From NCBI GenBank assembly GCA_009360345.1, contig SPDP01000001.1:124001-188000 (forward strand): a stretch of DNA of 64,000 nt. The letters run 5' to 3'. Below are positions 1 through 64,000 of the stretch, in pieces. Both the position numbers and the translations under genes were made by a program. Every line of letters begins with the position of its first letter. The first letter of the stretch is position 1. The DNA is from Alcaligenaceae bacterium SAGV5 (GTDB lineage: Bacteria > Pseudomonadota > Gammaproteobacteria > Burkholderiales > Burkholderiaceae_B). The notes under the pieces are model-generated. The model did no database searches and was not told the DNA's origin. It worked only from the letters and a program-made list of their open reading frames with translations.

Positions 1-272
1 CCGAGACCGGGAAGATCCTGCGCTCGATCACCTCCGAGCGTTTCGTCACCGGCGTGACCTGGGTGGATGGCGAGCTCTGGCACGGCACCTGGGAAGGCGA
101 CGCCAGCGACCTGCGGCGGATCGACGCGCAGAGCGGCGAGGTCCTGGCCAGGCTGGAGATGCCGCCCGGCACGGGCGTCTCGGGGCTGGAGTCCGATGGC
201 GGCGACCGCTTCTTCTGCGGTGGCGGCAAGAGCGGGACGCTCCGGTCGGTGCGGCGGCCGGCGCGCGCCTGA
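1..272 (+). CDS. C-terminal part of a beta-propeller protein (partial)
   Basis: Only the last 89 codons lie in the window; the reading frame is open from base 3 and the gene starts upstream. The residues read as short propeller blades of the glutamine-cyclotransferase/SMP-30/Vgb kind, with a VTWVDGELWHGTWEG stretch followed by a blade on arginine-aspartate-glycine turns and a GVSGLESDGGDRFFCGGG repeat. The protein ends with a short basic tail. Such proteins bind small ligands or sensors, but no catalytic residues can be assigned from this piece. The family call is an impression from blade spacing; other YncE-like propellers would look the same. Confidence 0.5.
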   Translation, partial: ETGKILRSITSERFVTGVTWVDGELWHGTWEGDASDLRRIDAQSGEVLARLEMPPGTGVSGLESDGGDRFFCGGGKSGTLRSVRRPARA

Positions 273-318
273 CCCGCCGACGCGCGGCGTCCGGCTGGCG
301 CCGCGCGGGCCAGGGCCG

Positions 319-1035
319 TCAGATCCTGCCCAGCAGGTTGGTCCGCGCGTGCACGATGTGTTCGAAGATTTCCCGCCGCGCGGTGTCCGCATCGCGATGC
401 TTCAGGGCTTCGACGATGCGGCGATGTTCCGCTTCGTACTCCCTGCGCCGCTCGGGCGTCACGATCTTCTTCTTCAGAAAACCCCATTCGCCGCTGTTCC
501 GGACCTCCGCCAGCAGCCTGAACACGCTCACGAACAGCGCGTTGTGGGTGGCCAGCGCCAGCTGTTCGTGCAGCGCGTTGTCCCAGTGCTCGAACTCCTC
601 CAGCGTGTCGGCGGTCTCGGACCGCGCGCAGCAGGCCTCGAGGCGTTCGAAGTCGGCCAGGGTGGCGTTGCTGACAATGAGCTCGACGATCATGGGCTCC
701 AGCAGCAGCCGCGCTTCCATGATCTCGGCCGGGCTGGCGGACGGAATCGTGAGCAGCTTGCCCGCCGCCGCCATGATGCCCGGTTCGATGCCGGCCGGCG
801 TGTCCGACACATAGGTTCCACTTCCCACCTTCTGCACGATCAGGCCCTGGTCCCGCAGTTCCTGCAGCACGCGGCGCAGGGCGGACCGGCCGACGCCGAA
901 GTCCGCGCACAGGCTGCGTTCGGTCGGCAGGCGGCTGCCGGGCGCCCACTTGCCGGTGCGCAGGCCATCGAGCAGTTCCGTGCGCAGCGCCTGGACGGGG
1001 TCGGTGCGGACCTGGAGGCTGGGAGACGGGTACAT
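319..1035 (-). CDS. GntR-family regulator, FadR (FCD) subfamily
   Basis: 238-residue repressor or activator. The N-terminal winged helix-turn-helix (about residues 10-75) carries the GntR signature with LPTERSLCADFGVGRSALRR. The C-terminal all-helical FCD domain (about 95-230) has the metal/effector pocket pattern DNALHEQL, EHRRIV and EHIVHAR. An upstream TTG at 1062 would add nine residues, but the ATG at 1035 has an AGGA ribosome site 10 nt before it and leaves the operator at 1053-1071 free, so I chose it. It diverges from the FAH-Bug-OCD-DapA-ALDH operon and very probably controls it and itself. The effector is unknown, probably the operon's substrate or an organic acid derived from it. 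Confidence 0.9.
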   Translation of the reverse strand: MYPSPSLQVRTDPVQALRTELLDGLRTGKWAPGSRLPTERSLCADFGVGRSALRRVLQELRDQGLIVQKVGSGTYVSDTPAGIEPGIMAAAGKLLTIPSASPAEIMEARLLLEPMIVELIVSNATLADFERLEACCARSETADTLEEFEHWDNALHEQLALATHNALFVSVFRLLAEVRNSGEWGFLKKKIVTPERRREYEAEHRRIVEALKHRDADTARREIFEHIVHARTNLLGRI

Positions 1036-1052
1036 GGTTGCACTGGTCCTTG

Positions 1053-1071
1053 ATTGGTTCAAATTGGTTTT
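1053..1071. promoter_or_regulatory. GntR operator, gene-proximal copy
   Basis: A 19-bp element with two ATTGGT units (ATTGGTTCAAATTGGTTTT), lying 18 bp upstream of the regulator ATG. Its reverse complement matches the element at 1165-1183 in 17 of 19 bases. The AT-rich island stands out in GC-rich DNA. Its position suggests autoregulation of the GntR gene; that role is inference. Confidence 0.6.
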
Positions 1072-1164
1072 ATTGTAAAGCGTAGATTCGCCATATTTTT
1101 AGGTGAAAACCCTAGGAATATGGAGATAAAAATGGCTTTATAGTTCGACAAATCAATACCATTG

Positions 1165-1187
1165 AAAACCAAATTAAACCAATTGGT
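1165..1187. promoter_or_regulatory. GntR operator, operon-proximal copy
   Basis: Inverted copy of the 1053-1071 element (AAAACCAAATTAAACCAAT), extended by TGGT so that it ends in the perfect palindrome ACCAATTGGT at 1178-1187. It lies about 40 bp before the FAH-family ATG. The two copies face each other across 93 bp of AT-rich intergenic DNA, which fits repression of both divergent promoters. Confidence 0.6.
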
Positions 1188-1227
1188 CGGATCAGGAAGC
1201 GGATCCGGCCATTCAGCAAGGAATGCC

Positions 1228-2106
1228 ATGCGACTCGCCACTTTCATGCTCGACGGCCAACGCCATGTAGGAATGGTCTCCGACGACGCGCGCCATGTCA
1301 CGCTGCTGGACCTGCCCGCCGGCGCGGCGGACCGGGGCGTGCTGCCGCTGGTCGAGATGTCCGTGCGGGGCACGGACATCGGCACACTGCGCGGCAGGAC
1401 CGTGGCCTTGGACAGCGTACGTCTGGAAGCGCCCATTCCCGTTCCCCGCCGCAACGTGTTCTGCGTCGGCAGGAACTACCACGCCCACGCCAAGGAGTTG
1501 TCGGGCTCGGTCTTCAAGGCCAGCAACGCTGATCCGGCAGCCTGGCCCATCGTGTTCACCAAGGTGCCGGAATGCGTCGTCGGACCCACGGACGACGTCG
1601 CGCTGCCGGGCGAGGTCTCGACCCAGATCGACTACGAAGCCGAACTGGCCGTGGTGATCGGCAAGGGCGGCAAGAACATCTCGCGCGACGAGGCCATGCG
1701 CCACGTCTACGGCTACACCATCGTCAACGACGTGACCGCCCGCGACGTGCAGATGCGGCACCAGCAGTGGGACCTGGGCAAGTCCTTCGATACGTTCTGC
1801 CCCATGGGACCGTGGGTGGTGACCGCCGACGCGCTGGACGGCACCGACACGCGCGTGCGCTGCTGGGTCAACGGCGAACCGCGCCAGGACGCCAGCACCC
1901 GTGATTTCATCTTCGATATTCCGACGTTGATCGAGACCTGCTCCCGGGGCATCACGCTGCACCCCGGGGACATTATCGCGACCGGCACGCCGGCCGGAGT
2001 CGGCATGGGGCTGACGCCGCCGCGCTATCTGGCCGCGGGCGATGTCGTGCGTATCGAGATCGATGGCCTGGGCGTCATCGAGAACCGGTTCGTCGCGCCG
2101 CGATGA
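1228..2106 (+). CDS. fumarylacetoacetate hydrolase family protein
   Basis: 292-residue enzyme of the FAH superfamily, which hydrolyses C-C bonds or hydrates/decarboxylates oxo-acids with a divalent metal. The C-terminal catalytic domain shows the usual blocks FCVGRNYHAHAKE, the acidic metal ligands in DYEAELAVVIGKGG, NDVTARD, and the ATGTPAGVGMG loop. The open frame begins earlier with a TTG at 1162, but the ATG at 1228 follows AAGGAA at good spacing and starts with the expected MRLATF. It is the first gene of an operon followed by a Bug receptor, an OCD-like reductase, a DapA-like enzyme and an aldehyde dehydrogenase. Substrate unknown; it probably acts on a 2-oxo or 2,4-dioxo acid in that pathway. 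Confidence 0.88.
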   Translation: MRLATFMLDGQRHVGMVSDDARHVTLLDLPAGAADRGVLPLVEMSVRGTDIGTLRGRTVALDSVRLEAPIPVPRRNVFCVGRNYHAHAKELSGSVFKASNADPAAWPIVFTKVPECVVGPTDDVALPGEVSTQIDYEAELAVVIGKGGKNISRDEAMRHVYGYTIVNDVTARDVQMRHQQWDLGKSFDTFCPMGPWVVTADALDGTDTRVRCWVNGEPRQDASTRDFIFDIPTLIETCSRGITLHPGDIIATGTPAGVGMGLTPPRYLAAGDVVRIEIDGLGVIENRFVAPR

Positions 2107-2188
2107 CCACCGCGCGGCCCGGATGCCCGGGCCGCGCCAAGAGCGCCGCCGGAGCGCGACAAGACTACTTTCCCATGGAGACACCATC

Positions 2189-3175
2189 ATGAAAACCACG
2201 CTGTGGGCCGCGGCTTTTGCCGCGTTGTCGCTGGTCGCCGCGCCCGGTGCGCGGGCGGAGTATCCCGACCGGCCGATCAACCTGATCGTTCCCTTTCCGC
2301 CGGGCGGCACGGCGGACAACATGGCCCGCGCGCTGCAGCCGGCGTTGCAGCGGGCGCTCAAGCAGACCGTGGTGGTCATCAATCGTCCCGGGGCGGGGGG
2401 CGCGATAGGCGTGAGCCAGGTCGCCAACGCGCCGGCGGACGGCTACACGATCCTGTGCTCGCTGCTGAGCGTGGCCAGCCTGCCCGAACAGGCGGTGGTC
2501 AACAAGCAGAAGCCGCCGTTCACGCTGGAGCAGCTCACCCCCGTCGCGATGCTGAGCGCCGAGCCGGTGGCCATGGTGGTGCCCGAGGCCAGCCCCTACA
2601 AGACCTTTCCCGAGCTGATCGCGGCGGCCAAGGCCAGGCCCGATGCCCTGACCTACGGGTCGACCGGCTTCTTCGGCGAGGTCCACGTGCGCACGGCGGC
2701 GTTCGCGGACACGGCGCACATCAAGGTCCGGCACATTCCCTACCAGGGGGGCGGTCCGCTGGTGACCGCGCTGGTGGCCGGCGAGGTCGATTTCGCGCTG
2801 CTGTCGCGTTCGCTGTCGCTGACCCAGGTCAAGGCCGGCCGGCTGAAGTACCTGGCCACGGCCGGCGACGAACCGTGGACCGATCCGGCGGGCCTGCCCC
2901 GGATGAAGGATGGCGGCGTGGACTTCGACTCGGTCGCGGGCACGGCCATCTTCATTTCCTCCGGCACGCCCGCCGCGGTGGAGCGGAAGATCCGGCAGGC
3001 GGTAGAGGCCGCGGCCGGCGATCCGGAATTCAAGAAGATCGTGTCCAGCTCGGGTGGCGAGGTCAAGTATTCCGCCGGCGACAAGTTCGGGGCGTTCTGG
3101 GCCTCCTACGTGAAGTCGATCGCGGCCATCACGCATCGCATCGCCGCGACCGAGACGCGGGAGGCGGCCAAATGA
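2189..3175 (+). CDS. Bug-family tripartite tricarboxylate transporter receptor
   Basis: 328-residue periplasmic solute-binding protein. A Sec signal peptide (about residues 1-24, cleavage after ARA) precedes the mature start EYPDRPINLIVPFPPGGTAD, the hallmark of the Bug/TctC family. Further family landmarks are NRPGAGGAIGVSQVANAPADGYT and HIPYQGGGPLV. GGAG lies 8 nt before the ATG. Bug proteins bind carboxylated ligands and normally serve a TctAB membrane pair, but none is encoded here. Its place between two catabolic genes suggests that it captures the operon's substrate. It overlaps the next gene by 4 nt (ATGA). Confidence 0.93.
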   Translation: MKTTLWAAAFAALSLVAAPGARAEYPDRPINLIVPFPPGGTADNMARALQPALQRALKQTVVVINRPGAGGAIGVSQVANAPADGYTILCSLLSVASLPEQAVVNKQKPPFTLEQLTPVAMLSAEPVAMVVPEASPYKTFPELIAAAKARPDALTYGSTGFFGEVHVRTAAFADTAHIKVRHIPYQGGGPLVTALVAGEVDFALLSRSLSLTQVKAGRLKYLATAGDEPWTDPAGLPRMKDGGVDFDSVAGTAIFISSGTPAAVERKIRQAVEAAAGDPEFKKIVSSSGGEVKYSAGDKFGAFWASYVKSIAAITHRIAATETREAAK

Positions 3176-4152
3176 GCGGCACGGCGCCGGTCTTCATCGG
3201 CACCGACGCGGTCGAACAGGTGCTGACCTGGGACGCGCTGGTGGCCGCGCTGCGCGATGCCTATGCCCAGCGTCACGACGAACATATCAGCCCGCCCCGC
3301 ACCTTCGCCCGCGGCGATGGCGCGTCGCTGCGGGCCCTGGCCAGCGTGCCGCCCGGCAAGCGTTTCATGGGCGCCAAGGTGTTCGGCCGTGGCCGCAACC
3401 GCGGCATGAACTACCTGATCTCGCTGGCGGACCAGGACACCGGCGAGATCCGCGCGCTGCTCGATGCCAACAAGATTACCGCCTACCGCACCGCGGCCAC
3501 TTCGGCGCTGGCGGTCGACTGCCTGGCGCCCCGGCGGCCGGTGCGGCTGGGCGTGCTGGGCAGCGGCGCCGAGGCGCGCGCCCATGTCCAGGCCATTGCC
3601 TCGCTGCGGCAGATCGAGGGCTTGAGCATCTACAGCCCGACGCCGGCCAACCGCGAGCGGTTCGCGCACGACTTCGAAGCGATGCTGGGCGTGCCATGCC
3701 GGCCGGCCGCCACCGCCGCGCAAGCCATGGAAGGCGCCGACATCGGCATTGCCGCCGCGCGGTCGCGCGACGAGACGCCCATCCTGCATGCCGACGCGCT
3801 GCGCGACGGCATGGTGCTGGTGTCGGTCGGCTCCACGCTGCCGCAGCAGCGCGAGATCGACGCCTCGGTGGTCGAGCGCTGCGACCTCATCGTCTGCGAC
3901 ATGCCCGACGAGGTCAGCACCGAGTCCGGCGACATGCTGGAAGCCCGGGCGCGCGGGATCGACTTCGCGCCCCGGCTGCGCTCGCTCAACCAACTGGTGC
4001 GCGGCGAGATCGCGCCAGGCGCCCGGCTGCCGATGTTCAAGTCGGTGGGCTCGGCCTTGCAGGACATCGTCGCGGCCGAACTTGTCTTCGATCTGGCCAC
4101 CGGCGCGGGGCTGGCCGTCGAGCTGCCCATTGCCTTTACCTACAAACAATAG
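3172..4152 (+). CDS. ornithine cyclodeaminase / mu-crystallin family protein
   Basis: 326-residue NAD(P)-dependent enzyme of the OCD/mu-crystallin family. A Rossmann fold is marked by LGVLGSGAEARAHVQAI (about residues 124-140), preceded by the family's TAYRTAATSALAVD strip. A C-terminal KSVGSALQDIVAAELV segment is also typical. Members reduce cyclic imines (pyrroline- or piperideine-2-carboxylate), deaminate ornithine, or act on other imines or amino acids. Cyclic-imine reduction would fit the DapA-like and semialdehyde dehydrogenase neighbours, but this is inference. Translationally coupled to the Bug gene through an ATGA overlap. A much longer open frame upstream is only a shadow of the Bug gene. 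Confidence 0.85.
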   Translation: MSGTAPVFIGTDAVEQVLTWDALVAALRDAYAQRHDEHISPPRTFARGDGASLRALASVPPGKRFMGAKVFGRGRNRGMNYLISLADQDTGEIRALLDANKITAYRTAATSALAVDCLAPRRPVRLGVLGSGAEARAHVQAIASLRQIEGLSIYSPTPANRERFAHDFEAMLGVPCRPAATAAQAMEGADIGIAAARSRDETPILHADALRDGMVLVSVGSTLPQQREIDASVVERCDLIVCDMPDEVSTESGDMLEARARGIDFAPRLRSLNQLVRGEIAPGARLPMFKSVGSALQDIVAAELVFDLATGAGLAVELPIAFTYKQ

Positions 4153-4176
4153 ATTTCTTCGACCAGGAACTGAAAC

Positions 4177-5205
4177 ATGGCCTCCTATAAACGACACGAA
4201 GCCCGCGACTGGGCCCACGAACACCTGCGCGGCGTCGCCAACGTCGTGATTCCCTCGTTCACCTCTGACCTCAAGGGCCTGAACGAGCAAGGCATCCGCC
4301 ACGATATCCGCCACGAGATCGAGCTGGGCTTCTCCGGCACGCTGATGGTCTCGGAAGTGGCGATCACGCTGCCCGAGTACGAGCAGTTCTTCGCGTGGGC
4401 CAACGACGAGTCGCGCGGCCGGCTGAAACTCATCCATCACGCCAGCTTCAACACGCTGGAAGAAAACATCGAGGCGGCGAAGATCGCGGAGCGCAACGGC
4501 GCCGAACTCATCCTGCTGTCCTATCCGGCCAACTTCTACGCCCGCACGTCGCAGGACATCTACGACTACACCAAGGCCTTCTGCGACGCGACGGACCTGG
4601 GCGTGATGCTGTTCCAGGTGCCGCACTGGGGCTTCGAGCGCGTGCACCCCTCCGACCTCGAAGCGCCCCTGGTCCGCCGGCTGCTGGACGACTGCCCGAA
4701 CATCGCGGCGCTCAAGGCCGAGGGCGGCATGCCCAGCATCATGGGCTGGGTCGAGGCCTATCGCCTGTTCAGCAAGGACGTGGTGGTCACCATGCCGCTC
4801 GAACAGTACGCGCTGGCGCTGGCCCAGCTCGTGCCCATCCAGTTCATCGGCACCAGCGATACCGAATACTACGGCGGCATGATCCCGCGCATCTTCAACC
4901 TGATCCAGGAGAAGAAGTACGACGAGGCGACGAAGCTCTACTGGCAGTTGACGCCGGCGCGCAAGGCCCGCGCCGCGGCCAACTCGTATTCGTCGCAGAC
5001 CCAGTTCCTGAACCGCATGCTGTGGAAATTCGAAGGCTGGCTCAACGGCTTCAACGGCGGTCCCGTGCGCCAGCCGACCATGCGTATCAACGAGAACACC
5101 ATGAACAGCCTGCGGCAGGCGCTGGTCAAGTCGGGCCTCACCCCCACCGACTCGCCCAACGGCGACTTCTTCGTTGGCCGGCATCCCATGGATACCGCGG
5201 CCTGA
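4177..5205 (+). CDS. dihydrodipicolinate synthase (DapA) family lyase
   Basis: 342-residue class I aldolase/dehydratase of the DapA/NAL superfamily, a TIM barrel that uses a Schiff-base lysine. The likely lysine is in NIAALKAEGG (about residue 184) and the usual tyrosine follows LLSYPANFY (about residue 115). The protein is longer than true DapA (about 290 aa), with a C-terminal extension after about residue 300, so lysine biosynthesis is unlikely. With OCD-like and semialdehyde-dehydrogenase-like neighbours it resembles the dehydratase/deaminase step of pathways that end at 2-oxoglutarate semialdehyde (hydroxyproline or pentonate types). This role is inferred. Confidence 0.85.
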   Translation: MASYKRHEARDWAHEHLRGVANVVIPSFTSDLKGLNEQGIRHDIRHEIELGFSGTLMVSEVAITLPEYEQFFAWANDESRGRLKLIHHASFNTLEENIEAAKIAERNGAELILLSYPANFYARTSQDIYDYTKAFCDATDLGVMLFQVPHWGFERVHPSDLEAPLVRRLLDDCPNIAALKAEGGMPSIMGWVEAYRLFSKDVVVTMPLEQYALALAQLVPIQFIGTSDTEYYGGMIPRIFNLIQEKKYDEATKLYWQLTPARKARAAANSYSSQTQFLNRMLWKFEGWLNGFNGGPVRQPTMRINENTMNSLRQALVKSGLTPTDSPNGDFFVGRHPMDTAA

Positions 5206-5224
5206 TCCCATGCGCGAGACTCCC

Positions 5225-6670
5225 ATGCCATCCATCGCCAACCTGCCCACCGATCTCTACATAGACGGCAACTGGACGAAGCCCGCCCAGCCGCGTTCGT
5301 TCACGGTATCGGATCCGGCCACGGGCGAACGGGTCGCCCAGGTGGCCGATGCCGGCCTGGACGACGCGCGCGCGGCCGTCGACGCCGCGGCCGCGGCCCT
5401 GCCCGCGTGGCGCGACACGCCGCCCCGCGCCCGGGCCGAGGTGCTGCGCAAGGTCCATCTGCTCATGCTTGAGCGGCTGGAGGAACTGGCGCGCATCATC
5501 ACGCTGGAAAACGGCAAGCCGCTGGCCGACAGCCGGGCCGAGACCCGCTATGCCGCCGAGTTCTTCCGCTGGTACTCGGAAGAGGCCTGCCGCAACCTGG
5601 GGTCGGTCAGCCAGGCGCCGGCGGGCGGCTACCGGATCCTGGTCCAGCACCAGCCCATCGGTGTCGTGGCGCTGGTCACGCCGTGGAATTTCCCCTCGGC
5701 CATGGGAGCCCGCAAGATCGCCCCCGCGCTGGCGGCCGGCTGCACGGTGCTGGTCAAGCCGGCCTCGCTGACGCCGCTCAGCATGCTGGCGCTGGCCGAC
5801 ATCCTGGCCGAGGCGGGTGTGCCGGCCGGCGTGGTCAACATCGTGCCGACGTCGCGGTCGGGCCCGCTGGTGGACCACTGGCTGCACGACCCGCGGGTAC
5901 GGCTGGTGTCCTTCACCGGTTCGACCGAGGTGGGACGCATCCTGCTGAAGGCTGCCGCCGACCAGGTTCTGAAGACGCCGATGGAACTGGGCGGCAACGC
6001 TCCTTTCCTGGTGCTGGACGATGCCGATGTGGAAGCGGCGGTCGATGGCGCGATGATCGCCAAGATGCGCAACATGGGCGAGGCCTGCACGGCGGCCAAC
6101 CGCTTCTATGTGGGGGCGGGTGTCTACGATGCCTTCGTCCGGGCCTTCGCGGAACGGATGCGTGCCCAGAAGATCGGCCATGGGCTGGACGAGGCCAATC
6201 AGGTTGGCAGCCTGATCGACGCCGCGACCCGCGACAAGGTCGAGGAACTGGTCCGGGATGCCGTCGCGCGCGGTGCCCGTGTGCTGTGTGGCGGGGAAAA
6301 GCAGTCCGGGCCCGGCTACTTCTATCCGCCCACTGTCCTGGGTGAGGTGCCGGCCGGCAGCCGCGTGCTGAACGAGGAGATCTTCGGGCCTGTCGCGCCT
6401 ATCGTGCGCGTGGCCTCCGAGGACGAGATGGTGGAACTGGCCAACGGCACCGAGTACGGCCTGGCCGCGTATCTCTACACGCGGGACCTGGCCAGGGGTC
6501 TGAAGCTGGCCGAGCGGCTGGAGTTCGGGATGGTGGCGCTGAATCGGGGGCTGGTCTCGGATCCGGCGGCGCCGTTCGGCGGGGTCAAGCAGAGCGGGCT
6601 GGGGCGGGAGGGCGGCCGGGAGGGCATGCAGGAATACATGGAGACGAAGTACGTGGCGGTGGAGTGGTAG
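5225..6670 (+). CDS. NAD(P)-dependent aldehyde dehydrogenase, semialdehyde type
   Basis: 481-residue aldehyde dehydrogenase. Seen in order: the cofactor motif VTPWNFPSAMGARKIAPAL (about residues 149-167), FTGSTEVGR, the glutamate in ELGGNAPFLV, the nucleophilic cysteine in GEACTAANRF (about residue 285), and NEEIFGPVAPI. The pattern is closest to succinate-semialdehyde or 2-oxoglutarate-semialdehyde dehydrogenases (GabD-like). An ATG at 5210 would add five residues but has no ribosome site; 5225 has GCGAGA in front. Last gene of the operon, 19 nt after the DapA-like gene, ending in a strong hairpin. It probably oxidises the semialdehyde the upstream enzymes produce. Confidence 0.9.
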   Translation: MPSIANLPTDLYIDGNWTKPAQPRSFTVSDPATGERVAQVADAGLDDARAAVDAAAAALPAWRDTPPRARAEVLRKVHLLMLERLEELARIITLENGKPLADSRAETRYAAEFFRWYSEEACRNLGSVSQAPAGGYRILVQHQPIGVVALVTPWNFPSAMGARKIAPALAAGCTVLVKPASLTPLSMLALADILAEAGVPAGVVNIVPTSRSGPLVDHWLHDPRVRLVSFTGSTEVGRILLKAAADQVLKTPMELGGNAPFLVLDDADVEAAVDGAMIAKMRNMGEACTAANRFYVGAGVYDAFVRAFAERMRAQKIGHGLDEANQVGSLIDAATRDKVEELVRDAVARGARVLCGGEKQSGPGYFYPPTVLGEVPAGSRVLNEEIFGPVAPIVRVASEDEMVELANGTEYGLAAYLYTRDLARGLKLAERLEFGMVALNRGLVSDPAAPFGGVKQSGLGREGGREGMQEYMETKYVAVEW

Positions 6671-6700
6671 GCGGCGGCCCGCGGGCGCGGGCCGCCGCCT
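6669..6700. terminator. bidirectional hairpin terminator
   Basis: Perfect 14-bp GC stem (6669-6682 with 6687-6700) closed by a GGGC tetraloop. It begins at the aldehyde dehydrogenase stop codon and ends 10 nt before the stop of the convergent MetE-like gene. There is no U tract, as is common in high-GC genomes. Confidence 0.65.
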
Positions 6701-6710
6701 CCTTGCCCGC

Positions 6711-7835
6711 CTATCGGACCGCGCTGGCCCGGTCGGCGCCGTCGCGCAGCGCCGACAGCTTCATCCAGGTCACGGCCGGATCGATCTTGCCGTAGTTCGC
6801 GAAGGTGCCGAAGCCGCAGTCGGTGCTGGCCACCACCCGGTCTTCGCCCATGAACGAGACGTAGCGTTCGAGCCGCTGGCGGATCAGCTCCGGGTGCTCG
6901 ACGTAGTTCGAGCAGCTGTCGATCAGCCCGGGGGCCAGGATCTTGTTCTCGGGTTTGGCCGCGCGCCAGATCTCCCACTCGTGCTCGTGGCGGGGGTTGG
7001 CGGCTTCGAACAGGATGGTGGCCGGCCGGGCGGCCAGGATCAGGTCGATGACCTTTTCCAGGGCGATGTCGCAGTGGTGGGGGCCCTCGTAGTTGCCCCA
7101 GCAGATGTGCATGCGCAGCTTCTCGGGCGGGATGTTGCGCGTGGCCGCGTTCAGGGCCTCGACGTTCTGCCAGGCGCGCTGGACGAACTCGGCCTCGCTC
7201 AGGTTCTGGTAGCCGGTGTGCGCGGCCATGGCCAGGTCCGGGCAGTCCAGTTGCAGGTCGAAGCCCGCCGCCACGATGGCCTCGTACTCGGGACGCATGG
7301 CCTCGACCAGATCCGCCAGGTAGGCCTCGTGCGTCGGATAGTGCTTGTTGGGCTGGAACGCGGTCACCAGTCCGGGCGAGGCGGCGTTCATGAAGGCCCG
7401 GCGGCCCTGGCCGTGCCGCTCGACGGCGGACTTGAAACGGCGGATGTCGGCGTGGCAGGGCTCCATGGTGCGCAGCTTCACCGGACCGACGCAGGCGGCG
7501 CGCACGAATTCCTGGGATCCCATGATCGCGGCCAGCTTCTTGCGCAGGTCGGGGAAGTCGGCCAGGTCCTTGGCGGGCTGCCGGTCGATGTGGCCGCCGA
7601 AACCTTCCAGCCGTTCGGTGATGTAGGTGGCATAGCCGACCTTGCCGAGTTCGCCGTCGCTCATGATGTCGACGCCGGCCTGGACCTGTTTCTGCACCGC
7701 GCCGTCGATGGCTGCCTGCACGGTCCGCTCGAACTGATCCGGATCGACGTCTTCGCCGTGGTCGCGTGCAAGCAGCAGTTTCGCCAGTTCGTCGCCGCGG
7801 GGAAGACTGCCGACATGAGTGGTCAGAATAGGCAT
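6711..7835 (-). CDS. cobalamin-independent methionine synthase II family protein
   Basis: 374-residue protein matching the C-terminal catalytic barrel of MetE, without the N-terminal half. It begins TTHVGSLPR, as these short homologues do. The zinc thiolates expected in MetE correspond to MHICWGNYEG (about residue 243) and ASTDCGFGTF (about residue 340). MetE moves a methyl from a methyl-folate to homocysteine. Short forms act with dedicated methyl donors or on other thiols, and several cluster with catabolic genes. It stands alone, convergent with the aldehyde dehydrogenase and 76 nt downstream of trmL. True methionine synthase activity is not certain. Confidence 0.85.
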   Translation of the reverse strand: MPILTTHVGSLPRGDELAKLLLARDHGEDVDPDQFERTVQAAIDGAVQKQVQAGVDIMSDGELGKVGYATYITERLEGFGGHIDRQPAKDLADFPDLRKKLAAIMGSQEFVRAACVGPVKLRTMEPCHADIRRFKSAVERHGQGRRAFMNAASPGLVTAFQPNKHYPTHEAYLADLVEAMRPEYEAIVAAGFDLQLDCPDLAMAAHTGYQNLSEAEFVQRAWQNVEALNAATRNIPPEKLRMHICWGNYEGPHHCDIALEKVIDLILAARPATILFEAANPRHEHEWEIWRAAKPENKILAPGLIDSCSNYVEHPELIRQRLERYVSFMGEDRVVASTDCGFGTFANYGKIDPAVTWMKLSALRDGADRASAVR

Positions 7836-7911
7836 CGCATTCCTCTTTCACGAGGCGGCCGGGCCGCCTGACATTCGGTGCGGGCCCAAGAGGCCCGCGG
7901 TCGTCCGTATC

Positions 7912-8382
7912 TTACAGGCCGCCTTCGTAGCCCGATTGCCGCCAGGCCTCGAACACCGCCACCGCCACGGAGTTGGACAGGTTCAGGCTGCGCTGGTCCG
8001 GCCGCATGGGCAGGCGCAGCCGCTGTTCCTCGGGGAAGCCGTCGCGGATGGCGGGAGGCAGTCCCGCCGTCTCGCTGCCGAACACGAAAGCGTCGCCGGG
8101 TTGGAAGCGGACCGTGCCGAACAGCCGGGACCCACGCGTCGTGAAAGCGAATATCCGGTCCGCCGGCGCGCCGGTGGCGGCGATGGCGGCGGCGAAGCCG
8201 TCATGTACCTGGACCGAGGCCCATTCATGATAGTCCAGCCCGGCGCGCCGCAGCTTCGCGTCTTCGAGTTCGAAACCCAGCGGGCGAACCAGATGCAGCT
8301 GCACGCCGGTATTGGCGGCGAGCCGGATGACGTTGCCGGTGTTGGGCGGGATTTCGGGATGGACGAGGACGACGTGGAACAC
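7912..8382 (-). CDS. trmL: tRNA (cytidine/uridine-34-2'-O)-methyltransferase TrmL
   Basis: 156-residue SPOUT-family methyltransferase that methylates the ribose of the wobble base in tRNA-Leu isoacceptors. The family's compact form begins [21 protein letters not shown]. The knotted C-terminal cofactor site is visible as FGSETAGLP (about residue 100) and the closing [19 protein letters not shown]. Length is the usual 150-160. It lies downstream of the P450 gene with a 61-nt gap and is read in the same direction. No functional link to the neighbours is implied. Confidence 0.95.
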
Positions 8383-8443
8383 GATGCGGGACGGAGCGGG
8401 AGGCGGTGGGGCGATGGTACCGCATCCCGCCCCGGGGGGAGCG

Positions 8444-10786
8444 CTACAGCTCCAGCACCAGCTTGCCGCCGCACGCCCGCGAGCAGCAGGCCATCATCCG
8501 GTCGTTGGCTTCGCGCTCGGCCTTGGTCAGCACCATGTCGCGGTGGTCGACCGGGCCGGCCAAGACGCGCACCTCGCACGAGCCGCACAGGCCTTCCTCG
8601 CAGTCGCTGGGCACGTCGATGTTGGCCGCGCGCAGCGAGGCCAGCACGGTGCGATCCGCCGGGACCGTCACGGTGATGCCGGAATCCTTCAATTCCACGT
8701 CGAAGGCGTGCTCCCGCGCCGGATCGAGCTGGGCGAGGCCGGACTCGAAGTGTTCGATCCGCAGCGCGTCGTCCGGCCAGGCCGCGCAGTGCGATTCCAG
8801 CGCTTCCAGCATGCGCCTGGGACCGCAGGCGCAGATCCGCCAGCCTTCCCGCGGCTGGTCCAGCAGGGCCGCCAGGTCGTTGCGCCGGCCTTCTTCCGAC
8901 ACGTACACGTGTAGCCGGCTGCCGTGCAGGTCGGCCAGCTCGTCCAGGAAGGCCATGCCGGCGCGGCGGCGGCCGCTGTAGTGCAGTTCGTAGTCCATGC
9001 CCAGCTCACGGGCGCGGCGGGCCATGGCGGCGACGGGCGTGATGCCGATGCCGCCGGCCACCAGGATCAGCTTGGCCGCCGTTTCGTCCATGCGGAAGTG
9101 ATTGCGCGGGCCGCGTATGCGCAGCTTGTCGCCCACGCGCACGTTGCCGTGTATCCACGACGATCCGCCGCGCCCCTGGGGTTCGTGCAGGACGGCGATT
9201 TCCAGCGCGCCCGCGTCGGCGGGGTCCCCGCACAGCGAATACTGGCGCGAGCGTCCGGGTTCGCCGCATTCGACGTCGATGTGCGAGCCGGGGGCCCAGC
9301 GCGGCAGCGCGCGGCCGTCGGGCGACACCAGGCGCAGCCTGAGGACGCCGTCGGCGACGGGCGTGGCGCTTTCCACCACCACGCTGCGCGCGATGGCGTG
9401 GCGCGAGGGCTCGCCTATGCGCACCGGCGCCTGGACCCGCAGCAGCGTGGCATCCTGGCGCTCGGGGTTGCGCGCGGGGTCCCACTCCACCCACAGGTGT
9501 TCCGGCCCCCGGAACGAGGTGTTGGGGACGTAGCTGAAGCGCTGGTCGGCCAGGCGCATGTGGGGCAGCCGGCGCGTCAGTTCCTGCAGGAAGACCTGCA
9601 TTTCCATGCGCGCCAGGTTCTTGCCCATGCACTGGTGCGAGCCATAGCCGAAGGTCAGGTGGTCGCTGGCGTTCTCGCGGCGAATGTCGAAGAAGTCGGC
9701 ATCGGCGAAGTGGCGGTCGTCGTGGTTGCCCGACGAAGTCACGATCAGCAGCTTCGACCCGGCGGGAATGTCCACGCCTTCGATCCGCGTGTCGCGCGTG
9801 ACCAGGCGGCGCCAGGCCGCCACCGAGCCGTTGTGGCGCAGGCATTCCTCGACCGCGCTGGGGATCAGGCCGGGATCTTCGCAGATCTCGCGCCAGGCGT
9901 CGGGATGCTGCAGCAGCAGCTTGATTGCGTTGGCCGTGGCGTTGGCGGTGGTCTCGTGGGCGGCGACGATGCCGGCCATCATCATCGAATGCAGATAGGA
10001 GTCGGTCACCACCTCCGGGTGTTCCTGCTGCTTGCGGATGCCATAGCGCATCCAGCCGGGCAGGTCCGGGGCCTGGCGCATTTTTTCCAGCACCTTGCCG
10101 GCGTATTGCCAGAAGTTGCCGACGGCATGGGCCACCGCCACCTGCTCCTCGGGCTTGGGCCGGCCCCAGGTGTTGACCGTGTGGGCGATGGAATAGCGCC
10201 GCAGCGTGTCCATGTCTTCCTCGGGCACGCCCAGGAAATGCAGCGCCACGGTCAGCGGCACTTCCCACAGCATCTGGTCGACCAGGTCGGCGCGGCCGTC
10301 GTCGACGAAACGGTCCACGTACTCGCGCGCCAGCCGCCGCACCATGGGTTCGTGGTGTTTCAGGTGCTCGGGTGTGAACGGCTCCATCAGCACGCGCCGG
10401 CGCGGCATGTGGGCCGGCTCGTCCTCGTTGACCAGGGTGCGGTTCATCGCGTAGCCGTACTGTTCGAGCACGGCGTTGGCCTCGGGGCCCGTGGGCGTGA
10501 TCTTCTCCAGCGCGATCGACGGGCTGAAGGTGAGGTTGTCGCGGAAGATGGCCTTGATGGCTTCGTAGCGCGTGACCACCCAGTAGCCCAGCCGGGGGCT
10601 GTAGAAAATGGGTTCCCGATCGCGCGCCCAGCGCACGTAGTCGGGCGGATCCTGCTGGTAGCCGTCTTCGAACGGGTCGAAACCGGCGGCGCCCGCGCTG
10701 ATGGGGCAGCCGGTGGGGCCGAGGCCGGTGGGCGCGGCGTCGTGGTGGACCGGGCAGCCTCCGGTCCGGGGCGGGGGTGCGGCCAT
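8444..10786 (-). CDS. self-sufficient cytochrome P450 (CYP116B-type, P450-FMN-2Fe2S fusion)
   Basis: 780-residue single-chain monooxygenase. Residues 1-450 are a P450: I-helix [17 protein letters not shown] (about 271), ExxR inside EECLRH (about 314), and haem-ligand cysteine in [13 protein letters not shown] (Cys386). Residues about 465-690 are a phthalate-dioxygenase-reductase module with the flavin motif RQYSLCGDP and the NAD(P)H motif [12 protein letters not shown]. The C-terminus is a plant-type 2Fe-2S ferredoxin ([14 protein letters not shown], with a last cysteine near MACCSRAC). The order and length are those of CYP116B enzymes such as P450RhF, which hydroxylate or dealkylate aromatics without partners. 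The start at 10786 follows AGGAGAG. An IclR operator lies just upstream. Confidence 0.93.
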
Positions 10787-10827
10787 GGCGTCTCTCCTGT
10801 CGCGGGATTCCGGGAAAAGGGAATCAG

Positions 10828-10856
10828 TTTGCGTAATTATTGTACGCAATGCGTAA
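10828..10856. promoter_or_regulatory. candidate IclR operator in front of the P450 gene
   Basis: TTGCGTA (10829-10835) and its exact complement TACGCAA (10843-10849) form a dyad with a 7-nt spacer, followed by a further half-site GCGTAA (10851-10856). The 9-mer TTTGCGTAA at 10828-10836 recurs, inverted, at 11751-11759 upstream of the IclR gene. The AT-rich spacer probably contains the P450 promoter. Confidence 0.6.
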
Positions 10857-10871
10857 AAAGAGAACCAGCGA

Positions 10872-11717
10872 TTACACCTGGATACCGTAGCCCAGCCTTT
10901 TACTGACGGCGGCAGCGGCCTGGCGCACCGATCGCGCGATCTCACCGTCCGGTTCCGGATCGAAGGCCCCCGTCGGGCCCAGCGCCGTCATGACCACGGT
11001 GACGGACCCGTCGGCGTTGAACACCGGGGCCGCCACCGCGCTGATGCCGTTCAGCATCACGTCGCGCACGGGGGCGCAGCCCAGGGACCGGATGGAGGCG
11101 AACAGGCGGTCGGCCGCCTCGCGGTCCGGTATCTGGCGCCGATGTCCGGGAGTGGCGCCGGCCAGTTCGGCGGCCACCAGCGCGTCGAGCACCGCCGACC
11201 GCGCGAAGGCGCCGAAGGCCCGTCCGGTGGCCGACCACAGCACCGGCATGACCGATCCGATGCGCACGTTCACCGCCACCGGCTGGATCGGCTCGCTCCA
11301 CCGGACGATGGTCGGGCCGGCGTTGCCCAGCACCGAGACGAAGCAGGACAGATTGTGCGATTCGCCCAGCCGGGCAAGCTCGGCGGCGGCCAGGGTCAGG
11401 GCGTCCGACTGTCGCATGGCGGCCAGGCCGATGGCGAGCGACTCGGGGCCCAGCACATAGCGCGATGTGGCCGGGTCCTGGATGACGAACCCGGCCTCGA
11501 CCAGGCTGGCCAGGTAGCGGTGGATCTTGGCCGGGCTTTCTCCCAGCCGTCCCGCCAGCGCGGTCAGCGGCGCGGCGCCTCCCAGGACGGCCAGGGCCTT
11601 GAGCACCGCCATGCCGGTGCCGGCCGATTGCACCTTGCTGCGGCGCGAGGCGGACTTGGCGGGCGCGGCACCGGCCGGGGACGAGGGGGACGAGGCTTGT
11701 TCGCGCTTGCTGGCCAT
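10872..11717 (-). CDS. IclR-family transcriptional regulator
   Basis: 281-residue regulator. After a low-complexity N-terminus rich in Ser, Ala and Pro (about 1-30), a winged helix-turn-helix follows (about 34-95: LTALAGRLGESPAKIHRYLASL). The C-terminal effector domain (about 110-280) has SCFVSVLGNAGPTIVRW and GCAPVRDVMLNGISAVAAPVF, where IclR proteins bind small carboxylates or aromatics. It is encoded immediately upstream of, and in the same direction as, the CYP116B gene. The two promoters share a 9-mer, so it probably controls both. AGGGGAAGG precedes the ATG. Whether it represses or activates cannot be told. Confidence 0.92.
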   Translation of the reverse strand: MASKREQASSPSSPAGAAPAKSASRRSKVQSAGTGMAVLKALAVLGGAAPLTALAGRLGESPAKIHRYLASLVEAGFVIQDPATSRYVLGPESLAIGLAAMRQSDALTLAAAELARLGESHNLSCFVSVLGNAGPTIVRWSEPIQPVAVNVRIGSVMPVLWSATGRAFGAFARSAVLDALVAAELAGATPGHRRQIPDREAADRLFASIRSLGCAPVRDVMLNGISAVAAPVFNADGSVTVVMTALGPTGAFDPEPDGEIARSVRQAAAAVSKRLGYGIQV

Positions 11718-11750
11718 GGAAGGGGAAGGAGGGAGGGAATGCGCGCTATG

Positions 11751-11759
11751 TTACGCAAA
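11751..11759. promoter_or_regulatory. candidate IclR half-site upstream of the IclR gene
   Basis: TTACGCAAA, the exact inverse of the 9-mer in the P450 promoter region, 34 bp before the IclR start codon. It suggests autoregulation. It also overlaps the region just past the convergent-side MarR gene end, so by itself it is weak evidence. Confidence 0.4.
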
Positions 11760-11785
11760 AGCCCGGCGCGCGCCTTCCCCTGCGT

Positions 11786-12226
11786 TCAGGACAGCGCGGC
11801 CAGGCCGGCCCGCAGGTCGTCGGCCGAGCGTTCGCCCAGCTCCGCTTCGATCCCGGCGTGCGTGGCGCGCCAGATCGGCAGCGCGCGCGCCAGCGCCGCG
11901 TGGCCCCGGTCGGTCAGGACCAGCAGGCGGCCGCGGCGGTCCGCGGGGTCCACGTCCACGCGTACCAGCCCTTCGCGCTCCAGCGGCTTCAAGGCGGCGG
12001 TCAGCGTCGTCCTGTCCATGGCCAGCAGCCGCGCCACCGGCGCCATGCCCGGCGGCTCGGGCCGGTTCAGAGACATCAGGAGCGAAAACTGCCCGTTGGT
12101 CAGGCCGGCGGGCCGCAGGGCCTCGTCGAAGCGTTTGGCCAGCGCCCGCGCGGCGCGCTGCACGTACAGGCACAGGCAGGCGTCGCGGACTTCGAGCGTG
12201 GCGGTGAATGGAATTTTCTTTGACAT
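11786..12226 (-). CDS. MarR-family transcriptional regulator
   Basis: 146-residue winged-helix dimeric repressor. The DNA-binding core lies at about residues 40-100 (GLTNGQFSLLMSLNR, RLLAMDRTTLTAALKPLERE, wing with VDPADRRGRLLVLT). A cysteine pair CLCLY near residue 17 could give redox sensitivity, but that is speculation. The open frame extends upstream to 12286; I place the start at 12226 (MSKKIPF), directly after the operator palindrome. It diverges from a DUF1428 gene, and the 20-bp perfect palindrome between them is the obvious target. Its end lies 69 nt from the IclR gene start. Confidence 0.9.
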   Translation of the reverse strand: MSKKIPFTATLEVRDACLCLYVQRAARALAKRFDEALRPAGLTNGQFSLLMSLNRPEPPGMAPVARLLAMDRTTLTAALKPLEREGLVRVDVDPADRRGRLLVLTDRGHAALARALPIWRATHAGIEAELGERSADDLRAGLAALS

Positions 12227-12237
12227 GGCCCGGATTA

Positions 12238-12257
12238 TTATGTTGATATCAACATAA
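12238..12257. promoter_or_regulatory. MarR operator, perfect 20-bp palindrome
   Basis: TTATGTTGATATCAACATAA is a perfect palindrome 11 bp upstream of the MarR start and 83 bp upstream of the DUF1428 start. Length and symmetry match MarR-type operators. It is an AT island in GC-rich DNA and probably covers both divergent promoters. Confidence 0.75.
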
Positions 12258-12265
12258 ATGTCAAA

Positions 12266-12318
12266 TTGGCGAGGCATGATCGCCAACGAAGAGTGGTCCG
12301 CCGCGGGGGCGGACCACT
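12266..12318 (+). other. structured leader of the DUF1428 gene (two hairpins)
   Basis: Two further perfect inverted repeats follow the operator. TTGGCGA (12266-12272) pairs with TCGCCAA (12280-12286) across 7 nt. AGTGGTCCGCC (12292-12302) pairs with GGCGGACCACT (12308-12318) across 5 nt. The second stem ends 22 nt before the ATG, and AAGGAG of the ribosome site lies between them. They may be RNA structures in the 5' leader, an attenuator, or extra protein sites; the sequence does not decide. Confidence 0.5.
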
Positions 12319-12340
12319 ACACCCGCGAAGGAGATCGACG

Positions 12341-12700
12341 ATGGCGATGAAATATGTGGAAGGGTTTCTCCTGGCCGTGCCGGCCGCCAACAAGGAGCAG
12401 TACATCAAGCATGCCGCCGATGCGGCGCCGCTGTTCAAGGAGTTCGGCGTCACGCGCATGGTCGAGTGCTGGGGCGACGACGTGCCCGACGGCAAGCTGA
12501 CCGATTTCCGCCGGGCCGTGCAGGCCAAGGACGACGAAGTGGTGGTCTTCAGCTGGTTCGAGTATCCGTCCAAGGAAGTGCGCGATGCCGCCAACCAGAA
12601 GATGATGACCGATCCGCGCATGAAGACCATGGGCGAAGCCATGCCCTTCGACGGCAAGCGCATGATCTTCGGCGGCTTCGTGCCTGTCATCGACGTCTGA
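12341..12700 (+). CDS. DUF1428 domain-containing protein
   Basis: 119-residue soluble protein of the DUF1428 family, a small ferredoxin-like (dimeric alpha-beta barrel) fold of unknown function. Typical features are the opening KYVEGFLLAVPAANKEQY, the central VECWGDDVPDGK, FSWFEYPSK, and the C-terminal FDGKRMIFGGF. The length is normal for the family. The ATG follows GAAGGAG. It faces a MarR regulator across a perfect operator and a structured leader, so it is likely to be inducible by a small molecule. No catalytic residues can be named. Confidence 0.9.
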   Translation: MAMKYVEGFLLAVPAANKEQYIKHAADAAPLFKEFGVTRMVECWGDDVPDGKLTDFRRAVQAKDDEVVVFSWFEYPSKEVRDAANQKMMTDPRMKTMGEAMPFDGKRMIFGGFVPVIDV

Positions 12701-12716
12701 TGGGCGTGCGCGGCCC

Positions 12717-12740
12717 AGGCCGCCCCCGGGGGGGCCGCCT
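12717..12740. terminator. GC-rich hairpin between convergent genes
   Basis: AGGCCGCCCCC pairs with the following G/C-rich arm ending GGCCGCCT, with one mismatch and almost no loop. It lies between the DUF1428 stop and the stop of the outer-membrane channel gene, so it could end both transcripts. No U tract. Confidence 0.45.
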
Positions 12741-12741
12741 G

Positions 12742-14298
12742 TTACTGCGTGGATGAGCCCGTCTTGGCGTCGTCCCGCGTCGAGGCCAGGGTGTCCGCGT
12801 GCCAGCCGCCGCCCAGCGCGGAAATCAGGTTCACGCTCGCGGTCAGGCGGCTGCCCAGCAGCGACAGCGCCGTGCGTTCGTTGCTGAGGGCGGACGTCTG
12901 CACAGTGACCACGCTCAGGTAGTCGATCAGGCCGGATTCGAACTGGTTGGTCGTCAGCCGCAGCGATTCGCGCGCGGCATCCAGGGCCCGCTGCTGCACG
13001 ACCTGTTCTTCCTCCATCACGCGCAGTTGCGACAGGTAGTTTTCCACCTCGCCCAGCGCGGACAGCACGGTCTGCCGGTAGGCGGCCACCTGCTGGTCGT
13101 AGGTGGCTTCGGCCTGCCGGGTCTGCGCGCGGCGCAGGCCGGCGTCGAACAGCGGCGCGGCCAGCGAGGGGCCGAGCGACCAGAAACGCGCCGGCGCGGT
13201 CAGCCAGTCCGAGAACTGCGAGCTGCGGTAGCCCAGCGAGGTCGACAGGGTCAACGACGGGAAATAGGCTGCCTTGGCGACGCCTATGCGGGCATTGGCC
13301 GCCTGGACCTGGCGTTCCGCCGCGGCAATGTCGGGCCGTCGCTCCAGCAGTTCCGAAGGCAGGCCGACCGGGACCGCGGGCAGCACCGCCCGGAATTCCG
13401 TGGCGGCGAGACTGAACCCGGAAGGCGGCTGGCCAGCCAGGATGGCGATGGCGTGTTCGAGCTGGGCGCGTTGCCAGCGCAGGTCCACGACCTGGGCCCG
13501 GGTGGATTCGAGCTGGGTGCGGGCCTGGGCGATCTCGGCCTTGGCCGACACGCCCACGGCGTACCGGTTTTCGTTCAGGCGCAGCGAACGTTCATAGACC
13601 TTGATGGTGGCTTCCAGCAGGCGCCGCTGTTCGTCCATGATGCGCAACTGGAAGTAGTTGCGCGCCAGTTCGGCCTGCGCGCTCAGGTGGGCGTTCGCCA
13701 GGTTGGCGGCGCTGGCCTGCGCGCTGGCGGTGTCGGCCTCGACGCCGCGGCGGATGCGGCCCCACAGGTCGGCTTCCCAACTGGCCGTGGCGCTCATGCT
13801 GTACTGGTTGCGGATGCTTTGCGAGCCGCCCTGGCTGATGACGACGCCGCTGCTGTTGGTCGTGGTGCTGCTGCTCGTGCCGGTGCCGCTGCGCGTGGCC
13901 GAGGCGCTGCCGTTCAGCGTGGGGAACTGGCCGGCGCGGGTGGCCTGCACCGTGGCCAGCGCCTGCCGGTACTGGGCTTCGGCCTGGGCGATGGTCTGGT
14001 TGGCGGTCTCGACCTGGGCCATCAGGCGCGACAGTTCGGGGTCGCCATAGACTTCCCACCAGGGGCCGCGGTGGACCTCGTCGCGAGGCTCGGCGGCCTT
14101 CCAGCCGGCGGCTTCCTTGAACTCGACGCCGCTGTTCACGGTCGGCCGTACATAGTCGGGCCCCACCGCGCAGCCGCCCAGCAGGCAGGCCAGCGCGGCG
14201 CAGACGGCCAGGCGCGTGCCGGCGGCCCGTGGCGGGCGGCGGTCGGCAAGCGGCGAAGGGCAGGGCGTGCCCGCCACGGCGGGCCACGTCTTGGTCAT
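12742..14298 (-). CDS. RND efflux outer-membrane channel (NodT/OprM family lipoprotein)
   Basis: 518-residue TolC-like channel that carries drugs from the RND pump across the outer membrane. It starts with a signal peptide and the lipobox LLGGC (acylated Cys at about residue 44), then VGPDYVRP, the family's opening. Two repeated outer-membrane-factor domains follow. A Ser/Thr-rich insert with runs of T and S (about residues 145-160) lies in the first domain. The start at 14298 has GGAGA in front and overlaps the upstream pump gene by 4 nt. A far longer open frame in this direction is a shadow of the pump gene. Last gene of the operon, equivalent to OpmB/MdtP types. Confidence 0.93.
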
Positions 14299-17200
14299 AG
14301 ATTGTCTCCGGGTAGCGCGAGGCCCGCCGGTCGTGGCCGGCCCCAGCGCCGTTGCGCCCGCCAATGGAGGCGGTCGAGGTACAGATAGACCACCGGGGTG
14401 GTGAACAGCGTCAACAACTGGCTGACGACCAGCCCGCCGACGATGGTGATGCCCAGCGGCTGGCGCAACTCGGCGCCGGCGCCGGTGCTGATCACCAGCG
14501 GCACCGCGCCCAGGATGGCCGCCATGGTGGTCATCAGGATGGGGCGGAAGCGCATCAGGCAGGCTTCGTGGATGGCCTCGCGCGAGCTCAGGCCGCGCCG
14601 TCGCTCGGCATCCAGCGCGAAGTCCACCATCATGATGGCGTTCTTCTTGACGATGCCGATCAGCAGGAACACCCCGATCAGCGCGATCAGCGAGAACTCC
14701 CGGCCCAGCATCATCAGCGCCAGCAGCGCGCCCAGCCCGGCCGAGGGCAGGGTGGACAGGATGGTGAGCGGATGGATATAGCTCTCGTACAGCATGCCCA
14801 GCACCAGGTACATGGTGACCAGCGCGGCCAGGATCAGCCAGGGCTGGGCGCTCAGGGACGATTGCAGCGCCTTGGCGCTGCCGGCGAAGCCCGCCTGGAT
14901 CTCGGTGGTCGGCAGGCTGATGCGGGCGACCGCCTCGTTGACCGCGCGCGTGGCCTGCTCCAGCGATACGCCGGGTGCCAGGTTGAAGGCGATGGTGTCG
15001 GCGGCGAACTGGCTCTCGTGCGAGACGCTGAGCGGGGCGTTGGTGGTGCGCCACTTCGCGAACGCGGACAGCGGCACGCGGGCGCCGGTCGAGGTGACGA
15101 CGGTGACCTGCTGCAACGCGTCCGCGTTCTGGGCGAAGCGCTGGTCCACCTCCATGACCACCCGGTACTGGTTGAGCGGGTTGTAGATGACCGAGACCTG
15201 CCGCTGGCTGAACGAATTGTTCAGCACCGCCGCGATCATGGACATGTTCACCCCCAGCCGCGTCGCGGTCTCGCGGTCGATCTCCAGCGAGATCTGCCGG
15301 CCCTTGTCCTCGACGTCCACGTCGATGTCGGTCAGCTCGGGCAAGGCCGCCAGCGCCCGCTGGACGCGCGGCATCCAGGTGCGCAGCGTCGACAGCTCCG
15401 AGGCCTTCAGCGAGTACTGGTAGCTGGAGTTGGACATGCGCGCGCCGATACGTATGTCCTGGTTGGGCATCAGGAACATGCGCGCGCCGGGCACGTTGCC
15501 CAGCTTGCCCCGCAGCCGGTTCATCACGTCGTCCACGGATACCTTGCGTTCGGCCAGGGGCTTGAGCTGGATCATCATGAAGCTGGTGTTGCTGCCGCCG
15601 CGTCCGCCGCTGTAGCCGACCATGCTCTCGACCGCCGGGTCGGCCAGCACGACCTTGCGGAAGTATTCCAGCTTGGGGCGCATGGCCTGGAAAGACGTGC
15701 CCTGGTCGGCGCGGATGAAGCCCATGAGCTGGCCCGTGTCCTGCTGCGGGAAGAAGCCCTTGGGCACCTTCACGTACAGGTAGACGTTGAGGCCGATCAC
15801 CACGCCCAGCACGATCAGGGTCAGCAGCGAGTGGCGCAGCACCCAGTGCAGCGCCCGGCCGTAGCCCCGCGTCATCCCGGCGAAGCCGGCCTCCAGCAGC
15901 CGCGAGATCCGTCCCGGGGGCCGCTGCTCGCGCACGGGGCGCAGCATGCGGGCGCACATCATGGGCGTCAGGGTGACCGAGACGATCAGCGACATCAGGA
16001 TGGCGGCGGACAGCGTGACGGAGAACTCGCGGAAGAGCCGGCCGACGATGTCGCCCATCAGCAGGATGGGAATGAACACCGCGATCAGCGACAGGCTCAT
16101 CGACAGCACCGTGAAGCCGACCTCGCGGGATCCCACGAGGGCCGCCCGCAGCGGCGACATGCCTGCCTCCAGGTGCCGCGAGATGTTCTCCAGGACGACG
16201 ATGGCGTCGTCCACGACGAAGCCGGTGGCGACGATCAGCGCCATCAGCGACATGGTGTTGAGCGAATAGCCGCACAGGTACATGACGGCGAAGGTGGCGA
16301 TGAGCGAGACCGGCACCGCCACGCTGGGAATGATCGCGGCGCGGACGTTGCGCAGGAACAGCAGGACCACCAGGATGACCAGGATGACCGCGATGACGAG
16401 CGTGTGCTCGGCTTCGGCCAGCGAGGCGCGGATGCTGGGCGTGCGGTCCTGGGCCACGGTGAGCGCGACGTCGCCGGGCAGCAGCGCCCGCATCTGCGGC
16501 AGCGCCTCGCGGATGCGGTCCACCGTCTCGATGATGTTGGCGGCGGGCTGGCGGCCCACCACCAGCAGGATGGCGGGGCTGTTGTTGAAGAATCCCATGT
16601 TGAACAGGTCTTCCACCGAGTCCTCGACCCGCGCCACGTCGCTCAGCATCACCGGCGAGCCGTTGCGGTAAGCCACGATCAGCCGGCGGTATTCGTAGGC
16701 CTTGCGCAGCTGGTCGTTGGTGGCGACCTGCCAACTGGTGTCGCTGTTCTCGAGCACGCCCTTGGGGCCTCGCGCGTTGGCGTTGTTCAGCGCGGTGCGC
16801 ACCTCGTCCAGCGCGATGCCGTACTGGTTGAGGGCGGTCGGGTTCAACTCCACCCGCACCGCGGGCAGCGAGCTGCCGCCCACCTGGACGTCGCTGACGC
16901 CCTTGATCTGCGCGATGCGCTGCGCCAGGATGGTCGAGCCCACGTCGTAGAGCTGCCCCTGGTCCAGCGTGGGCGAGGTCAGCGCCAGCACCATGATGGG
17001 CGCGGAGGTGGGGTTGCGCTTGGTGTAGGTCGGGTTGCTGCGCAGCGAGCTGGGCAGCATGGTGCGTGCCGCGTTGATGGCGCCCTGCACGTCGCGCGCG
17101 GCGCCGTCGATGTCGCGGCTCAGGTCGAACTGCAAGGTGACGTTGGTCGAGCCCTGGGTGCTGCGCGACGTCATCTCGGTAATGCCGGCGATGCTGCCCA

Positions 17201-17411
17201 GCGCGCGCTCCAGCGGCGTGGCGACGCTGGAGGCCATGGTCTCGGGGCTGGCGCCGGGCAGGCTGGCACGCACCGATATCGTGGGGAAATCCACCTGCGG
17301 CAGCGGCGCCACCGGCAGCTTGACGAAAGCCAGGGCGCCGGCCAGCACCACGGCGATGGCCAGCAGCACCGTGGCCACCGGCCGCATGACGAACGGCGCG
17401 GAGATGTTCAT
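14295..17411 (-). CDS. mdtC: RND multidrug efflux permease, MdtC/MuxC type
   Basis: 1038-residue inner-membrane proton-drug antiporter of the HAE1-RND family with 12 membrane segments and two large periplasmic loops. TM1 is at residues 10-30 ([20 protein letters not shown]). Proton-relay acidic residues lie in [20 protein letters not shown] in TM4, the usual DD pair. It opens [12 protein letters not shown], as MdtC-like proteins do. In MdtBC systems the two permeases form a 2:1 hetero-trimer, MdtC being the drug-binding member. Overlaps the gene on each side by 4 nt. Substrates cannot be inferred. Confidence 0.93.
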
Positions 17412-20400
17412 GGCGTACCGCCCGGCTGGCCCGCCGGGGCCGCGCGCCGCGCTCGCCTGCGGTTCATCGCGTGTCCCAGGCGGTCGAACATCAGGTAGAT
17501 GACGGGCGTCGTGAACAGCGTCAGCAACTGGCTGACCAGCAGGCCGCCCACCATCACGATGCCCAGCGGCTGGCGCAGCTCGGCGCCGCTGCCGGTGCTG
17601 AGCATCAGCGGCACGGCGCCGAACAGCGCGGCGAAGGTGGTCATCAGGATCGGCCGGAAGCGCAGCAGCGCCGCCTGGTGGATGGCATCGCGCGGCGCCA
17701 TGCCCTGCTTGCGCTCGGCCTCGAGCGCGAAGTCGATCATCATGATGGCGTTCTTCTTCACGATGCCGATCAGCAGGATGATCCCGATGATGCCGATCAT
17801 GTCGAGGTCGTTGCCCGCGATCATCAGCGCCAGCAGGGCGCCCACGCCGGCCGAGGGCAGGGTGGACAGGATGGTGATGGGGTGGATGTAGCTCTCATAC
17901 AGCACGCCCAGCACGATGTACATCGTGGCGATGGCGGCCAGGATCAGCAGCAGCGTGCTGTTCAGCGAGGCCTGGAAGGCCTGGGCGGCGCCCTGGAAGC
18001 TGGTCTGTATCCCCAGCGGCATGCCGATCTCGTGCTCGGCCTGCAGGATGGCGTCGACCGCGCCGCTGAGCGAGCCGCCATGGGCCAGGTTGAACGAGAC
18101 CGTGGCCGACGGGAACTGCCCCAGGTGGTTGATCGACAGCGCGGTGGTGCGTTCGGACACCTGCACGATGTTGGTGAGCGGGACCTGCTGGCCGTCGGCG
18201 GTCGCCACGTATATCTGCGACAGCGACGACGGGTCCTGCCGGAACTGCGGCGCGACTTCCAGCACCACGCGGTACTGGTTGGCCTGGGTGAAGATGGTCG
18301 AGATCAGCCGCTGGCCCAGCGCGTCGTACAGCGCATTGTTGATGTCGGCCGCGGTCACGCCCAGCCGCGAGGCGGCGTTGCGGTCGATCTCGACGTAGGT
18401 CTGCAGGCCTCGGTCCTGCAGGTCGTGGGTCACGTCGGCCAGTTGTGGCAGTTGCCTGAGCCGGTCGACCAGCTTGCGCGTCCAGGTGCCCAGGGTGTCC
18501 AGGTCGGGGTCCTGCAGCGTGAACTGGTACTGGGTGCGGCTGACGCTGTCCTCGATGGTCAGGTCCTGCACCGGCTGCATGTACATCCGCAGGTCTTCCA
18601 GCTTGTCCAGTTGCGGCTGCAGGCGGGCGATCACCTGCGTCGCCGACGCGTTGCGCTCGTCGTGCGGCTTCAGGTTGATCTGCAGCCGGCCGGCGTTGAG
18701 CGTGGCGTTGGTGCCGTCCACGCCGATGAAGGACGATAGGCTGGCCACGTCCGGGTCCCGCAGGATGATGTCGGCCGCCGCCTGCTGGCGCCGCGCCATG
18801 GCGGCGAAGGACACCGACGGCGAGCTTTCGCTGATGGCCTGGATGACGCCGGTGTCCTGCTGCGGAAAGAAGCCCTTGGGGATGACGACGTACAGCAGCA
18901 CCGTCAGCGCCAGCGTGCCCAGCGCGACCAGCAGGGTCAGCGGCTGGTGCGCCAGCACCCAGCGCAGCATGCGGTCGTAGCCGGCGATGATGCGGTCGAA
19001 CCATTCGCCGCTCTTGCGGTAGAACCGGCCCTGTTCTTCGTCGGGGATGTGGCGCAGGTACTTCGAGCACATCATGGGGGTCAGGCTGAGCGAGACCACC
19101 AGCGAGATCAGGATGGAGACCGCCAGCGTGATGGCGAACTCGCGGAACAGCCGGCCGATCACGTCGCCCATGAACAGCAGGGGAATCAGCACGGCGATCA
19201 GCGAGAACGTGAGCGAGATCAGCGTGAAGCCGATCTGCGCCGCGCCCTTCAGGGCGGCCTGGGCCGGCGTCTCGCCCTGCTCCAGGTAGCGGGCGATGTT
19301 CTCGATCATGACGATGGCGTCGTCCACCACGAAGCCGGTGGCGATGGTCAGCGCCATCAGCGTGAGGTTGTTGACGCTGAAGCCGGCCAGGTACATGACG
19401 CCGAATGTGCCGATCAGCGACAGCGGGACGACCACGCTGGGAATGATGGTGGCGGTGAGGTTGCGCAGGAACACGAAGGTGACCATGACCACCAGCGCGA
19501 CCGCCAGCATCAGCTCGAACTGCACGTCCTTGACGGACGCGCGGATGGATTCGGTGCGGTCCGACAGCACGGCCACGTCCAGCGTGCTGGGCAGCGCCGC
19601 CTGCAGGTCGGGCAGCAGCTTGCGGATGTTGTCCACCACCTGGATCACGTTGGCGCCGGGCTGGCGCTGCACGTTCAGCAGGATGGCCGGCTGGCCGTTG
19701 GCCCAGGCGGCCTGGCGGGTGTTTTCGGCGTCGCGCTCGATCTCGGCCACGTCCGACAGGCGCACCGGCGCGTTGTTGGCATAGGCGATGATCAGGTCGC
19801 GGTATTGCTCGATGGTCTTCAACTGGTCGTTGGCGTCGAGCGTGGTGGCGCGTGTGGGGCCGTCGAAGTTGCCCTTGGGCTGGTTGACGTTGGCGCCGGT
19901 GATGGCGGTGCGCACGTTGCTGAGGTTCAGCCCCACCGAGGCCAGCGCGCGGGGATTCGCGCGGATGCGGACGGCGGGGCGCTGGCCGCCGGCGATGCTG
20001 ACCAGGCCCACGCCCGATACTTGCGAGATCTTCTGCGCCATGCGGGTGTCCACCAGGTCGCGCACCTGGTAGAGCGGCAGCGTCGGAGAACTGATCGCCA
20101 GCGTCAGGACCGGCGTATCGGCGGGGTTGACCTTGTTGTAGATGGGCGGCGCGGGCAGGTCGTTGGGCAGCAGGTTCGAGCCGGCGTTGATGGCGGCCTG
20201 GACCTCCTGCTCGGCCACGTCCAACTGCAGGTCGAGGTTGAACTTCAGGGTGATGACCGAGGCGCCGCCGGAACTGATGGAGGACATCTGGTTCAGGCCG
20301 GGCATCTGGCCGAACTGGCGCTCCAGCGGCGCCGTTACCAGCGAGGTCATGACGTCGGGGCTGGCGCCGGGGTATTGCGTGACCACCTGGATGGTCGGGT

Positions 20401-20524
20401 AGTCGACCTCGGGCAGGGCCGAGACCGGCAGCAGCTTGTAGGCGATCAGGCCGGACAGCAGGATCGCCACCATCGCCAGCGACGTGGCGATGGGGCGCAG
20501 GATGAACAGCCGCGACGGATTCAT
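17408..20524 (-). CDS. mdtB: RND multidrug efflux permease, MdtB/MuxB type
   Basis: 1038-residue RND permease, same length as its partner. It starts [20 protein letters not shown], then [17 protein letters not shown], the MdtB hallmark. The proton relay is [20 protein letters not shown] in TM4. The C-terminal half repeats the fold with [19 protein letters not shown]. It lies between the adaptor gene and the second permease and overlaps each by 4 nt, so the two permeases are made at coupled rates for a heteromeric pump. Confidence 0.93.
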
Positions 20525-21840
20525 GGCGCGGCGCGTCCGTTGCCGCGGCGGCGCGCGCCCTGGCTGGCGCCGCGCTGCAACTGCGAGCCGGCCGCCTCGG
20601 GCACGGTCTCGCTGCCGGTCACGACCTGGACCTGGGCGCCGTCGCGCAGGCGGTCCACGCCCTCGACCACGATGCGGTCACCGGGCTTGAGCCCCTCTTG
20701 CACCGATACCCGTTCGCCATCGCTCGGGCCGAGCTTGATCACGCGTAGCGAGACGGTGTTGTCGTCGTTGACGACGTAGACGAAGGTGCCGGGCGAGCCC
20801 CGCTGTACCGCCCCCGTCGGTATGATCGTGGCGCCGGCCAGCGTGCGCACGTGCAGCCGGGTGTTGACGAACTGGTTGGGGAACAGGCTTTCGTCCTTGT
20901 TCTCGAAGCGGGCCTTGAGCTTGACCGTGCCGGTGGTCGTGTCGATCTGGTTGTCCACCGTGGTCAGCACGCCGTCGGCGAGGTGGCGCACGTCGGCGCG
21001 GTCGTAGGCCTGGACGGCCAGGGTCTTGCCCGCCCGCAACTGGGTCAGCACGTCGGGCAGGTCGCCCTCGGCGATGGTGAACAGCAGGGAAATGGGCTGG
21101 GTCTGGGTAATGATGACCAGGCCGTTGGTATCGCTGCTGCGCACCAGGTTGCCCAGGTCGACCTGGCGCAGGCCCAGGCGGCCGGCGATCGGCGCGGTGA
21201 CGCGGGTGTAGTCGAGTTGCAGCTTGGCGTTGTCCACCGCCGCCTGGTTGGTCTTGAGCGTGCCTTCGTACTGCCGGACCAGGGCCGCCTGCGTGTCCAC
21301 CTGCTGGCGCGCGATGGAGTCCTGCGCGTACAGGGTCTGGTAGCGTTCGAGATCGCGCCGCGCGTTGTCGAGCTGGGCGCGGTTCTGTTCCAGCGTGCCC
21401 TGGGCCTGGGCCAGCGCCACCTGATAGGGGCGGGGGTCGATCTGCACCAGCAGGTCGCCGGCCTTGACGAGCTGGCCCTCCTGGAAAAAGATCTTCTGCA
21501 GTTCGCCGTCCACCTTGCTGCGCACGGTGGCCGTGTTGTACGCGGTGACGGTGCCCAGCGCCTTCAGGTAGACCTTCATGTCCTCGGCCCGGGCGGGCGA
21601 GACCCGGACCGGCGTGGCGGCCTGGAAGCCGCCCGGCCCGCCTGGCCCCCCGGGGCCGCGCGGCGCGCCGGCCCCCGGCTTGCCCGCGTCGGGAGCCGCC
21701 TGCTGGCGCGCATGCCACCACCAGTAGCCGCCGCCGGCCAGGGCGACCACGACCGCCAGCCAGAGCCAGCGCTGTTTTTTCTTGCCGTTCGACGTGGAAG
21801 AAGACGGAGCCCGTGCGGGCTGGGGGGGAATATCGGCCAT
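20521..21840 (-). CDS. mdtA: RND efflux periplasmic adaptor, MdtA/MuxA type
   Basis: 439-residue membrane-fusion protein that links the MdtBC-type permeases to the outer-membrane channel. A single N-terminal membrane segment (about residues 25-45) follows a basic KKKQR. A Gly/Pro-rich linker with [10 protein letters not shown] comes next (about 60-75). Then come the lipoyl/hairpin domains ([30 protein letters not shown]-like coiled coil) and beta-barrel domains ending in a basic tail. First gene of the four-gene operon. Its 139-nt upstream region contains two closely spaced CGAAATCG-like repeats near 21955-21975; no regulator gene lies beside it. Confidence 0.92.
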
Positions 21841-21979
21841 GGGGTTCCAGAAAAGGCTTGCCTGATTCGCGCCGCGCGGAAAATGCCCCCGGTCGCGGCG
21901 CCCTCTAAGGTATTCCAGTTGCGACGCAATGTGTTGACCGGAAGCCCCGGTTTGAAATCGATCGAAATCGTTTGTTGCC

Positions 21980-22780
21980 TCAGTCCCGACATTCTGCCCG
22001 CGGACCGGCGCGGAAACCGGCTGGGAATTGCCCTGGGGTGCGCGCCACGGCCAGCGCGACGACCGAGGCCGCCCCGGCCATCCGCAGCGCGGCCGCCGCC
22101 GCGTGCAGGGTGCTGCCCGTGGTCATGACGTCGTCCACCAGCCCGATGCGCAGCCCCCCGGCCTGGGGGGAGCAGGCATACAGCCCCCGCACCGCTGCGC
22201 GGCGTCCCAGCCGTCCCAGGCTGCTCTGCTTGGCCTGTTCGCGGCATCGGCGCAGCAGGTCATGGCGGATCGGCAGGGCCAGGTCCCGGCCCAGGGCGCG
22301 GGCGATCTCGGCGGCGGGATTGAAACCGCGCCGCCGCAGCGAGGCGAAGGAGGCCGGAATGGGAACCAGTACGGTGTCCGGCTCCAGTGGCCGGGCCTGA
22401 TGGCGCACGGCTTCGGCCAGCAGGTTGCCCAGCAGGTCGGCCCGCCCGTAGCGGCGGCCGTTCTTCAATTGCAGTATCAGGGCATCGGCCGGCGGCGCGT
22501 AGTCGAAGGCGATGATGGTGCGCGAGAACGCGGGCGCGAGGCCGGCGCAATCGGGGCAGGCGGTGCCGTGCTCCGGCAGGGGCAGCGCGCAGCGGCCGCA
22601 GCGCCACGGCAGGCCGAGCCCGGGCGGGGTGCGCGCCGTCCAGCAGATGGTGTCCTCGCACGCGGCGCACAGCATGCCGCCCCGGCCGCGGCCGGTGCAC
22701 AACGGGCAGTCGGAGGGTACGGATGCGCGCAGGCTGGCGGCCAGCAACCGCCAGCGCGGCGCGAAGAAGGGTCCGGGCAT
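21980..22780 (-). CDS. ComF family phosphoribosyltransferase-like protein
   Basis: 266-residue ComF homologue. The N-terminal zinc-ribbon cysteines are present (CPLCTGRGRGGMLCAAC at about 24-40, CGRCALPLPEHGTACPDC at about 61-78). The C-terminal PRTase-fold motif is VDDVMTTGSTLHAA (about 215-228), preceded by LVPIPASFASLRRRGFNPA. ComF proteins are needed for DNA uptake in naturally competent bacteria, although many copies sit in non-competent species. Convergent or divergent competence partners are not seen here. It diverges from the BioC-like methyltransferase gene. Confidence 0.93.
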   Translation of the reverse strand: MPGPFFAPRWRLLAASLRASVPSDCPLCTGRGRGGMLCAACEDTICWTARTPPGLGLPWRCGRCALPLPEHGTACPDCAGLAPAFSRTIIAFDYAPPADALILQLKNGRRYGRADLLGNLLAEAVRHQARPLEPDTVLVPIPASFASLRRRGFNPAAEIARALGRDLALPIRHDLLRRCREQAKQSSLGRLGRRAAVRGLYACSPQAGGLRIGLVDDVMTTGSTLHAAAAALRMAGAASVVALAVARTPGQFPAGFRAGPRAECRD

Positions 22781-22882
22781 GAAAAACCTGTCGGTGGCAT
22801 CATGGAGGCTGGGCGGGGTCGCCGCGCCCAGGCGCGTCTGCGCCGCAGTTTAGGAATTCCTCGGATTTTCGTGCGTGTTGCA

Positions 22883-23830
22883 ATGACAGAAAGCTCCCAT
22901 CCAGAACGTCTGCCGTCGCTGCCGCTGGCGCGCGAGCACGTCGCGCTGCAGTTCGGGCGCCGGGGGGACCTGGAGACCGCGCAGTTCCTGTACGGCGAGA
23001 TCGGCGCCCGCATGTTCGAGCGCCTGGAGTACATCCGGCTGGCGCCCAGGGCCATGCTGGACGCGGGTTGCGGCGCCGGCGCGGCGCTGGAGCGCCTCCA
23101 GGCGCGCTATCCCGCGGCCGCCTATACCGGCGTGGACCTGAGCGCCGCCGTGCTGGCCCATGCGCGCCGGCTGCACCTGCCGTCGTCGATGGGCGCCCGC
23201 CTGCGCCATTCCGCGCTCAAGCTGGCCGGCCGCGGCGCGCCGCCGCTGCCGGCGTTCGTCCAGGCCGACATGGCCGCCACGGGCCTGCCACCCGAGTCGC
23301 TGGACCTGGTCTGGTCCAACATGGCGCTGCACTGGCACCCCGAGCCGCACGCGGTGCTGGCCGAATGGCGCCGCCTGCTGCGCGTGGGCGGGCTGGCGAT
23401 GTTCAGCTGCCTGGGACCCGCGACGTTTCGCGAGCTGCGCGAGGCGGTGGCGCGGGCTGGCCTGGATACGGCCACGCCCGAGTTCGTCGACATGCACGAC
23501 TTCGGCGACCTGCTGATCGAGAACGGCTTCGCGGACCCGGTCATGGACCAGGAGGTGCTCACCTTCACCTATCGGCACGCCGACAGCCTGCTTGATGACG
23601 TGCGGCGGCTGGGCGGCAATCCGGCGCGGGGCCGCAGGCGGGGCCTGGCCACGCCCGCGTGGCGCGCCCGGTTGGTCGAGGCCATCGAGGCCGGACGCGG
23701 GCCGGACGGTCTGATCCGCCTGACGGCCGAGGTCGCGTACGGCCATGCGTGGCGGGCCGCGTCGTACCGGTCGGCCCCCGGCGAGACGCATATTCCGGTC
23801 TCGTCCATAGGGCGGGGCGGGGTGCGCTGA
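22883..23830 (+). CDS. SAM-dependent methyltransferase, BioC-like
   Basis: 315-residue class I methyltransferase. The SAM-binding motif I is MLDAGCGAGAALERL (about residues 55-69), with YTGVDLS for motif II and DLVWSNMALHWHPEPHAVLAEWRRLLRVGG for the motif IV-V region. N-terminal FGRRGDLETAQFLYGEIGARMFERLEY resembles BioC (malonyl-ACP O-methyltransferase of biotin synthesis) and NDUFAF5-like proteins. No other bio gene is present, so BioC is likely but not proven. The length is some 50 residues above BioC because of an insert around SSMGARLRHSALKLAGRG and an extended tail. The ATG at 22883 was chosen; an in-frame GTG lies just upstream. Confidence 0.8.
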   Translation: MTESSHPERLPSLPLAREHVALQFGRRGDLETAQFLYGEIGARMFERLEYIRLAPRAMLDAGCGAGAALERLQARYPAAAYTGVDLSAAVLAHARRLHLPSSMGARLRHSALKLAGRGAPPLPAFVQADMAATGLPPESLDLVWSNMALHWHPEPHAVLAEWRRLLRVGGLAMFSCLGPATFRELREAVARAGLDTATPEFVDMHDFGDLLIENGFADPVMDQEVLTFTYRHADSLLDDVRRLGGNPARGRRRGLATPAWRARLVEAIEAGRGPDGLIRLTAEVAYGHAWRAASYRSAPGETHIPVSSIGRGGVR

Positions 23831-23851
23831 GCCCGCTCAAAGCGCCTCGGG

Positions 23852-23881
23852 TTGCTGGTCATGTCTGGCACCCCGTATAAT
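23852..23881 (+). promoter_or_regulatory. sigma-70 promoter of the cytochrome oxidase operon
   Basis: TTGCTG at 23852-23857 and a perfect TATAAT at 23876-23881, separated by 18 bp. It leaves an untranslated leader of about 130 nt before the coxB ATG, with an AT-rich patch (AAGATAATTATTTACC) just downstream. Confidence 0.65.
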
Positions 23882-24019
23882 CCTGCGATTCTATGCGCTC
23901 GCAAGATAATTATTTACCAAGGCGCATGGTGAGGAGTTTTGTGGCGGTGGGGGCCCGCGCAAGCTGCGCACGGTGTCGGCTGCCTGAATAACACTAAACG
24001 CTGTTCTTCGAGGTCGGAC

Positions 24020-25180
24020 ATGAAGAAGTGGTTGGGTGGGTCGTTGGGGGCGTTGATGGTCAGCATGCTGACCGGCAACGCAGCATTTGCCGTCAACGAC
24101 AGCGTGGGCGGCCCGAAAGTCAATCAGCTCAATCTGCACGAGCCTGTCACCAGCATCGCCGCGCAGATCGAGTGGCTGCACTGGATGATGCTGGCCATCT
24201 GTATCGTCATCTTCATCGCGGTGTTCGCGGTGATGTTCTATTCCATCTGGGCGCACCGGAAGTCGCGCGGGGCCAAGCCCGCGTCGTTCCACGAGAGCAT
24301 AGGCGTCGAAGTCGCCTGGACCGTGATTCCGTTCCTGATCGTCATCGGCATGGCCCTGCCGGCCACCAAGACGGTGGTCGCGATGAAGGACACGTCCAAT
24401 GCCGACGTGACCGTGAAGGCCACCGGCTACCAGTGGAAATGGGGCTACGACTACCTGAACGGCGAAGGCGAGGGCATTTCCTTCCTGTCCAACCTGTCCA
24501 CCCCGATGGAGCAGCGCAACGGTACCGAGCCCAAGGGCGACAACTACCTGATCGAGGTCGACAACCCGCTGGTCGTGCCGGTCAACAAGAAGGTCCGTGT
24601 CATCACCACCGCCAACGACGTCATCCACGCCTGGATGGTGCCGGCTTTCGGCGTCAAGCAGGACGCGATCCCCGGCTTCGTGCGCGACACCTGGTTCCGC
24701 GCCGAGAAAACCGGCGAGTTCCGCGGCCAGTGCGCGGAACTCTGTGGCAAGGACCACGCCTTCATGCCCATCGTCGTGAAGGTCGTGTCCCAGGAAGACT
24801 ATAGTAAGTGGGTCGAGGAGCAGAAGGCCAAGCTGGCCGCTCAGGCCGACGACCCCAACAAGACCTGGACCGCCGACGAGCTGAAGACCCGCGGCGAAAA
24901 GGTGTTCGCGTCCAACTGCGTGGCCTGTCACCAGGCCAACGGCAAGGGCGTGCCGGGCACCTTCCCCGCGCTGGACGCCGATCCGACCGTACTGGGTCCC
25001 AAGGACAAGCAGATCGAGACCTTGCTGAAGGGCCGTCCGGGCACCGCCATGGCCTCGTTCGCGCACTTGTCCGACGTGGAAATCGCCGCGGCCATCACCT
25101 ACACCCGCAATGCCTGGAGCAATGCGGGCAAGGGCCAGGATCCCGTCGTGCAGCCGGCCGATGTGAAGTCAGCCCGCTAA
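24020..25180 (+). CDS. coxB: cytochrome c oxidase subunit II (with fused cytochrome c domain)
   Basis: 386-residue subunit of an aa3-type oxidase; it takes electrons from cytochrome c through the binuclear CuA centre. Signal peptide (1-23), two membrane segments (about 48-70 and 92-112), then the CuA cupredoxin domain with [12 protein letters not shown] and the ligand cluster [14 protein letters not shown] (about 237-250). A C-terminal cytochrome c domain is fused, with haem site CVACH (about residues 301-305). This makes it a caa3-like subunit II of betaproteobacteria. The start at 24020 excludes a spurious N-terminal extension. First gene of the operon, behind the 23852-23881 promoter. Confidence 0.97.
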
Positions 25181-25188
25181 GGACGCGC

Positions 25189-25209
25189 GGCCGCCCCGGT
25201 GGGGCGGCC
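25189..25209 (+). other. intercistronic hairpin between coxB and ctaD
   Basis: GGCCGCCCC and GGGGCGGCC form a perfect 9-bp stem with a GGT loop, 8 nt after the coxB stop and 83 nt before ctaD. No U tract follows. It could be a partial terminator or an RNA-processing/stability element that sets the subunit II to subunit I ratio. Confidence 0.5.
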
Positions 25210-25292
25210 ATGCAATACCGGTTCAGTTTTCACATATTGAGCGCCTTCGTCACGATAGCGAAGACAGCAGTACGGAGCAGCAAGGAGCCATC

Positions 25293-26894
25293 ATGAGCAG
25301 CACCGCGATCGATCACGCCCACGGGCACGATCATGACGACCACGCCCACGGTCATCCGACTGGCTGGCGGCGCTGGCTGTTCGCCACGAACCACAAAGAT
25401 ATCGGTACGATGTACCTGATCTTTTCCTTCACGATGCTGCTGGAAGGCGGACTGCTCGCGCTGCTGCTGCGCACCGAGCTGTTCGAGCCGGGCATCCAGT
25501 TCTTCCAGCCCGAACTGTTCAACCAGTTCACCACCATGCATGGCCTGATCATGGTGTTCGGCGCGATCATGCCGGCCTTCGTGGGCTTCGCGAACTGGAT
25601 GATCCCGCTGCAGATCGGCGCCTCGGACATGGCCTTCGCGCGGATGAACAACTTCAGCTTCTGGCTGCTGCCCGTCGCCGCCATCCTGCTGACGGTCTCG
25701 TTCTTCGTGCCCGGCGGCGCCACCGCCGCGGGCTGGACGCTGTACGCGCCGCTGTCGGTCCAGATGGGCCCGGGCATGGACTTCGCGATCTTCGCGGTCC
25801 ACATCATGGGCGCTTCGTCCATCATGGGCTCGATCAACATCATCGTGACCGTCCTGAACATGCGCGCGCCCGGCATGACGCTGATGAAGATGCCGCTGTT
25901 CTGCTGGACCTGGCTCATCACCGCCTACCTGCTGATCGCCGTGATGCCCGTGCTGGCCGGCGCCATCACCATGGTGCTGACCGACCGCCACTTCGGCACC
26001 TCGTTCTTCAACGCGGCCGGCGGCGGCGACCCGGTCATGTACCAGCACATCTTCTGGTTCTTCGGGCACCCCGAGGTCTACATCATGATCTTGCCGGCGT
26101 TCGGCATCGTGTCGGCCATCGTCCCGGTGTTCGCCCGCAAGCGCCTGTTCGGCTATGCCTCCATGGTGTATGCCACGGCCTCGATCGCCATCCTGTCGTT
26201 CATCGTGTGGGCCCACCACATGTTCACGACCGGCATGCCCGTCACCGGCCAGTTGTTCTTCATGTACGCGACCATGCTGATCGCGGTGCCGACCGGCGTG
26301 AAGATCTTCAACTGGCTGGCCACCATGTGGCGCGGCTCCATGACTTTCGAGACGCCGATGCTGTTCGCGATCGGCTTCATCTTCGTGTTCACGATGGGCG
26401 GCTTCACGGGCCTGATCCTGGCCGTGGCGCCCATCGACATCCAGGTGCAGGACACCTACTACGTGGTGGCGCATTTCCACTACGTGCTGGTGGCCGGTTC
26501 GCTGTTCGCGCTGTTCGGCGGCACCTACTACTGGCTGCCCAAGTGGACGGGCGTGATGTATGACGAAAAGCTGGGCAAGATCCACTTCTGGTCGTCGCTG
26601 ATCTCGTTCAACATCACTTTCTTCCCGATGCACTTCCTGGGCCTGGCCGGCATGCCCCGCCGCTATGCGGACTATGCCGCCCAGTTCACCGACTTCCACC
26701 AGATCGCCACCATCGGCGCCTTCTGGTTCGGTCTGTCGCAGCTGCTGTTCCTGTACGTCGTGCTGAAGGCCTACCGGGGCCATGGCGAGCCCGCTCCCGC
26801 CAATCCCTGGGGTGCCGAGGACGGCGGCCTGGAATGGACGCTTCCTTCGCCGGCGCCGTACCATTCGTTCGAAACGCCGCCCCAGGTCAAGTAG
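25293..26894 (+). CDS. ctaD: cytochrome c oxidase subunit I
   Basis: 533-residue catalytic subunit with 12 membrane helices that binds haem a, haem a3 and CuB and pumps protons. Visible are the His-rich N-terminus, [12 protein letters not shown], the first haem ligand in HGLIMVFG, the CuB/haem region [27 protein letters not shown] and the closing [18 protein letters not shown] with paired histidines. The E of GHPEVY marks the proton-pumping A1-type oxidase. AAGGAG precedes the ATG. Second gene of the operon; the next start lies right at its stop codon. Confidence 0.98.
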
Positions 26895-27005
26895 ATGGTC
26901 ACGTCCGAGCAGCGCCGCCGCAACCGGCGCACGGGCCTTGCGCTCGCAGTTCTGGTCGCCGCGTTTTTCCTCGCGGTGATCCTGCGCAAGGTCTTCCTCG
27001 GCTGA
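26895..27005 (+). CDS. cytochrome oxidase small assembly protein (36 aa)
   Basis: A 36-residue membrane peptide whose ATG directly follows the ctaD stop codon. It has a very basic head (EQRRRNRRTG) and one membrane helix of about 18 residues ending LRKVFLG. Betaproteobacterial oxidase operons commonly carry such a peptide at this place, described as a small assembly protein. Its placement between subunit I and Cox11 supports a role in oxidase maturation; mechanism unknown. The lack of a gap suggests translational coupling to ctaD. Confidence 0.75.
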   Translation: MVTSEQRRRNRRTGLALAVLVAAFFLAVILRKVFLG

Positions 27006-27030
27006 CCCGATACGTGTCGCAGGTGCCCGC

Positions 27031-27636
27031 ATGACGCATCCTGACCCCAGGCAACCCGCCAAGCCCGCGTCCGACAACCGTCGGATGCTGGGCAAGCTGG
27101 CCGTCATCATCGCGATGATGTTCGGCTTCGGCTATGCACTGGTTCCGATGTACCGCGCCATATGCGAGGTGACCGGCATCAACGTGTTGACCAAGGTCGA
27201 CGCCGATGCCGCCGCCTTCGCGCGCAATACGCAGGTCGACACCAGCCGTACCGTCAAGATCGTGTTCGACGCGAACATCCACGGTCCGTGGCGGTTCCGT
27301 CCGGTGCAGTCGTCCATGGACGTCAATCCGGGCGAGCTGGCGACCATCGTCTACGAAATCGCCAACCAGCAGGACCGTGAAATGGCGGGGCAGGCCATCC
27401 CCAGCTATGCGCCGATGGTGGCCGGCCAGTATTTCAAGAAGCTGGAATGCTTCTGTTTTTCCCAGCAGGACCTGAAAGCGCGCGAGACGCGCCAGTTCCC
27501 GGTGGTGTTCGTGGTGGATCCCAAGCTGCCGAAGGATGTGCATACGATCACGCTGTCGTACACGTTCTTCGAAATCAGCGGACGGTCCGCCGAGGCGCGG
27601 CCCGCCGGCGGCGCCGGGCCCGGAGGCGAGAGTTGA
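27031..27636 (+). CDS. ctaG: cytochrome c oxidase assembly protein CtaG/Cox11
   Basis: 201-residue copper chaperone that inserts CuB into subunit I. One N-terminal membrane anchor (about residues 24-44), then the periplasmic Ig-like domain with the copper motif ECFCFSQQ (about residues 137-144, Cys-x-Cys). It starts 25 nt after the small assembly gene and its TGA overlaps the TTG start of the DUF2970 gene. The tail is Gly/Ala/Pro-rich and slightly longer than usual. Confidence 0.96.
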   Translation: MTHPDPRQPAKPASDNRRMLGKLAVIIAMMFGFGYALVPMYRAICEVTGINVLTKVDADAAAFARNTQVDTSRTVKIVFDANIHGPWRFRPVQSSMDVNPGELATIVYEIANQQDREMAGQAIPSYAPMVAGQYFKKLECFCFSQQDLKARETRQFPVVFVVDPKLPKDVHTITLSYTFFEISGRSAEARPAGGAGPGGES

Positions 27637-27848
27637 GCGACGATCTGAAATCGGCGGCTGGCCGCAAGCTCAATTTCTTCCAGACCCTGGGCGCGGTGCT
27701 GTGGTCATTCACGGGCCTGCGGCGCGGGGCGGACTACCGCAACGACGCCGCCCGGCTCAATCCGATCTATGTCATCGTCGCCGGTGTCGTGATGGCGATG
27801 GTGTTTGTGGTAGTGCTGCTGCTGATCATCAGGGCGGTCGTCGGTTAG
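27633..27848 (+). CDS. DUF2970 domain-containing protein
   Basis: 71-residue protein with a short amphipathic head containing GAVLWSFTGLRRGADY and one C-terminal membrane helix (about residues 47-68). This is the DUF2970 pattern, found in proteobacteria beside cytochrome oxidase genes; function unknown. The start is TTG at 27633, four bases over the ctaG stop, with GGAGG six bases upstream. No ATG is available in the frame, so the rare start is well supported. Confidence 0.85.
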   Translation: MSDDLKSAAGRKLNFFQTLGAVLWSFTGLRRGADYRNDAARLNPIYVIVAGVVMAMVFVVVLLLIIRAVVG

Positions 27849-27921
27849 AAGAACAAGGATGGCCAGGAAGGCCGTCTCCGAATCATGTGCGGTTTTGTGG
27901 AATTCGCGAAGGAGAGTTGAG

Positions 27922-28797
27922 ATGAGTGCAAGTCACTCGGTTTCGGGCAAGGAGGCGCCGTACTATTTCGTGCCGGCTCCGTCCATGCATCCCGCCACGG
28001 CCAGCCTGGCGCTGCTGTTCTTCCTGCTGGGCATGGCCTTGTGGGTCAACAGCGTGAGCGTCGGCCCCTGGTTCGTGCTGGCCGGCGTCCTCGGTTTCCT
28101 GTTCGTGCTCTATCACTGGTTCGGCGATGCCATCGCCGAGTCCACCGGCGGCCTCTACAGCAAGCGCGTCGATGCCTCCTACCGCTGGAGCATGAGCTGG
28201 TTCATCTTCTCCGAAGTCATGTTCTTCGCGGCCTTCTTCGGCGCGCTGTTCTATGCCCGCGCGATCACGACGCCCTGGCTGTCCGATCTCGACACCCGGA
28301 TGGTGCTGTGGCCCGACTTCGCCGGCGCCTGGCCCAATACCGGCCCCGCCGGGACCATCGAGCCCTTCACCGCGATGGGGCCCTTCTGGATCCCCACCAT
28401 CAACACGGCCCTGCTGCTGACCTCGGGCGTGACGCTCACCATCTCGCACCACGCGCTGCTGGCCAGCAACCGGGCGAAAGCCGCGTTCTGGTTGTTCGTC
28501 ACCATCCTGCTGGGCGCGACCTTCATGGGTTTCCAGGCCTATGAATACTTCCATGCCTACACCGAGCTGAACCTCAAGCTCACCTCGGGCGCCTTCGGCT
28601 CCACCTTCTACATGCTGACGGGTTTCCACGGTTTCCACGTCACCATGGGCGCCCTCATGCTGGCGGTGATGCTGCGCCGCCTGATCCGGGGCGACTTCAC
28701 GGCCACGCACCATTTCGGTTTCGAGGGCGCTGCCTGGTACTGGCACTTCGTCGACGTCGTGTGGCTGGGCCTGTATCTGTTCGTCTACTGGTTCTAG
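27922..28797 (+). CDS. ctaE: cytochrome c oxidase subunit III
   Basis: 291-residue subunit with seven membrane helices, which stabilises subunit I and may guide oxygen. Family landmarks: YYFVPAPSMHPATASLALL at the N-terminus, RWSMSWFIFSEVMFFAAFFGALFYAR, GFHGFHVTMGALML and WYWHFVDVVWLGLYLFVYW at the end. The ATG at 27922 follows AAGGAG; the longer open frame is not coding. It ends the first block of the operon, followed by a repeat-rich gap. Confidence 0.97.
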   Translation: MSASHSVSGKEAPYYFVPAPSMHPATASLALLFFLLGMALWVNSVSVGPWFVLAGVLGFLFVLYHWFGDAIAESTGGLYSKRVDASYRWSMSWFIFSEVMFFAAFFGALFYARAITTPWLSDLDTRMVLWPDFAGAWPNTGPAGTIEPFTAMGPFWIPTINTALLLTSGVTLTISHHALLASNRAKAAFWLFVTILLGATFMGFQAYEYFHAYTELNLKLTSGAFGSTFYMLTGFHGFHVTMGALMLAVMLRRLIRGDFTATHHFGFEGAAWYWHFVDVVWLGLYLFVYWF

Positions 28798-29010
28798 AGG
28801 AAGGGTCCCAACGGAAGGCTCCCCCCCTGTGCGCTGACGTGCGCCCCCGGGGGCGGCACCGGCGGACCGGAAGGGAAAGCCCACCCCCCAAAGCGGCCGT
28901 CGGCCGCTCCCCCTCAAGGGGGCGGCACTGGCAGACCGGCAAAGCCGGATCCGCGGTGCCCTTGGGGGGCGGTTTTTCCGATGTGGGGGCCGGGCGCGTG
29001 ATGGAGCGTT
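28798..29010. repeat. hairpin-rich intergenic repeat with terminator-like end
   Basis: The 369-nt gap from 28798 to 29166 has no credible gene. It holds nested inverted repeats: GCGGCCGTCGGCCGC (28893-28907), CCGGCAAAGCCGG (28936-28948), and outer arms CAAGGG/GCAC facing GTGCCCTTG around the latter. A T5 run follows at 28973-28977 behind GGGGGGCGG. The G/C-run style looks like the dispersed intergenic repeats of Bordetella and Achromobacter (recollection, not a search). It probably also terminates the ctaE transcript. In the rest of the gap (29011-29166) I see nothing. Confidence 0.6.
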
Positions 29011-29166
29011 GATCTGTCCTCGCGCGGCCTGCGACAGTTGGCCGCTTCCGTGGCGTGGGGCGCGCTGGCAAACTGGCAGGCTGAGACTTGCCGGTGGCCC
29101 GGGCAGGGCCCGTTCTTCGCGGTCCGCCGGGGCCGTCCAGACGTCGCGCCGCCTGGCGCGGACCGG

Positions 29167-29367
29167 TCAACGCAGGCCGGTGCTCTGGATCCAGCCCATC
29201 CAATGGGCGAACAGGACGAACAGGAACAGCAGCACCGACAGGCCGATACGGGCCGTCAGCGCACGGGCCATACGCTTGCTGTTGCCGGTATCCCTCATCA
29301 GGTAGACCAGGGCGGAAGCCAAGCTGTACAGAATGCCGACGAAGGCTATGCCTACTATGATGCGCAT
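29167..29367 (-). CDS. twin-transmembrane protein, DUF2909 family
   Basis: 66-residue membrane protein with two helices (about residues 4-24 and 41-60) joined by a basic loop NSKRMARALTAR. This is the DUF2909 pattern seen near oxidase assembly genes in betaproteobacteria. GGAGGAGAG lies 7 nt before the ATG at 29367. It is read against the surrounding operon, between ctaE and surf1. The longer open frame on this strand is a shadow of surf1. Confidence 0.8.
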   Translation of the reverse strand: MRIIVGIAFVGILYSLASALVYLMRDTGNSKRMARALTARIGLSVLLFLFVLFAHWMGWIQSTGLR

Positions 29368-29430
29368 CGAATCTCTCCTCCAGCCCGCGATTATGGCAGT
29401 CCGCGCGGTGCCGTGCGCTTCTTCCGCCAC

Positions 29431-30246
29431 ATGAAACGCGCGACGTCCGATCTCTCCGGCATGCCGGCGCCGGTTCCGCGGGCCGTCCGCAGGCACGCCG
29501 GCGGTGGATCGGTGCCGTTGGCCCTGGTGCTGCTGGCCGCGGCCGTGGTGGTCACGGTTTCGCTGGGTCGCTGGCAACTCGGGCGAGCCCACGAGAAAGC
29601 GGCCACGCTGGCCGCGCTCGAGGCGGGCCGCACCCTGCCGCCGCTGCCGCTGGGGCCCGACCGCGCGGGCGAGGACCTGATCCCCTGGCGTTCGGCCCAG
29701 GCGTCCGGCCACTGGCTGGCCGACCGGACGGTGCTGCTGGACAACCGCATGGCGGACGGCCGGCCGGGCTTCTGGGTCGTGACGCCGCTGGCGTTCGACG
29801 ACGAGGGCCGGCAGGCGGTGGCCGTGCTGCGAGGCTGGCTGCCGCGTCCGGTGCCGGATGCCCCGGTGTCCATCCGTACGCCGTCGGGCCCGGTCACGGT
29901 GCGCGGCGAACTCGTCCCGCGCGTGCCCCGGCTGTTCGAACTGCCGGCGCTGAGCGGCCGCAAGCGCGACGAACTGGCATCCAGCCTGCCCGGCTGGCCC
30001 GGGGCGCCGCCCCGGGTGCAGAACCTGGAGCTGGACACCTATGCCAAGGCCACGGGCGTGGCCCTGCTGCCCGCGGTGCTGGAACAGACAGGCGATGCGC
30101 CGGACGGACTGGTCCGCGACTGGGCCGGCCCGCCTACCAATATAGACACGCATCGCGGTTATGCGTTGCAGTGGTTTTCGTTCGCGGCCATCGCCGCCAT
30201 CGCTTTTGGAGTCATCCTTGTCCGAGTCCTCCGTCCGAAACGCTAG
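29431..30246 (+). CDS. SURF1 family cytochrome oxidase biogenesis protein
   Basis: 271-residue SURF1/Shy1 homologue, which delivers haem a to subunit I. Two membrane helices bracket a periplasmic domain: about residues 30-52 (ALVLLAAAVVVTVSLGRWQLGR, with the family's GxWQ) and the C-terminus (FAAIAAIAFGVILVRVL). The motif NIDTHRGYALQWF before TM2 is diagnostic. The next ATG, ten codons on, is an alternative start. It overlaps the following gene by 29 nt. Confidence 0.92.
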   Translation: MKRATSDLSGMPAPVPRAVRRHAGGGSVPLALVLLAAAVVVTVSLGRWQLGRAHEKAATLAALEAGRTLPPLPLGPDRAGEDLIPWRSAQASGHWLADRTVLLDNRMADGRPGFWVVTPLAFDDEGRQAVAVLRGWLPRPVPDAPVSIRTPSGPVTVRGELVPRVPRLFELPALSGRKRDELASSLPGWPGAPPRVQNLELDTYAKATGVALLPAVLEQTGDAPDGLVRDWAGPPTNIDTHRGYALQWFSFAAIAAIAFGVILVRVLRPKR

Positions 30247-30862
30247 CGGCGCCGCCGTCCGGCCCCGGCGCTCGCTGTTCGCCCTGTACGCGGTGCTGGC
30301 GATATGCGCCGCGCCTGTGCTGGTGGCCGCGCTGGTCTATTTCCTGGAGTGGCGCCCGGGCAGCGCCGGCACCAACTACGGCGACCTGGTCGAGCCGCAG
30401 CGGCCGGTTCCGCCGGCCGAACAATTACGATTGACGGACCTGGACGGCAGCCCGTTCGACCTGGGCAGCCTGAACGGCAAATGGGTCATGGTGGCCGCGC
30501 ATGGCGGCGACTGCGGCGACGAGTGCGCCAAGAAGCTCTACATCATGCGCCAGACGCATGCCAGCACGGGCAAGAATGTGGGCCGTATCGAACGCGTCTG
30601 GCTGATCCTGGACGACGAGCCCGTGCCGACCATGGTCATCCGGGCCTACGAAGGGACCCACATGGTCCGGGCCCGGGCCGAGCAGGTAGGCCGCTTCCTC
30701 GCGCTGCCGCCCGGCGTGGACGCCACGCCCGCCGCGCTGAGCCAGCACATCTGGCTGATCGACCCGCGCAACAACCTGATGCTTCGTTTCCCCGAGAATC
30801 CCGATCCTTTGCGCCTGCGCGACGACATCGGCAAGCTGTTGCACGCTTCGCGCATCGGCTAG
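30218..30862 (+). CDS. Sco1/thioredoxin-like membrane protein of the oxidase cluster
   Basis: 214-residue protein with one N-terminal helix (about residues 20-42) and a periplasmic thioredoxin-like domain. LTDLDGSPFDLGSLNGKW and a CGDEC (Cys-x3-Cys, about residues 104-108) mirror the SCO copper site, but the usual distal SCO histidine is not obvious. Known only as a conserved companion of ctaA in betaproteobacteria. It may be a thiol reductase or copper chaperone for CuA. The frame has no good ATG; a TTG at 30218 after GGAG fits and overlaps surf1. Confidence 0.7.
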   Translation: MSESSVRNASGAAVRPRRSLFALYAVLAICAAPVLVAALVYFLEWRPGSAGTNYGDLVEPQRPVPPAEQLRLTDLDGSPFDLGSLNGKWVMVAAHGGDCGDECAKKLYIMRQTHASTGKNVGRIERVWLILDDEPVPTMVIRAYEGTHMVRARAEQVGRFLALPPGVDATPAALSQHIWLIDPRNNLMLRFPENPDPLRLRDDIGKLLHASRIG

Positions 30863-30874
30863 GGGTAGCGCAGC

Positions 30875-31924
30875 ATGGACACGCAACGCCCCGAGCAGGG
30901 GACCTCCCGGACCCGCGCCCGCTACGCCAGGCTGGTGGCGATCACGATGTTCCTGACCTTCGACCTGATCATGTTCGGCGCGTTCGTGCGGCTGACCGAT
31001 TCGGGTCTGGGCTGCCCCGACTGGCCGGGCTGCTACGGCAATGCCTCGCCCATCGGGGCGCGGCACGACATCCACGCCGCCGCGACGGCCATGCCCGAGG
31101 GACCGGTTACACTGTTCAAGGCCTGGATAGAGATGGTCCACCGCTACGCGGGCACCCTGCTGGGCATCCTGATCATCGCCATCGTGTTCATGGCCTGGCG
31201 CCACCGCAAGGCGCTGGCGCAGTCGCCCTGGCTGGCCACGGTGATCCTGCCGGCGGTCTGCCTGCAGGGGGCTTTCGGCGCCTGGACCGTCACCCACCAA
31301 CTGATGCCGGCCGTGGTCACCGCCCACCTGCTGGGCGGGATCAGCCTGCTGGCGTTGCTGACCTGGCTGTCGGCCAGGCAGACCGTGCTGCCGGATATCG
31401 TGCCAGAAGCCGGACGTTGGCGGAAATACGTGGCTGTTGGCCTGGTGTTGCTGTATACGCAGCTGGCGCTGGGCGGCTGGGTCAGCACGAACTACGCGGC
31501 CTTGGCCTGCATGGATTTTCCGACCTGCCACGGGCAGTGGGTGCCGGATATGGATTTCCACGGCGGCTATTCGATCGTGCGCGGGCTGGGCGAGCTGCCT
31601 TCGGGCGAGATCATCTCGCAAAGCGCGCTCACCGCCATCCACTGGACGCACCGCAATTTCGCGTTCGTGGTCTTGATCTACCTGGGCGGCCTGGCGCTCA
31701 GGCTGCGCCGCTACGAAGGCCTGCAGGGGCCGTCGCGGGCGCTGCTGGCCATGCTCGTGGTGCAACTGCTGACCGGGCTGACCAGCATTTTCCTGCAATG
31801 GCCTATAGTGATCGCGGTGCTGCATAACGGCGGGGCCGCCGTCCTGACCATCCTGTGCGTGACGCTGCTGGTCAGGCTGGCACGGGCCCGCCACGCGCCG
31901 GCGAACGGCGCGAGGGCCTACTGA
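30875..31924 (+). CDS. ctaA: haem A synthase (CtaA/Cox15)
   Basis: 349-residue membrane enzyme that oxidises the C8 methyl of haem O to give haem A. Eight helices in two four-helix halves. Axial histidines are expected in EMVHRYAG (about residues 88-95) and in VTAHLLGG of the first half, and AIHWTHRNFAF of the second. The opening GAFVRLTDSGLGCPDWPGCYG and its echo MDFPTCHGQW carry paired cysteines, as in class D/B enzymes. It starts 12 nt after the Sco-like gene and is followed within 15 nt by ctaB. Confidence 0.95.
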   Translation: MDTQRPEQGTSRTRARYARLVAITMFLTFDLIMFGAFVRLTDSGLGCPDWPGCYGNASPIGARHDIHAAATAMPEGPVTLFKAWIEMVHRYAGTLLGILIIAIVFMAWRHRKALAQSPWLATVILPAVCLQGAFGAWTVTHQLMPAVVTAHLLGGISLLALLTWLSARQTVLPDIVPEAGRWRKYVAVGLVLLYTQLALGGWVSTNYAALACMDFPTCHGQWVPDMDFHGGYSIVRGLGELPSGEIISQSALTAIHWTHRNFAFVVLIYLGGLALRLRRYEGLQGPSRALLAMLVVQLLTGLTSIFLQWPIVIAVLHNGGAAVLTILCVTLLVRLARARHAPANGARAY

Positions 31925-31939
31925 AGTTCGGGAATCCTC

Positions 31940-32824
31940 ATGGAAAGCATTACTGTGTCTACCGTCAGTCTGCGTCTTCGGCAATATTGGGTGTTGACCA
32001 AGCCTCGGGTCAGCCAGCTTGCCGTTTTCTGCGCAGTCATCGGCATGTTCCTGGCCACGCCCGCCGTGCCGCCGTGGCGCACGGTCGTCGCGGCGACCGT
32101 GGGCATCTGGCTGCTCGCGGCAGCCGCGTTCGCGATCAATTGCCTGATCGAGGAGCAGGTCGACGCGCGCATGGTCCGCACCGCGCACCGGCCCTCCGCC
32201 CGGGGCGACATCGGCGCCCTGCAGATCATCGGCATGTCGGGCGTGGTCGGCGGACTTGGGATGCTGGTGCTCTATACCCTGGTCAATCCGCTGACCATGT
32301 GGCTGACCTTCGCGACCTTCGTCGGCTACGCCATCATCTATACCGTCATCCTGAAGCCGCGCACGCCGCAGAACATCGTCATCGGCGGCCTTTCCGGCGC
32401 GATGCCGCCGGCATTGGGCTGGGCCGCCGTGGCCAACAACGTCCCGGCCGAAGCGTGGCTGCTGGTGCTGATCATCTTCATCTGGACGCCCCCCCATTTC
32501 TGGGCCCTGGCGCTGTACCGCACCAAGGATTACGAGAACGCCGGCCTGCCCATGCTGCCCGTCACGCACGGCCAGAAGCTCACGCGGCTGCACATCCTGC
32601 TCTACTCCGTGGCGCTGTTCGCCACCACGGTGCTGCCCTATGTCATCCGCATGAGCGGGCTGGTCTACCTGGTCAGCGCCGTGGTCCTGGGCGCGGTGTT
32701 CGTGGGCTATGCCTGGAAGCTCTACCGCCACTACAGCGACGAGCTGGCGCGGCGGTTGTTTCGCTATTCGATCCTGTATCTGTCGCTGCTCTTCGCGGCG
32801 CTGCTGGTCGACCACTGGATGTGA
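31940..32824 (+). CDS. ctaB: protohaem IX farnesyltransferase (haem O synthase)
   Basis: 294-residue UbiA-family prenyltransferase with about nine helices that makes haem O from haem B and farnesyl diphosphate. The Asp-rich prenyl-diphosphate site appears as [19 protein letters not shown] (about residues 69-87), and [18 protein letters not shown] is typical. It opens with [12 protein letters not shown]. Directly behind ctaA, so haem O and haem A synthesis are made together. Seven bases separate it from the sco gene. Confidence 0.96.
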
Positions 32825-32831
32825 GGTAGTC

Positions 32832-33431
32832 ATGGCCGAGTTTGGTGTTTCCCGTCGTTTCGTCCTGCGCGCCGGCGCCGCCGCCGTGGCGGCGGCGATG
32901 CTGGCGGCTTGCGAAAAGAAGCCGTCGTTCAACAGCACCGACGTCAGTGGGTCGGACCTGGGCACCGATCTGTCGTTGACGGATTTCAACGGCCAGCCGC
33001 GCACGCTGCAGGATTTCAAGGGCAAGGTCCTGGTGGTGTTCTTCGGCTTCGTGCAATGCCCCGACGTCTGCCCGACCGCGCTGGCCGAGTTCGTGCAGGT
33101 CAAGAACAGCCTGGGCAAGGACGGCGACCGGCTCCAGGTGGCATTCGTGACCGTGGACCCCGAACGCGATACGCCCGAGATTCTGCGCGCCTACGTGACC
33201 CAGTTCGACCCCAGCTTCCTGGGGCTGCGCGGCGACGCCGACGCCACCGCCCGCGTGGCCAAGTCCTTCAAGGTGTTCTACGCCAAGGTGCCCGGCAAGG
33301 AGCCTGGTTCCTACACCATGGACCACACCGCCGGCGTCTACATCTACGACCCCGAGGGCCACCTGCGCCTGTTCGCCCGCCACACCGCCGGCGCCGACGC
33401 CCTGACCAGCGATATCCGCCAGCTGTTGTAG
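32832..33431 (+). CDS. SCO family copper chaperone lipoprotein
   Basis: 199-residue SCO1/SenC protein that delivers copper to the CuA site. The N-terminus combines a twin-arginine-like SRRFVLR and a lipobox ending LAAC, so it is probably a lipoprotein anchored in the membrane. The thioredoxin fold carries the copper ligands CPDVC (about residues 77-81) and the distal histidine in YTMDHTAGVYIYD (about residue 165). Last gene of the oxidase block, followed by a terminator. Confidence 0.95.
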   Translation: MAEFGVSRRFVLRAGAAAVAAAMLAACEKKPSFNSTDVSGSDLGTDLSLTDFNGQPRTLQDFKGKVLVVFFGFVQCPDVCPTALAEFVQVKNSLGKDGDRLQVAFVTVDPERDTPEILRAYVTQFDPSFLGLRGDADATARVAKSFKVFYAKVPGKEPGSYTMDHTAGVYIYDPEGHLRLFARHTAGADALTSDIRQLL

Positions 33432-33458
33432 GGTCTTCCGGTTTTTTCTCCAGCGTTC

Positions 33459-33492
33459 CGGCCCGCCTTGCCCGCGGGCCGTTTCACTTTTG
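33459..33492 (+). terminator. Rho-independent-like terminator after the oxidase block
   Basis: Eight-bp stem (33459-33466 with 33474-33481, CGGCCCGC/GCGGGCCG) with a 7-nt loop, followed by TTTCACTTTT. It lies 28 nt after the sco stop codon. Confidence 0.6.
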
Positions 33493-33589
33493 GCAAATGG
33501 TCAACGCAGTTGTGACCGGAATGCAGGTTGTTTCGGCCATCCGTTCGGCACACCATGGTGATTGGTGAGGACAAATCCCACGGAACGCA

Positions 33590-33650
33590 TGCACGAAACA
33601 GATTCGTGCAACGTTATGGCCGGGATGTATACATCGTGCCGACAAGGCAC
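33590..33650. promoter_or_regulatory. cluster of three palindromes before a broken Bug gene
   Basis: Within 61 nt: TGCACGAA-5-TTCGTGCA (33590-33610, perfect 8-bp arms), GATGTATACATC (33624-33635, perfect 12-bp palindrome with the GTATAC core common to GntR operators), and GTGCC-5-GGCAC (33636-33650). No regulator gene adjoins. They look like operators left from a regulator-receptor pair whose regulator is gone or lies elsewhere. Confidence 0.5.
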
Positions 33651-33672
33651 CCGACATCGCTGAGGAGATCCG

Positions 33673-33999
33673 GTGGCAATGTTCAAAGCAATTCGCTTCA
33701 TCGCGCTGGGCCTTGCGGTCCAGGGGCCGGTGTTCGCGGCCGCGGAATCCTATCCGGCGGGGCCGGTGACCATCGTCGTGCCCTATGCCGCCGGCGGCCT
33801 GGCCGACAATATCGCACGTCCGATCGCCGATGCCCTGGGGCGTGAGTTGAAGCAACCGTTCATTGTGGAGAACAAGGGTGGGGCGGGAGGGCCCCGGCAC
33901 CCCGGACAAGACCTGCACCGCTGGTCGCGCAGATCCGCGGGCTTCAGTGCGGTCGGTCTTCTCTTCTTGAATGGGATAAAGAACTTTCGCCGTCCTTGA
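33673..33999 (+). pseudogene. truncated Bug-family receptor
   Basis: GTG start after GAGGAG, a signal peptide, then ESYPAGPVTIVVPYAAGGLAD and KQPFIVENKGGAGG, clear Bug residues up to about 33888. After that point the frame leaves the family: PRHPGQDLHRWSRRSAG and what follows have no Bug character. The frame stops at 109 residues against about 320 for the family. The last two-thirds are missing from the window. An expressed product would be an export signal plus one receptor lobe fragment, so I call it a pseudogene. It lies at the left border of the accessory region beside a 24-bp inverted repeat. Confidence 0.8.
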
Positions 34000-34029
34000 A
34001 TCTGCGATCGTCACTCATCATCGTCGGTA

Positions 34030-34090
34030 GTCCTTGACCGGTGGGGTGGGGCGCCCCACCGCGGGCCGCCCCACCCCACCGGTCAAGGAC
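34030..34090. repeat. 24-bp perfect inverted repeat
   Basis: Arms 34030-34053 and 34067-34090 are perfect complements of 24 bp, separated by a 13-nt spacer. The arm begins GTCCTTGACCGGTGGGGTGG. There is no U tract. It sits between the truncated Bug gene and the 3' end of the aconitase-family small subunit. It could be a strong factor-independent or bidirectional terminator, or a repeat left by a mobile element. Confidence 0.8.
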
Positions 34091-34113
34091 GGTTCAAGAA
34101 CCTACCGTTGACG

Positions 34114-34644
34114 CTAGCGCGCCGCGAACTCGCCAGCCAGCGCGTTGACCAGCCCGCCGCTCTCCCAGATCCGCACCATCTGCGGCGAAAACGGCGGCGA
34201 CGGGATGACGCGGCCGTCGGCCAGTTCGATCGCGCCGGTGGCCGGCGTGACGCCGATCACGTCGCCGTCGGCCACGGCCTGCGTGATGCCGGGGACGAGC
34301 AGTATCGGCAGGCCCTGGCTGAGCGCCCGCCGGATGAAGCCCGATTCGCAGGATTCCACCAGCACCGCGGCGATGCCCGATGCCTTGATGGCGACGCTGA
34401 CTTCCACGTGGTTGTGATGCGCGAAGTTCTTGCCGCCGACGACGATGTCGCCCGGCTGGACGTTCGACGGGAATTCGGGCCGCAATTGGCGAAAACACAT
34501 CTGCCTGAGCGCGTCCAGGTCGAACGGCTTGCCGAAGCCGTCGCGCACCGCGGCGAATTCGATGATGCCGTCGTCGCCGCAGACCTGGTCGCCGAACTTC
34601 CAGACCCGGCCCCGCAGGGTGCGCACGGAGGATGCTTCGTTCAT
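34114..34644 (-). CDS. aconitase-family small subunit (LeuD-like)
   Basis: 176-residue swivel-domain subunit of a two-subunit hydro-lyase. The core reads GRVWKFGDQVCGDDGI at the N-terminus, VVGGKNFAHHNHVEVSVAIKASG (about residues 68-90; replaces the usual GxNFGxGSSREHA) and SFARRA-like SGFIRRALSQGLP. The FAHHNHVE variant is unusual: leucine biosynthesis enzymes have FGCGSSREHAP, so the substrate is likely to differ (dimethylmaleate, methylated or other C-branched dicarboxylates). It follows its large subunit with a 13-nt gap. Not the leucine pathway, because no leuB or leuA is nearby. Confidence 0.85.
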   Translation of the reverse strand: MNEASSVRTLRGRVWKFGDQVCGDDGIIEFAAVRDGFGKPFDLDALRQMCFRQLRPEFPSNVQPGDIVVGGKNFAHHNHVEVSVAIKASGIAAVLVESCESGFIRRALSQGLPILLVPGITQAVADGDVIGVTPATGAIELADGRVIPSPPFSPQMVRIWESGGLVNALAGEFAAR

Positions 34645-34657
34645 GTCGTGCCGCTCC

Positions 34658-35944
34658 TCAAAGCCGGCCCGCCAGCAGCGGGCGGGGGTCGGTGATCTCG
34701 CCGGCCACGGCCGAGGCCGCCACCGTATAGGGCGAGGCGAGGTGGACCGCGGCCTGGGTGCTGCCGTTGCGGCCCTGGTAGTTGAACTGGTGGGTGGTGA
34801 TCGAGACGTCCTCGCCGCTGAGCACGCCCAGGTAGCCCCAACAGGTATTGCAGCCGGGCGACAGCACGGTGGCGCCGGCCTCGGCGAACACCTCCAGCAA
34901 CCCTTCGCGGGCGGCCGCGGCGTAGACGTTCTGGCTGCCCGGCGAGATGTACATCGTGACGTGCTGTGCGATCCGGCGGCCGCGCAGCACGGCGGCCGTC
35001 GCCCGCATGTCTTCCAGCCGGTTGTTGGCGCAGGACCCCACGGCGGCCTGGTCGATGCGTCGGCCCGCCACTTGCGCGACGTCCACCGCGCCGCTTTGCG
35101 TGGGCGGCACGGTCACCATGGGGGTCAGTTGCGACAGATCGTAGGTCAGCACCGCCGCGTAGTCAGCGTCCGGGTCGCTGCGCAGGACTTGATACGGCCG
35201 GCCATCGGCGCGTTCGTCGACGTAGTCGAGCGCGCGCGCATCGACGTCCATGATGGCGGTATCGGACCCCGTGTGGAAGGTCGAGGCCAGGATGGCCTGC
35301 CGGTCGTCCAGGCTCAGCCCGGCCAGCGCCGGCCCGCCGTACTCGACGCAGCATTGCAGGAAGGTGCCCTGTTCCTCGTGGTCGCGAATGATGGACTGGA
35401 CCAGGTCGCGTCCGGTCACGCCGAAGGGCAGGCTGCCCACCAGTTCGATCCGTACCGTGCGCGGCACGCAGACCCAGTGCTGGTCGTTGAGCAGCGGCGC
35501 CAGCACGTCGGTGGACATGGAAATGTTCAGCGCGCCCACCGCGCCGATCGAGGCGATGTTGCCTTCGTCCGAAAAGACCAGGGACCCGGGCCGGGCGTAG
35601 CCGCGCTCGACCAGCACCAGGTGGCGCAGCCCGGTGTTGGGGCCGTAGAAGTTGTCGACCCCGAAGTCGCGCGTCAGCTGCTTGAGCATGTGATGCGTCG
35701 CGGCGTGCGGCGAACCGGTGGCGGCCGCCGGCGTGTGGTCGATGACGATGATGGCCTTCTCGGGCCGGGCGAACGAGGTCGCGCCTATTTTCTCCAGGTT
35801 GCGCTTGTGCATGGGCCAGACCATTTCCTGGGTGACCACGTGGTCCGGCACACAGTTGACGTATTCGCCCGGCGCCACGGTCTCGCGGCCCGCGGCGCGG
35901 GCGAGGATCTTCTGGGCGATGGTCTGGCCGGTGGAGGCTGGCAT
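34658..35944 (-). CDS. aconitase-family large subunit (LeuC-like)
   Basis: 428-residue 4Fe-4S hydro-lyase subunit. The three cluster cysteines are in VGSCANNR (about residue 296) and SPGCNTCWGYLG (about residues 356 and 359). It starts GQTIAQKILARAAGRETVAPGEYV, as LeuC/DmdA proteins do, and HTPAAATG holds the active-site histidine region. The protein is 40 residues shorter than E. coli LeuC and resembles the HacA/DmdA/LeuC2 branch. Together with the small subunit it should move water within a hydroxy-dicarboxylate. The pair follows a Bug receptor gene and is read in the same direction. Confidence 0.88.
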   Translation of the reverse strand: MPASTGQTIAQKILARAAGRETVAPGEYVNCVPDHVVTQEMVWPMHKRNLEKIGATSFARPEKAIIVIDHTPAAATGSPHAATHHMLKQLTRDFGVDNFYGPNTGLRHLVLVERGYARPGSLVFSDEGNIASIGAVGALNISMSTDVLAPLLNDQHWVCVPRTVRIELVGSLPFGVTGRDLVQSIIRDHEEQGTFLQCCVEYGGPALAGLSLDDRQAILASTFHTGSDTAIMDVDARALDYVDERADGRPYQVLRSDPDADYAAVLTYDLSQLTPMVTVPPTQSGAVDVAQVAGRRIDQAAVGSCANNRLEDMRATAAVLRGRRIAQHVTMYISPGSQNVYAAAAREGLLEVFAEAGATVLSPGCNTCWGYLGVLSGEDVSITTHQFNYQGRNGSTQAAVHLASPYTVAASAVAGEITDPRPLLAGRL

Positions 35945-35968
35945 GGCAAGGTTTCCTGTGGGAATCGG

Positions 35969-36949
35969 TCAGTTCAGCGAGATGCCGGTTTCCTTGATGA
36001 ATTGGCCCCAGAACTCATAGCTGCCGAGGACGTTCTTGCGATATTGCTCGGGCGAGCTGGAGACGGCAAGCGAACCCATCTGCTCGTAGGCCTTGCGCAC
36101 CTCGGGCGTGGCCAGGATGGCCGCCAGCTCGCGCTGGACGCGGTTGACGATGGCGGCCGGGGTGCCGGGCGGCATGATGACGCCGTATTCGGTCGCCTGC
36201 ACGACCTTGGGGTAGCCCAGCTCGACCAGGGTGGGCGCGTTGGGCAGCAGCGGGGTCCGCTTCTCGGTGGTCACCGCCAGTACCCGGACGGTGCCCGCCT
36301 GCACGTGGGGCAGGATGGGGGTCAGGTCCGAGACCATGGATTCGACCTGTCCGCCCAGGAGATCGGTGATCGCGGGGGCCGCGCCGGCATAGGGCACGTG
36401 GACGATGTCGATGCCCGCCTCGCGCTTGAAGCGTTCGCCGGCCAGGTGGACCATGGTGCCGGTGCCCGCGCTGGCATAGTTCATCTTGCCGGGATGGCTG
36501 CGGGCGCGTTCCAGGAACTGCGCCATGTTGGTGATGCCGGATTTGGCGTTGACCGCGATGACGGCGGGCACCTGGGCCAGGCTGGAAACGTAGGTCAGGT
36601 CCTGCGTGACCGAATAGGGAACCTTCATCAGGTGGGGCATGACCATCAGCGCGCCTCCCGCGCCCAGGCCCATGGTGTAGCCGTCCGGCGGCGCCTTGGC
36701 CACGGCGGCGGTGCCGATCGAGCCGCCCGCTCCCGCGCGGTTCTCGACGACGATGGTCTGCTTGAGCGCTTCGCCCAGGGGGCCGGCGATGGTGCGCACA
36801 TAGGTGTCGGTCGGTCCGCCGGGTGGGAAGGGCACGATGAAGCGGATCGGTCGCGTGGGCCACGAGGCGTCCTGCGCCATGGCCGGTGCCGTGAAAATCC
36901 CCAGGGTGCAGCTCGCGATCAGGCATGCCGCAAGGCGTCTGGTGTGCAT
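35969..36949 (-). CDS. Bug-family tripartite tricarboxylate transporter receptor
   Basis: 326-residue periplasmic receptor. Signal peptide to about residue 25 (APAMAQ), then SWPTRPIRFIVPFPPGGPTD, ENRAGAGGSIGTAAVAKAPP and HVPYAGAAPAITDLL. The start at 36949 is the first Met with a signal peptide; the frame is open further but not credible. First gene of the Bug-LeuC-LeuD operon. It probably delivers a di- or tricarboxylate to the aconitase-type enzyme. A candidate LysR-type site (37051-37069) and a -10 (37001-37006) lie upstream. No TctAB pair is present. Confidence 0.93.
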   Translation of the reverse strand: MHTRRLAACLIASCTLGIFTAPAMAQDASWPTRPIRFIVPFPPGGPTDTYVRTIAGPLGEALKQTIVVENRAGAGGSIGTAAVAKAPPDGYTMGLGAGGALMVMPHLMKVPYSVTQDLTYVSSLAQVPAVIAVNAKSGITNMAQFLERARSHPGKMNYASAGTGTMVHLAGERFKREAGIDIVHVPYAGAAPAITDLLGGQVESMVSDLTPILPHVQAGTVRVLAVTTEKRTPLLPNAPTLVELGYPKVVQATEYGVIMPPGTPAAIVNRVQRELAAILATPEVRKAYEQMGSLAVSSSPEQYRKNVLGSYEFWGQFIKETGISLN

Positions 36950-37000
36950 GGCAGTCTCCTCCGTGGCGGGCGTGGCCGCCTGTCTTGTCGGTGTCCGGGC

Positions 37001-37070
37001 ATGGTATCGGGCGGGCTTCGCCGCCGGATAGGCGCCGCCGCGCAAAGCTGCTATGGCGTGGGCGTTAACC
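37001..37070 (-). promoter_or_regulatory. candidate LysR site and -10 box, Bug-leuCD operon
   Basis: CTATGGCGTGGGCGTTAAC at 37051-37069 (plus-strand reading) shares CTATGGCG with the site at 41682. On the minus strand a TACCAT -10 lies at 37006-37001, its edge 54.5 bp from the site centre. The element overlaps the stop codon of the panE-like gene. This is the weakest of the three dyads. Confidence 0.35.
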
Positions 37071-38093
37071 GGGCGCGGCGTACAGGCCCAGCCGTTCGGC
37101 GCGCACCCGCGCCAGCGCATAGACCGTGTCGAGCAGCGGCGCGGGCACGCCCAGTTCGGCGGCGATCTCGACGGCCGCGCCCAGGATGCTGTCCAGTTCC
37201 ACCGCGCGGCCCGCTTCCACGTCCTGCAGCATCGAGGTCTTGATGTGGCCCAGCTTGCGCGTGACCGCCAGCCGCGCCGGGGGCTCGATGGCCAACGGCA
37301 GGCCCAGCGCGTCGCCCATGGCCAGCAGTTCGCGCATCATGGCCTGGAACAGGCGGTTGACGCGTTCGTCGTCGATCAGCAGGTCGGTGTGCGAGCCCGT
37401 CAGCAGGCTGACCGGGTTGAAGCAGGCGTTGCCCAGCAGTTTTTCCCAGACGATGCGGCGGATGTCGGGGTTGGCGGATGCCTCGAAGCCGGCGGCGGCC
37501 AGGCACGCGGCCACGTTCTGCGCGCGCGGGCTGGCGCCGCCGCCCGGCTCGCCCACCACCAGCCGCGACCCCGAGGCGTGGGCGACCACGCCGGGTTCGG
37601 GGCAGGAGCTGGAGGGAAACACCACGAAACCCAGGATGCGGTCCGCGGGGATGGCGTGTTCGAGCCGGCCGTCGGGATCCACGGCGCGCAGTCGGTGGCC
37701 GGCCAGCGGGCCGCCGCCCGACTGGAAGAACCACCACGGGACGCCGTTCAGGGCGGGCAGTACGAGGGTGTCCGGTCCGATCATGGGACCCAGGCGGTCG
37801 GCCAGGCCGGGCAGCGACGGCGACTTGACCGCCAGGATCAACAGGTCCTGGGGGCCCAGCCGCTCCGGATCGTCGCTGGCGCGGACGCGGGCGGCCGATC
37901 GCGCGCCGCCGCTGTCCAGCCGTATGCCGTGTTCGTCCAGCGCGCGCAGCGTGGCGCCCCGCGCCAGCACGCTGACGTCGTTGCCCGCCAGGGCCAGGCG
38001 GGCGGCCAGAAAGCCGCCGATGGCGCCCGCGCCGGCGACGCCTATCCTCAGGCGGGCAGGGGTGGGCGGGGTCTGGTCGTGCGCGTCGTTCAT
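37065..38093 (-). CDS. ketopantoate reductase family protein (PanE/ApbA-like)
   Basis: 342-residue NADPH-dependent 2-hydroxyacid dehydrogenase. Rossmann motif RIGVAGAGAIGGFLAARLALAG (about residues 18-39); catalytic lysine expected in LLILAVKSPSL and in KLLGNACFNPVSLLTGS (about 230-247). Catabolic clusters often contain PanE homologues unrelated to pantothenate; with no other pan gene here, I expect reduction or oxidation of a 2-oxo/2-hydroxy acid of this pathway. The start at 38093 is chosen because the longer frame begins with charged, unlikely residues. It diverges from the CoA-transferase gene. Confidence 0.82.
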   Translation of the reverse strand: MNDAHDQTPPTPARLRIGVAGAGAIGGFLAARLALAGNDVSVLARGATLRALDEHGIRLDSGGARSAARVRASDDPERLGPQDLLILAVKSPSLPGLADRLGPMIGPDTLVLPALNGVPWWFFQSGGGPLAGHRLRAVDPDGRLEHAIPADRILGFVVFPSSSCPEPGVVAHASGSRLVVGEPGGGASPRAQNVAACLAAAGFEASANPDIRRIVWEKLLGNACFNPVSLLTGSHTDLLIDDERVNRLFQAMMRELLAMGDALGLPLAIEPPARLAVTRKLGHIKTSMLQDVEAGRAVELDSILGAAVEIAAELGVPAPLLDTVYALARVRAERLGLYAAPG

Positions 38094-38210
38094 CGATGAG
38101 GTCTCCTGAGGGAATGGCCGTGAGGTCTGGCCCATTATTCCGGTCCGCGCCGCGCGCGCGGTGTACCCCCGCGGCATTTCTGCCTGCGCGCCGCGGATAT
38201 AGCGCGCACG

Positions 38211-38280
38211 TTATGCGCATGTACGCATTGCAGTCTTGCCGGCCCAGGCAGTAGGCAAGCCCGCGCCGCGCCCCTAGAGT
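38211..38280 (+). promoter_or_regulatory. candidate LysR site and -10 box, CoA-transferase operon
   Basis: TTATGCGCATGTACGCATTG (38211-38230) contains the dyad ATGCG-6-CGCAT. A TAGAGT -10 lies at 38275-38280, with its edge 54.5 bp from the dyad centre, inside CGCCCCTAGAGTC. The same arrangement, including a near-identical CGCCTAGACTC -10 context, occurs at 41682-41750. Confidence 0.5.
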
Positions 38281-38349
38281 CCGGACTGCGGCGACAGGCG
38301 CGGACGGGACGAGACGCGTCCGGCCGTCGGCGCGAACGCGGAGGAATGT

Positions 38350-39579
38350 ATGCATCGATCGACGGGCCCGTTGTCGCACGTCAAGGTCCTGGACCTGAGC
38401 CGTATCCTGGCCGCCCCCTGGGCCAGCCAGACCCTGGCCGACCTGGGCGCCGACGTCATCAAGGTGGAGCGCCCGGGCAGCGGCGACGACACCCGCGCCT
38501 GGGGACCGCCCTTCCTGAAGGACGGCCGGGGCGAAGATACCGAAGAAGCCGGCTATTACCTCGCGGTCAACCGCGGCAAGCGGTCGATCACGGTCGGGCT
38601 CGACACGCCCGAAGGCCAGCGCATCGTGCGGGAACTGGCCATGCGCGCCGACATCCTGCTTGAAAACTACAAATTCGGCACGCTGGCGCGCTACGGGCTG
38701 GACGAGGCGTCGCTGCGCGCCCTGAACCCGCGGCTGATCTATTGCTCGGTCACCGGCTTCGGGCAGACCGGGCCGCGCCGCGACCAGCCCGCCTACGACT
38801 TCCTGATACAGGCCATGGGCGGCCTGATGAGCGTGACCGGCGAGCGCGACGGCCGTCCCGGCGGCGGTCCGCAGAAGGTGGGCGTGCCCATCGTCGACCT
38901 GATGACCGGCATGTACACGGCGGTAGCCGTGCTGGCCGCGCTGGCCCGCCGCAACGAGACGGGCAAGGGCGAGTACATCGACATCGGCATGTTCGACGTG
39001 CAGGTGGCCACCCTGGCCAACCAGGCGATGAACTACCTTGTGTCCGGCAAGCCGCCCCGGCGCAACGGCAACGCCCATCCCAACATCCAGCCGCAGGACG
39101 TCTACCGCTGCGCCGACGGCGACATCATCCTGGTGGTGGGCAACGACGGCCAGTTCCGCAAGCTGTGCGAGGCCCTCGGCCACGCGGAATGGGCGGCGGA
39201 CGAACGCTACGCCACCAACGCGCAGCGGGTGCGCCATATCGAACGGTTGTCGGCGATGCTGCGCGAGGATCTCGCGCGGCGCGACCGCGCGAGCCTGCTT
39301 GCCTTGCTCGACGGCGCCGGCGTGCCGTGCGGCCCGATCAACACCGTGGCCGAGGTGTTCGAGGAGCCGCAGACGATCGCGCGCGGCCTGCTGCGCCATA
39401 TCGAGCATCCCAGCGGAGGCCGGGTCCCGCAGGTCGCCAGTCCCATGCGGTTCGCCGACGCGGCGCTGCCGGGTCTCGCGGCGCCGCCCACGCTGGGCCA
39501 GCACAGCGCGGAGATCCTGGCCGAGCTGGGCTACGACGCGGCCGGCATCGAAGCGTTGCGCGCCGCGGGCGCCATCTGA
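38350..39579 (+). CDS. CaiB/BaiF family (class III) CoA-transferase
   Basis: 409-residue CoA-transferase. It starts with LSHVKVLDLSRILAAPWASQTLADLGADVIKVE-type residues; the catalytic aspartate is in VPIVDLMTGMY (about residue 184). NPRLIYCSVTGFGQTGP and AYDFLIQAMGGLMSVTG are family hallmarks. Such enzymes move CoA from succinyl- or another acyl-CoA onto a carboxylate such as itaconate, mesaconate, oxalate or citramalate. Here it probably activates a dicarboxylate or aromatic acid. GAGGA precedes the ATG at 38350. The downstream GST-like gene starts 11 bases after its stop. Confidence 0.92.
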   Translation: MHRSTGPLSHVKVLDLSRILAAPWASQTLADLGADVIKVERPGSGDDTRAWGPPFLKDGRGEDTEEAGYYLAVNRGKRSITVGLDTPEGQRIVRELAMRADILLENYKFGTLARYGLDEASLRALNPRLIYCSVTGFGQTGPRRDQPAYDFLIQAMGGLMSVTGERDGRPGGGPQKVGVPIVDLMTGMYTAVAVLAALARRNETGKGEYIDIGMFDVQVATLANQAMNYLVSGKPPRRNGNAHPNIQPQDVYRCADGDIILVVGNDGQFRKLCEALGHAEWAADERYATNAQRVRHIERLSAMLREDLARRDRASLLALLDGAGVPCGPINTVAEVFEEPQTIARGLLRHIEHPSGGRVPQVASPMRFADAALPGLAAPPTLGQHSAEILAELGYDAAGIEALRAAGAI

Positions 39580-39590
39580 TGGGAGTGGAC

Positions 39591-40205
39591 ATGAAGCTGC
39601 ACTGGTCGCCCAAGTCGCCGTATGTACGCAAGGTCATGGTCTGCCTGTACGAGCTCAGGCTGGAGGAGCGCGTGGAGCGCGTGCGGTCGGTCGCGGCCAT
39701 GCTGCGGCCCAATCCGCAGATCATGCGCGACAACCCGCTCAGCAAGATCCCCACGCTGGTATTGGACGACGGCATGGCCTTGTTCGATTCGGCGGTCATC
39801 TGCGAATACCTGGACGACCTGGCCGGCGGCGACCTGTTTCCTGCCCGGAGCGAGGAAAAGTGGCGGGCCCTGCGCTGGCATGCCTTCGCCGACGGCCTGC
39901 TGGATGTGCTGATCCTCTGGCGCAACGAGGCCGACCGGGACGCGGCGCAGCGCTCGGATGCGCTCATCGATGCCTTCCGGATCAAGACCGAGGCATCGCT
40001 GCGCCGGCTGGAGGGCGAGGCGCGGGAACTGGCGGCTGCCCCGTTCGGCATCGGCCACATCGGGCTGGGCTGCGCGCTGGGCTACCTGGATTTCCGCTTT
40101 GGCGCGCTGCAATGGCGCGAGCGGGCGCAGCACCTGGCCGCATGGTACGACGAAATCGCGGCGCGGCCGTCCTTCCGGCGCACGGAGCCCGTGCTGGAAG
40201 GATGA
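39591..40205 (+). CDS. glutathione S-transferase family protein
   Basis: 204-residue GST-fold protein. The N-terminal thioredoxin domain starts KLHWSPKSPYVRKVMVCLYEL, with a Ser at the glutathione-activating position (SPKSPYV), and carries SKIPTLVLDDGMALFDSAVICEYLDD. The all-helical C-terminal domain follows (about 85-200). An ATG at 39579 overlapping the upstream stop is possible, but 39591 has GGGAGTGG at the right distance. Co-transcribed with the CoA-transferase. It may isomerise or detoxify a maleyl-type intermediate (maleylpyruvate-isomerase-like role); this is speculation. Confidence 0.85.
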   Translation: MKLHWSPKSPYVRKVMVCLYELRLEERVERVRSVAAMLRPNPQIMRDNPLSKIPTLVLDDGMALFDSAVICEYLDDLAGGDLFPARSEEKWRALRWHAFADGLLDVLILWRNEADRDAAQRSDALIDAFRIKTEASLRRLEGEARELAAAPFGIGHIGLGCALGYLDFRFGALQWRERAQHLAAWYDEIAARPSFRRTEPVLEG

Positions 40206-40212
40206 GCGCGCC

Positions 40213-41049
40213 TTATGCGTAGAGCCGGGTCGGGTTGTCGACCAGGATCCGGCGCGCCAGCGGTTCGCTGTCGGTCCACGCCAGGAAGGTGTCGAACAGC
40301 CGGCGCGTGCCGGGCCACGGATCGATGCGGATGTGGGGCCAGTCGCTGCCCCAGACGAGCTGGTCGGGATTGGCCTCGACCAGGGCGCGATGGAAGGGGC
40401 GGCCGGGCTCCGGGTCCGGCGTATCCAGCAGGCTGCGGTAGGCCGACAGCTTGACCCAGGCCTTGCCGTCGCCCAGCAGCCTGGCCAGTTGCTGGAAACC
40501 CGGGTCGTCCGTGCCCGCCTCCACGTCGAAGCTGCCCATGTGGTCGATCACGACCGGGCAGGGCAGGTCCGCCAGCACCGGCGCGATGCCCGGCAGGGCC
40601 CGGCAGTCGGTCCACAGTTCGACGTGCAGTCCGGCATCGGCCACCGCGCGGGCCATCTGTTGGAGATCCTCGATCGAGGCGCTGCCGGCGAAATTCCCGG
40701 CCGCGCCGCTGCGGTGGCTGTAGCGCAGCGCGCGCACGCCGCGTTCGCGCAGCGTGGCCAGGTCCAGCGGCGTGCCCGGGCGCGCGACGATGACGCCGCG
40801 CAGGTGATCTTGCGCCGCCAGCGCATGGAACAGCAGCGAATAGTCTTCCCCGTACGCGCTGGGATGCACCAGCACCGCGTGCGACAGCCCCTGGCTCGCG
40901 AGCATGGCCGAGTGGTCCGCGACCAGCGCTTCCGGCGGCGTGTAGCTGCGTTCGGCCGCCAGCGGAAAGCGGTCGTAGGGGCCGAGCAGGTGGTTATGGC
41001 AATCCCAGCCCGTGATCGGGGTGGCGGCCTGCCGCGTGCCGCCGCTCAT
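40213..41049 (-). CDS. amidohydrolase family protein (PDC-hydrolase-like)
   Basis: 278-residue metal-dependent TIM-barrel hydrolase of the amidohydrolase-2 group that includes 2-pyrone-4,6-dicarboxylate lactonase. Landmarks: GWDCHNHLLGP (His-x-His), HAVLVHPSAYGED, VIDHMGSFD and QLVWGSDWPH (active-site Asp) at about residue 236. These enzymes open lactones or decarboxylate aromatic acids. Overlaps the upstream carboxymuconolactone-decarboxylase-like gene by 4 nt (ATGA). The pairing suggests a lactone step. Substrate unknown. Confidence 0.88.
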   Translation of the reverse strand: MSGGTRQAATPITGWDCHNHLLGPYDRFPLAAERSYTPPEALVADHSAMLASQGLSHAVLVHPSAYGEDYSLLFHALAAQDHLRGVIVARPGTPLDLATLRERGVRALRYSHRSGAAGNFAGSASIEDLQQMARAVADAGLHVELWTDCRALPGIAPVLADLPCPVVIDHMGSFDVEAGTDDPGFQQLARLLGDGKAWVKLSAYRSLLDTPDPEPGRPFHRALVEANPDQLVWGSDWPHIRIDPWPGTRRLFDTFLAWTDSEPLARRILVDNPTRLYA

Positions 41050-41633
41050 CGTGCCTTGCCCCAGACCGCCTCGTCGTCCTGGGGTAGCGGGAAGGCGGCG
41101 ACGACGCCGGGTTCCAGGGGGATTTCGTGCGCGTTCAGCGTCATCGCCACCAACGTGTAGTAACCGATCAGCGCGGTCAGCTCCACCACCGCGCGCGCGC
41201 CGAAACGGGCCAGCGTCGCGGCATAGGTGGCGTCGGACACCGACCGGTGGGCGTTCAGCTCGCTGGCGTAGCGCACCACCAGCGCATCGTCCTGCGCCAG
41301 CTCGATGGGGATGCGGCGTTCGCGCAGCGCCTCGATGATCCAGGCTTCCACGCCCGCCTTCTCGGCCTCGGTCTTGTGGGCGGCCCACTCGAAGGGCGAG
41401 CTGCAGGCCCGGGCCGTGACCAGGATGGCCAGTTCCGACAGCCGGGGCGGCAGCGTGGTGTCGTAGCGCAGCAGTTCGCCCATGGCCGACCAGCGCTCGG
41501 CCAGCTCGGGGTTGTACAGCGCGGCGCGCAGCGGGCCACGCAGCCGGCCACGCTTGCCGGCGATGACTTTGTCGTGCACCCGGCGTTGTTCCGGGCTCAT
41601 GGTTTCGGGCGTGGGCAGGTCGATTCTCGGCAT
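41046..41633 (-). CDS. carboxymuconolactone decarboxylase (CMD) family protein
   Basis: 195-residue CMD/AhpD-like protein. Family signs are VTARACSSPFEWAAHKTEAEKAGVE (about residues 73-97, where AhpD-like proteins have a CxxC; here the pair is replaced by single C) and VELTALIGYYTLVAMTLNAHEIPLEPG. So it resembles the non-redox CMD branch. The family covers gamma-carboxymuconolactone decarboxylase and many unknowns. The start at 41633 follows GAGGAG; an upstream in-frame Met is less likely. First gene of a two-gene operon with the amidohydrolase. It diverges from the enoyl-CoA hydratase gene. Confidence 0.85.
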   Translation of the reverse strand: MPRIDLPTPETMSPEQRRVHDKVIAGKRGRLRGPLRAALYNPELAERWSAMGELLRYDTTLPPRLSELAILVTARACSSPFEWAAHKTEAEKAGVEAWIIEALRERRIPIELAQDDALVVRYASELNAHRSVSDATYAATLARFGARAVVELTALIGYYTLVAMTLNAHEIPLEPGVVAAFPLPQDDEAVWGKAR

Positions 41634-41681
41634 GGGCTCCTCTCGTCTTGCACGCATTATCGGGCGCGCCGCCCGCGCGCG

Positions 41682-41750
41682 CTATGGCGCCGGGCGCATA
41701 GCAGCCTTGACCGCGCCCGCCTTTGCGCGGGTTGCGCGCGCGCCTAGACT
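41682..41750 (+). promoter_or_regulatory. candidate LysR site and -10 box, enoyl-CoA hydratase
   Basis: CTATGGCGCCGGGCGCATAG (41682-41701) is a dyad with arms CTATG/CATAG. A TAGACT -10 at 41745-41750 starts 53.5 bp from its centre. Same layout as at 38211-38280. It lies between divergent genes, so it may serve both. Confidence 0.5.
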
Positions 41751-41786
41751 CGCTGCGTATCCTGCCCACGATCACGACCCTTTTCC

Positions 41787-42563
41787 ATGAACGAATTCAA
41801 GCAACTGCAACTGCGGGTGGATGGCCACATCGCGCTGGTGACCCTGGACAGCCCGCCGGTCAATGCCCTGACCCGCGTGCTGAACGATGAACTGACCGCC
41901 GCGCTGGACTGGATATCCGAGACGCCCGAGGTCCGGGTGGTGGTGCTGACCGGGGCGGGGAAGGTGTTCTGCGCCGGCGCCGACCTGAAAGGGCGGGCCG
42001 ACGTGATCAAGGGTCCGGGCGACCTGCCCGCTCACCTGCGCCGCACCCGCGAGTGCTTCCACGCCATCCGCGAATGCGCCAAGCCCGTGGTGGCGGCCAT
42101 CAACGGCCCGGCGCTGGGATCCGGGCTGGCCATGGTGGCCTCGGCCGACGTGCTGATCGCCTCCGAGCGCGCCTCGCTGGGCCTGCCCGAAGTGGACGTG
42201 GGCCTCTTGGGCGGATGCCGCCATGCGATGCGCCTGTTTCCCCATTCGCTGCTGCGGCGCATGATGCTGACCGGCTACCGGGTGCCGGCGGCCGAACTCT
42301 ACCGGCTCGGCATCGTCGAGGCCTGTACGGCTCAGGAAGACCTGCTGCCCGCCGCGATGGAGATGGCCGGCGTCATCGCCGCCAAGAGCCCCGTCTCCAC
42401 GCGCATGGGCAAGCACACGCTGAACACCATCGAGGACATGAGCCTGCGCGACGGCTATCGCTACGAACAGGACATGACAGCGATCATCGCCACCACCGAG
42501 GATGCCGCCGAGGCGCAGGCCGCGTTCCGCGAAAAGCGGGCGCCGGTGTTCAAGGGGCGGTAG
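41787..42563 (+). CDS. enoyl-CoA hydratase/isomerase family protein
   Basis: 258-residue crotonase-fold enzyme. The oxyanion-hole segments are FCAGADLKGRAD (about residues 62-73) and INGPALGSGLAM (about 109-120); the second carries SG rather than GG. The catalytic position LPEVDVGLLGGC (about 141-152) has E and D, so both acid sites may be filled. Family roles include hydration, isomerisation, decarboxylation and hydrolysis of acyl-CoAs. Here it probably acts on the product of the CoA-transferase. Own promoter with the dyad at 41682; the LysR gene starts 84 nt downstream. Confidence 0.9.
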   Translation: MNEFKQLQLRVDGHIALVTLDSPPVNALTRVLNDELTAALDWISETPEVRVVVLTGAGKVFCAGADLKGRADVIKGPGDLPAHLRRTRECFHAIRECAKPVVAAINGPALGSGLAMVASADVLIASERASLGLPEVDVGLLGGCRHAMRLFPHSLLRRMMLTGYRVPAAELYRLGIVEACTAQEDLLPAAMEMAGVIAAKSPVSTRMGKHTLNTIEDMSLRDGYRYEQDMTAIIATTEDAAEAQAAFREKRAPVFKGR

Positions 42564-42647
42564 CGGCCGGGCGGAGGTCCAGGGCGCCCCGCGACGCGCG
42601 GGCGGGGTATAAACTCGTCTTCTTTTCCTGGACGAGCGCCGCTTGCG

Positions 42648-43610
42648 ATGCAGCATCCGAAAGCCACCAGCATCCAGCTGGACGTCACCGCCAGCCTGCA
42701 GAAATGGCGGGCTTTTCTCGCGATCGGCGAACTGGGCAGCCTGACGCGCGCGGCCCTGTTCCTGAACAGCAATCAATCCTTGCTCAGCCGGCAGTTGAAC
42801 GCGCTCGAACGCGAGTGCGGCACGCGGCTGTTCGTGCGCACCGGCCGGGGCGTGGAGCTGTCGGACGTGGGGCAGCGCATCTTCCCCCAGGTGCGCGCGC
42901 TGCTGGCCGATGCCGAGCAACTGGAAAGCGAGATCCGCGAGCAGGCGCGCGACGCCAGTGGCCGCGTCACGCTGGGCACCCTGCCGTCCATCGGCCACCA
43001 TCTGGTGGGCCAGCTCTTCACCGAGGTGCGGGCCCGCTATCCCGGCGTCAACCTGAAGGTGCTGGAAGGATCCAGCGGCCAGGTCGAGGAGTGGCTGGTC
43101 GACGCGCGGGTGGACATCGGCATCCTGTACCGCTACGGCGGCGCGTTGCCCGAGCATGAGCAGTGTCTGGCCACGGTGGACAGCTACCTGATCGGGCCCG
43201 CGGGCGACCGCCTGACCGCGCAGGAGGAAGTGCCCTTCCGCAGCCTGCACGAGCTGCCCTTCATCCTGCCCAGCGCGCCCAACGGGCTGCGCACCGCGCT
43301 CGATTCCATCGCGCGCCAGGAACACATCACGCTGGCCCCGGTGATCGAGGCCGATTCGCTGCCGCTCCAGGCCTCGCTGGTCGCGCGCGAGCGGCTGTAC
43401 ACGGTGCTGCCGCTGCACGCGGTATGGACCGAGGTCGGCAAGGGCGAGGTGCAGGCCGCCCGCATCGTCGATCCGCCGTTCCAGCGCGCCGTCGCGCTGG
43501 TCTTCGCCAAGACCAAGGGGCCAGGCAAGGCCGTTTCGGCCATCGCGGGCCTGATCGGCGAGATCGTGGACAGGATGGCGCGCGACGGCATGTGGCGGAC
43601 CGACCGCTAA
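42648..43610 (+). CDS. LysR-family transcriptional regulator
   Basis: 320-residue LysR regulator. Helix-turn-helix at about residues 20-80 (WRAFLAIGELGSLTRAALFLNSNQSLLSRQLNALERECG, with RTGRGVELSDVGQRIF), followed by a linker helix and the periplasmic-binding-protein-like effector domain (about 105-300). Centrally placed and read away from the CoA-transferase, amidohydrolase and aconitase-type genes. It is the only regulator for them and the best candidate binder of the three dyads (37051, 38211, 41682). A TATAAA about 40 bp upstream might be its own -10. Effector unknown. Confidence 0.92.
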   Translation: MQHPKATSIQLDVTASLQKWRAFLAIGELGSLTRAALFLNSNQSLLSRQLNALERECGTRLFVRTGRGVELSDVGQRIFPQVRALLADAEQLESEIREQARDASGRVTLGTLPSIGHHLVGQLFTEVRARYPGVNLKVLEGSSGQVEEWLVDARVDIGILYRYGGALPEHEQCLATVDSYLIGPAGDRLTAQEEVPFRSLHELPFILPSAPNGLRTALDSIARQEHITLAPVIEADSLPLQASLVARERLYTVLPLHAVWTEVGKGEVQAARIVDPPFQRAVALVFAKTKGPGKAVSAIAGLIGEIVDRMARDGMWRTDR

Positions 43611-43627
43611 GTCCCAGGAGGAACCCG

Positions 43628-44401
43628 ATGCCGACAAAACCCGGCAAGCTTTATCTCGTCAGCCTGGGAACGGGGGATCCCGATCACCTGACCCTGCGGG
43701 CCGACCGCGTCATGCGCGAAGCCGATCTGGTGGTGGGGCAGGCCGACGCACCGTCCCGCTATCCGCAACTGGCCGGCAGGCGGTTCATGGAAGCCGGCCA
43801 CGGCCTCTTCACGCCCATGGCGAGGCGGCGCGCCTCGCCGGAAGAGGTCGAGGCGGAAGAGGCTCCCCGCCGCCAGGCTATCCGCGATTGCGTCGCGGCG
43901 GGTGGCACGGTGGCGGTCCTCACGCAGGGCGATCCGACGCTGTACGGTCCGCAGATCGGCTACCTGGACGCGTTCCGCGACCTCGGGCCCGAGGTCGTGC
44001 CGGGCATCTCCAGCTTCGCCGCCGGCAACGCGGCGCTGGGGTGCGCCGTGACGGGCGGGAGCGACAGCCAGTCGGTGATCCTGAGCCTGGGCAAGAACGC
44101 CAACGAAGGCTATGGCGGCCGCGATCGCCTGTCGGTGCTGGCGCAGAGCCGCAGCGCGCTGGTCCTGTTCACGATGCGGACCGACCTGGCCAGGGTGGTG
44201 GAGGAATTGCGCGCCGGCTATCCGGGCGACACGCCGGCGGCCATCGTCTGCCACGCGGGACGCGAGGCGCGGCAGCAGGTGCTGCGCGCCACGCTGGATA
44301 CGCTGGTGGAGGTGGCTGGCCGGCATGAACTGCCGTTCGAGCACCTCGTCTACGTCGGCGATTTCCTGGCGCGCCCGGCGGGCGACTACCAGGACGGCTG
44401 A
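43628..44401 (+). CDS. orphan tetrapyrrole-methylase-fold SAM methyltransferase
   Basis: 257-residue protein of the tetrapyrrole (corrin/porphyrin) methylase superfamily. The first SAM-loop reads [21 protein letters not shown] (residues 8-28), and [19 protein letters not shown] with [16 protein letters not shown] follows, as in CobM/CbiF-like enzymes. Length is standard. No cobalamin, sirohaem or haem d1 gene is near; it sits 17 nt after a LysR gene and converges on a Gfo/Idh gene with a 16-nt overlap. It could methylate a precorrin made elsewhere, or a different substrate. The family call is firm, the substrate is open. Confidence 0.82.
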
Positions 44402-45573
44402 TGCGCCAGCGGGACGTCCCGGCCGTCCTTGGATGATTGCAGCATCGCCAGGCAGATCTCCAGCGTGGCCCGGGCCCAGCGGCCGTCGTGCCGGGGCGGC
44501 AGGCCCCGCCGCACGGCGGCCGCGAGTTCATCGATGACCTCGTGGCGCGGCACGGCCGGCCGGTCCAGCGGCACCCATCGTTTCTCTTCGTCGGCGTGGA
44601 TGGCGATGCCGTCCGGCAGCGGCCGCAGGTCGGCATGGTCGCAGGACACGATGATGGGGCCGAAGTGCTGGTAGGCGCGGGCTTCGTCGTCGGCGGCCGG
44701 CGGCTTGTAGGCCGATCCGCCATAGGTGCCGGCGGCCTTGGCGCGGGCTTCTTCTTCCGGCGAGGCCACGGCGGCCAGCTTGCGCCGCGCGGCGCCGTAG
44801 TCGTCGGGCGACTTGCGGTTGCCCATCTCGCCTGTCCAGCCCGTCCATTCGTCGGAATCGAAATGCGCGTAGCCGTTGTAGGACAGCGAGGCGTAGGCGC
44901 CGGACTCGAACCACAGCATGGCCGAGTAGGCACCCTCGGTGACGCGGCGCGGATCCCAGTTGCCGACCGCGGCGCGCAGCCGCGTGGGCGGCGAGCCCGC
45001 CAGCAGCCGCACGATGTCCACCTGGTGCGCGGCCTGGCTGAAGATGGCGCCGCCGCCTTCGGCCGTGACCAGTTCCTCCGGCCGGCGCGGACGGTAGAGG
45101 TAGTCGGTGTAGTTCAGCGCGTGGATCATGCGGACCTGGCCGAACTCCCCGCTGGCGATCAGTTCGCGGGTCTTCAGGTAGGGCGTGTCGAAGCTGTGGC
45201 AGTGGCCCACGATCAGGTGCACGCCGGCGCGCTCGCAGGCCGCGATCATGCGGTCGCATTCGTCCATCGCCAACGCCATGGGTTTTTCCACCAGCACGTG
45301 CTTGCCATGCGCCGCGGCGATCTCGGCGTGGCGGGCGTGGAACTGGTGGGGGCTGGCGATGTAGATCGCGTCCAGCGACGGATCGGCCGCCAGCGCATCG
45401 ATGTCGCCGTGCACCGGCACGCCGAAGTCGCGCGCGAACTGCGCGCGGGCGGCCTCCCGCGGATCGCAAGCCGCCGCCAGCACGATGCGCGCATCGCCCA
45501 GGAAGGTCGGCAACATCAGCGAAAAGGCACGTCCCAGGCCGGCTATGCCCAGCCGCATTGGAGCAATCGACAT
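44386..45573 (-). CDS. Gfo/Idh/MocA family oxidoreductase
   Basis: 395-residue NAD(P)-dependent dehydrogenase. N-terminal Rossmann fold: [20 protein letters not shown] (about residues 6-25) and [20 protein letters not shown] with VLVEKPMAL, in which the Lys of EKP is catalytic. C-terminal alpha/beta domain carries [20 protein letters not shown] Pro/Ala-rich insert lies at about residues 275-300. It is read with the Rieske oxygenase 14 nt upstream, so it may oxidise a cis-diol or another product. A phthalate-type 4,5-dihydrodiol dehydrogenase is one possibility. It may overlap the convergent methylase gene. Confidence 0.9.
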
Positions 45574-45587
45574 GAGGCTTCCCCTGG

Positions 45588-46901
45588 CTACACCTCGTAG
45601 TTGGCGTCGAGTCGCCGGGTGGCGGGTACGTCGTCCCACACATGGGACACCTGGTACTCGCGCCAGTCGACCGACTTGGGCACGATGGCCTGGAACGAAC
45701 AGATCTCCTCGGGAATGGCGTTCTCGCCGAGGGCGATGGGCGCTTCGCCCGCCGCGAACTCGTCCAGCGCCGCCAGCATCCGGCGCCGGAACTCGACGAT
45801 GGCCAGGTCGCTGGTGCCCAGCCTTTCCTCGGACCGGTCGGCCAGGGGGCCCATGGTCACCCACATGGCGATGTCCTGGTTGGGAAAGCCGGTGATGCCG
45901 GTGAAGTTGCCCGCCTTCATCGCCTGGCGGTCCTGCCAGAAGCGGTTGTCGTGGTTGCGGTGCGGCCGGTAGCGGTCATCCACGTCCGGGCCGACCTGCG
46001 CGCGCAGGAACTTGCGCCAGGTCTCGGTATCGGGCGTCTTGGCCGGATGGCCCCAGGCCAGGAAGTAGAACGCCGTGTTCGTGTCGTCCATGGGCACGTT
46101 CACATTGGCGACGTTGTAGAGGTTGTTGGGCGGGACCAGCACCGTGAACGGGGCGACGAACACCGTCGATCGCACGTAGTCCTGCGTGTCGGCATCGAAG
46201 ATGGGACGGCGGATGGCGGCGTAGCGGAAACCGTAGGGCGTGCGCTCGACCTGCAGGCGGGGTGCCTTGTCGGTGGACGGGCGCAGCCAATTCTTGTCGG
46301 TGGCCTCGGCGCCGTTGACCTTGGCCGGCACGAAGTCCGACGAGTGCAGGCTGGAACTGTGGGCCGAGTCGATCGCGCCTTCCAGTACCTGCGCCCAATT
46401 GCAGGGCAGGATGACCTTGGCGATGCTGACCTTGGCGTCCCGGGTCGGCGCCCAGGATGGAGGAACGAATTCGGGCGCATCGTCTGCCTTGCCCAGGAAG
46501 ACCCAGACCATGCCGCCCCACTCCCGCGTGGGATAGGCCTGGGTCCGGACTTTCGAGGCCATGGGGCTGGTCCCGGGCTCGGACGCCATGTCCAGCACTT
46601 GTCCGCTCACGTCCATCTTCCAGCCATGGTAGAGGCAGCGCAGGCCGCCTTCCTCGTTGCGGCCGTAGACCAGCGAGACCCGCCGGTGCGGGCATTTCTC
46701 GTCCAGCGCGCCGATGCGGCCCTGGGTGTCGCGGAACACGACCAGATCCAGGCCCAGCAAGCGGGCATGCACCGGCGCGCCGTCCGGCTCGGCCACTTCC
46801 TCGATCAGGCACAGCGGCAGCCAGTGGCGGCGCATCAGCGCGCCCATCGGGGCGTCGCCCTCCACGCGGCACAGCCGCTCGTTCTTTTCACGCGACAACA
46901 T
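45588..46901 (-). CDS. Rieske non-haem iron aromatic oxygenase, alpha subunit
   Basis: 437-residue oxygenase of the phthalate-4,5-dioxygenase (type IA) group. Rieske 2Fe-2S ligands are CPHRR (about residues 68-71) and CLYHGW (about 88-93). The mononuclear iron site has [14 protein letters not shown] (about residues 173-186, His-x4-His after D). Known relatives are phthalate, 3-chlorobenzoate and vanillate O-demethylase-like enzymes that need a separate reductase; none lies beside it (the CYP116B reductase is internal). With the Gfo/Idh gene and a Bug receptor it may open an aromatic acid pathway. Co-transcribed with the receptor 12 nt upstream. Confidence 0.92.
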
Positions 46902-46913
46902 GCTGCTTCTCCT

Positions 46914-47927
46914 TCAATTCTCTGGCTTGATGCCCGCGGCCTTGATCGGGCCGGCATAGCGGCGGGCTTCCTCATCGATGGCTTGCGTGTACTCGGACGG
47001 CGTTCCGCCCACGGGTTCGATGCCCAGCCCCTGCAATTGCTTGATGACCTCGGGCTGCTTGACCACCTTGGCGATCTCGGCGCTGAGCTTCTGCACGATG
47101 GCCTGGGGCGTGCCGGTGGGCGCCAGCACCCCCACGGTGACCGCGAAGTTGAAATCGGGAACGATCTCGGAGATGGCCGGAACGTTGGGCGCCAGGGTCG
47201 AGCGCTTGAGGGAATTCGTGGCCAGGATCTTGGCCTGTCCCTTCTGCGCGAAACCCGCCAGCGAGGGCAGCGCGGCCACCACCAGGTCTACCTGCTTGCC
47301 CACCAGCGCGGGCACGGCCTGGCCCGAACCCCGGAACGGCACGTGGTCCAGGCGCAGGTTCAGCGCGCTTTTCAGGGCTTCCATCGTCAGGTGGTGGCTG
47401 CTGCCCACGCCCGAGGAACCATAGGTGATGCCCGTGGGACTCTTCTTGGCCAGCTCGACGAATTCCTGCAGCGTGTTGGCGGGGAAGTCGGGCCGGGCGG
47501 CGATGAACAGCGGCGAGGTGGCTACCAGCGACACAGGCACGAAGTCGCGCTTGGGGTCGTAGGCGAGGTCTTTGTACAGCGACGGGTTGATCGACATCAT
47601 CGAGCCGTCGGTCACCAGGAAGGTATAGCCATCGTGCGGGCTGCCCATCAGTGTCTGCGCGGCCACCACGCCGTTGGCGCCGGGCTTGTTCTCGACCACG
47701 AAGGATCTGCCCAGGTGCTCGGTCAGGCGTTGGCCGATGATGCGGGCCACCGTATCGGGCAGGCCGCCGGTGGCGTAAGGCACGACGAAGCGGACCGGGC
47801 GCGAGGGGTAGTCGGCCGCGTCGTCGGCCTTGGCCAGCGCCGGCGCACAGGCCAGCAGCGCGGCCAGGCCCAGGCGCGCGGCCGCCGTGGCGGTGTCTCG
47901 GACGAGGCGGGGGGCGGAATGGGGCAT
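46914..47927 (-). CDS. Bug-family tripartite tricarboxylate transporter receptor
   Basis: 337-residue periplasmic receptor. Signal peptide (about residues 15-33, LAALLACAPALAKA), then DYPSRPVRFVVPYATGGLPD, ENKPGANGVVAAQTLMGSPH and HVPFRGSGQAVPALV. First gene of the operon with the Rieske oxygenase and the Gfo/Idh enzyme, divergent from a MarR gene with a dyad between. The context suggests that it binds an aromatic carboxylate; the ligand cannot be read from sequence. Confidence 0.93.
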   Translation of the reverse strand: MPHSAPRLVRDTATAAARLGLAALLACAPALAKADDAADYPSRPVRFVVPYATGGLPDTVARIIGQRLTEHLGRSFVVENKPGANGVVAAQTLMGSPHDGYTFLVTDGSMMSINPSLYKDLAYDPKRDFVPVSLVATSPLFIAARPDFPANTLQEFVELAKKSPTGITYGSSGVGSSHHLTMEALKSALNLRLDHVPFRGSGQAVPALVGKQVDLVVAALPSLAGFAQKGQAKILATNSLKRSTLAPNVPAISEIVPDFNFAVTVGVLAPTGTPQAIVQKLSAEIAKVVKQPEVIKQLQGLGIEPVGGTPSEYTQAIDEEARRYAGPIKAAGIKPEN

Positions 47928-48014
47928 GGAGGTCTCCTAGGGTGGATTCGCGCCTTGTGCCTGGCGCGTGTCTGCTCGTAAACCGGCACCGGCGATCCGG
48001 CCACGCTGGTTTTA

Positions 48015-48046
48015 TTAGAGCTATAAGAATAATATTAAAGCTCTAA
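48015..48046. promoter_or_regulatory. MarR operator between the receptor and MarR genes
   Basis: TTAGAGCT (48015-48022) and AGCTCTAA (48039-48046) are perfect 8-bp arms around a 16-nt AT-rich spacer. Extended, TTAGAGCTATAA and TTAGAGCTTTAA (opposite strand) differ at one of 12 bases, so these may be two half-sites. It lies 72 bp before the MarR gene and 88 bp before the receptor operon, and covers a likely promoter region for both. Confidence 0.65.
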
Positions 48047-48117
48047 GTATTTTTCAAGCCCCCGTTCCCGTGCCACCGGACGGGTATCATCTGCCCGAGT
48101 ACAGCCCCCGGAAGACC

Positions 48118-48759
48118 ATGAGTTCCGCCGAAGACACCCGCAAGATCCTGGAGCATTGGCAGAGCGCGGCGCCCAACGATCGCCTGGCCCATCTCGTCAA
48201 GGACGCCACGCGCGCCTTCGTCCGCGCGTTGCAGATGAGGTTGAACGAGCATCACGTCTCGTTCGGACACTGGGCTTTCCTGCGTATCCTGTGGGAGCGG
48301 GACGGCCTGACCCAGCGCGAGCTGAGCGACGAGGCGGGGGTGATGGAACCCACCACCTACAGTGCGCTCAAGGCCATGGAAGCGCTTGGCTACGTCGAGC
48401 GCAAGCACCTGCCCGGCAACAAGAAAAACATGTACGTGTACCTGACGGACCGGGGGCGCGCGCTCGAGCGCAAGCTGATCCCGCTGGCCGAGGAGGTCAA
48501 CCGGATCGGTATCGGCGGGCTGACCGAAGACCAGATAGACGTGGCGCGCAAGGTGCTCCTGGGCATCATCGCCAACCTGGCCGAGGACGAGGAAAAGGCC
48601 GAGGCGCGCAGCCTGCGCATCCCGTCCACCCGGGAGTTGTCGCGCCGCGTGTCTGAACGCGTGGAGCGGCAGCGCGCCCGCGCGCCCCGGCGCGAGGCCG
48701 AAGCCGGAACGCAGGCCGCCGCGCCGCGGAAAAAGCGGGTCGCCGCCCATGACGAATGA
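48118..48759 (+). CDS. MarR-family transcriptional regulator (long form)
   Basis: 213-residue regulator. Core at about residues 40-105 (HHVSFGHWAFLRILWERDGLTQRELSDEAG, recognition helix EPTTYSALKAMEALG, wing KHLPGNKKNMYVYLT). The C-terminal extension is long for MarR (about 60 residues beyond residue 150) and very basic (SRRVSERVERQRARAPRREAEAG, then PRKKR). The tail could bind DNA or RNA; no known domain. It is divergent from the Bug-Rieske-Gfo/Idh operon and its stop overlaps the start of the photolyase gene by 11 nt. A longer frame starts at 48070, but 48118 is the first ATG. Confidence 0.9.
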   Translation: MSSAEDTRKILEHWQSAAPNDRLAHLVKDATRAFVRALQMRLNEHHVSFGHWAFLRILWERDGLTQRELSDEAGVMEPTTYSALKAMEALGYVERKHLPGNKKNMYVYLTDRGRALERKLIPLAEEVNRIGIGGLTEDQIDVARKVLLGIIANLAEDEEKAEARSLRIPSTRELSRRVSERVERQRARAPRREAEAGTQAAAPRKKRVAAHDE

Positions 48760-50221
48760 GGCGCGGACCGGGGCCGCCCTGGTGTGGTTCCGGCGCGACC
48801 TGCGCAGTTTCGACCACGCCGCGCTGCACCAGGCCCTGATACGCCACGGGAAGGTGTATTGCGCCTTCGTCTTCGATACCGACATCCTCGATGTCCTGCC
48901 TGCCCGCGCCGACCGTCGCGTGGAATTCATCCACGCCAGCGTGCTGGAGCTGGACCAGGCGCTGGACCGCATCGCGCGCGAGGCGGGGGCGGCGGGAAGC
49001 GGCCTGATCGTCCGCCACGGCGGCGCGGCGGCGTGCATCGTCCGGCTGGCGCGGGAGCTGGGCGTACGGGAGGTCCTGGCCAATCGCGACTACGAGCCCG
49101 ACGCGATCGCGCGCGACCAGCGGGTGGCGCGGGAGCTGGCGGACTGCGGCATCGCCTTCAGCGACTACAAGGACCAGGTGGTGCTGGACAGGGACGAACT
49201 GCTGACGCAGCAGGGCCAGCCCTACAGCGTGTTCACGCCCTACAAGCGCGCCTGGCTGCAACGGGCCGACGACTTCCAGCTCAAATCCTATCCGGTCGAG
49301 CGCCATGCCGCGCGCCTGGCGCCCAAGCCACCGGGCGAACATCCGCCCACGCTGGAGGCGCTGGGCTTCCTGCCCACCAATCTTTCCGCGCTGGCGCTGC
49401 CCACCGGCATGCGGGGCGGCCGCGAGCTGCTGCGGAATTTCGAGCACCGCCTGGCGCGCTATCACGAGGCGCGGGACTATCCCGCGCGCAAGGGCGTCTC
49501 GTACCTGTCCACGCACCTGCGCTTCGGCACCGTGTCCATCCGCCAATTGGCCGCGCTGGCGAGCCGCCACGGCGGCGAGGGGGCGCAAACCTGGCTGTCG
49601 GAGCTGGTCTGGCGCGAGTTCTACCAGATGATCCTGTGGCACCACCCGCGCGTGGTGCAAGGCTGCTTCAAGCCGGCCTTCGACCGCCTGTCCTGGGACG
49701 ACGCGCCCGAACTCTGGCAAGCCTGGTGGGAGGCCAGTACGGGCTACCCGCTGGTGGATGCCGCGATGCGCCAACTGCACCAGACCGGATACATGCACAA
49801 TCGCCTGCGCATGGTGGTGGCCTCCTTCCTGACCAAGGACCTGGGCATAGATTGGCGCCGGGGCGAGCGGCACTTCGCCGCGCACCTGAACGACTACGAC
49901 CTGGCGGCCAACAACGGCGGCTGGCAATGGGCGGCTTCGACGGGCTGCGACGCGCAGCCGTGGTTCCGTATCTTCAATCCGGTCACCCAGTCGCAGAAGT
50001 TCGATCCCGATGGGAGCTTCATCCGGCGCTACGTGCCCGAACTGGCGCGTGTTCCCGGCCGCTTCATTCATTTCCCTGCCGCGATGCGGCCGGTGGATGC
50101 CGAGGCGTGCGGCCTGAGGCTGGGGCGGGACTATCCGCTGCCCGTGGTGGATCATGCGCGGGCGCGCACCCGCACGCTGATGCGCTTCGAGGCGGTGAAG
50201 GAGGCGCCGGCGGGTCCGTGA
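48749..50221 (+). CDS. phrB: class I deoxyribodipyrimidine photolyase
   Basis: 490-residue light-driven DNA repair enzyme for cyclobutane dimers, binding FAD and an antenna pigment (probably MTHF). N-terminal alpha/beta domain begins LVWFRRDLRSFDHAAL. The C-terminal FAD domain has ELVWREFYQMILWHHP, YPLVDAAMRQL, YMHNRLRMVVASFLTKDLGIDWR, and DLAANNGGWQWAASTGCDAQPWFRIFNP (the W-rich electron path). Full length, no break. It overlaps the MarR gene by 11 nt. It ends against the UbiD remnant. Confidence 0.96.
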   Translation: MTNEARTGAALVWFRRDLRSFDHAALHQALIRHGKVYCAFVFDTDILDVLPARADRRVEFIHASVLELDQALDRIAREAGAAGSGLIVRHGGAAACIVRLARELGVREVLANRDYEPDAIARDQRVARELADCGIAFSDYKDQVVLDRDELLTQQGQPYSVFTPYKRAWLQRADDFQLKSYPVERHAARLAPKPPGEHPPTLEALGFLPTNLSALALPTGMRGGRELLRNFEHRLARYHEARDYPARKGVSYLSTHLRFGTVSIRQLAALASRHGGEGAQTWLSELVWREFYQMILWHHPRVVQGCFKPAFDRLSWDDAPELWQAWWEASTGYPLVDAAMRQLHQTGYMHNRLRMVVASFLTKDLGIDWRRGERHFAAHLNDYDLAANNGGWQWAASTGCDAQPWFRIFNPVTQSQKFDPDGSFIRRYVPELARVPGRFIHFPAAMRPVDAEACGLRLGRDYPLPVVDHARARTRTLMRFEAVKEAPAGP

Positions 50222-50488
50222 CGCCACGGGCCCGCCGGCGTAGTAGTCCATGAATTCGCCGAACGGTCCCTCGGGCAGCGTGTCGTCCGGATACATCTCG
50301 CCTTCCCGCACGATCTCGCTGTGGGCCGGCATGGGCAGCTTGTGGACTTCGCTCGGCACCACGTCGAAGGGCAGGCCGCTGCGCAGCTCGTTGCCGCCGG
50401 CCATTTCGTGCAGGAAGGGGATGGGAATCTTGAAGATGTCGACGTCGCCGTCGCGGTCGATGTTCTCCAGGACCGGACTGGTTTCCAC
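50222..50488 (-). pseudogene. remnant of a UbiD-family decarboxylase with internal deletion
   Basis: About 90 residues in frame: SPVLENIDRDGDVDIFKIP, IPFLHEMAGG, then NELRSGLPFDVVPSEVHKLP and AHSEIVREGEMYPDDTLPEGPFGEFMDYY. These are two separated parts of UbiD (prenyl-FMN decarboxylase), the early DxDIFKxP block and the late EGPFGEF block. In intact UbiD they lie more than 100 residues apart, so an in-frame deletion near 50398 has removed the prFMN-binding middle. The N- and C-termini are missing as well. The piece is cut at the photolyase stop and starts at a GTG. It cannot be functional. Confidence 0.75.
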
Positions 50489-50529
50489 GCGCGCTCAAGC
50501 TGCTGGGGCTGGACGAGGATCTGAAGTAG
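50489..50529 (+). pseudogene. C-terminal fragment of an unknown gene
   Basis: In the plus frame ending at TAG (50527-50529), the residues RALKLLGLDEDLK followed by a stop read like a natural protein C-terminus. A perfect palindrome that could end transcription lies one base after the stop. It abuts the UbiD remnant on the other strand. Only 13-14 residues are supportable, and no family can be named. It may be the tail of a gene whose body was deleted together with part of the UbiD gene. Confidence 0.3.
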
Positions 50530-50530
50530 G

Positions 50531-50556
50531 GAAGGGAAGCCGGCCGGCTTCCCTTC
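50531..50556. terminator. perfect 26-nt palindrome, likely bidirectional terminator
   Basis: GAAGGGAAGCCGG (50531-50543) is followed directly by its complement CCGGCTTCCCTTC (50544-50556), giving a hairpin in either direction. It lies at the 3' end of the minus-strand MarR gene (stop overlaps it by 2 nt) and just after the plus-strand fragment stop. No U tract. Confidence 0.55.
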
Positions 50557-51034
50557 AATCGACCGACGCGGCGTAGGCGGCCAGGTCCTCCAACAGCACC
50601 GACAGGCTGCGGTTGCCGACTTCCTGGACCATCTCTTCCTGGGCCACCGCCACGGCCCGTCCGAAATCATCCAGCCACGCCAGCCCCGCGGGCGTGAAAC
50701 GCACGATGCGGGCCCGCTTGTCCGTCGGATCGGCCACGCGTTCCACCAGGCCCAGTTCCTCGCACTGTCCGATCAATTCGTTCATCGCCGCGTTGGTCAT
50801 GGCCGAGCGCCGGGCCAGGTCGGTGATGCGCGTGCCCTCCAGGTCCAGGTGGCGCGTCAGGTTCACGTGCCAGCGGCGCGTCTCGGCATGTCCCGCCTCG
50901 GCCATCAGGTCCATGACGCGCTGTTCGAAACGGCGCAAGGCGCTGTTGAGCACGCGGCCGGGGTTGTGGGTGCGCCAGAGGTAGGCGTCGCTGTCGAGGG
51001 TTTTCACGGGATCGAACTTGATTGTGCGTGGCAA
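50555..51034 (-). CDS. MarR-family transcriptional regulator
   Basis: 159-residue repressor. Core at about residues 60-125 (LDLEGTRITDLARRSAMTNAAMNELIGQCEELGLVER, wing VADPTDKRARIVRFT). The longest frame starts at a TTG (51034) with no obvious ribosome site; a GTG ten codons inside is the only other option. So the first residues are uncertain. It is divergent from the flavin monooxygenase of the hydroxyquinol-type cluster and probably represses it through the dyad at 51035-51057. Confidence 0.88.
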   Translation of the reverse strand: MPRTIKFDPVKTLDSDAYLWRTHNPGRVLNSALRRFEQRVMDLMAEAGHAETRRWHVNLTRHLDLEGTRITDLARRSAMTNAAMNELIGQCEELGLVERVADPTDKRARIVRFTPAGLAWLDDFGRAVAVAQEEMVQEVGNRSLSVLLEDLAAYAASVD

Positions 51035-51057
51035 TTTACTTTGGTAACCTAAATAAA
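51035..51057. promoter_or_regulatory. MarR operator, imperfect dyad
   Basis: TTTACTTTGGT (51035-51045) and ACCTAAATAAA (51047-51057) are 9-of-11 complementary around a single central base, with GGTAACC at the core. It touches the regulator start codon and lies 36 bp before the monooxygenase gene, where it could block both promoters. Confidence 0.55.
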
Positions 51058-51092
51058 TATCGAATCAAGCCAGCTAGAGAAGGAAACATACG

Positions 51093-52784
51093 ATGCTTGA
51101 CGACGCACAGTCTACTGTCAGGGCGGCGACCCGGCTCGACGTCGACGTACTGGTCGCGGGGGGCGGCCCGTGCGGGCTGATGCTGGCCAACGAACTGGGG
51201 CCGCGCGGCGTGCGCTGCCTGATCGTGGACGCCAAGCCCGGCACGGCGTTCAACCCGCAGGCCAATGCCACCCAGGCCCGCACCATGGAGCATTTCCGCC
51301 GCCTGGGTTTCGCGCACGAGATCCGGGCGCTGGGGCTGCCGGCCGACCATCCCACCGATATCGCGTACTTCACGCGCTATGCGGGCCATGAGCTCGCGCG
51401 CATCAAGCTGCCTACCGCCGCCGAGGCCGCGGTGCGTATCAGGACGATGACGGGTTCCTGGAGCGCGGCCGAACTGCCGCACCGCGTGTCGCAGAAGTTC
51501 GTCGAGGCGGCGCTGCGGCGGCATGCGCAGGCCTGGCCGTCGATCGACCTGCGCTACGGATGGGCGTTGAGGGAATTCCGCGAGGAGGACGATGGCGTCG
51601 TCGCGCTGGTGCGGCCGGTCGACGGCGGCGAGCCCGTGGAGGTGAAAGCCCGGTTCCTGGTGGGCGCCGATGGCGCGCGCAGCTTCGTCCGGGGACGACT
51701 GGGCATAGAGTGGGACGGCGTGACCGGCATCCAGCGCGAGTTCATGGGCGGCAAGATGTTCGCCATCTACCTGCGTTCGCCGGAGTTCCTGTCCAGGCTG
51801 CCGCACCCCAAGGCCTGGATGTATGTCGCGGTCAACCACCAGCGGCGCGCATTCATGGCGTCGGTGGACGGCGTGGCCGAGTTCGCCTTCCATGCGGCGG
51901 TCCACCCCGGAGAGAACCCGGAAAGCTGGACCGAAGCGGACGCGCGCCGCATCTTCGCCGAAGCCGTGGGGGGCGAGGTGCCGATGGAGATCCTGTCCAT
52001 GGGCACCTGGCTGGCCGGGCACGCGCTGGTCGCGCGGCGCTTGCGCAGCGGCCGCGTGTTCATCGCCGGCGACGCGGCGCACTTGTTCACGCCCACCGGC
52101 GGCCTGGGCTACAACACGGCGGTCGAGGATGCGGTGAACCTGGCCTGGAAGCTCGCCAGCGTGCTCAAAGGCCAGGCGCCGCCGTCGCTGCTGGACAGCT
52201 ACGAGGCCGAGCGCAGGCCGCTGGCCGAACGCAACACAGGTTTCGCCCGGCGCTTCGCCGATTCGGTGGGCCTGTTCCAGGCCCGGGTCGTGCTGGAAGC
52301 GGACACGCCGCAAGGCGCGGCCGAACGCGCGTCGGCCGCGCATCATCTGGATGAGCATGCGCGGCTGGAGTTCAACATCCCGGGCGTCACGTTCGGCGGC
52401 CGCTACGACGGCTCGCCCATCATCGCGGGCGACGGCGCGGCGCCGCCGCCGGACGAGCCCAACCAGTACGTTCCCACCGCCAGTCCCGGCGGCCGCCCGC
52501 CGCACATGTGGCTGGAGGACGGCCGTTCGCTGTTCGACCTGTTCCATCGCGAGTGGACGCTGCTGGTGCTGGGCGAGGACGAGGTATCGCACGCCGGTTT
52601 CGAGGCCGCCGCGCGCCAACTGGCCATCGACCTGAAACCCGTCCGGCTGGCGTCCCCGGCGCTGCGCGCGTTGTACGAAGCGCCGCTGGTCCTCATCCGG
52701 CCCGACCAGATCGTCGCCTGGCGGGGGGCGAACGCCGACGAGGCGCGTGCCGTGCTCGAGCGAGTGACAGGCCGCCAGGCTTAG
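51093..52784 (+). CDS. FAD-dependent aromatic hydroxylase (resorcinol/phenol-hydroxylase-like)
   Basis: 563-residue flavoprotein monooxygenase of the PHBH/phenol hydroxylase class. FAD motifs: DVLVAGGGPCGLMLANELG (about residues 17-35), ARFLVGADGARSFVRG (about 187-202) and GRVFIAGDAAHLFTPTGGLGYNTAVEDAVNL (about 320-350). A thioredoxin-like C-terminal domain (about 430-563) is in keeping with phenol-hydroxylase length. In a cluster with a hydroxyquinol-type dioxygenase and maleylacetate reductase it would hydroxylate resorcinol to hydroxyquinol. That substrate is inference from the neighbours. First gene of the operon. Confidence 0.9.
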   Translation: MLDDAQSTVRAATRLDVDVLVAGGGPCGLMLANELGPRGVRCLIVDAKPGTAFNPQANATQARTMEHFRRLGFAHEIRALGLPADHPTDIAYFTRYAGHELARIKLPTAAEAAVRIRTMTGSWSAAELPHRVSQKFVEAALRRHAQAWPSIDLRYGWALREFREEDDGVVALVRPVDGGEPVEVKARFLVGADGARSFVRGRLGIEWDGVTGIQREFMGGKMFAIYLRSPEFLSRLPHPKAWMYVAVNHQRRAFMASVDGVAEFAFHAAVHPGENPESWTEADARRIFAEAVGGEVPMEILSMGTWLAGHALVARRLRSGRVFIAGDAAHLFTPTGGLGYNTAVEDAVNLAWKLASVLKGQAPPSLLDSYEAERRPLAERNTGFARRFADSVGLFQARVVLEADTPQGAAERASAAHHLDEHARLEFNIPGVTFGGRYDGSPIIAGDGAAPPPDEPNQYVPTASPGGRPPHMWLEDGRSLFDLFHREWTLLVLGEDEVSHAGFEAAARQLAIDLKPVRLASPALRALYEAPLVLIRPDQIVAWRGANADEARAVLERVTGRQA

Positions 52785-52883
52785 CCACCGACAACCCCAA
52801 CCGTCCGTTCCGGACTCCCGGCGCCCGCCGCCCGGGGGCGGACGCGTTCATCCCGATCCAGCCGTTATTCCGAGGAGACTTGC

Positions 52884-53849
52884 GTGAACATTCGTAGAGG
52901 ATTCGCCGCCCACGCCGCGGCGGCATTGCTGGCCCTGGCCATGGCCCCCGGCGCCAGCGCGCAGAACTGGCCGACCAAGCCCGTGCGCCTGGTCGCGGCC
53001 TTTCCGCCGGGCACGCCCGGCGACGTCATTGCCCGCCTGATCCAGCCTTCGTTGCAGCAGCGCTGGGGACAGACCGTGGTGGTCGAGAACAAGCCCGGCG
53101 CGGGCGGCAACCTGGCCGCCGCCGAGGTCGCCCGCGCGCGCGACGACCACACGCTGCTGGTCGGCCCCGACACCATCCTGACGATCAACCCCTACCTGTA
53201 CAAGAAGCTGACCTTCAACCTCCGGGAGGCGCTCAGGCCGGTCACCTATTTCGCCAGTTTCAACCAGATGCTGGTGTGCAATACCGAGTCGCGGGTCCAG
53301 ACCCTGGAAGCCTTCACCCGCCAGCCGGCCTCGAAGATGTATGCGTCGGGCGGAACGGGCACGCCCAGCCACATGGCCATGGCCATGCTGCTGGAAACCA
53401 CCCGCACCGAGCTGGTCCACGTGCCCTACAAGGGCCCGGGGCCGGCCGCCCAGGACGTGATGGCCGGACACGTGGACTGCGGTTTCATCGTTTCCTCGGT
53501 GGTGCTGCAGCATGTCCAGGGCGGCCGGCTGCATGCCATCGCGGTGTCCGGCAGCCAGCGCTCCATGCTGATGCCCGCCGTTCCCACCGTGGCCGAGAAA
53601 GGCTATGCGGGCTTCGATGCGACTTTTTTCGAAACGCTCATGGCGCCTTCCGGCATGAATGCCGCGACGGTCGAGCGGATCCAGCGCGACGTGCACGCGG
53701 CGCTGTCGACCCCGGAAATGAAGGCGCGCCTGGCCGAGATGGATCTGCGGGTCGAGGCCAGTTCACCGCAGGAGGCCGAGCGGCGCGGCGCCGAAGACTA
53801 CCGCAAGTGGGGCGCCATCGCGGCCCGGGCGAAACTGCAACTCGATTGA
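52884..53849 (+). CDS. Bug-family tripartite tricarboxylate transporter receptor
   Basis: 321-residue periplasmic receptor. Signal peptide ends about residue 27 (GASAQ), then NWPTKPVRLVAAFPPGTPGD, ENKPGAGGNLAAAEVARARD and HVPYKGPGPAAQDVM. GAGG before the ATG. It lies 99 nt after the monooxygenase and 11 nt before the intradiol dioxygenase gene. This fits the capture of an aromatic acid or phenol-derived carboxylate for the pathway; the ligand cannot be read. Confidence 0.93.
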   Translation: MNIRRGFAAHAAAALLALAMAPGASAQNWPTKPVRLVAAFPPGTPGDVIARLIQPSLQQRWGQTVVVENKPGAGGNLAAAEVARARDDHTLLVGPDTILTINPYLYKKLTFNLREALRPVTYFASFNQMLVCNTESRVQTLEAFTRQPASKMYASGGTGTPSHMAMAMLLETTRTELVHVPYKGPGPAAQDVMAGHVDCGFIVSSVVLQHVQGGRLHAIAVSGSQRSMLMPAVPTVAEKGYAGFDATFFETLMAPSGMNAATVERIQRDVHAALSTPEMKARLAEMDLRVEASSPQEAERRGAEDYRKWGAIAARAKLQLD

Positions 53850-53860
53850 GGGCGGCGACC

Positions 53861-54712
53861 ATGCGCAACCTGAACCACCTGACCATTACCGAGGCGGTCC
53901 TGGCCCGCCATGCCGAGACCGCCGATCCGCGGGTGATCGAGATCATGACCAGCCTCGTGCGCCACCTGCACGATTTCGCGCGCGAGGTCCGCCTGACGGA
54001 AGCCGAGTGGACGAAGGGCATCGAGTTCCTGACCCGCTGCGGCCACATTACCGACGACAAGCGGCAAGAGTTCATCCTGCTGTCGGACGTGCTGGGACTG
54101 TCGATGCTGACCGTGGCGATGAACAACGACAAGCCGGCCGGTTGCACCGAGGCGACCGTTTTCGGCCCCTTCCATGTCCGGGGCGCGCCGCACTACGAAT
54201 TGGGCGCGGACATCTCCAACGGCGCGCGCGGCGTGCCCTGCCTGGTGCGGGGAACGGTGCGCGGGATAGACGGGGCGCCAGTGCCGCACGCGCGGATGGA
54301 CGTCTGGCAGTCCGACGAGGACGGTTTGTACGACGTCCAGCATGCCGAGCTCGACCATGCCCAGGCGCGCGGTATCCTGCACGCCGATGCGCAGGGGCGC
54401 TACGAGTTCCGGTCGATTCTGGCCGTGCCCTACGCCATCCCCCACGATGGTCCGGTCGGCGACCTGCTCAAGGCCACGGGGCGCCATCCCTGGCGGCCGG
54501 CGCACCTGCATTTCATGATCGAGGCCCCGGGCCACGAGACGCTGATCACCCACGTCTTCCGCAGCGACGATGCGTACCTGGACTCGGACGCGGTGTTCGG
54601 CGTCCGGCAGTCGCTGATCGCCGAATGGGCCGAGCAGCCCGACGGCACCTGCCTGGTCGAGTACGACTTCGTGCTGAACCCGGCCAGTGAACCCGCGCGG
54701 GGCGGGTCATGA
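53861..54712 (+). CDS. intradiol ring-cleavage dioxygenase (hydroxyquinol 1,2-dioxygenase type)
   Basis: 283-residue Fe(III) dioxygenase. N-terminal dimerisation helices (about residues 1-100), then the barrel with expected ligands: Tyr in EDGLYDVQH (about residue 162), Tyr in AVPYAIPHDGP (about 196), His in WRPAHLHFMIE (about 220 and 222). Length and neighbours (maleylacetate reductase, flavin hydroxylase) point to cleavage of hydroxyquinol to maleylacetate rather than catechol cleavage. It overlaps the Dabb gene by 4 nt. Confidence 0.88.
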   Translation: MRNLNHLTITEAVLARHAETADPRVIEIMTSLVRHLHDFAREVRLTEAEWTKGIEFLTRCGHITDDKRQEFILLSDVLGLSMLTVAMNNDKPAGCTEATVFGPFHVRGAPHYELGADISNGARGVPCLVRGTVRGIDGAPVPHARMDVWQSDEDGLYDVQHAELDHAQARGILHADAQGRYEFRSILAVPYAIPHDGPVGDLLKATGRHPWRPAHLHFMIEAPGHETLITHVFRSDDAYLDSDAVFGVRQSLIAEWAEQPDGTCLVEYDFVLNPASEPARGGS

Positions 54713-55020
54713 TCCGTCACATCGTCATGTGGAACGTCGCCGGCGCGACGGCGCGGGAGAAGGACCGCAACATCGAACGCGTGCGCCAGGGCTTTCACGG
54801 CCTGCGTGGCCGGATTCCGGGGCTGCTGCACCTGGAGATCGGGGCCGACGCCAGCGGCGTGGACTACGCCTGCGACGTGGTGCTCTACAGCGAGTTCGAG
54901 TCGCAGGCCGCCCTGGATGCCTACGCGCACCACCCGGAACACCTGCGCGTCCGGGACGAACTGGCCGGGGTGCGCATCGCGCGGCATCAAGTGGACTATC
55001 CGGTGCAAGGAGCAAGGTGA
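54709..55020 (+). CDS. Dabb (stress-response A/B barrel) domain protein
   Basis: 103-residue ferredoxin-like fold. It begins IRHIVMWNV and ends with RIARHQVDY, and carries CDVVLYSEFESQAALDAYAHHPEH in the middle, which is the Dabb pattern. Such proteins accompany polyketide and aromatic catabolism clusters and may act on a labile intermediate; function unproven. ATGA coupling with the dioxygenase and one-base overlap with the reductase suggest that it is needed stoichiometrically. Confidence 0.85.
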   Translation: MIRHIVMWNVAGATAREKDRNIERVRQGFHGLRGRIPGLLHLEIGADASGVDYACDVVLYSEFESQAALDAYAHHPEHLRVRDELAGVRIARHQVDYPVQGAR

Positions 55021-55958
55021 TGCAGGCGTTCGTATACAACGGCCAACCCTCGCGGGTGGTTTTCGGGCAGGGGGCGCTGTCCCACCTGGAGCGGGAGATC
55101 GACCTGCTGGGCGCCGGCCGCGCGCTGGTGCTGGCCACGCCCGAGCAGCGGGCGCAGGCGGAGATGATCGCCGACCGGCTGGGCGGCAGGGTCGCGGGTA
55201 TCTTCGCGCGTGCCGTCATGCACGTGCCCATCGAGACGGCCCGGGACGCGCGCGACGAGGCGCGGCGCCTGGGGGCGGATTGCGCCGTCGCCATCGGTGG
55301 CGGGTCCACCATCGGCCTGGGCAAGGCCATCGCCCTGGAGTCGGGCCTGCCCATCCTGGCTATCCCCACGACCTACGCCGGCAGCGAGATGACGCCCATC
55401 TACGGCATTACCGAGGCAGGGCTGAAGAAGACGGGCCGGGATCCGCGCGTGTTGCCCAGGACGGTCATCTACGATCCCGCGCTGACGATGACGCTGCCGG
55501 TGGGGCTGAGCGTGGCCAGCGGCATGAACGCCATCGCGCACGCCGCCGAGGGCCTCTATGCGCGCGACGGCAATCCCATCATGGACCTGATGGCCGAGGA
55601 AGGCATACGCGCCCTGGCCGGCGCGCTGCCCGCGATCCGCCACGAGGCCGGCGATGCGCGGGCGCGGGGCGATGCCTTCAACGCGTCCAGCGCCCCGCGG
55701 GCCATGGCTCGCATCGAACGCGCACTGGGCACGACGGGCCGGGCCAGCGCGGCGGCGGCCCTGTTCGATCTCGCCCGCGACAACGGCGCGCCGGTGGCGC
55801 TGAAAGACATAGGGGAGATGAGCGAGGCGGATGTGGCGCGGGCGGCCGACCTGGCGATCGGCGCCCCTTACTGGAATCCCCGGGAGGCCGGGGCGGCGCA
55901 GCGGGAAGCCATCCATCGCCTCCTGCTGGACGCCTATCACGGCACGCGGCCGGACTAG
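55020..55958 (+). CDS. maleylacetate reductase with internal deletion (probably inactive)
   Basis: 312-residue iron-containing-ADH-type protein. The N-terminal NAD(H) domain is intact: VFGQGALSHLEREIDLLG, AIGGGSTIGLGKAIALE, IPTTYAGSEMTPIYG. The C-terminal domain jumps at about 55675 from ARARGDA to FNASSAPRAMARIERALG. Intact maleylacetate reductases (about 350-355 aa) have here about 47 more residues, including the histidine-rich KLCHTLGG and PHAETHTVVLPHA stretch. The deletion keeps the frame. Known family members need those histidines for substrate/metal, so it is probably inactive. Residues after the gap (ALKDIG, YWNPR) are normal. Last gene of the cluster. Confidence 0.85.
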   Translation: MQAFVYNGQPSRVVFGQGALSHLEREIDLLGAGRALVLATPEQRAQAEMIADRLGGRVAGIFARAVMHVPIETARDARDEARRLGADCAVAIGGGSTIGLGKAIALESGLPILAIPTTYAGSEMTPIYGITEAGLKKTGRDPRVLPRTVIYDPALTMTLPVGLSVASGMNAIAHAAEGLYARDGNPIMDLMAEEGIRALAGALPAIRHEAGDARARGDAFNASSAPRAMARIERALGTTGRASAAAALFDLARDNGAPVALKDIGEMSEADVARAADLAIGAPYWNPREAGAAQREAIHRLLLDAYHGTRPD

Positions 55959-55959
55959 T

Positions 55960-57792
55960 TCACTCCACCGTCACGCTCTTGGCCAGGTTGCGCGGCTTGT
56001 CCACGTCGGTGCCGCGCGCGCACGCCGTGTGATAGGCCAGCAACTGCATGGGCACCACGTGCAGGATGGGCGAGAGCCAGCCGTAGTGCTCGGGCATGCG
56101 GATCACGTGCACGCCGGTTTCCGAGCGGATGTTGCTGCCGGCGTCGGCGAACACGTACAGGTGGCCGCCGCGGGCGCGCACTTCCTGCATGTTCGATTGC
56201 AGCTTCTTGAGCAGCGCATCCTGCGGCGCCACGGTGATCACGGGCATCTGGTCGGTGACCAGGGCCAGCGGGCCGTGCTTGAGTTCGCCGGCCGGATAGG
56301 CCTCGGCGTGGATGTAGCTGATTTCCTTGAGCTTGAGCGCGCCTTCGAGCGCGATCGGGTAGTGCATGCCGCGGCCCAGGAACAGGGCGTTTTCCTTGCG
56401 CACGAACTCCTCGGCCCACGAGATGATCTGCGGCTCCAGGGCCAGCACGGCCTGGATGGCGACCGGCAGGTGGCGCAGCGAGCGGATGTGGTCGGCTTCC
56501 TGTTCCGTGGTCAGGCGGCCCTTGCTCTTGGCCAGCGCCAGCGCCAGCAGGAACAGGCCCACGAGCTGGGTGGTGAAGGCCTTGGTCGAAGCCACGCCGA
56601 TTTCCACGCCGGCGCGGGTCAGGAAGTTCAGCGTGCATTCGCGCACCATGGCGCTGGTGGCCACGTTGCAGATGGTCAGGGTGTGCTTCATGCCCTGTTG
56701 CTGCGCATGCTTGAGCGCGGCCAGGGTGTCGGCGGTCTCGCCCGACTGCGAGATGGTGACGACCAGGCTGCGCGGGTTCGGCACGCTGGTGCGGTAGCGG
56801 TACTCGCTGGCGATCTCGACGGCGACCGGGACCTGGGCGATGGCCTCGATCCAGTACTTGGCGGTCAGGCCGGCGTAGTAGCTGGTGCCGCAGGCCAGGA
56901 TCAGCACCGAGTCGATCTGGTCGAAGACGCCGGCGGCGGATTCGCCGAACAATTCGGGCGCGATGGTCTCGATGTCCTGCAGGGTGTCGCCGATGGCGCG
57001 CGGCTGCTCGAAGATTTCCTTCTGCATGTAGTGCCGGTAGGGGCCGAGGTCGGCCGCCGCGGTATGCGCGATCACGGCGCGGGCCGGCCGCTCGACCGGC
57101 TGGCCGTTTTCGTCGACGATCCAGACGCGGGCGAGCTGCAGGTCGACGACGTCGCCGTCTTCCAGGTAGATGATGTTGCCGGTCGTGCCGGCCAGGGCCA
57201 GCGCGTCGGAGGCGAGGAAGTTCTCGTTTTCGCCCAGGCCGACGATGAGCGGCGAGCCGTGGCGGGCGCCGACCACGCGATGCGGTTCATCGCGGCAGAA
57301 CGCGGCGATGGCGTAGGCGCCCTGGAGTCGCTTGACGGTCTGCTGCATGGCGGCGAACAGGTCGCCGTCGTACAGGTGGTTGAGCAGGTGGGCGATGACC
57401 TCGGTGTCGGTCTGGCTTTCGAACTCGTAGCCGTAGCCTTGCAGCTCGGCGCGCAGTTCCTCGTAGTTCTCGATGATGCCGTTGTGCACCAGCGCGACGC
57501 GGCTGCGGCCGTTGCGGTCGGCCGAGAAGTGCGGGTGCGCGTTGTTGGTGGCCGGGGCGCCGTGGGTGGCCCAGCGGGTATGGGCGATGCCGGTGAAGCC
57601 GGTCACTTTCTCGCCCGCGATCAGCGATTCGAGTTCGGCCACGCGCGAGGTGCTGCGGGTGCGCCGCAGTTCGCCCTCGAGGTGGACGGCTACGCCGCAG
57701 GAGTCATAACCGCGGTATTCCAGGCGCTTCAGGCCTTCGATCAGAACGGGAACGATGTCGCGTTGGGCGACGGCGCCGACGATGCCACACAT
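55960..57792 (-). CDS. glmS: glutamine-fructose-6-phosphate aminotransferase (isomerizing)
   Basis: 610-residue enzyme that makes glucosamine-6-phosphate, the first step towards UDP-GlcNAc for cell wall. The N-terminal glutaminase has Cys2 as nucleophile (MCGIVGAV) and HTRWATHG with [13 protein letters not shown] (about residues 73-87). Two SIS sugar-binding domains follow ([25 protein letters not shown], ending AKSVTVE). Its stop is one base from that of the truncated reductase gene (convergent). It diverges from the Lrp-type gene. I saw no glmS ribozyme; regulation may be by the Lrp protein. Confidence 0.98.
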
Positions 57793-57963
57793 GATGCTTG
57801 TGTCCTTGATGAACGGGTCCGGCGCAATTCTGGTCTTTTCAGGGGGAAATGTAATTACTATTTTTAGGTATTTTTTGCTGAAAATTTCTTTCTGAAGAGT
57901 GGAAGAATTTTTCTTAAAAAATTACTATGATAGTTGTTGAAAATTTCACTTATTGACCTGCCT
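57793..57963. promoter_or_regulatory. AT-rich divergent promoter region, glmS-lrp, with repeats
   Basis: The 171-nt gap is strongly AT-rich near the Lrp side. It contains two copies of AATTACTAT (57853-57861, 57920-57928) and two of TGAAAATTTC (57879-57888, 57938-57947), in the same order. Such spaced AT repeats fit Lrp/AsnC sites. An AAGAATTTTTCTT palindrome-like stretch (57903-57914) lies between. Confidence 0.5.
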
Positions 57964-58434
57964 ATGAGCGTGGCCGTGGATCTCGATGACGTCGATCGGC
58001 GCATTCTGTCGGTTTTGCAGAACGATGCGACGCTGACCAACCAGGAACTGGCCGCGCGCGTGCACGTGTCGGCGCCGACCTGCCTGCGCCGCGTCCGGCG
58101 GTTGATCGAGCAGGGTGTGATCGAGAAGCAGGTGGCCATCGTGTCGCCCGAGAAGGTGGGCGCGGGCCTGACCGGCATCGTCGAGATCACGCTGGACGTG
58201 CAGGCGGCCGAGCGCCTGGCCGAATTCGAGGCCGCCATGGCGCGCGAGACCGCCGTGACCCAGTGCTACCGGGTCTCGACCGGACCGGATTTCGTGCTGG
58301 TGGTGCAGGTGCCCGACATGGCCGCCTACCATGCGCTGGCGCATCGGGCGTTCACGGCCCAGGGGAACGTGCGCAACGTGCGCACGTTCTTCTCGGTGCA
58401 CCGGAGCAAGTTCGATACGCGGGTCGCGATCTGA
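57964..58434 (+). CDS. Lrp/AsnC family transcriptional regulator
   Basis: 156-residue regulator. N-terminal helix-turn-helix (about residues 8-60: DDVDRRILSVLQNDATLTNQELAARVHVSAPTCLRRVRRL). The RAM effector domain follows (about 70-145: GIVEITLDVQAAERLAEFEAAM, CYRVSTGPDFVLVVQVPDM). The start at 57964 (MSVAVD) is preferred; ten upstream codons in the frame are AT-rich non-coding. It lies between glmS and glmU, read away from glmS and towards glmU, so it may link amino-acid signals with amino-sugar synthesis. Effector unknown. Confidence 0.9.
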   Translation: MSVAVDLDDVDRRILSVLQNDATLTNQELAARVHVSAPTCLRRVRRLIEQGVIEKQVAIVSPEKVGAGLTGIVEITLDVQAAERLAEFEAAMARETAVTQCYRVSTGPDFVLVVQVPDMAAYHALAHRAFTAQGNVRNVRTFFSVHRSKFDTRVAI

Positions 58435-58467
58435 AAGCCGGCGGCGCGCACGCGCCGCCTTCCGGCC
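58434..58467. terminator. bidirectional hairpin between lrp and glmU
   Basis: GGCGGCGCG (58440-58448) pairs with CGCGCCGCC (58451-58459) around a CA loop, extended by CCGG/CCGG and AAGCC/GGCCTT outer arms. It fills the 33-nt space between the convergent lrp and glmU stop codons. Confidence 0.65.
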
Positions 58468-59850
58468 TTACTTCTTCTTCACCGGCCGCTTCCAGCCTTC
58501 CACCGTGGTCTGCGGCGCGCGGGTCAACGTCAGCTTGTCCGCGGGCGCGTCCTTGGTCAGCGTGGTTCCGGCGCCCAGCGTGGCGCCGCGGCCCACCGTG
58601 ACGGGAGCGACCAGTTGGGTGTCCGAGCCGATGAAGACATCGTCCTCGATGACGGTGCGCGACTTGTTGACGCCGTCGTAGTTGCAGGTGATGGTGCCCG
58701 CGCCGATGTTTACCCGCGCGCCCACGGTCGCGTCGCCGACGTAGCTGAGGTGGTTGGCCTTGGAGCCGGTATCGAAGCTGCTGTTCTTGATCTCGACGAA
58801 GTTGCCCACGTGGGTCTGGTCGCCCAGCTGCGTGCCGGGGCGCAGCCGCGCGTAGGGGCCGATACGGGCATCGGCGCCCACGGTGGCGCCGTCCAGGTGG
58901 CTGAAGGCCGCCACGCGGGTGCCCGCGCCGACGCGCACGTCGCGCAGCACGCAGTTCGGGCCCACGGACACGCCGTCGGCCAGCTCCACGCTGCCTTCGA
59001 AGACGCAGCCCACGTCGATGAAGACGTCGCGGCCGCAGTGGAGGCTGCCGCGCACGTCGAAGCGGGCGGGGTCGGCCAGCGTGACGCCGGCTTCCAGCTG
59101 GCGTTCGGCCTGGGCACGCTGGTAGATGCGTTCCAGTTCGGCCTGCTGCACCCGGCTGTTCACGCCCAGCGTCTCCCAGTCGTGGCCGGGGGCGGCGGAC
59201 AGCACCGGCGTGCCGTCGGCCACCGCCATCGCGATGATGTCGGTCAGGTAGTATTCACCTTGGGCGTTGTCGTTCTTCAGCGCGGCCAGCCAGCGCTTGA
59301 GCGCGGCGGTGGGCGCGGCCAGGATGCCGGTGTTGACCTCGCGTATGGCCCGTTCTTCGGGCGAGGCGTCCTTGTGTTCGACCACCCGGTCGATGGCGCC
59401 GGCGCCGTTGCGCACGATGCGTCCGTAGCCGGTGGCGTCGTCCAGTTCCACCGTCAGCACGGCCACCGCGCCGGGCCGCGAGGCCTGGGCGTCCAGCAGC
59501 CGCTTCAGGGTGTCGCTGTCCACCAGCGGCACGTCGCCGTACAGGACCAGGGTGACGTCGCCGGGCGCGTCGCCGCCCGCCAGCTCCGGTACCGCCTGTT
59601 GCACGGCGTGCCCCGTGCCCAACTGCGGTTGTTGTAAAACGAATCCGAGGTCCGTGTCCTGTTCGTAATGGCGCTTGACCGTGTCGGCGCCATGGCCGAC
59701 CACCAGGACGATGCGGGAGGGGGCCAGCGCCCGCGCGGCGCCGAGCACGTGGGTCAGCATGGGGCGGCCCGCCAGTCCATGTAGTACCTTGGGCAGGTCG
59801 GACTTCATGCGCTTGCCCATGCCGGCGGCCAGGATCACGATGTTCAGCAT
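58468..59850 (-). CDS. glmU: bifunctional UDP-GlcNAc pyrophosphorylase / glucosamine-1-P acetyltransferase
   Basis: 460-residue enzyme that completes UDP-GlcNAc synthesis. N-terminal uridylyltransferase: [26 protein letters not shown] (the GxGxRMxSxxPK signature). C-terminal left-handed beta-helix with hexapeptide repeats (about residues 250-440: [31 protein letters not shown]) and catalytic His region. The start at 59850 follows GGAG at about 11 nt; the longer frame has no support. glmS and glmU flank the lrp gene, so the two ends of the pathway are within 4 kb. It diverges from the DUF6279 lipoprotein gene. Confidence 0.97.
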
Positions 59851-59917
59851 TTGCAGCACTACTCCGCTTGGAGATGGGTGAAAGCGTGGCAGTTTAAGGC
59901 AGCTTCGAGACGAATAT

Positions 59918-60784
59918 ATGATCAGAAGTGTATTGATCGTTGTCATCCTGGGCCTCTTGGCCGCGTGCAGCGGCGTCAGGCTGGGCTACAACAGCGCGGA
60001 CAAAGTACTGGCCTGGCGCATGGCCGACTGGTTCGACCTGTCCGACGGGCTGCGCCAGCCGGCCCGCGACCGCCTGCACCGGGTGCTGGCCTGGCACCGG
60101 CAGGAGGAACTGCCGCGCTATGCCCATATTCTGCGCTCGGCCGAGCGCAGGCTGGCCGACCCGGCGCCGCTCGGCGCATCCGAATTGCTGGCTTTGCAAC
60201 AACAGGTGACAGGCCGCCTGCAGGTACTGGGCGGCCGGGTGGCCGACGAGTTCGCCGAGGTGCTGGTCCAGTTCGGTCCCGCGCAGCGCCGGCGGCTGCT
60301 GGCGCGCCTGGCCGAGAACAACGACGAGTTCCGCGAGGACTACGTGGAGGCGGACGCGGGTGCCTTGCGCAAGCGCCGCATGGACCAGTTGGTGGACCGC
60401 TACCAGTTCTGGCTGGGGCGGCTGTCTCCCGGGCAGCGCGCCCACATCGAGCATTGGGTGGAGGCGCGCGGCACGGATGCGGCGTGGCGCCTGTCGCTGC
60501 GGCAGGACCGGCAGCGGGTATTCGTCGGGATCGTGGACGAAGCGGTCCAGGGCAAGTCGCCGCCGCAGACCGCCTCGCGGCTGCGGGCGTTCTTCTCGGA
60601 CCTGGAGGCGCCGTCCGCGGCGCCGGTGCGGGCGCGCCACGAAGAGGGCGAACGGGCCCGCGCGCAGTTGACCGCCGATCTTTTCAACATGGCCACGCCG
60701 GCCCAGCGCGACAAGGCGCGCGAGCGGCTGCGCCGGCTGGCCGAGGATTGCCTGGCGCTGGCCGGGCAGGGCGCGGGGTCGTAG
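59918..60784 (+). CDS. DUF6279 family lipoprotein
   Basis: 288-residue outer-membrane or inner-membrane lipoprotein. Lipobox LLAAC with Cys17, preceded by a 16-residue signal peptide. The rest is helical, rich in Arg, Leu and Glu. It starts [23 protein letters not shown], the DUF6279 opening, which is typical of proteobacteria and of unknown function. A long central amphipathic region (about 90-270) could be coiled-coil. It is divergent from glmU and converges on the glutathione peroxidase gene with a 15-nt gap. No catalytic site seen. Confidence 0.85.
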
Positions 60785-60799
60785 CTGCCCGGGCCGCGG

Positions 60800-61429
60800 T
60801 CAACCCGCCAGCAGTTTCTCGATCTCGCGGGTCATGCGGGCGTCGGTGGGTTCGACGGCGCTGGGGAAGGCGGCGACGGGCTTGCCGTCGCGGCCCACGA
60901 GATACTTGTGGAAGTTCCACTTGGGTTGCTGGCCGGTCGCCCTGGCCAGCGAGGCGAACAGCGGGTTGGCGTCCTTGCCCGACACCACCGATTTCGAGAA
61001 GATCGGAAACTTGACGCCGTAGGTGTTGAAGCACAGGTCCGCGATCTGCTCCTTGGAGCCGGTTTCCTGCGCGAAGTCGTTGGAGGGGAATGCGAGTACC
61101 ACCAGTCCACGATCGCGGTATTTGGCGTAGACGCGCTCCAGGCCTTCGTATTGGTAGGTGTAGCCGCAATAGCTGGCGGTGTTGACCACCAGCAGCACCT
61201 TGCCCCGGTATTGGCACAGGTTCTGCGGGGATTCGTCCTGGAGCTTGGGGAAGGTCACGTCCAGCAGGGCGGGGCAGGCGCCGGCGGGTGCGGCCGGCGT
61301 ATCGGCCCGGGCGGCGCGCGGCATCGCGGCCATCGCCGCTGCCGCCAGCAGCACGGCGGCCAGCAGGACGCCGGCACGGCGCAGCGGATGCGGCGCGGCG
61401 GCCGCGCGGGGGAAATGGGATGGCTTCAT
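60800..61429 (-). CDS. periplasmic glutathione peroxidase-like protein
   Basis: 209-residue thioredoxin-fold peroxidase. Signal peptide (about residues 1-44, with AVLLAAAAMAAMPRAARA), so it works outside the cytoplasm. Peroxidatic Cys is in VVNTASYCGYTYQYEGLE (about residue 81), tetrad partners in FPSNDFAQET (Asn) and PKWNFHKYLV (Trp and Asn). A second Cys in DLCFNTYG matches the resolving site of thioredoxin-dependent forms. The extra cysteine ALLD-region CPALL near the N-terminus is unpaired. The start at 61429 has the signal sequence; the upstream open frame does not. Its role would be reduction of peroxides in the periplasm. Confidence 0.88.
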   Translation of the reverse strand: MKPSHFPRAAAAPHPLRRAGVLLAAVLLAAAAMAAMPRAARADTPAAPAGACPALLDVTFPKLQDESPQNLCQYRGKVLLVVNTASYCGYTYQYEGLERVYAKYRDRGLVVLAFPSNDFAQETGSKEQIADLCFNTYGVKFPIFSKSVVSGKDANPLFASLARATGQQPKWNFHKYLVGRDGKPVAAFPSAVEPTDARMTREIEKLLAG

Positions 61430-61454
61430 GATGCGGCTCCCGGCGGGTGCGCCG

Positions 61455-62642
61455 TCAGAGGAAGACGGCCAGCACGCCTGCATACCAATATAGCCGGTCT
61501 TTGAAGATCTCGCCGTTGGCGTACAGGCCGATCAGCGGCAGGTCGCCCAGTTGCTGCTGGACGAGCTGCATCTCGGCCGAGGGGCCGCCGAACAAGGTGC
61601 CGGTGCGGCCCAGGCAGGATATGTAGAGCGCGCCGCGCACGCGATCCATGCCGCCGTGTTCGGACTCGATCTGCTCGCGCAGCGAAGTGCAGGCGCGGAT
61701 CAGGTCGGCCTGCGCGGCGGCGCGGTCGCGGCGGCAGAACACGACGTGGTCGGCCGCTTCCAGGTCGGTGCCCAGGGCCAGCGCGCGCTCGTGCGGGTCG
61801 ACGCCGATCAGCGGCCGCACCTGATAGTCGCCGTGTATGAAGGCATCGCCGTTGCCCATGCCGACGAAGGTGCCCTGCAGCATCTGCACCGCCGAGGCGG
61901 AAGGGGAGGCGCCGGCCGGCGTGGCGCGCCGCTGGAGTACGTCCGGCGCCCCCATGTCGCGCAGCAGCACGTCCAGCGCGGGGGCGCCGTCCAGGCGGTT
62001 GAGCCGGCGGCCGGTGGATTCGGTGATGCGGTGGACCGGTCCGATGGGCTGGCAGCTCTGGCTGACCCGGCTGGCGACGGCGACGTTCTCGGACAGCACC
62101 ACGCCTGACAGGCCACCGGACAGGACGCTGTCGGCGATGGTGGTCTGTGGGTGGCGGCTGCTGGAGACGCCGCCGAAGACGGTCGCCCCGGCCAGCTTGC
62201 CGCGCATGTCATGGATCAGGTCGGGCAGGTCGGGGGTGGCGGCGTCGGCATGGACGAGCGCGGTCCAGGCGGCGCGGCGGCCGTCGGGCGTGCGCGCCAG
62301 CCGCTCGGGCGGCGGGGTCGCCCCCGAGAAGACCTGGAAATCATCGGGCGCGAAATCCGCCAGCATCAGTGCCATGGCGGGTTCGTCGATGTATTCGGCG
62401 GTGCCGGCCGCGATGCCCACGCCGATCGCGCCGGTCCAGTGCGTGACGCCCGTGCGCTCGCGCAGGAAGGCCAGGATGTCGGCGGCCTCGTCGGCGTGGT
62501 GGTCGGTCAGGTAAAGAAAGCCCAGCGTCGCCCCGGCGCCCGCGCCGACGCGGCTGGCCCGTTCGATCTGCGCCAGGCACAGCGACGCCGACATGCGCCA
62601 GTCGGGATGCGTGGCGTGGGCCCAGGGGAACCGCGAACTCAC
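61455..62642 (-). CDS. FIST domain sensor protein (FIST_N-FIST_C)
   Basis: 395-residue protein with two FIST domains and nothing else. FIST_N (about residues 15-190: LGFLYLTDHHADEAADILAFLRERTGVTHWTGAIGVG, FGGVSSSRH) and FIST_C (about 205-385: GALYISCLGRTGTLFGGPSAEMQLVQQQLGDLPLIGLYANGEI). FIST proteins sense small ligands, often amino acids, in signal transduction. The solitary form lacks an output domain, so a partner is needed. The start is GTG at 62642; a Met further in (DWRMSAS) is a short alternative. Downstream of phaM in the same direction. Confidence 0.85.
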   Translation of the reverse strand: MSSRFPWAHATHPDWRMSASLCLAQIERASRVGAGAGATLGFLYLTDHHADEAADILAFLRERTGVTHWTGAIGVGIAAGTAEYIDEPAMALMLADFAPDDFQVFSGATPPPERLARTPDGRRAAWTALVHADAATPDLPDLIHDMRGKLAGATVFGGVSSSRHPQTTIADSVLSGGLSGVVLSENVAVASRVSQSCQPIGPVHRITESTGRRLNRLDGAPALDVLLRDMGAPDVLQRRATPAGASPSASAVQMLQGTFVGMGNGDAFIHGDYQVRPLIGVDPHERALALGTDLEAADHVVFCRRDRAAAQADLIRACTSLREQIESEHGGMDRVRGALYISCLGRTGTLFGGPSAEMQLVQQQLGDLPLIGLYANGEIFKDRLYWYAGVLAVFL

Positions 62643-62718
62643 GGCACCGCCCTGCCGCCGCCGCGCGGCGTCCCGCCCATGGGGCGGGCGGCGGCTGCGG
62701 TCGGCCGGGCGGGCCGGA

Positions 62719-63426
62719 TCATGGCTGGGCCTTGGGCTTGCGGGCCCGGGATGCCGTGGCGGCGCGTCTGGCGGCGGGTTTGGCCGCTGGCTTGGGCGCG
62801 GCGGCCGGCGTGCCCTTGCCCGCCTGGGTCCCGGTCGCGGGTGGCGTGGGCATGGACGCGGCCGCGGCGGTCGCCATGCGGTTGAACTGGTCCTGCAGCA
62901 TGTTCCACCAGGGGTTCGCGGCCAGTGCCTCGGCCGGCTTGGCCGAGGCCTCGGGCCCCTGGCCTTCCCCGGCCTTCGGGGCCGGATCCGGCTCGTTCCT
63001 GGTGGTGGCCTTCGCGGCGGGCCTGGCCGGCGCGGGCCGCAGTCCCAGCGCGACTTCCAGCGGCGAAGGCGGCGCGTCGGGGCTGCCGCCACCGTAGGCC
63101 TGGCCGGCGGTCTGCGCGAACGAACGCAGGGTGGAGATGGTGGCGCGCTGCACCTCCAGGCCCTGGATGGTCCCGCGCAGCATGGTCAGGTTCAGGTTCA
63201 GCCAGTTCTCGACGGCGCGCAGGTCGTTGATGCGCCGGTCCAGGTCATCGAGGCCCATCGTGGGAGAGATCGGCGCGGCCTGTGGCAGGGCGCCCAGGCT
63301 GCCCCAGACCTGGCGCAGCATTTCCATGCTTTGCAATACCGGATTGGCGATGTTGCCATCGCTGCCGGGAAGCTGGAGGCCCGGAATGCCGAAAGGGTTG
63401 GTGGGGCCGGCGTTGTGGGAGGCCAT
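62719..63426 (-). CDS. phaM: PhaM-family polyhydroxyalkanoate granule regulatory protein
   Basis: 235-residue PhaM homologue that activates PHB synthase and ties granules to the nucleoid. The N-terminus has NPFGIPGLQLPG and a helical core (about residues 40-105). The middle is low complexity. The tail carries lysine/alanine-rich [21 protein letters not shown], as in DNA-binding PAKKA repeats. In Ralstonia PhaM binds DNA with such a tail (established). Located between the FIST gene and an FAH-family gene, all read in the same direction. It predicts that the organism stores PHA; no phaC lies in the window. Confidence 0.9.
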   Translation of the reverse strand: MASHNAGPTNPFGIPGLQLPGSDGNIANPVLQSMEMLRQVWGSLGALPQAAPISPTMGLDDLDRRINDLRAVENWLNLNLTMLRGTIQGLEVQRATISTLRSFAQTAGQAYGGGSPDAPPSPLEVALGLRPAPARPAAKATTRNEPDPAPKAGEGQGPEASAKPAEALAANPWWNMLQDQFNRMATAAAASMPTPPATGTQAGKGTPAAAPKPAAKPAARRAATASRARKPKAQP

Positions 63427-63451
63427 GGCGGTTTCCTCGCGGGGGAAGGCG

Positions 63452-64000
63452 CTATTGCTGTTGCTGGGGCGTGGCGACGGCCTGGTCGATGGCGCCGAAC
63501 AGGCTGGCGCCCGCGTCGTCGAACATCTCGATGCGTATAGTGTCGCCGAATTTCATGAAGTCGGTGGAGGCCGAGCCGTCGGCGATGACTTCCAGGCAGC
63601 GCTTCTCGGCGATGCAGGCATAGCCGACCGACGCATCCTTGTTCGATACGGTGCCCGACCCCACGATGCTGCCCGCGCGGCAATTGCGCGTCTTGCAGAT
63701 ATGGGAGATCAGGCGCGGGAAGCTGAACACCATGTCGGTGCCGGCGTGCGGCCGGCCGACGACCTTGCCGTTCCAGGTCACGGTGAGCGGCAGGTGCACC
63801 ATGCCGTCGCGCCAGGCGGCGCCCAGTTCGTCGGGCGTGACGGCGACGGGCGAGAAGGCGGTGGCGGGTTTGCTCTGGAAGAAGCCGAAGCCCTTGGCCA
63901 GCTCGTTGGGAATCAGGTTGCGCAGCGAGACGTCGTTGGCCAGCATGACGAGCCGGATGGCGTCCGCCGCCTCGGCGGGCGTGGCGCCCATGGCGACGTC
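63452..64000 (-). CDS. fumarylacetoacetate hydrolase family protein (partial)
   Basis: The last 182 codons of a gene that continues past the window's right edge. FAH-fold signs: VMLANDVSLRNLIPNELAKGFGFFQSKPATAFSPVAVT, in which the family's D-V-S/T-R block and K-G-F are visible. VMVFSFPRLISHICKTRNCRAGSIVGSGTVSNKD holds the G-S-G-T-V-S catalytic loop. It ends with a glutamine run (QQQQ). The form with NELAKGFGFFQSKP is the single-domain FAH/2-keto-4-pentenoate-hydratase-like type. Start not in view. A second FAH-family gene, unlike that at 1228. Confidence 0.85.
   Translation of the reverse strand, partial: DVAMGATPAEAADAIRLVMLANDVSLRNLIPNELAKGFGFFQSKPATAFSPVAVTPDELGAAWRDGMVHLPLTVTWNGKVVGRPHAGTDMVFSFPRLISHICKTRNCRAGSIVGSGTVSNKDASVGYACIAEKRCLEVIADGSASTDFMKFGDTIRIEMFDDAGASLFGAIDQAVATPQQQQ

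Follow-up and report, generated by a model that had tools for sequence, protein, structure and literature searches.

A 13-bp box at a fixed distance from three promoters outlines a probable LysR-type regulon in a Pigmentiphaga-like bacterium

We found that three promoters in the window, the 64-kb stretch of DNA analyzed here from the 6.01-Mb genome of a Pigmentiphaga-like bacterium, share a pseudo-palindromic box of 13 bp (family consensus CATANCWGNTWTG), which starts 48-49 bp before the -10 hexamer. Dozens of relatives keep such a site at nearly the same distance. The sequence evidence makes it likely that the three sites are operators of an activator-type LysR regulator, encoded at 42648, whose regulon serves a C5-dicarboxylate, itaconate-like CoA pathway. 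One regulator would very probably turn on scattered uptake and breakdown genes for an organic acid. As originally noted, this is the only LysR gene in the window (tblastn with its protein against the window gave a next best E of 0.10), and the protein has both domains of the LysR type, an N-terminal LysR HTH and a C-terminal substrate-binding domain. The cluster also encodes a Bug receptor (Bug/TctC family, COG3181). Its genes are:

34114..34644, minus strand: LeuD/DmdB-like small subunit (99.9 bits, below the cut-off of 108.95)
34658..35944, minus strand: LeuC-like large subunit
35969..36949, minus strand: TctC/Bug solute receptor (Bug; Pfam TctC)
37065..38093, minus strand: 2-dehydropantoate 2-reductase family (KPR)
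38350..39579, plus strand: family III CoA-transferase (CaiB; nearest model succinate--glutarate CoA-transferase, 484.8 bits, below the cut-off of 750)
39591..40205, plus strand: glutathione S-transferase-like (GST; Pfam)
40213..41049, minus strand: Amidohydrolase_2 family (Amid; Pfam)
41046..41633, minus strand: carboxymuconolactone decarboxylase-like (CMD; Pfam CMD)
41787..42563, plus strand: enoyl-CoA hydratase/isomerase family (ECH; NCBIfam PRK06495, 437.8 bits, cut-off 296)
42648..43610, plus strand: LysR-type regulator (P0001; Pfam HTH_1 61 bits, cut-off 26.6; LysR_substrate 116.4, cut-off 28)

The candidate operators and putative -10 boxes are given below, with bit scores from R1, a model trained on promoters of the LysR cluster.

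37001..37006, minus strand: -10 TACCAT of Bug-leuC-leuD
37043..37055, minus strand: candidate operator 3, CATAGCAGCTTTG, before Bug-leuC-leuD; starts 49 bp before the -10 in 5/7 genomes, ours included, and 48 bp in 2/7; 36.2 bits
38134..38139, minus strand: presumed -10 AATAAT of KPR
38175..38187, minus strand: half-site GCAGGCAGAAATG, a weak candidate operator oriented toward KPR; distance to AATAAT 48 bp in 6/7 genomes and 47 bp in L026
38211..38215, plus strand: left arm TTATG of operator 2; TATG in 8/8 CaiB promoters
38226..38238, plus strand: candidate operator 2, CATTGCAGTCTTG, before CaiB-GST; 49 bp before the -10 in 8/8 genomes; 41.2 bits
38275..38280, plus strand: -10 TAGAGT of CaiB-GST
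41656..41661, minus strand: -10 GATAAT of CMD-Amid, in 8/8 genomes
41681..41686, plus strand: left arm GCTATG of operator 1; TATG in 8/8 ECH promoters
41697..41709, no strand: candidate operator 1, CATAGCAGCCTTG, between CMD-Amid (minus) and ECH-LysR (plus); 48 bp before the ECH -10 in 8/8 genomes; 45.4 bits
41745..41750, plus strand: -10 TAGACT of ECH-LysR, conserved
42608..42613, plus strand: TATAAA, conserved -10-like, aligned in 7/7 congeners

Both CATNNCWGNNWTG and the spacing are kept in 23/23 promoter-genome pairs (8 ECH, 8 CaiB and 7 Bug), box positions in relatives and at divergent promoters having been located with expressions composed after the alignments had been inspected. The distance from box to -10 stays within 1 bp across seven congeneric genomes, our own included, and, for two of the promoters, one genome of another genus. 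An exact fit to CATANCWGNTWTG is seen at the Bug site, while the ECH and CaiB sites fit CATNNCWGNNWTG; with 5/6, 4/6 and 3/6 palindromic pairs, respectively, the consensus is a loose one. In alignment A1, which holds 22 promoters hand-picked from those seen, the columns that vary little or not at all are symmetric about the 13-mer center: C21 (21/22) and G33 (20/22), and A22/T32 and C26/G28 in all 22. Counted from the presumed -10 boxes, this center lies near -54. A conserved -35 hexamer is absent from these promoters, and at column level A1 has no pair of T and A columns 12 apart with both in at least 13/22 promoters, as T-N11-A would give.

The original prediction had seen three dyads at a fixed distance from three -10 boxes. 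Its dyad sequences, coordinates and distances were correct when rechecked on the sequence, the 54.5, 54.5 and 53.5 bp running from dyad center to the first base of the -10 (37060.5 to 37006, 38220.5 to 38275 and 41691.5 to 41745). As a dyad, site 1 is good (GCTATG-N10-CATAGC) and site 2 weaker (TTATG-N10-CATTG), but site 3 has no dyad in that register; its second arm, TAACC (complement GGTTA), overlaps the KPR stop codon (37065-37067). The register itself was misplaced, the widely conserved symmetric core being the 13-bp box about 11 bp nearer the -10. We rejected TATG-N10-CATA as the core, TATG being found in 7/22 A1 promoters and not at site 3. The core observation, three sites at a fixed distance from three -10 boxes, came out stronger than first made, and related strains, in which loss of the dyads had been named as evidence against it, retain both site and spacing.

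When a position weight matrix was trained on two of the promoters, the third ranked 3 (ECH), 10 (CaiB) or 22 (Bug) of 127,918 positions; both training sites outranked the held-out site each time, together with 0, 7 and 19 other positions, respectively. The pattern CATWGCAGYYTTG, derived from these same three sites, has three matches in the 6.01-Mb genome, all of them the window sites (reversed control, 2). It is confined to the cluster in the seven genomes with a 93-100% identical LysR, with three sites in six of them and two in G009. An R1 scan of our genome, in which the best 150 of 11254 candidates were scored, placed the three window sites at E 4.6e-11 to 7.0e-8.

Nine catabolic genes had been proposed to form one regulon. 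Beyond the three sites this requires control of CMD-Amid and KPR, whose promoters have a site at 48 bp as well, that of KPR being weak. Candidate operator 1 lies exactly 48 bp before the divergent CMD -10 in 8/8 genomes and, from its position, can serve both ECH-LysR and CMD-Amid, with the GCTATG left arm perhaps an accessory half-site facing CMD. With the ECH site facing CMD as well and the half-site facing KPR, the sites can account for the full set of nine catabolic genes. No R1 match was found in the ECH-LysR gap, where the aligned TATAAA is perhaps the LysR gene's own promoter. A match inside the CaiB coding sequence at 39529 was discarded as weak (11 bits, and by eye no -10 at a fitting distance).

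Across the family, site and regulator occur together. The LysR clade (E<=1e-85) is present in 43 of 268 family genomes, and an R1 site (E<=0.002) in 37/43 genomes with LysR versus 9/225 without it. These counts carry two caveats: the training promoters of R1 come from a cluster that occurs together with LysR in its own right, and kinship makes the genomes non-independent. Without the 14 training genomes the counts are 24/30 and 8/224. In this survey stricter filters were applied and 17 candidates were scored per genome (8 per genome for LysR). The sites adjoin the predicted target promoters of the regulator, and of the 104 R1 match rows 79 are no more than 20 kb from the LysR gene, two pairs among the 79 (G172, G191) being both strands of one site. 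Gene order varies between genera, yet sites are found in front of CaiB and, in some cases, also in front of Bug or of a GST gene located upstream of CMD-Amid. At this threshold no R1 site was found in six of the 43 genomes (G006, G034, G143, G145, G149 and G253). A weaker match precedes the Bug gene next to LysR in G006 (E 0.028) and likewise in G001 (0.012); G143, G145 and G149 have a variant box; and in G034 and G253 the LysR gene is preceded just by CATAGCTGACTTG, with no suitable -10. Some of the nine genomes with a site and no LysR (G035, G275 and the seven named next) may be false matches. In the seven that were inspected, box and -10 at 48 bp are present in G117 (L204) and G048 (L039), the 13-mer is present with no -10 found at 48 bp in G258 and G186 (L207, L208), and our script did not recover the 13-mer in G195, G202 and G203 (L205, L209, L206).

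Three further sites lie outside the window, before two Bug genes and one CoA-transferase (CaiB). They follow the window sites in the R1 scan (Bug 1.2e-4, Bug 4.3e-4, CaiB 0.011), the rest being at or above 0.048 among the matches listed. With a pattern blind to the -10, 3/18 oriented matches outside the window have TANNNT at 48-49 bp, versus 0.05 expected. The genome also encodes a LysR paralogue (C11:61193), 37% identical, whose similar recognition helix makes it a possible reader of the distant sites. The congeners G005 and G010, which lack the LysR, gave best R1 hits of E 0.097 and 0.136; they are uninformative on the trans targets, as Bug2 is also missing there (E<=1e-95). In our genome one half of the cluster and its operator are separated from the rest by about 975 kb, whereas five congeners have the two halves side by side.

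An unlikely alternative is that the operator is the TATG-N10-CATA dyad, centered near -65 from the presumed -10, and that the remainder of the 13-mer is flank. TATG is kept at two promoters in all eight genomes, GATATG-N10-CATATC in L034 and L035 (another genus) suggests that the two arms changed together and stayed symmetric, and -65 is the usual LTTR recognition-site position according to PMC8407307. However, TATG is missing at site 3 and in 15/22 A1 promoters, and left-arm columns 7-10 carry 0.2-1.0 bits, against 2.0 bits at 13-mer columns 22, 23, 26, 28 and 32. The arm may instead assist as an additional half-site where promoters diverge. It is also quite unlikely that the operators are real and read by another regulator, either a paralogous LysR with a similar helix (such as C11:61193 of our genome, G000) or several LysRs sharing one box. 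The helix of this paralogue resembles the one in the site-bearing clade, 4 kb from the paralogue there is a half-site with a correctly spaced TAGACT, related LysR-Bug pairs have similar boxes at the same distance (for example CAATTCWGAATTG and CAATGCTGATATG), and nine genomes carry the site and no close LysR (E<=1e-85). Yet the 42648 gene is the sole LysR at hand for the window sites and is present alongside them in seven congeneric genomes and G021, and most family matches lie near a LysR of its type.

LTTRs can repress, and the element could be a repressor site, or a common core-promoter feature with no link to LysR. In favor of this, columns 43 (G in 17/22) and 44 (C in 19/22) between box and -10 are conserved as well; even so, a center near -54 without a conserved -35 hexamer fits an activator, and site presence tracks LysR across the family, which leaves this reading very unlikely. 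Chance similarity in GC-rich DNA is hardly credible: the motifs are short, the pattern was picked after the fact, and two congeners without a LysR orthologue have three scattered CATWGCAGYYTTG-pattern matches each, but the hold-out ranks, the exclusivity to the cluster and the fixed spacing stand against it, and conservation already contradicts it.

We favor control by the 42648 regulator. A LysR dimer, within a tetramer, would sit on the 13-bp box, whose center falls near -54 when the first base of the -10 is taken as -12. With an intermediate of the pathway acting as co-inducer, it would recruit RNA polymerase to promoters in which the -10 is good but a conserved -35 hexamer is lacking. Its targets within the window would be Bug-leuC-leuD, CaiB-GST and ECH-LysR, together with CMD-Amid, served from the opposite side of the ECH box, and KPR, which has its own weaker site. 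Acting in trans, it would also control two additional Bug receptors and another CaiB. The gene set fits a route in which Bug imports a C5-type dicarboxylate and CaiB activates it with CoA, followed by hydration and cleavage by a lyase, as in itaconate breakdown.

The box is a directly testable candidate operator for a LysR clade of 43/268 family genomes. Bug receptors are a large, mostly unassigned group in these bacteria, and the operator offers a handle on their substrates; the split cluster is a natural experiment. We consider it an evenly balanced proposition that this is an undescribed LTTR branch in at least 43/268 genomes, with a non-canonical 13-bp box near -54, one box driving divergent promoters symmetrically, a C5-dicarboxylate (itaconate-like) regulon, several Bug receptors in cis and trans, and operators retained although operons were reshuffled and the cluster was split on the chromosome. 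The type of system is ordinary, and the particular circuit looks undescribed, no description of this regulon having been found in the open-access literature.

As in CatR/ClcR/BenM-type regulons, a protein with HTH_1 and LysR_substrate domains is encoded among targets that flank it, and a palindromic operator lies at a fixed distance before the -10. The classical LTTR box is T-N11-A, with a recognition site near -65 (PMC8407307 and PMC6449761); the box here is CATA-N5-TWTG-like and without conserved T-N11-A columns, and its center would be near -54, with that of the optional left dyad near -65, as counted from the presumed -10 boxes. Moreover, the regulator follows ECH rather than being divergent from its target, and there are several operators per cluster and sites in trans. 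For Comamonadaceae, PMC6449761 describes a CatR-like LysR regulon, a footprinting prediction that places catabolic enzymes and COG3181 proteins under an LTTR, as we propose here. The motif reported there, unlike ours, is an odd palindrome that matches T-N11-A, and the genes controlled are homologues of CatA, CatB and CatC. With the itaconate pathway ict-ich-ccl (ripABC; PMC7397319) and its regulator ItcR (PMC9636186) our system shares a LysR regulator, a CoA-transferase, a MaoC hydratase (best model RipB/Ich) and a CitE-type lyase (best model RipC/Ccl). This is a works-like comparison, as MaoC (148.1 of 340 bits) and CitE (174.5 of 375) fall far below the equivalog cut-offs; with CaiB, too, missing its NCBIfam cut-off, the enzymes could be matched to no known pathway. 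ItcR (7w06, 7w07, 7w08) is among the 41 PDB matches of our LysR at E 8.6e-13, which is the general LTTR level and not the best match. Compared with ict-ich-ccl, the cluster has leuCD, GST, CMD, amidohydrolase and KPR as extra genes.

In the 6.01-Mb source genome, the catabolic cluster of the window (contig C8, bases 124001-188000) reads, by Pfam and NCBIfam, leuD-leuC-Bug (minus strand), KPR (minus), CaiB-GST (plus), Amid-CMD (minus) and ECH-LysR (plus), Bug being a TctC/Bug receptor. The LysR protein (gene at 42648..43610, plus strand) is an LTTR by both domains and is 93-98% identical in its named relatives, which are Pigmentiphaga strains and one Burkholderiales MAG; Alcaligenaceae is the family of Pigmentiphaga. 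Gene order is unchanged in the six congeners having a LysR orthologue. G021, a genome of another genus, retains LysR, ECH, CMD-Amid and CaiB-GST, and the commonest order in other genera is CaiB-ECH-CaiB...Bug-LysR, with GST-CMD-Amid facing.

The original prediction placed dyads at a fixed distance from three -10 boxes, and its letters and distances are correct if one counts from the centre of each dyad to the -10's first base. Alignment of the intergenic regions upheld the fixed distance, but the constant part proved to be a 13-mer and not the dyad:

41697..41709, placed for both strands, 13-mer of the ECH promoter (site 1)
38226..38238, plus strand, 13-mer of the CaiB promoter (site 2)
37043..37055, minus strand, 13-mer of the Bug promoter (site 3)

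The 13-mers (CATAGCAGCCTTG, CATTGCAGTCTTG and CATAGCAGCTTTG) are followed by 35 or 36 bp and then by TAGACT, TAGAGT or TACCAT. The spacing from CAT to the -10 was 48 bp in 8/8 ECH promoters, 49 bp in 8/8 CaiB promoters, and 49 bp (5/7) or 48 bp (2/7) in Bug promoters, and the pattern CATNNCWGNNWTG fits 23/23 of them. When a PWM was built from two promoters and the third sought among 127,918 positions, the held-out promoter ranked 3 (ECH), 10 (CaiB) or 22 (Bug), with the training sites at ranks 1 and 2; a coding match at 39526 scored above the CaiB and Bug sites when each was held out. The three matches to CATWGCAGYYTTG in the source genome are the three window sites. Among 11 genomes of the genus, six, including the source genome, have it exactly at these sites, and G009 has two matches and a CaiB site one base off. 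G001 and G006 (LysR 62% identical) have zero matches in either genome, and G005 and G010, which lack a LysR orthologue, have three scattered matches each. Given these scattered matches, any one genome is expected to contain a few by chance.

In an alignment of 22 promoters, drawn from this genus and others, columns A22/T32 and C26/G28 do not vary (22/22) and C21/G33 hardly do (21/22 and 20/22, respectively); the conserved columns are symmetric around the A/T of column 27, with the consensus CATANCWGNTWTG, and one promoter (L068) carries the perfect palindrome CATAGCTGCTATG. All 22 promoters also share the T, A and final T of the -10. In the stretch separating the box from the -10, columns 43 (G, 17/22) and 44 (C, 19/22), at about -38, are the only ones to reach 70%, and there is therefore no conserved -35 hexamer; these two columns may belong to an activation site or reflect chance. 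The TATG left arm of the predicted dyad occurs in 7/22 promoters but is missing from the other 15.

Read on the opposite strand, the ECH 13-mer is CAAGGCTGCTATG, which starts exactly 48 bp before the GATAAT of CMD-Amid in 8/8 genomes, L030 included. With 48 bp on both strands, one near-palindrome is thus equidistant from two divergent -10 boxes. Ahead of KPR, GCAGGCAGAAATG starts 48 bp before AATAAT in 6/7 genomes and 47 bp in L026, and its right half alone fits. The proposed coverage of nine catabolic genes holds in that each has a site once those of CMD-Amid and KPR are counted, but the KPR site is weak. A profile model trained on promoters of the cluster (R1) found only three strong matches in the window, the next best scoring 11.2 bits. 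Within the KPR-CaiB gap, a GATATA at 38196-38201 separates the two sites and is conserved in the seven congeneric genomes.

A genome scan with a pattern blind to the -10 gave 21 oriented matches, 18 of them outside the window sites. TANNNT stands at 48-49 bp in 3 of these 18 (0.05 expected), and R1 ranks the same three directly after the window sites among the matches listed. These three, and the gene block around the third, are:

Trans site 1, before the Bug at 934.9 kb
Trans site 2, before the CaiB at 1060.1 kb
Trans site 3, before the Bug at 1139.8 kb (Bug2)
C8 ~1138.4-1143.9 kb (L164 7424-12913), MaoC-CitE-Bug2-flavin reductase-like-...-GST block, which in five congeners belongs to this cluster

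The Bug gene at 1139.8 kb is preceded by a MaoC and a CitE gene, best matched by the itaconate-breakdown models RipB/Ich and RipC/Ccl, with both scores below cut-off. The block, with the same candidate operator, adjoins the GST-leuD end of the cluster in the five congeners; in the sixth, G009, its Bug and candidate operator lie on the contig of the cluster, and in the source genome it lies ~975 kb away. Source-genome homology stops beside leuD on one side and past the GST gene on the other. The candidate operator has stayed with its gene. Exactly at the edge of lost synteny with the congeners lies a 106-codon ORF (33679-33999) with a TctC/Bug-like start, which departs from the family after ~70 codons (tblastn match 33727-33888). 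Between leuD and the rearrangement edge, at 34030-34090, the arms of a perfect 24-bp inverted repeat flank a 13-bp loop, perhaps forming a terminator.

Across 268 family genomes (cut-offs E<=1e-85 for LysR and E<=0.002 for the R1 site), LysR was present in 43 and the site in 46, with both in 37, LysR only in 6 and the site only in 9 (Fisher p 1e-30, ignoring kinship). Without the 14 training genomes, the site was found in 24/30 genomes with LysR versus 8/224 without (p 2e-21, kinship again ignored); the R1 training cluster itself travels with LysR. For 79 of 104 R1 match rows, spread over 34 genomes, the LysR gene lay no more than 20 kb off; 27 of these genomes have at least two such places. 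Sites in other genera stand ahead of CaiB and, in some, also of GST or Bug.

Three of the six LysR-only genomes (G143, G145 and G149; loci L073, L076 and L075) carry a changed yet symmetric box, CAATTCWGAATTG, before the adjacent Bug, 129-141 bp ahead of the Bug match. The palindrome is 48-49 bp from a -10-like hexamer, and the nearby LysR is 50-51% identical. CAATTCWGAATTG is a putative box variant belonging to this LysR branch, matching what regulator-box co-evolution would give, in three genomes of one genus only. In the source genome, a half-matching candidate operator lies at C11:57057-57108, correctly spaced from a TAGACT and near a paralogous LysR (C11:61193) with a similar recognition helix.

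The LysR protein is predicted most likely to bind the 13-mer near -54 and to activate. The second CATA half-site, the left arm of the predicted dyad, may serve at divergent promoters, an accessory role suggested because it is present at sites 1 and 2 and absent at site 3. Expression of LysR would probably be raised via the ECH promoter plus a conserved TATAAA element.

We conclude that the conserved regulatory element is real; with its targets it very probably constitutes a LysR regulon, bigger than originally predicted. The regulon is of an ordinary kind and the present instance apparently undescribed. T-N11-A is the reference feature of LTTR operators (PMC8407307, PMC6449761); the candidate operator here has no conserved T-N11-A. 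The enzymes resemble those of the itaconate breakdown pathway (PMC7397319) but are not filed as such, and ItcR (PMC9636186) is a parallel in function only. In Advenella, according to PMC5373536, a LysR gene lies near AhpD-like and TctC genes, and a deletion that removed it together with an Xre regulator showed a need for it in growth on 3,3'-dithiodipropionate.
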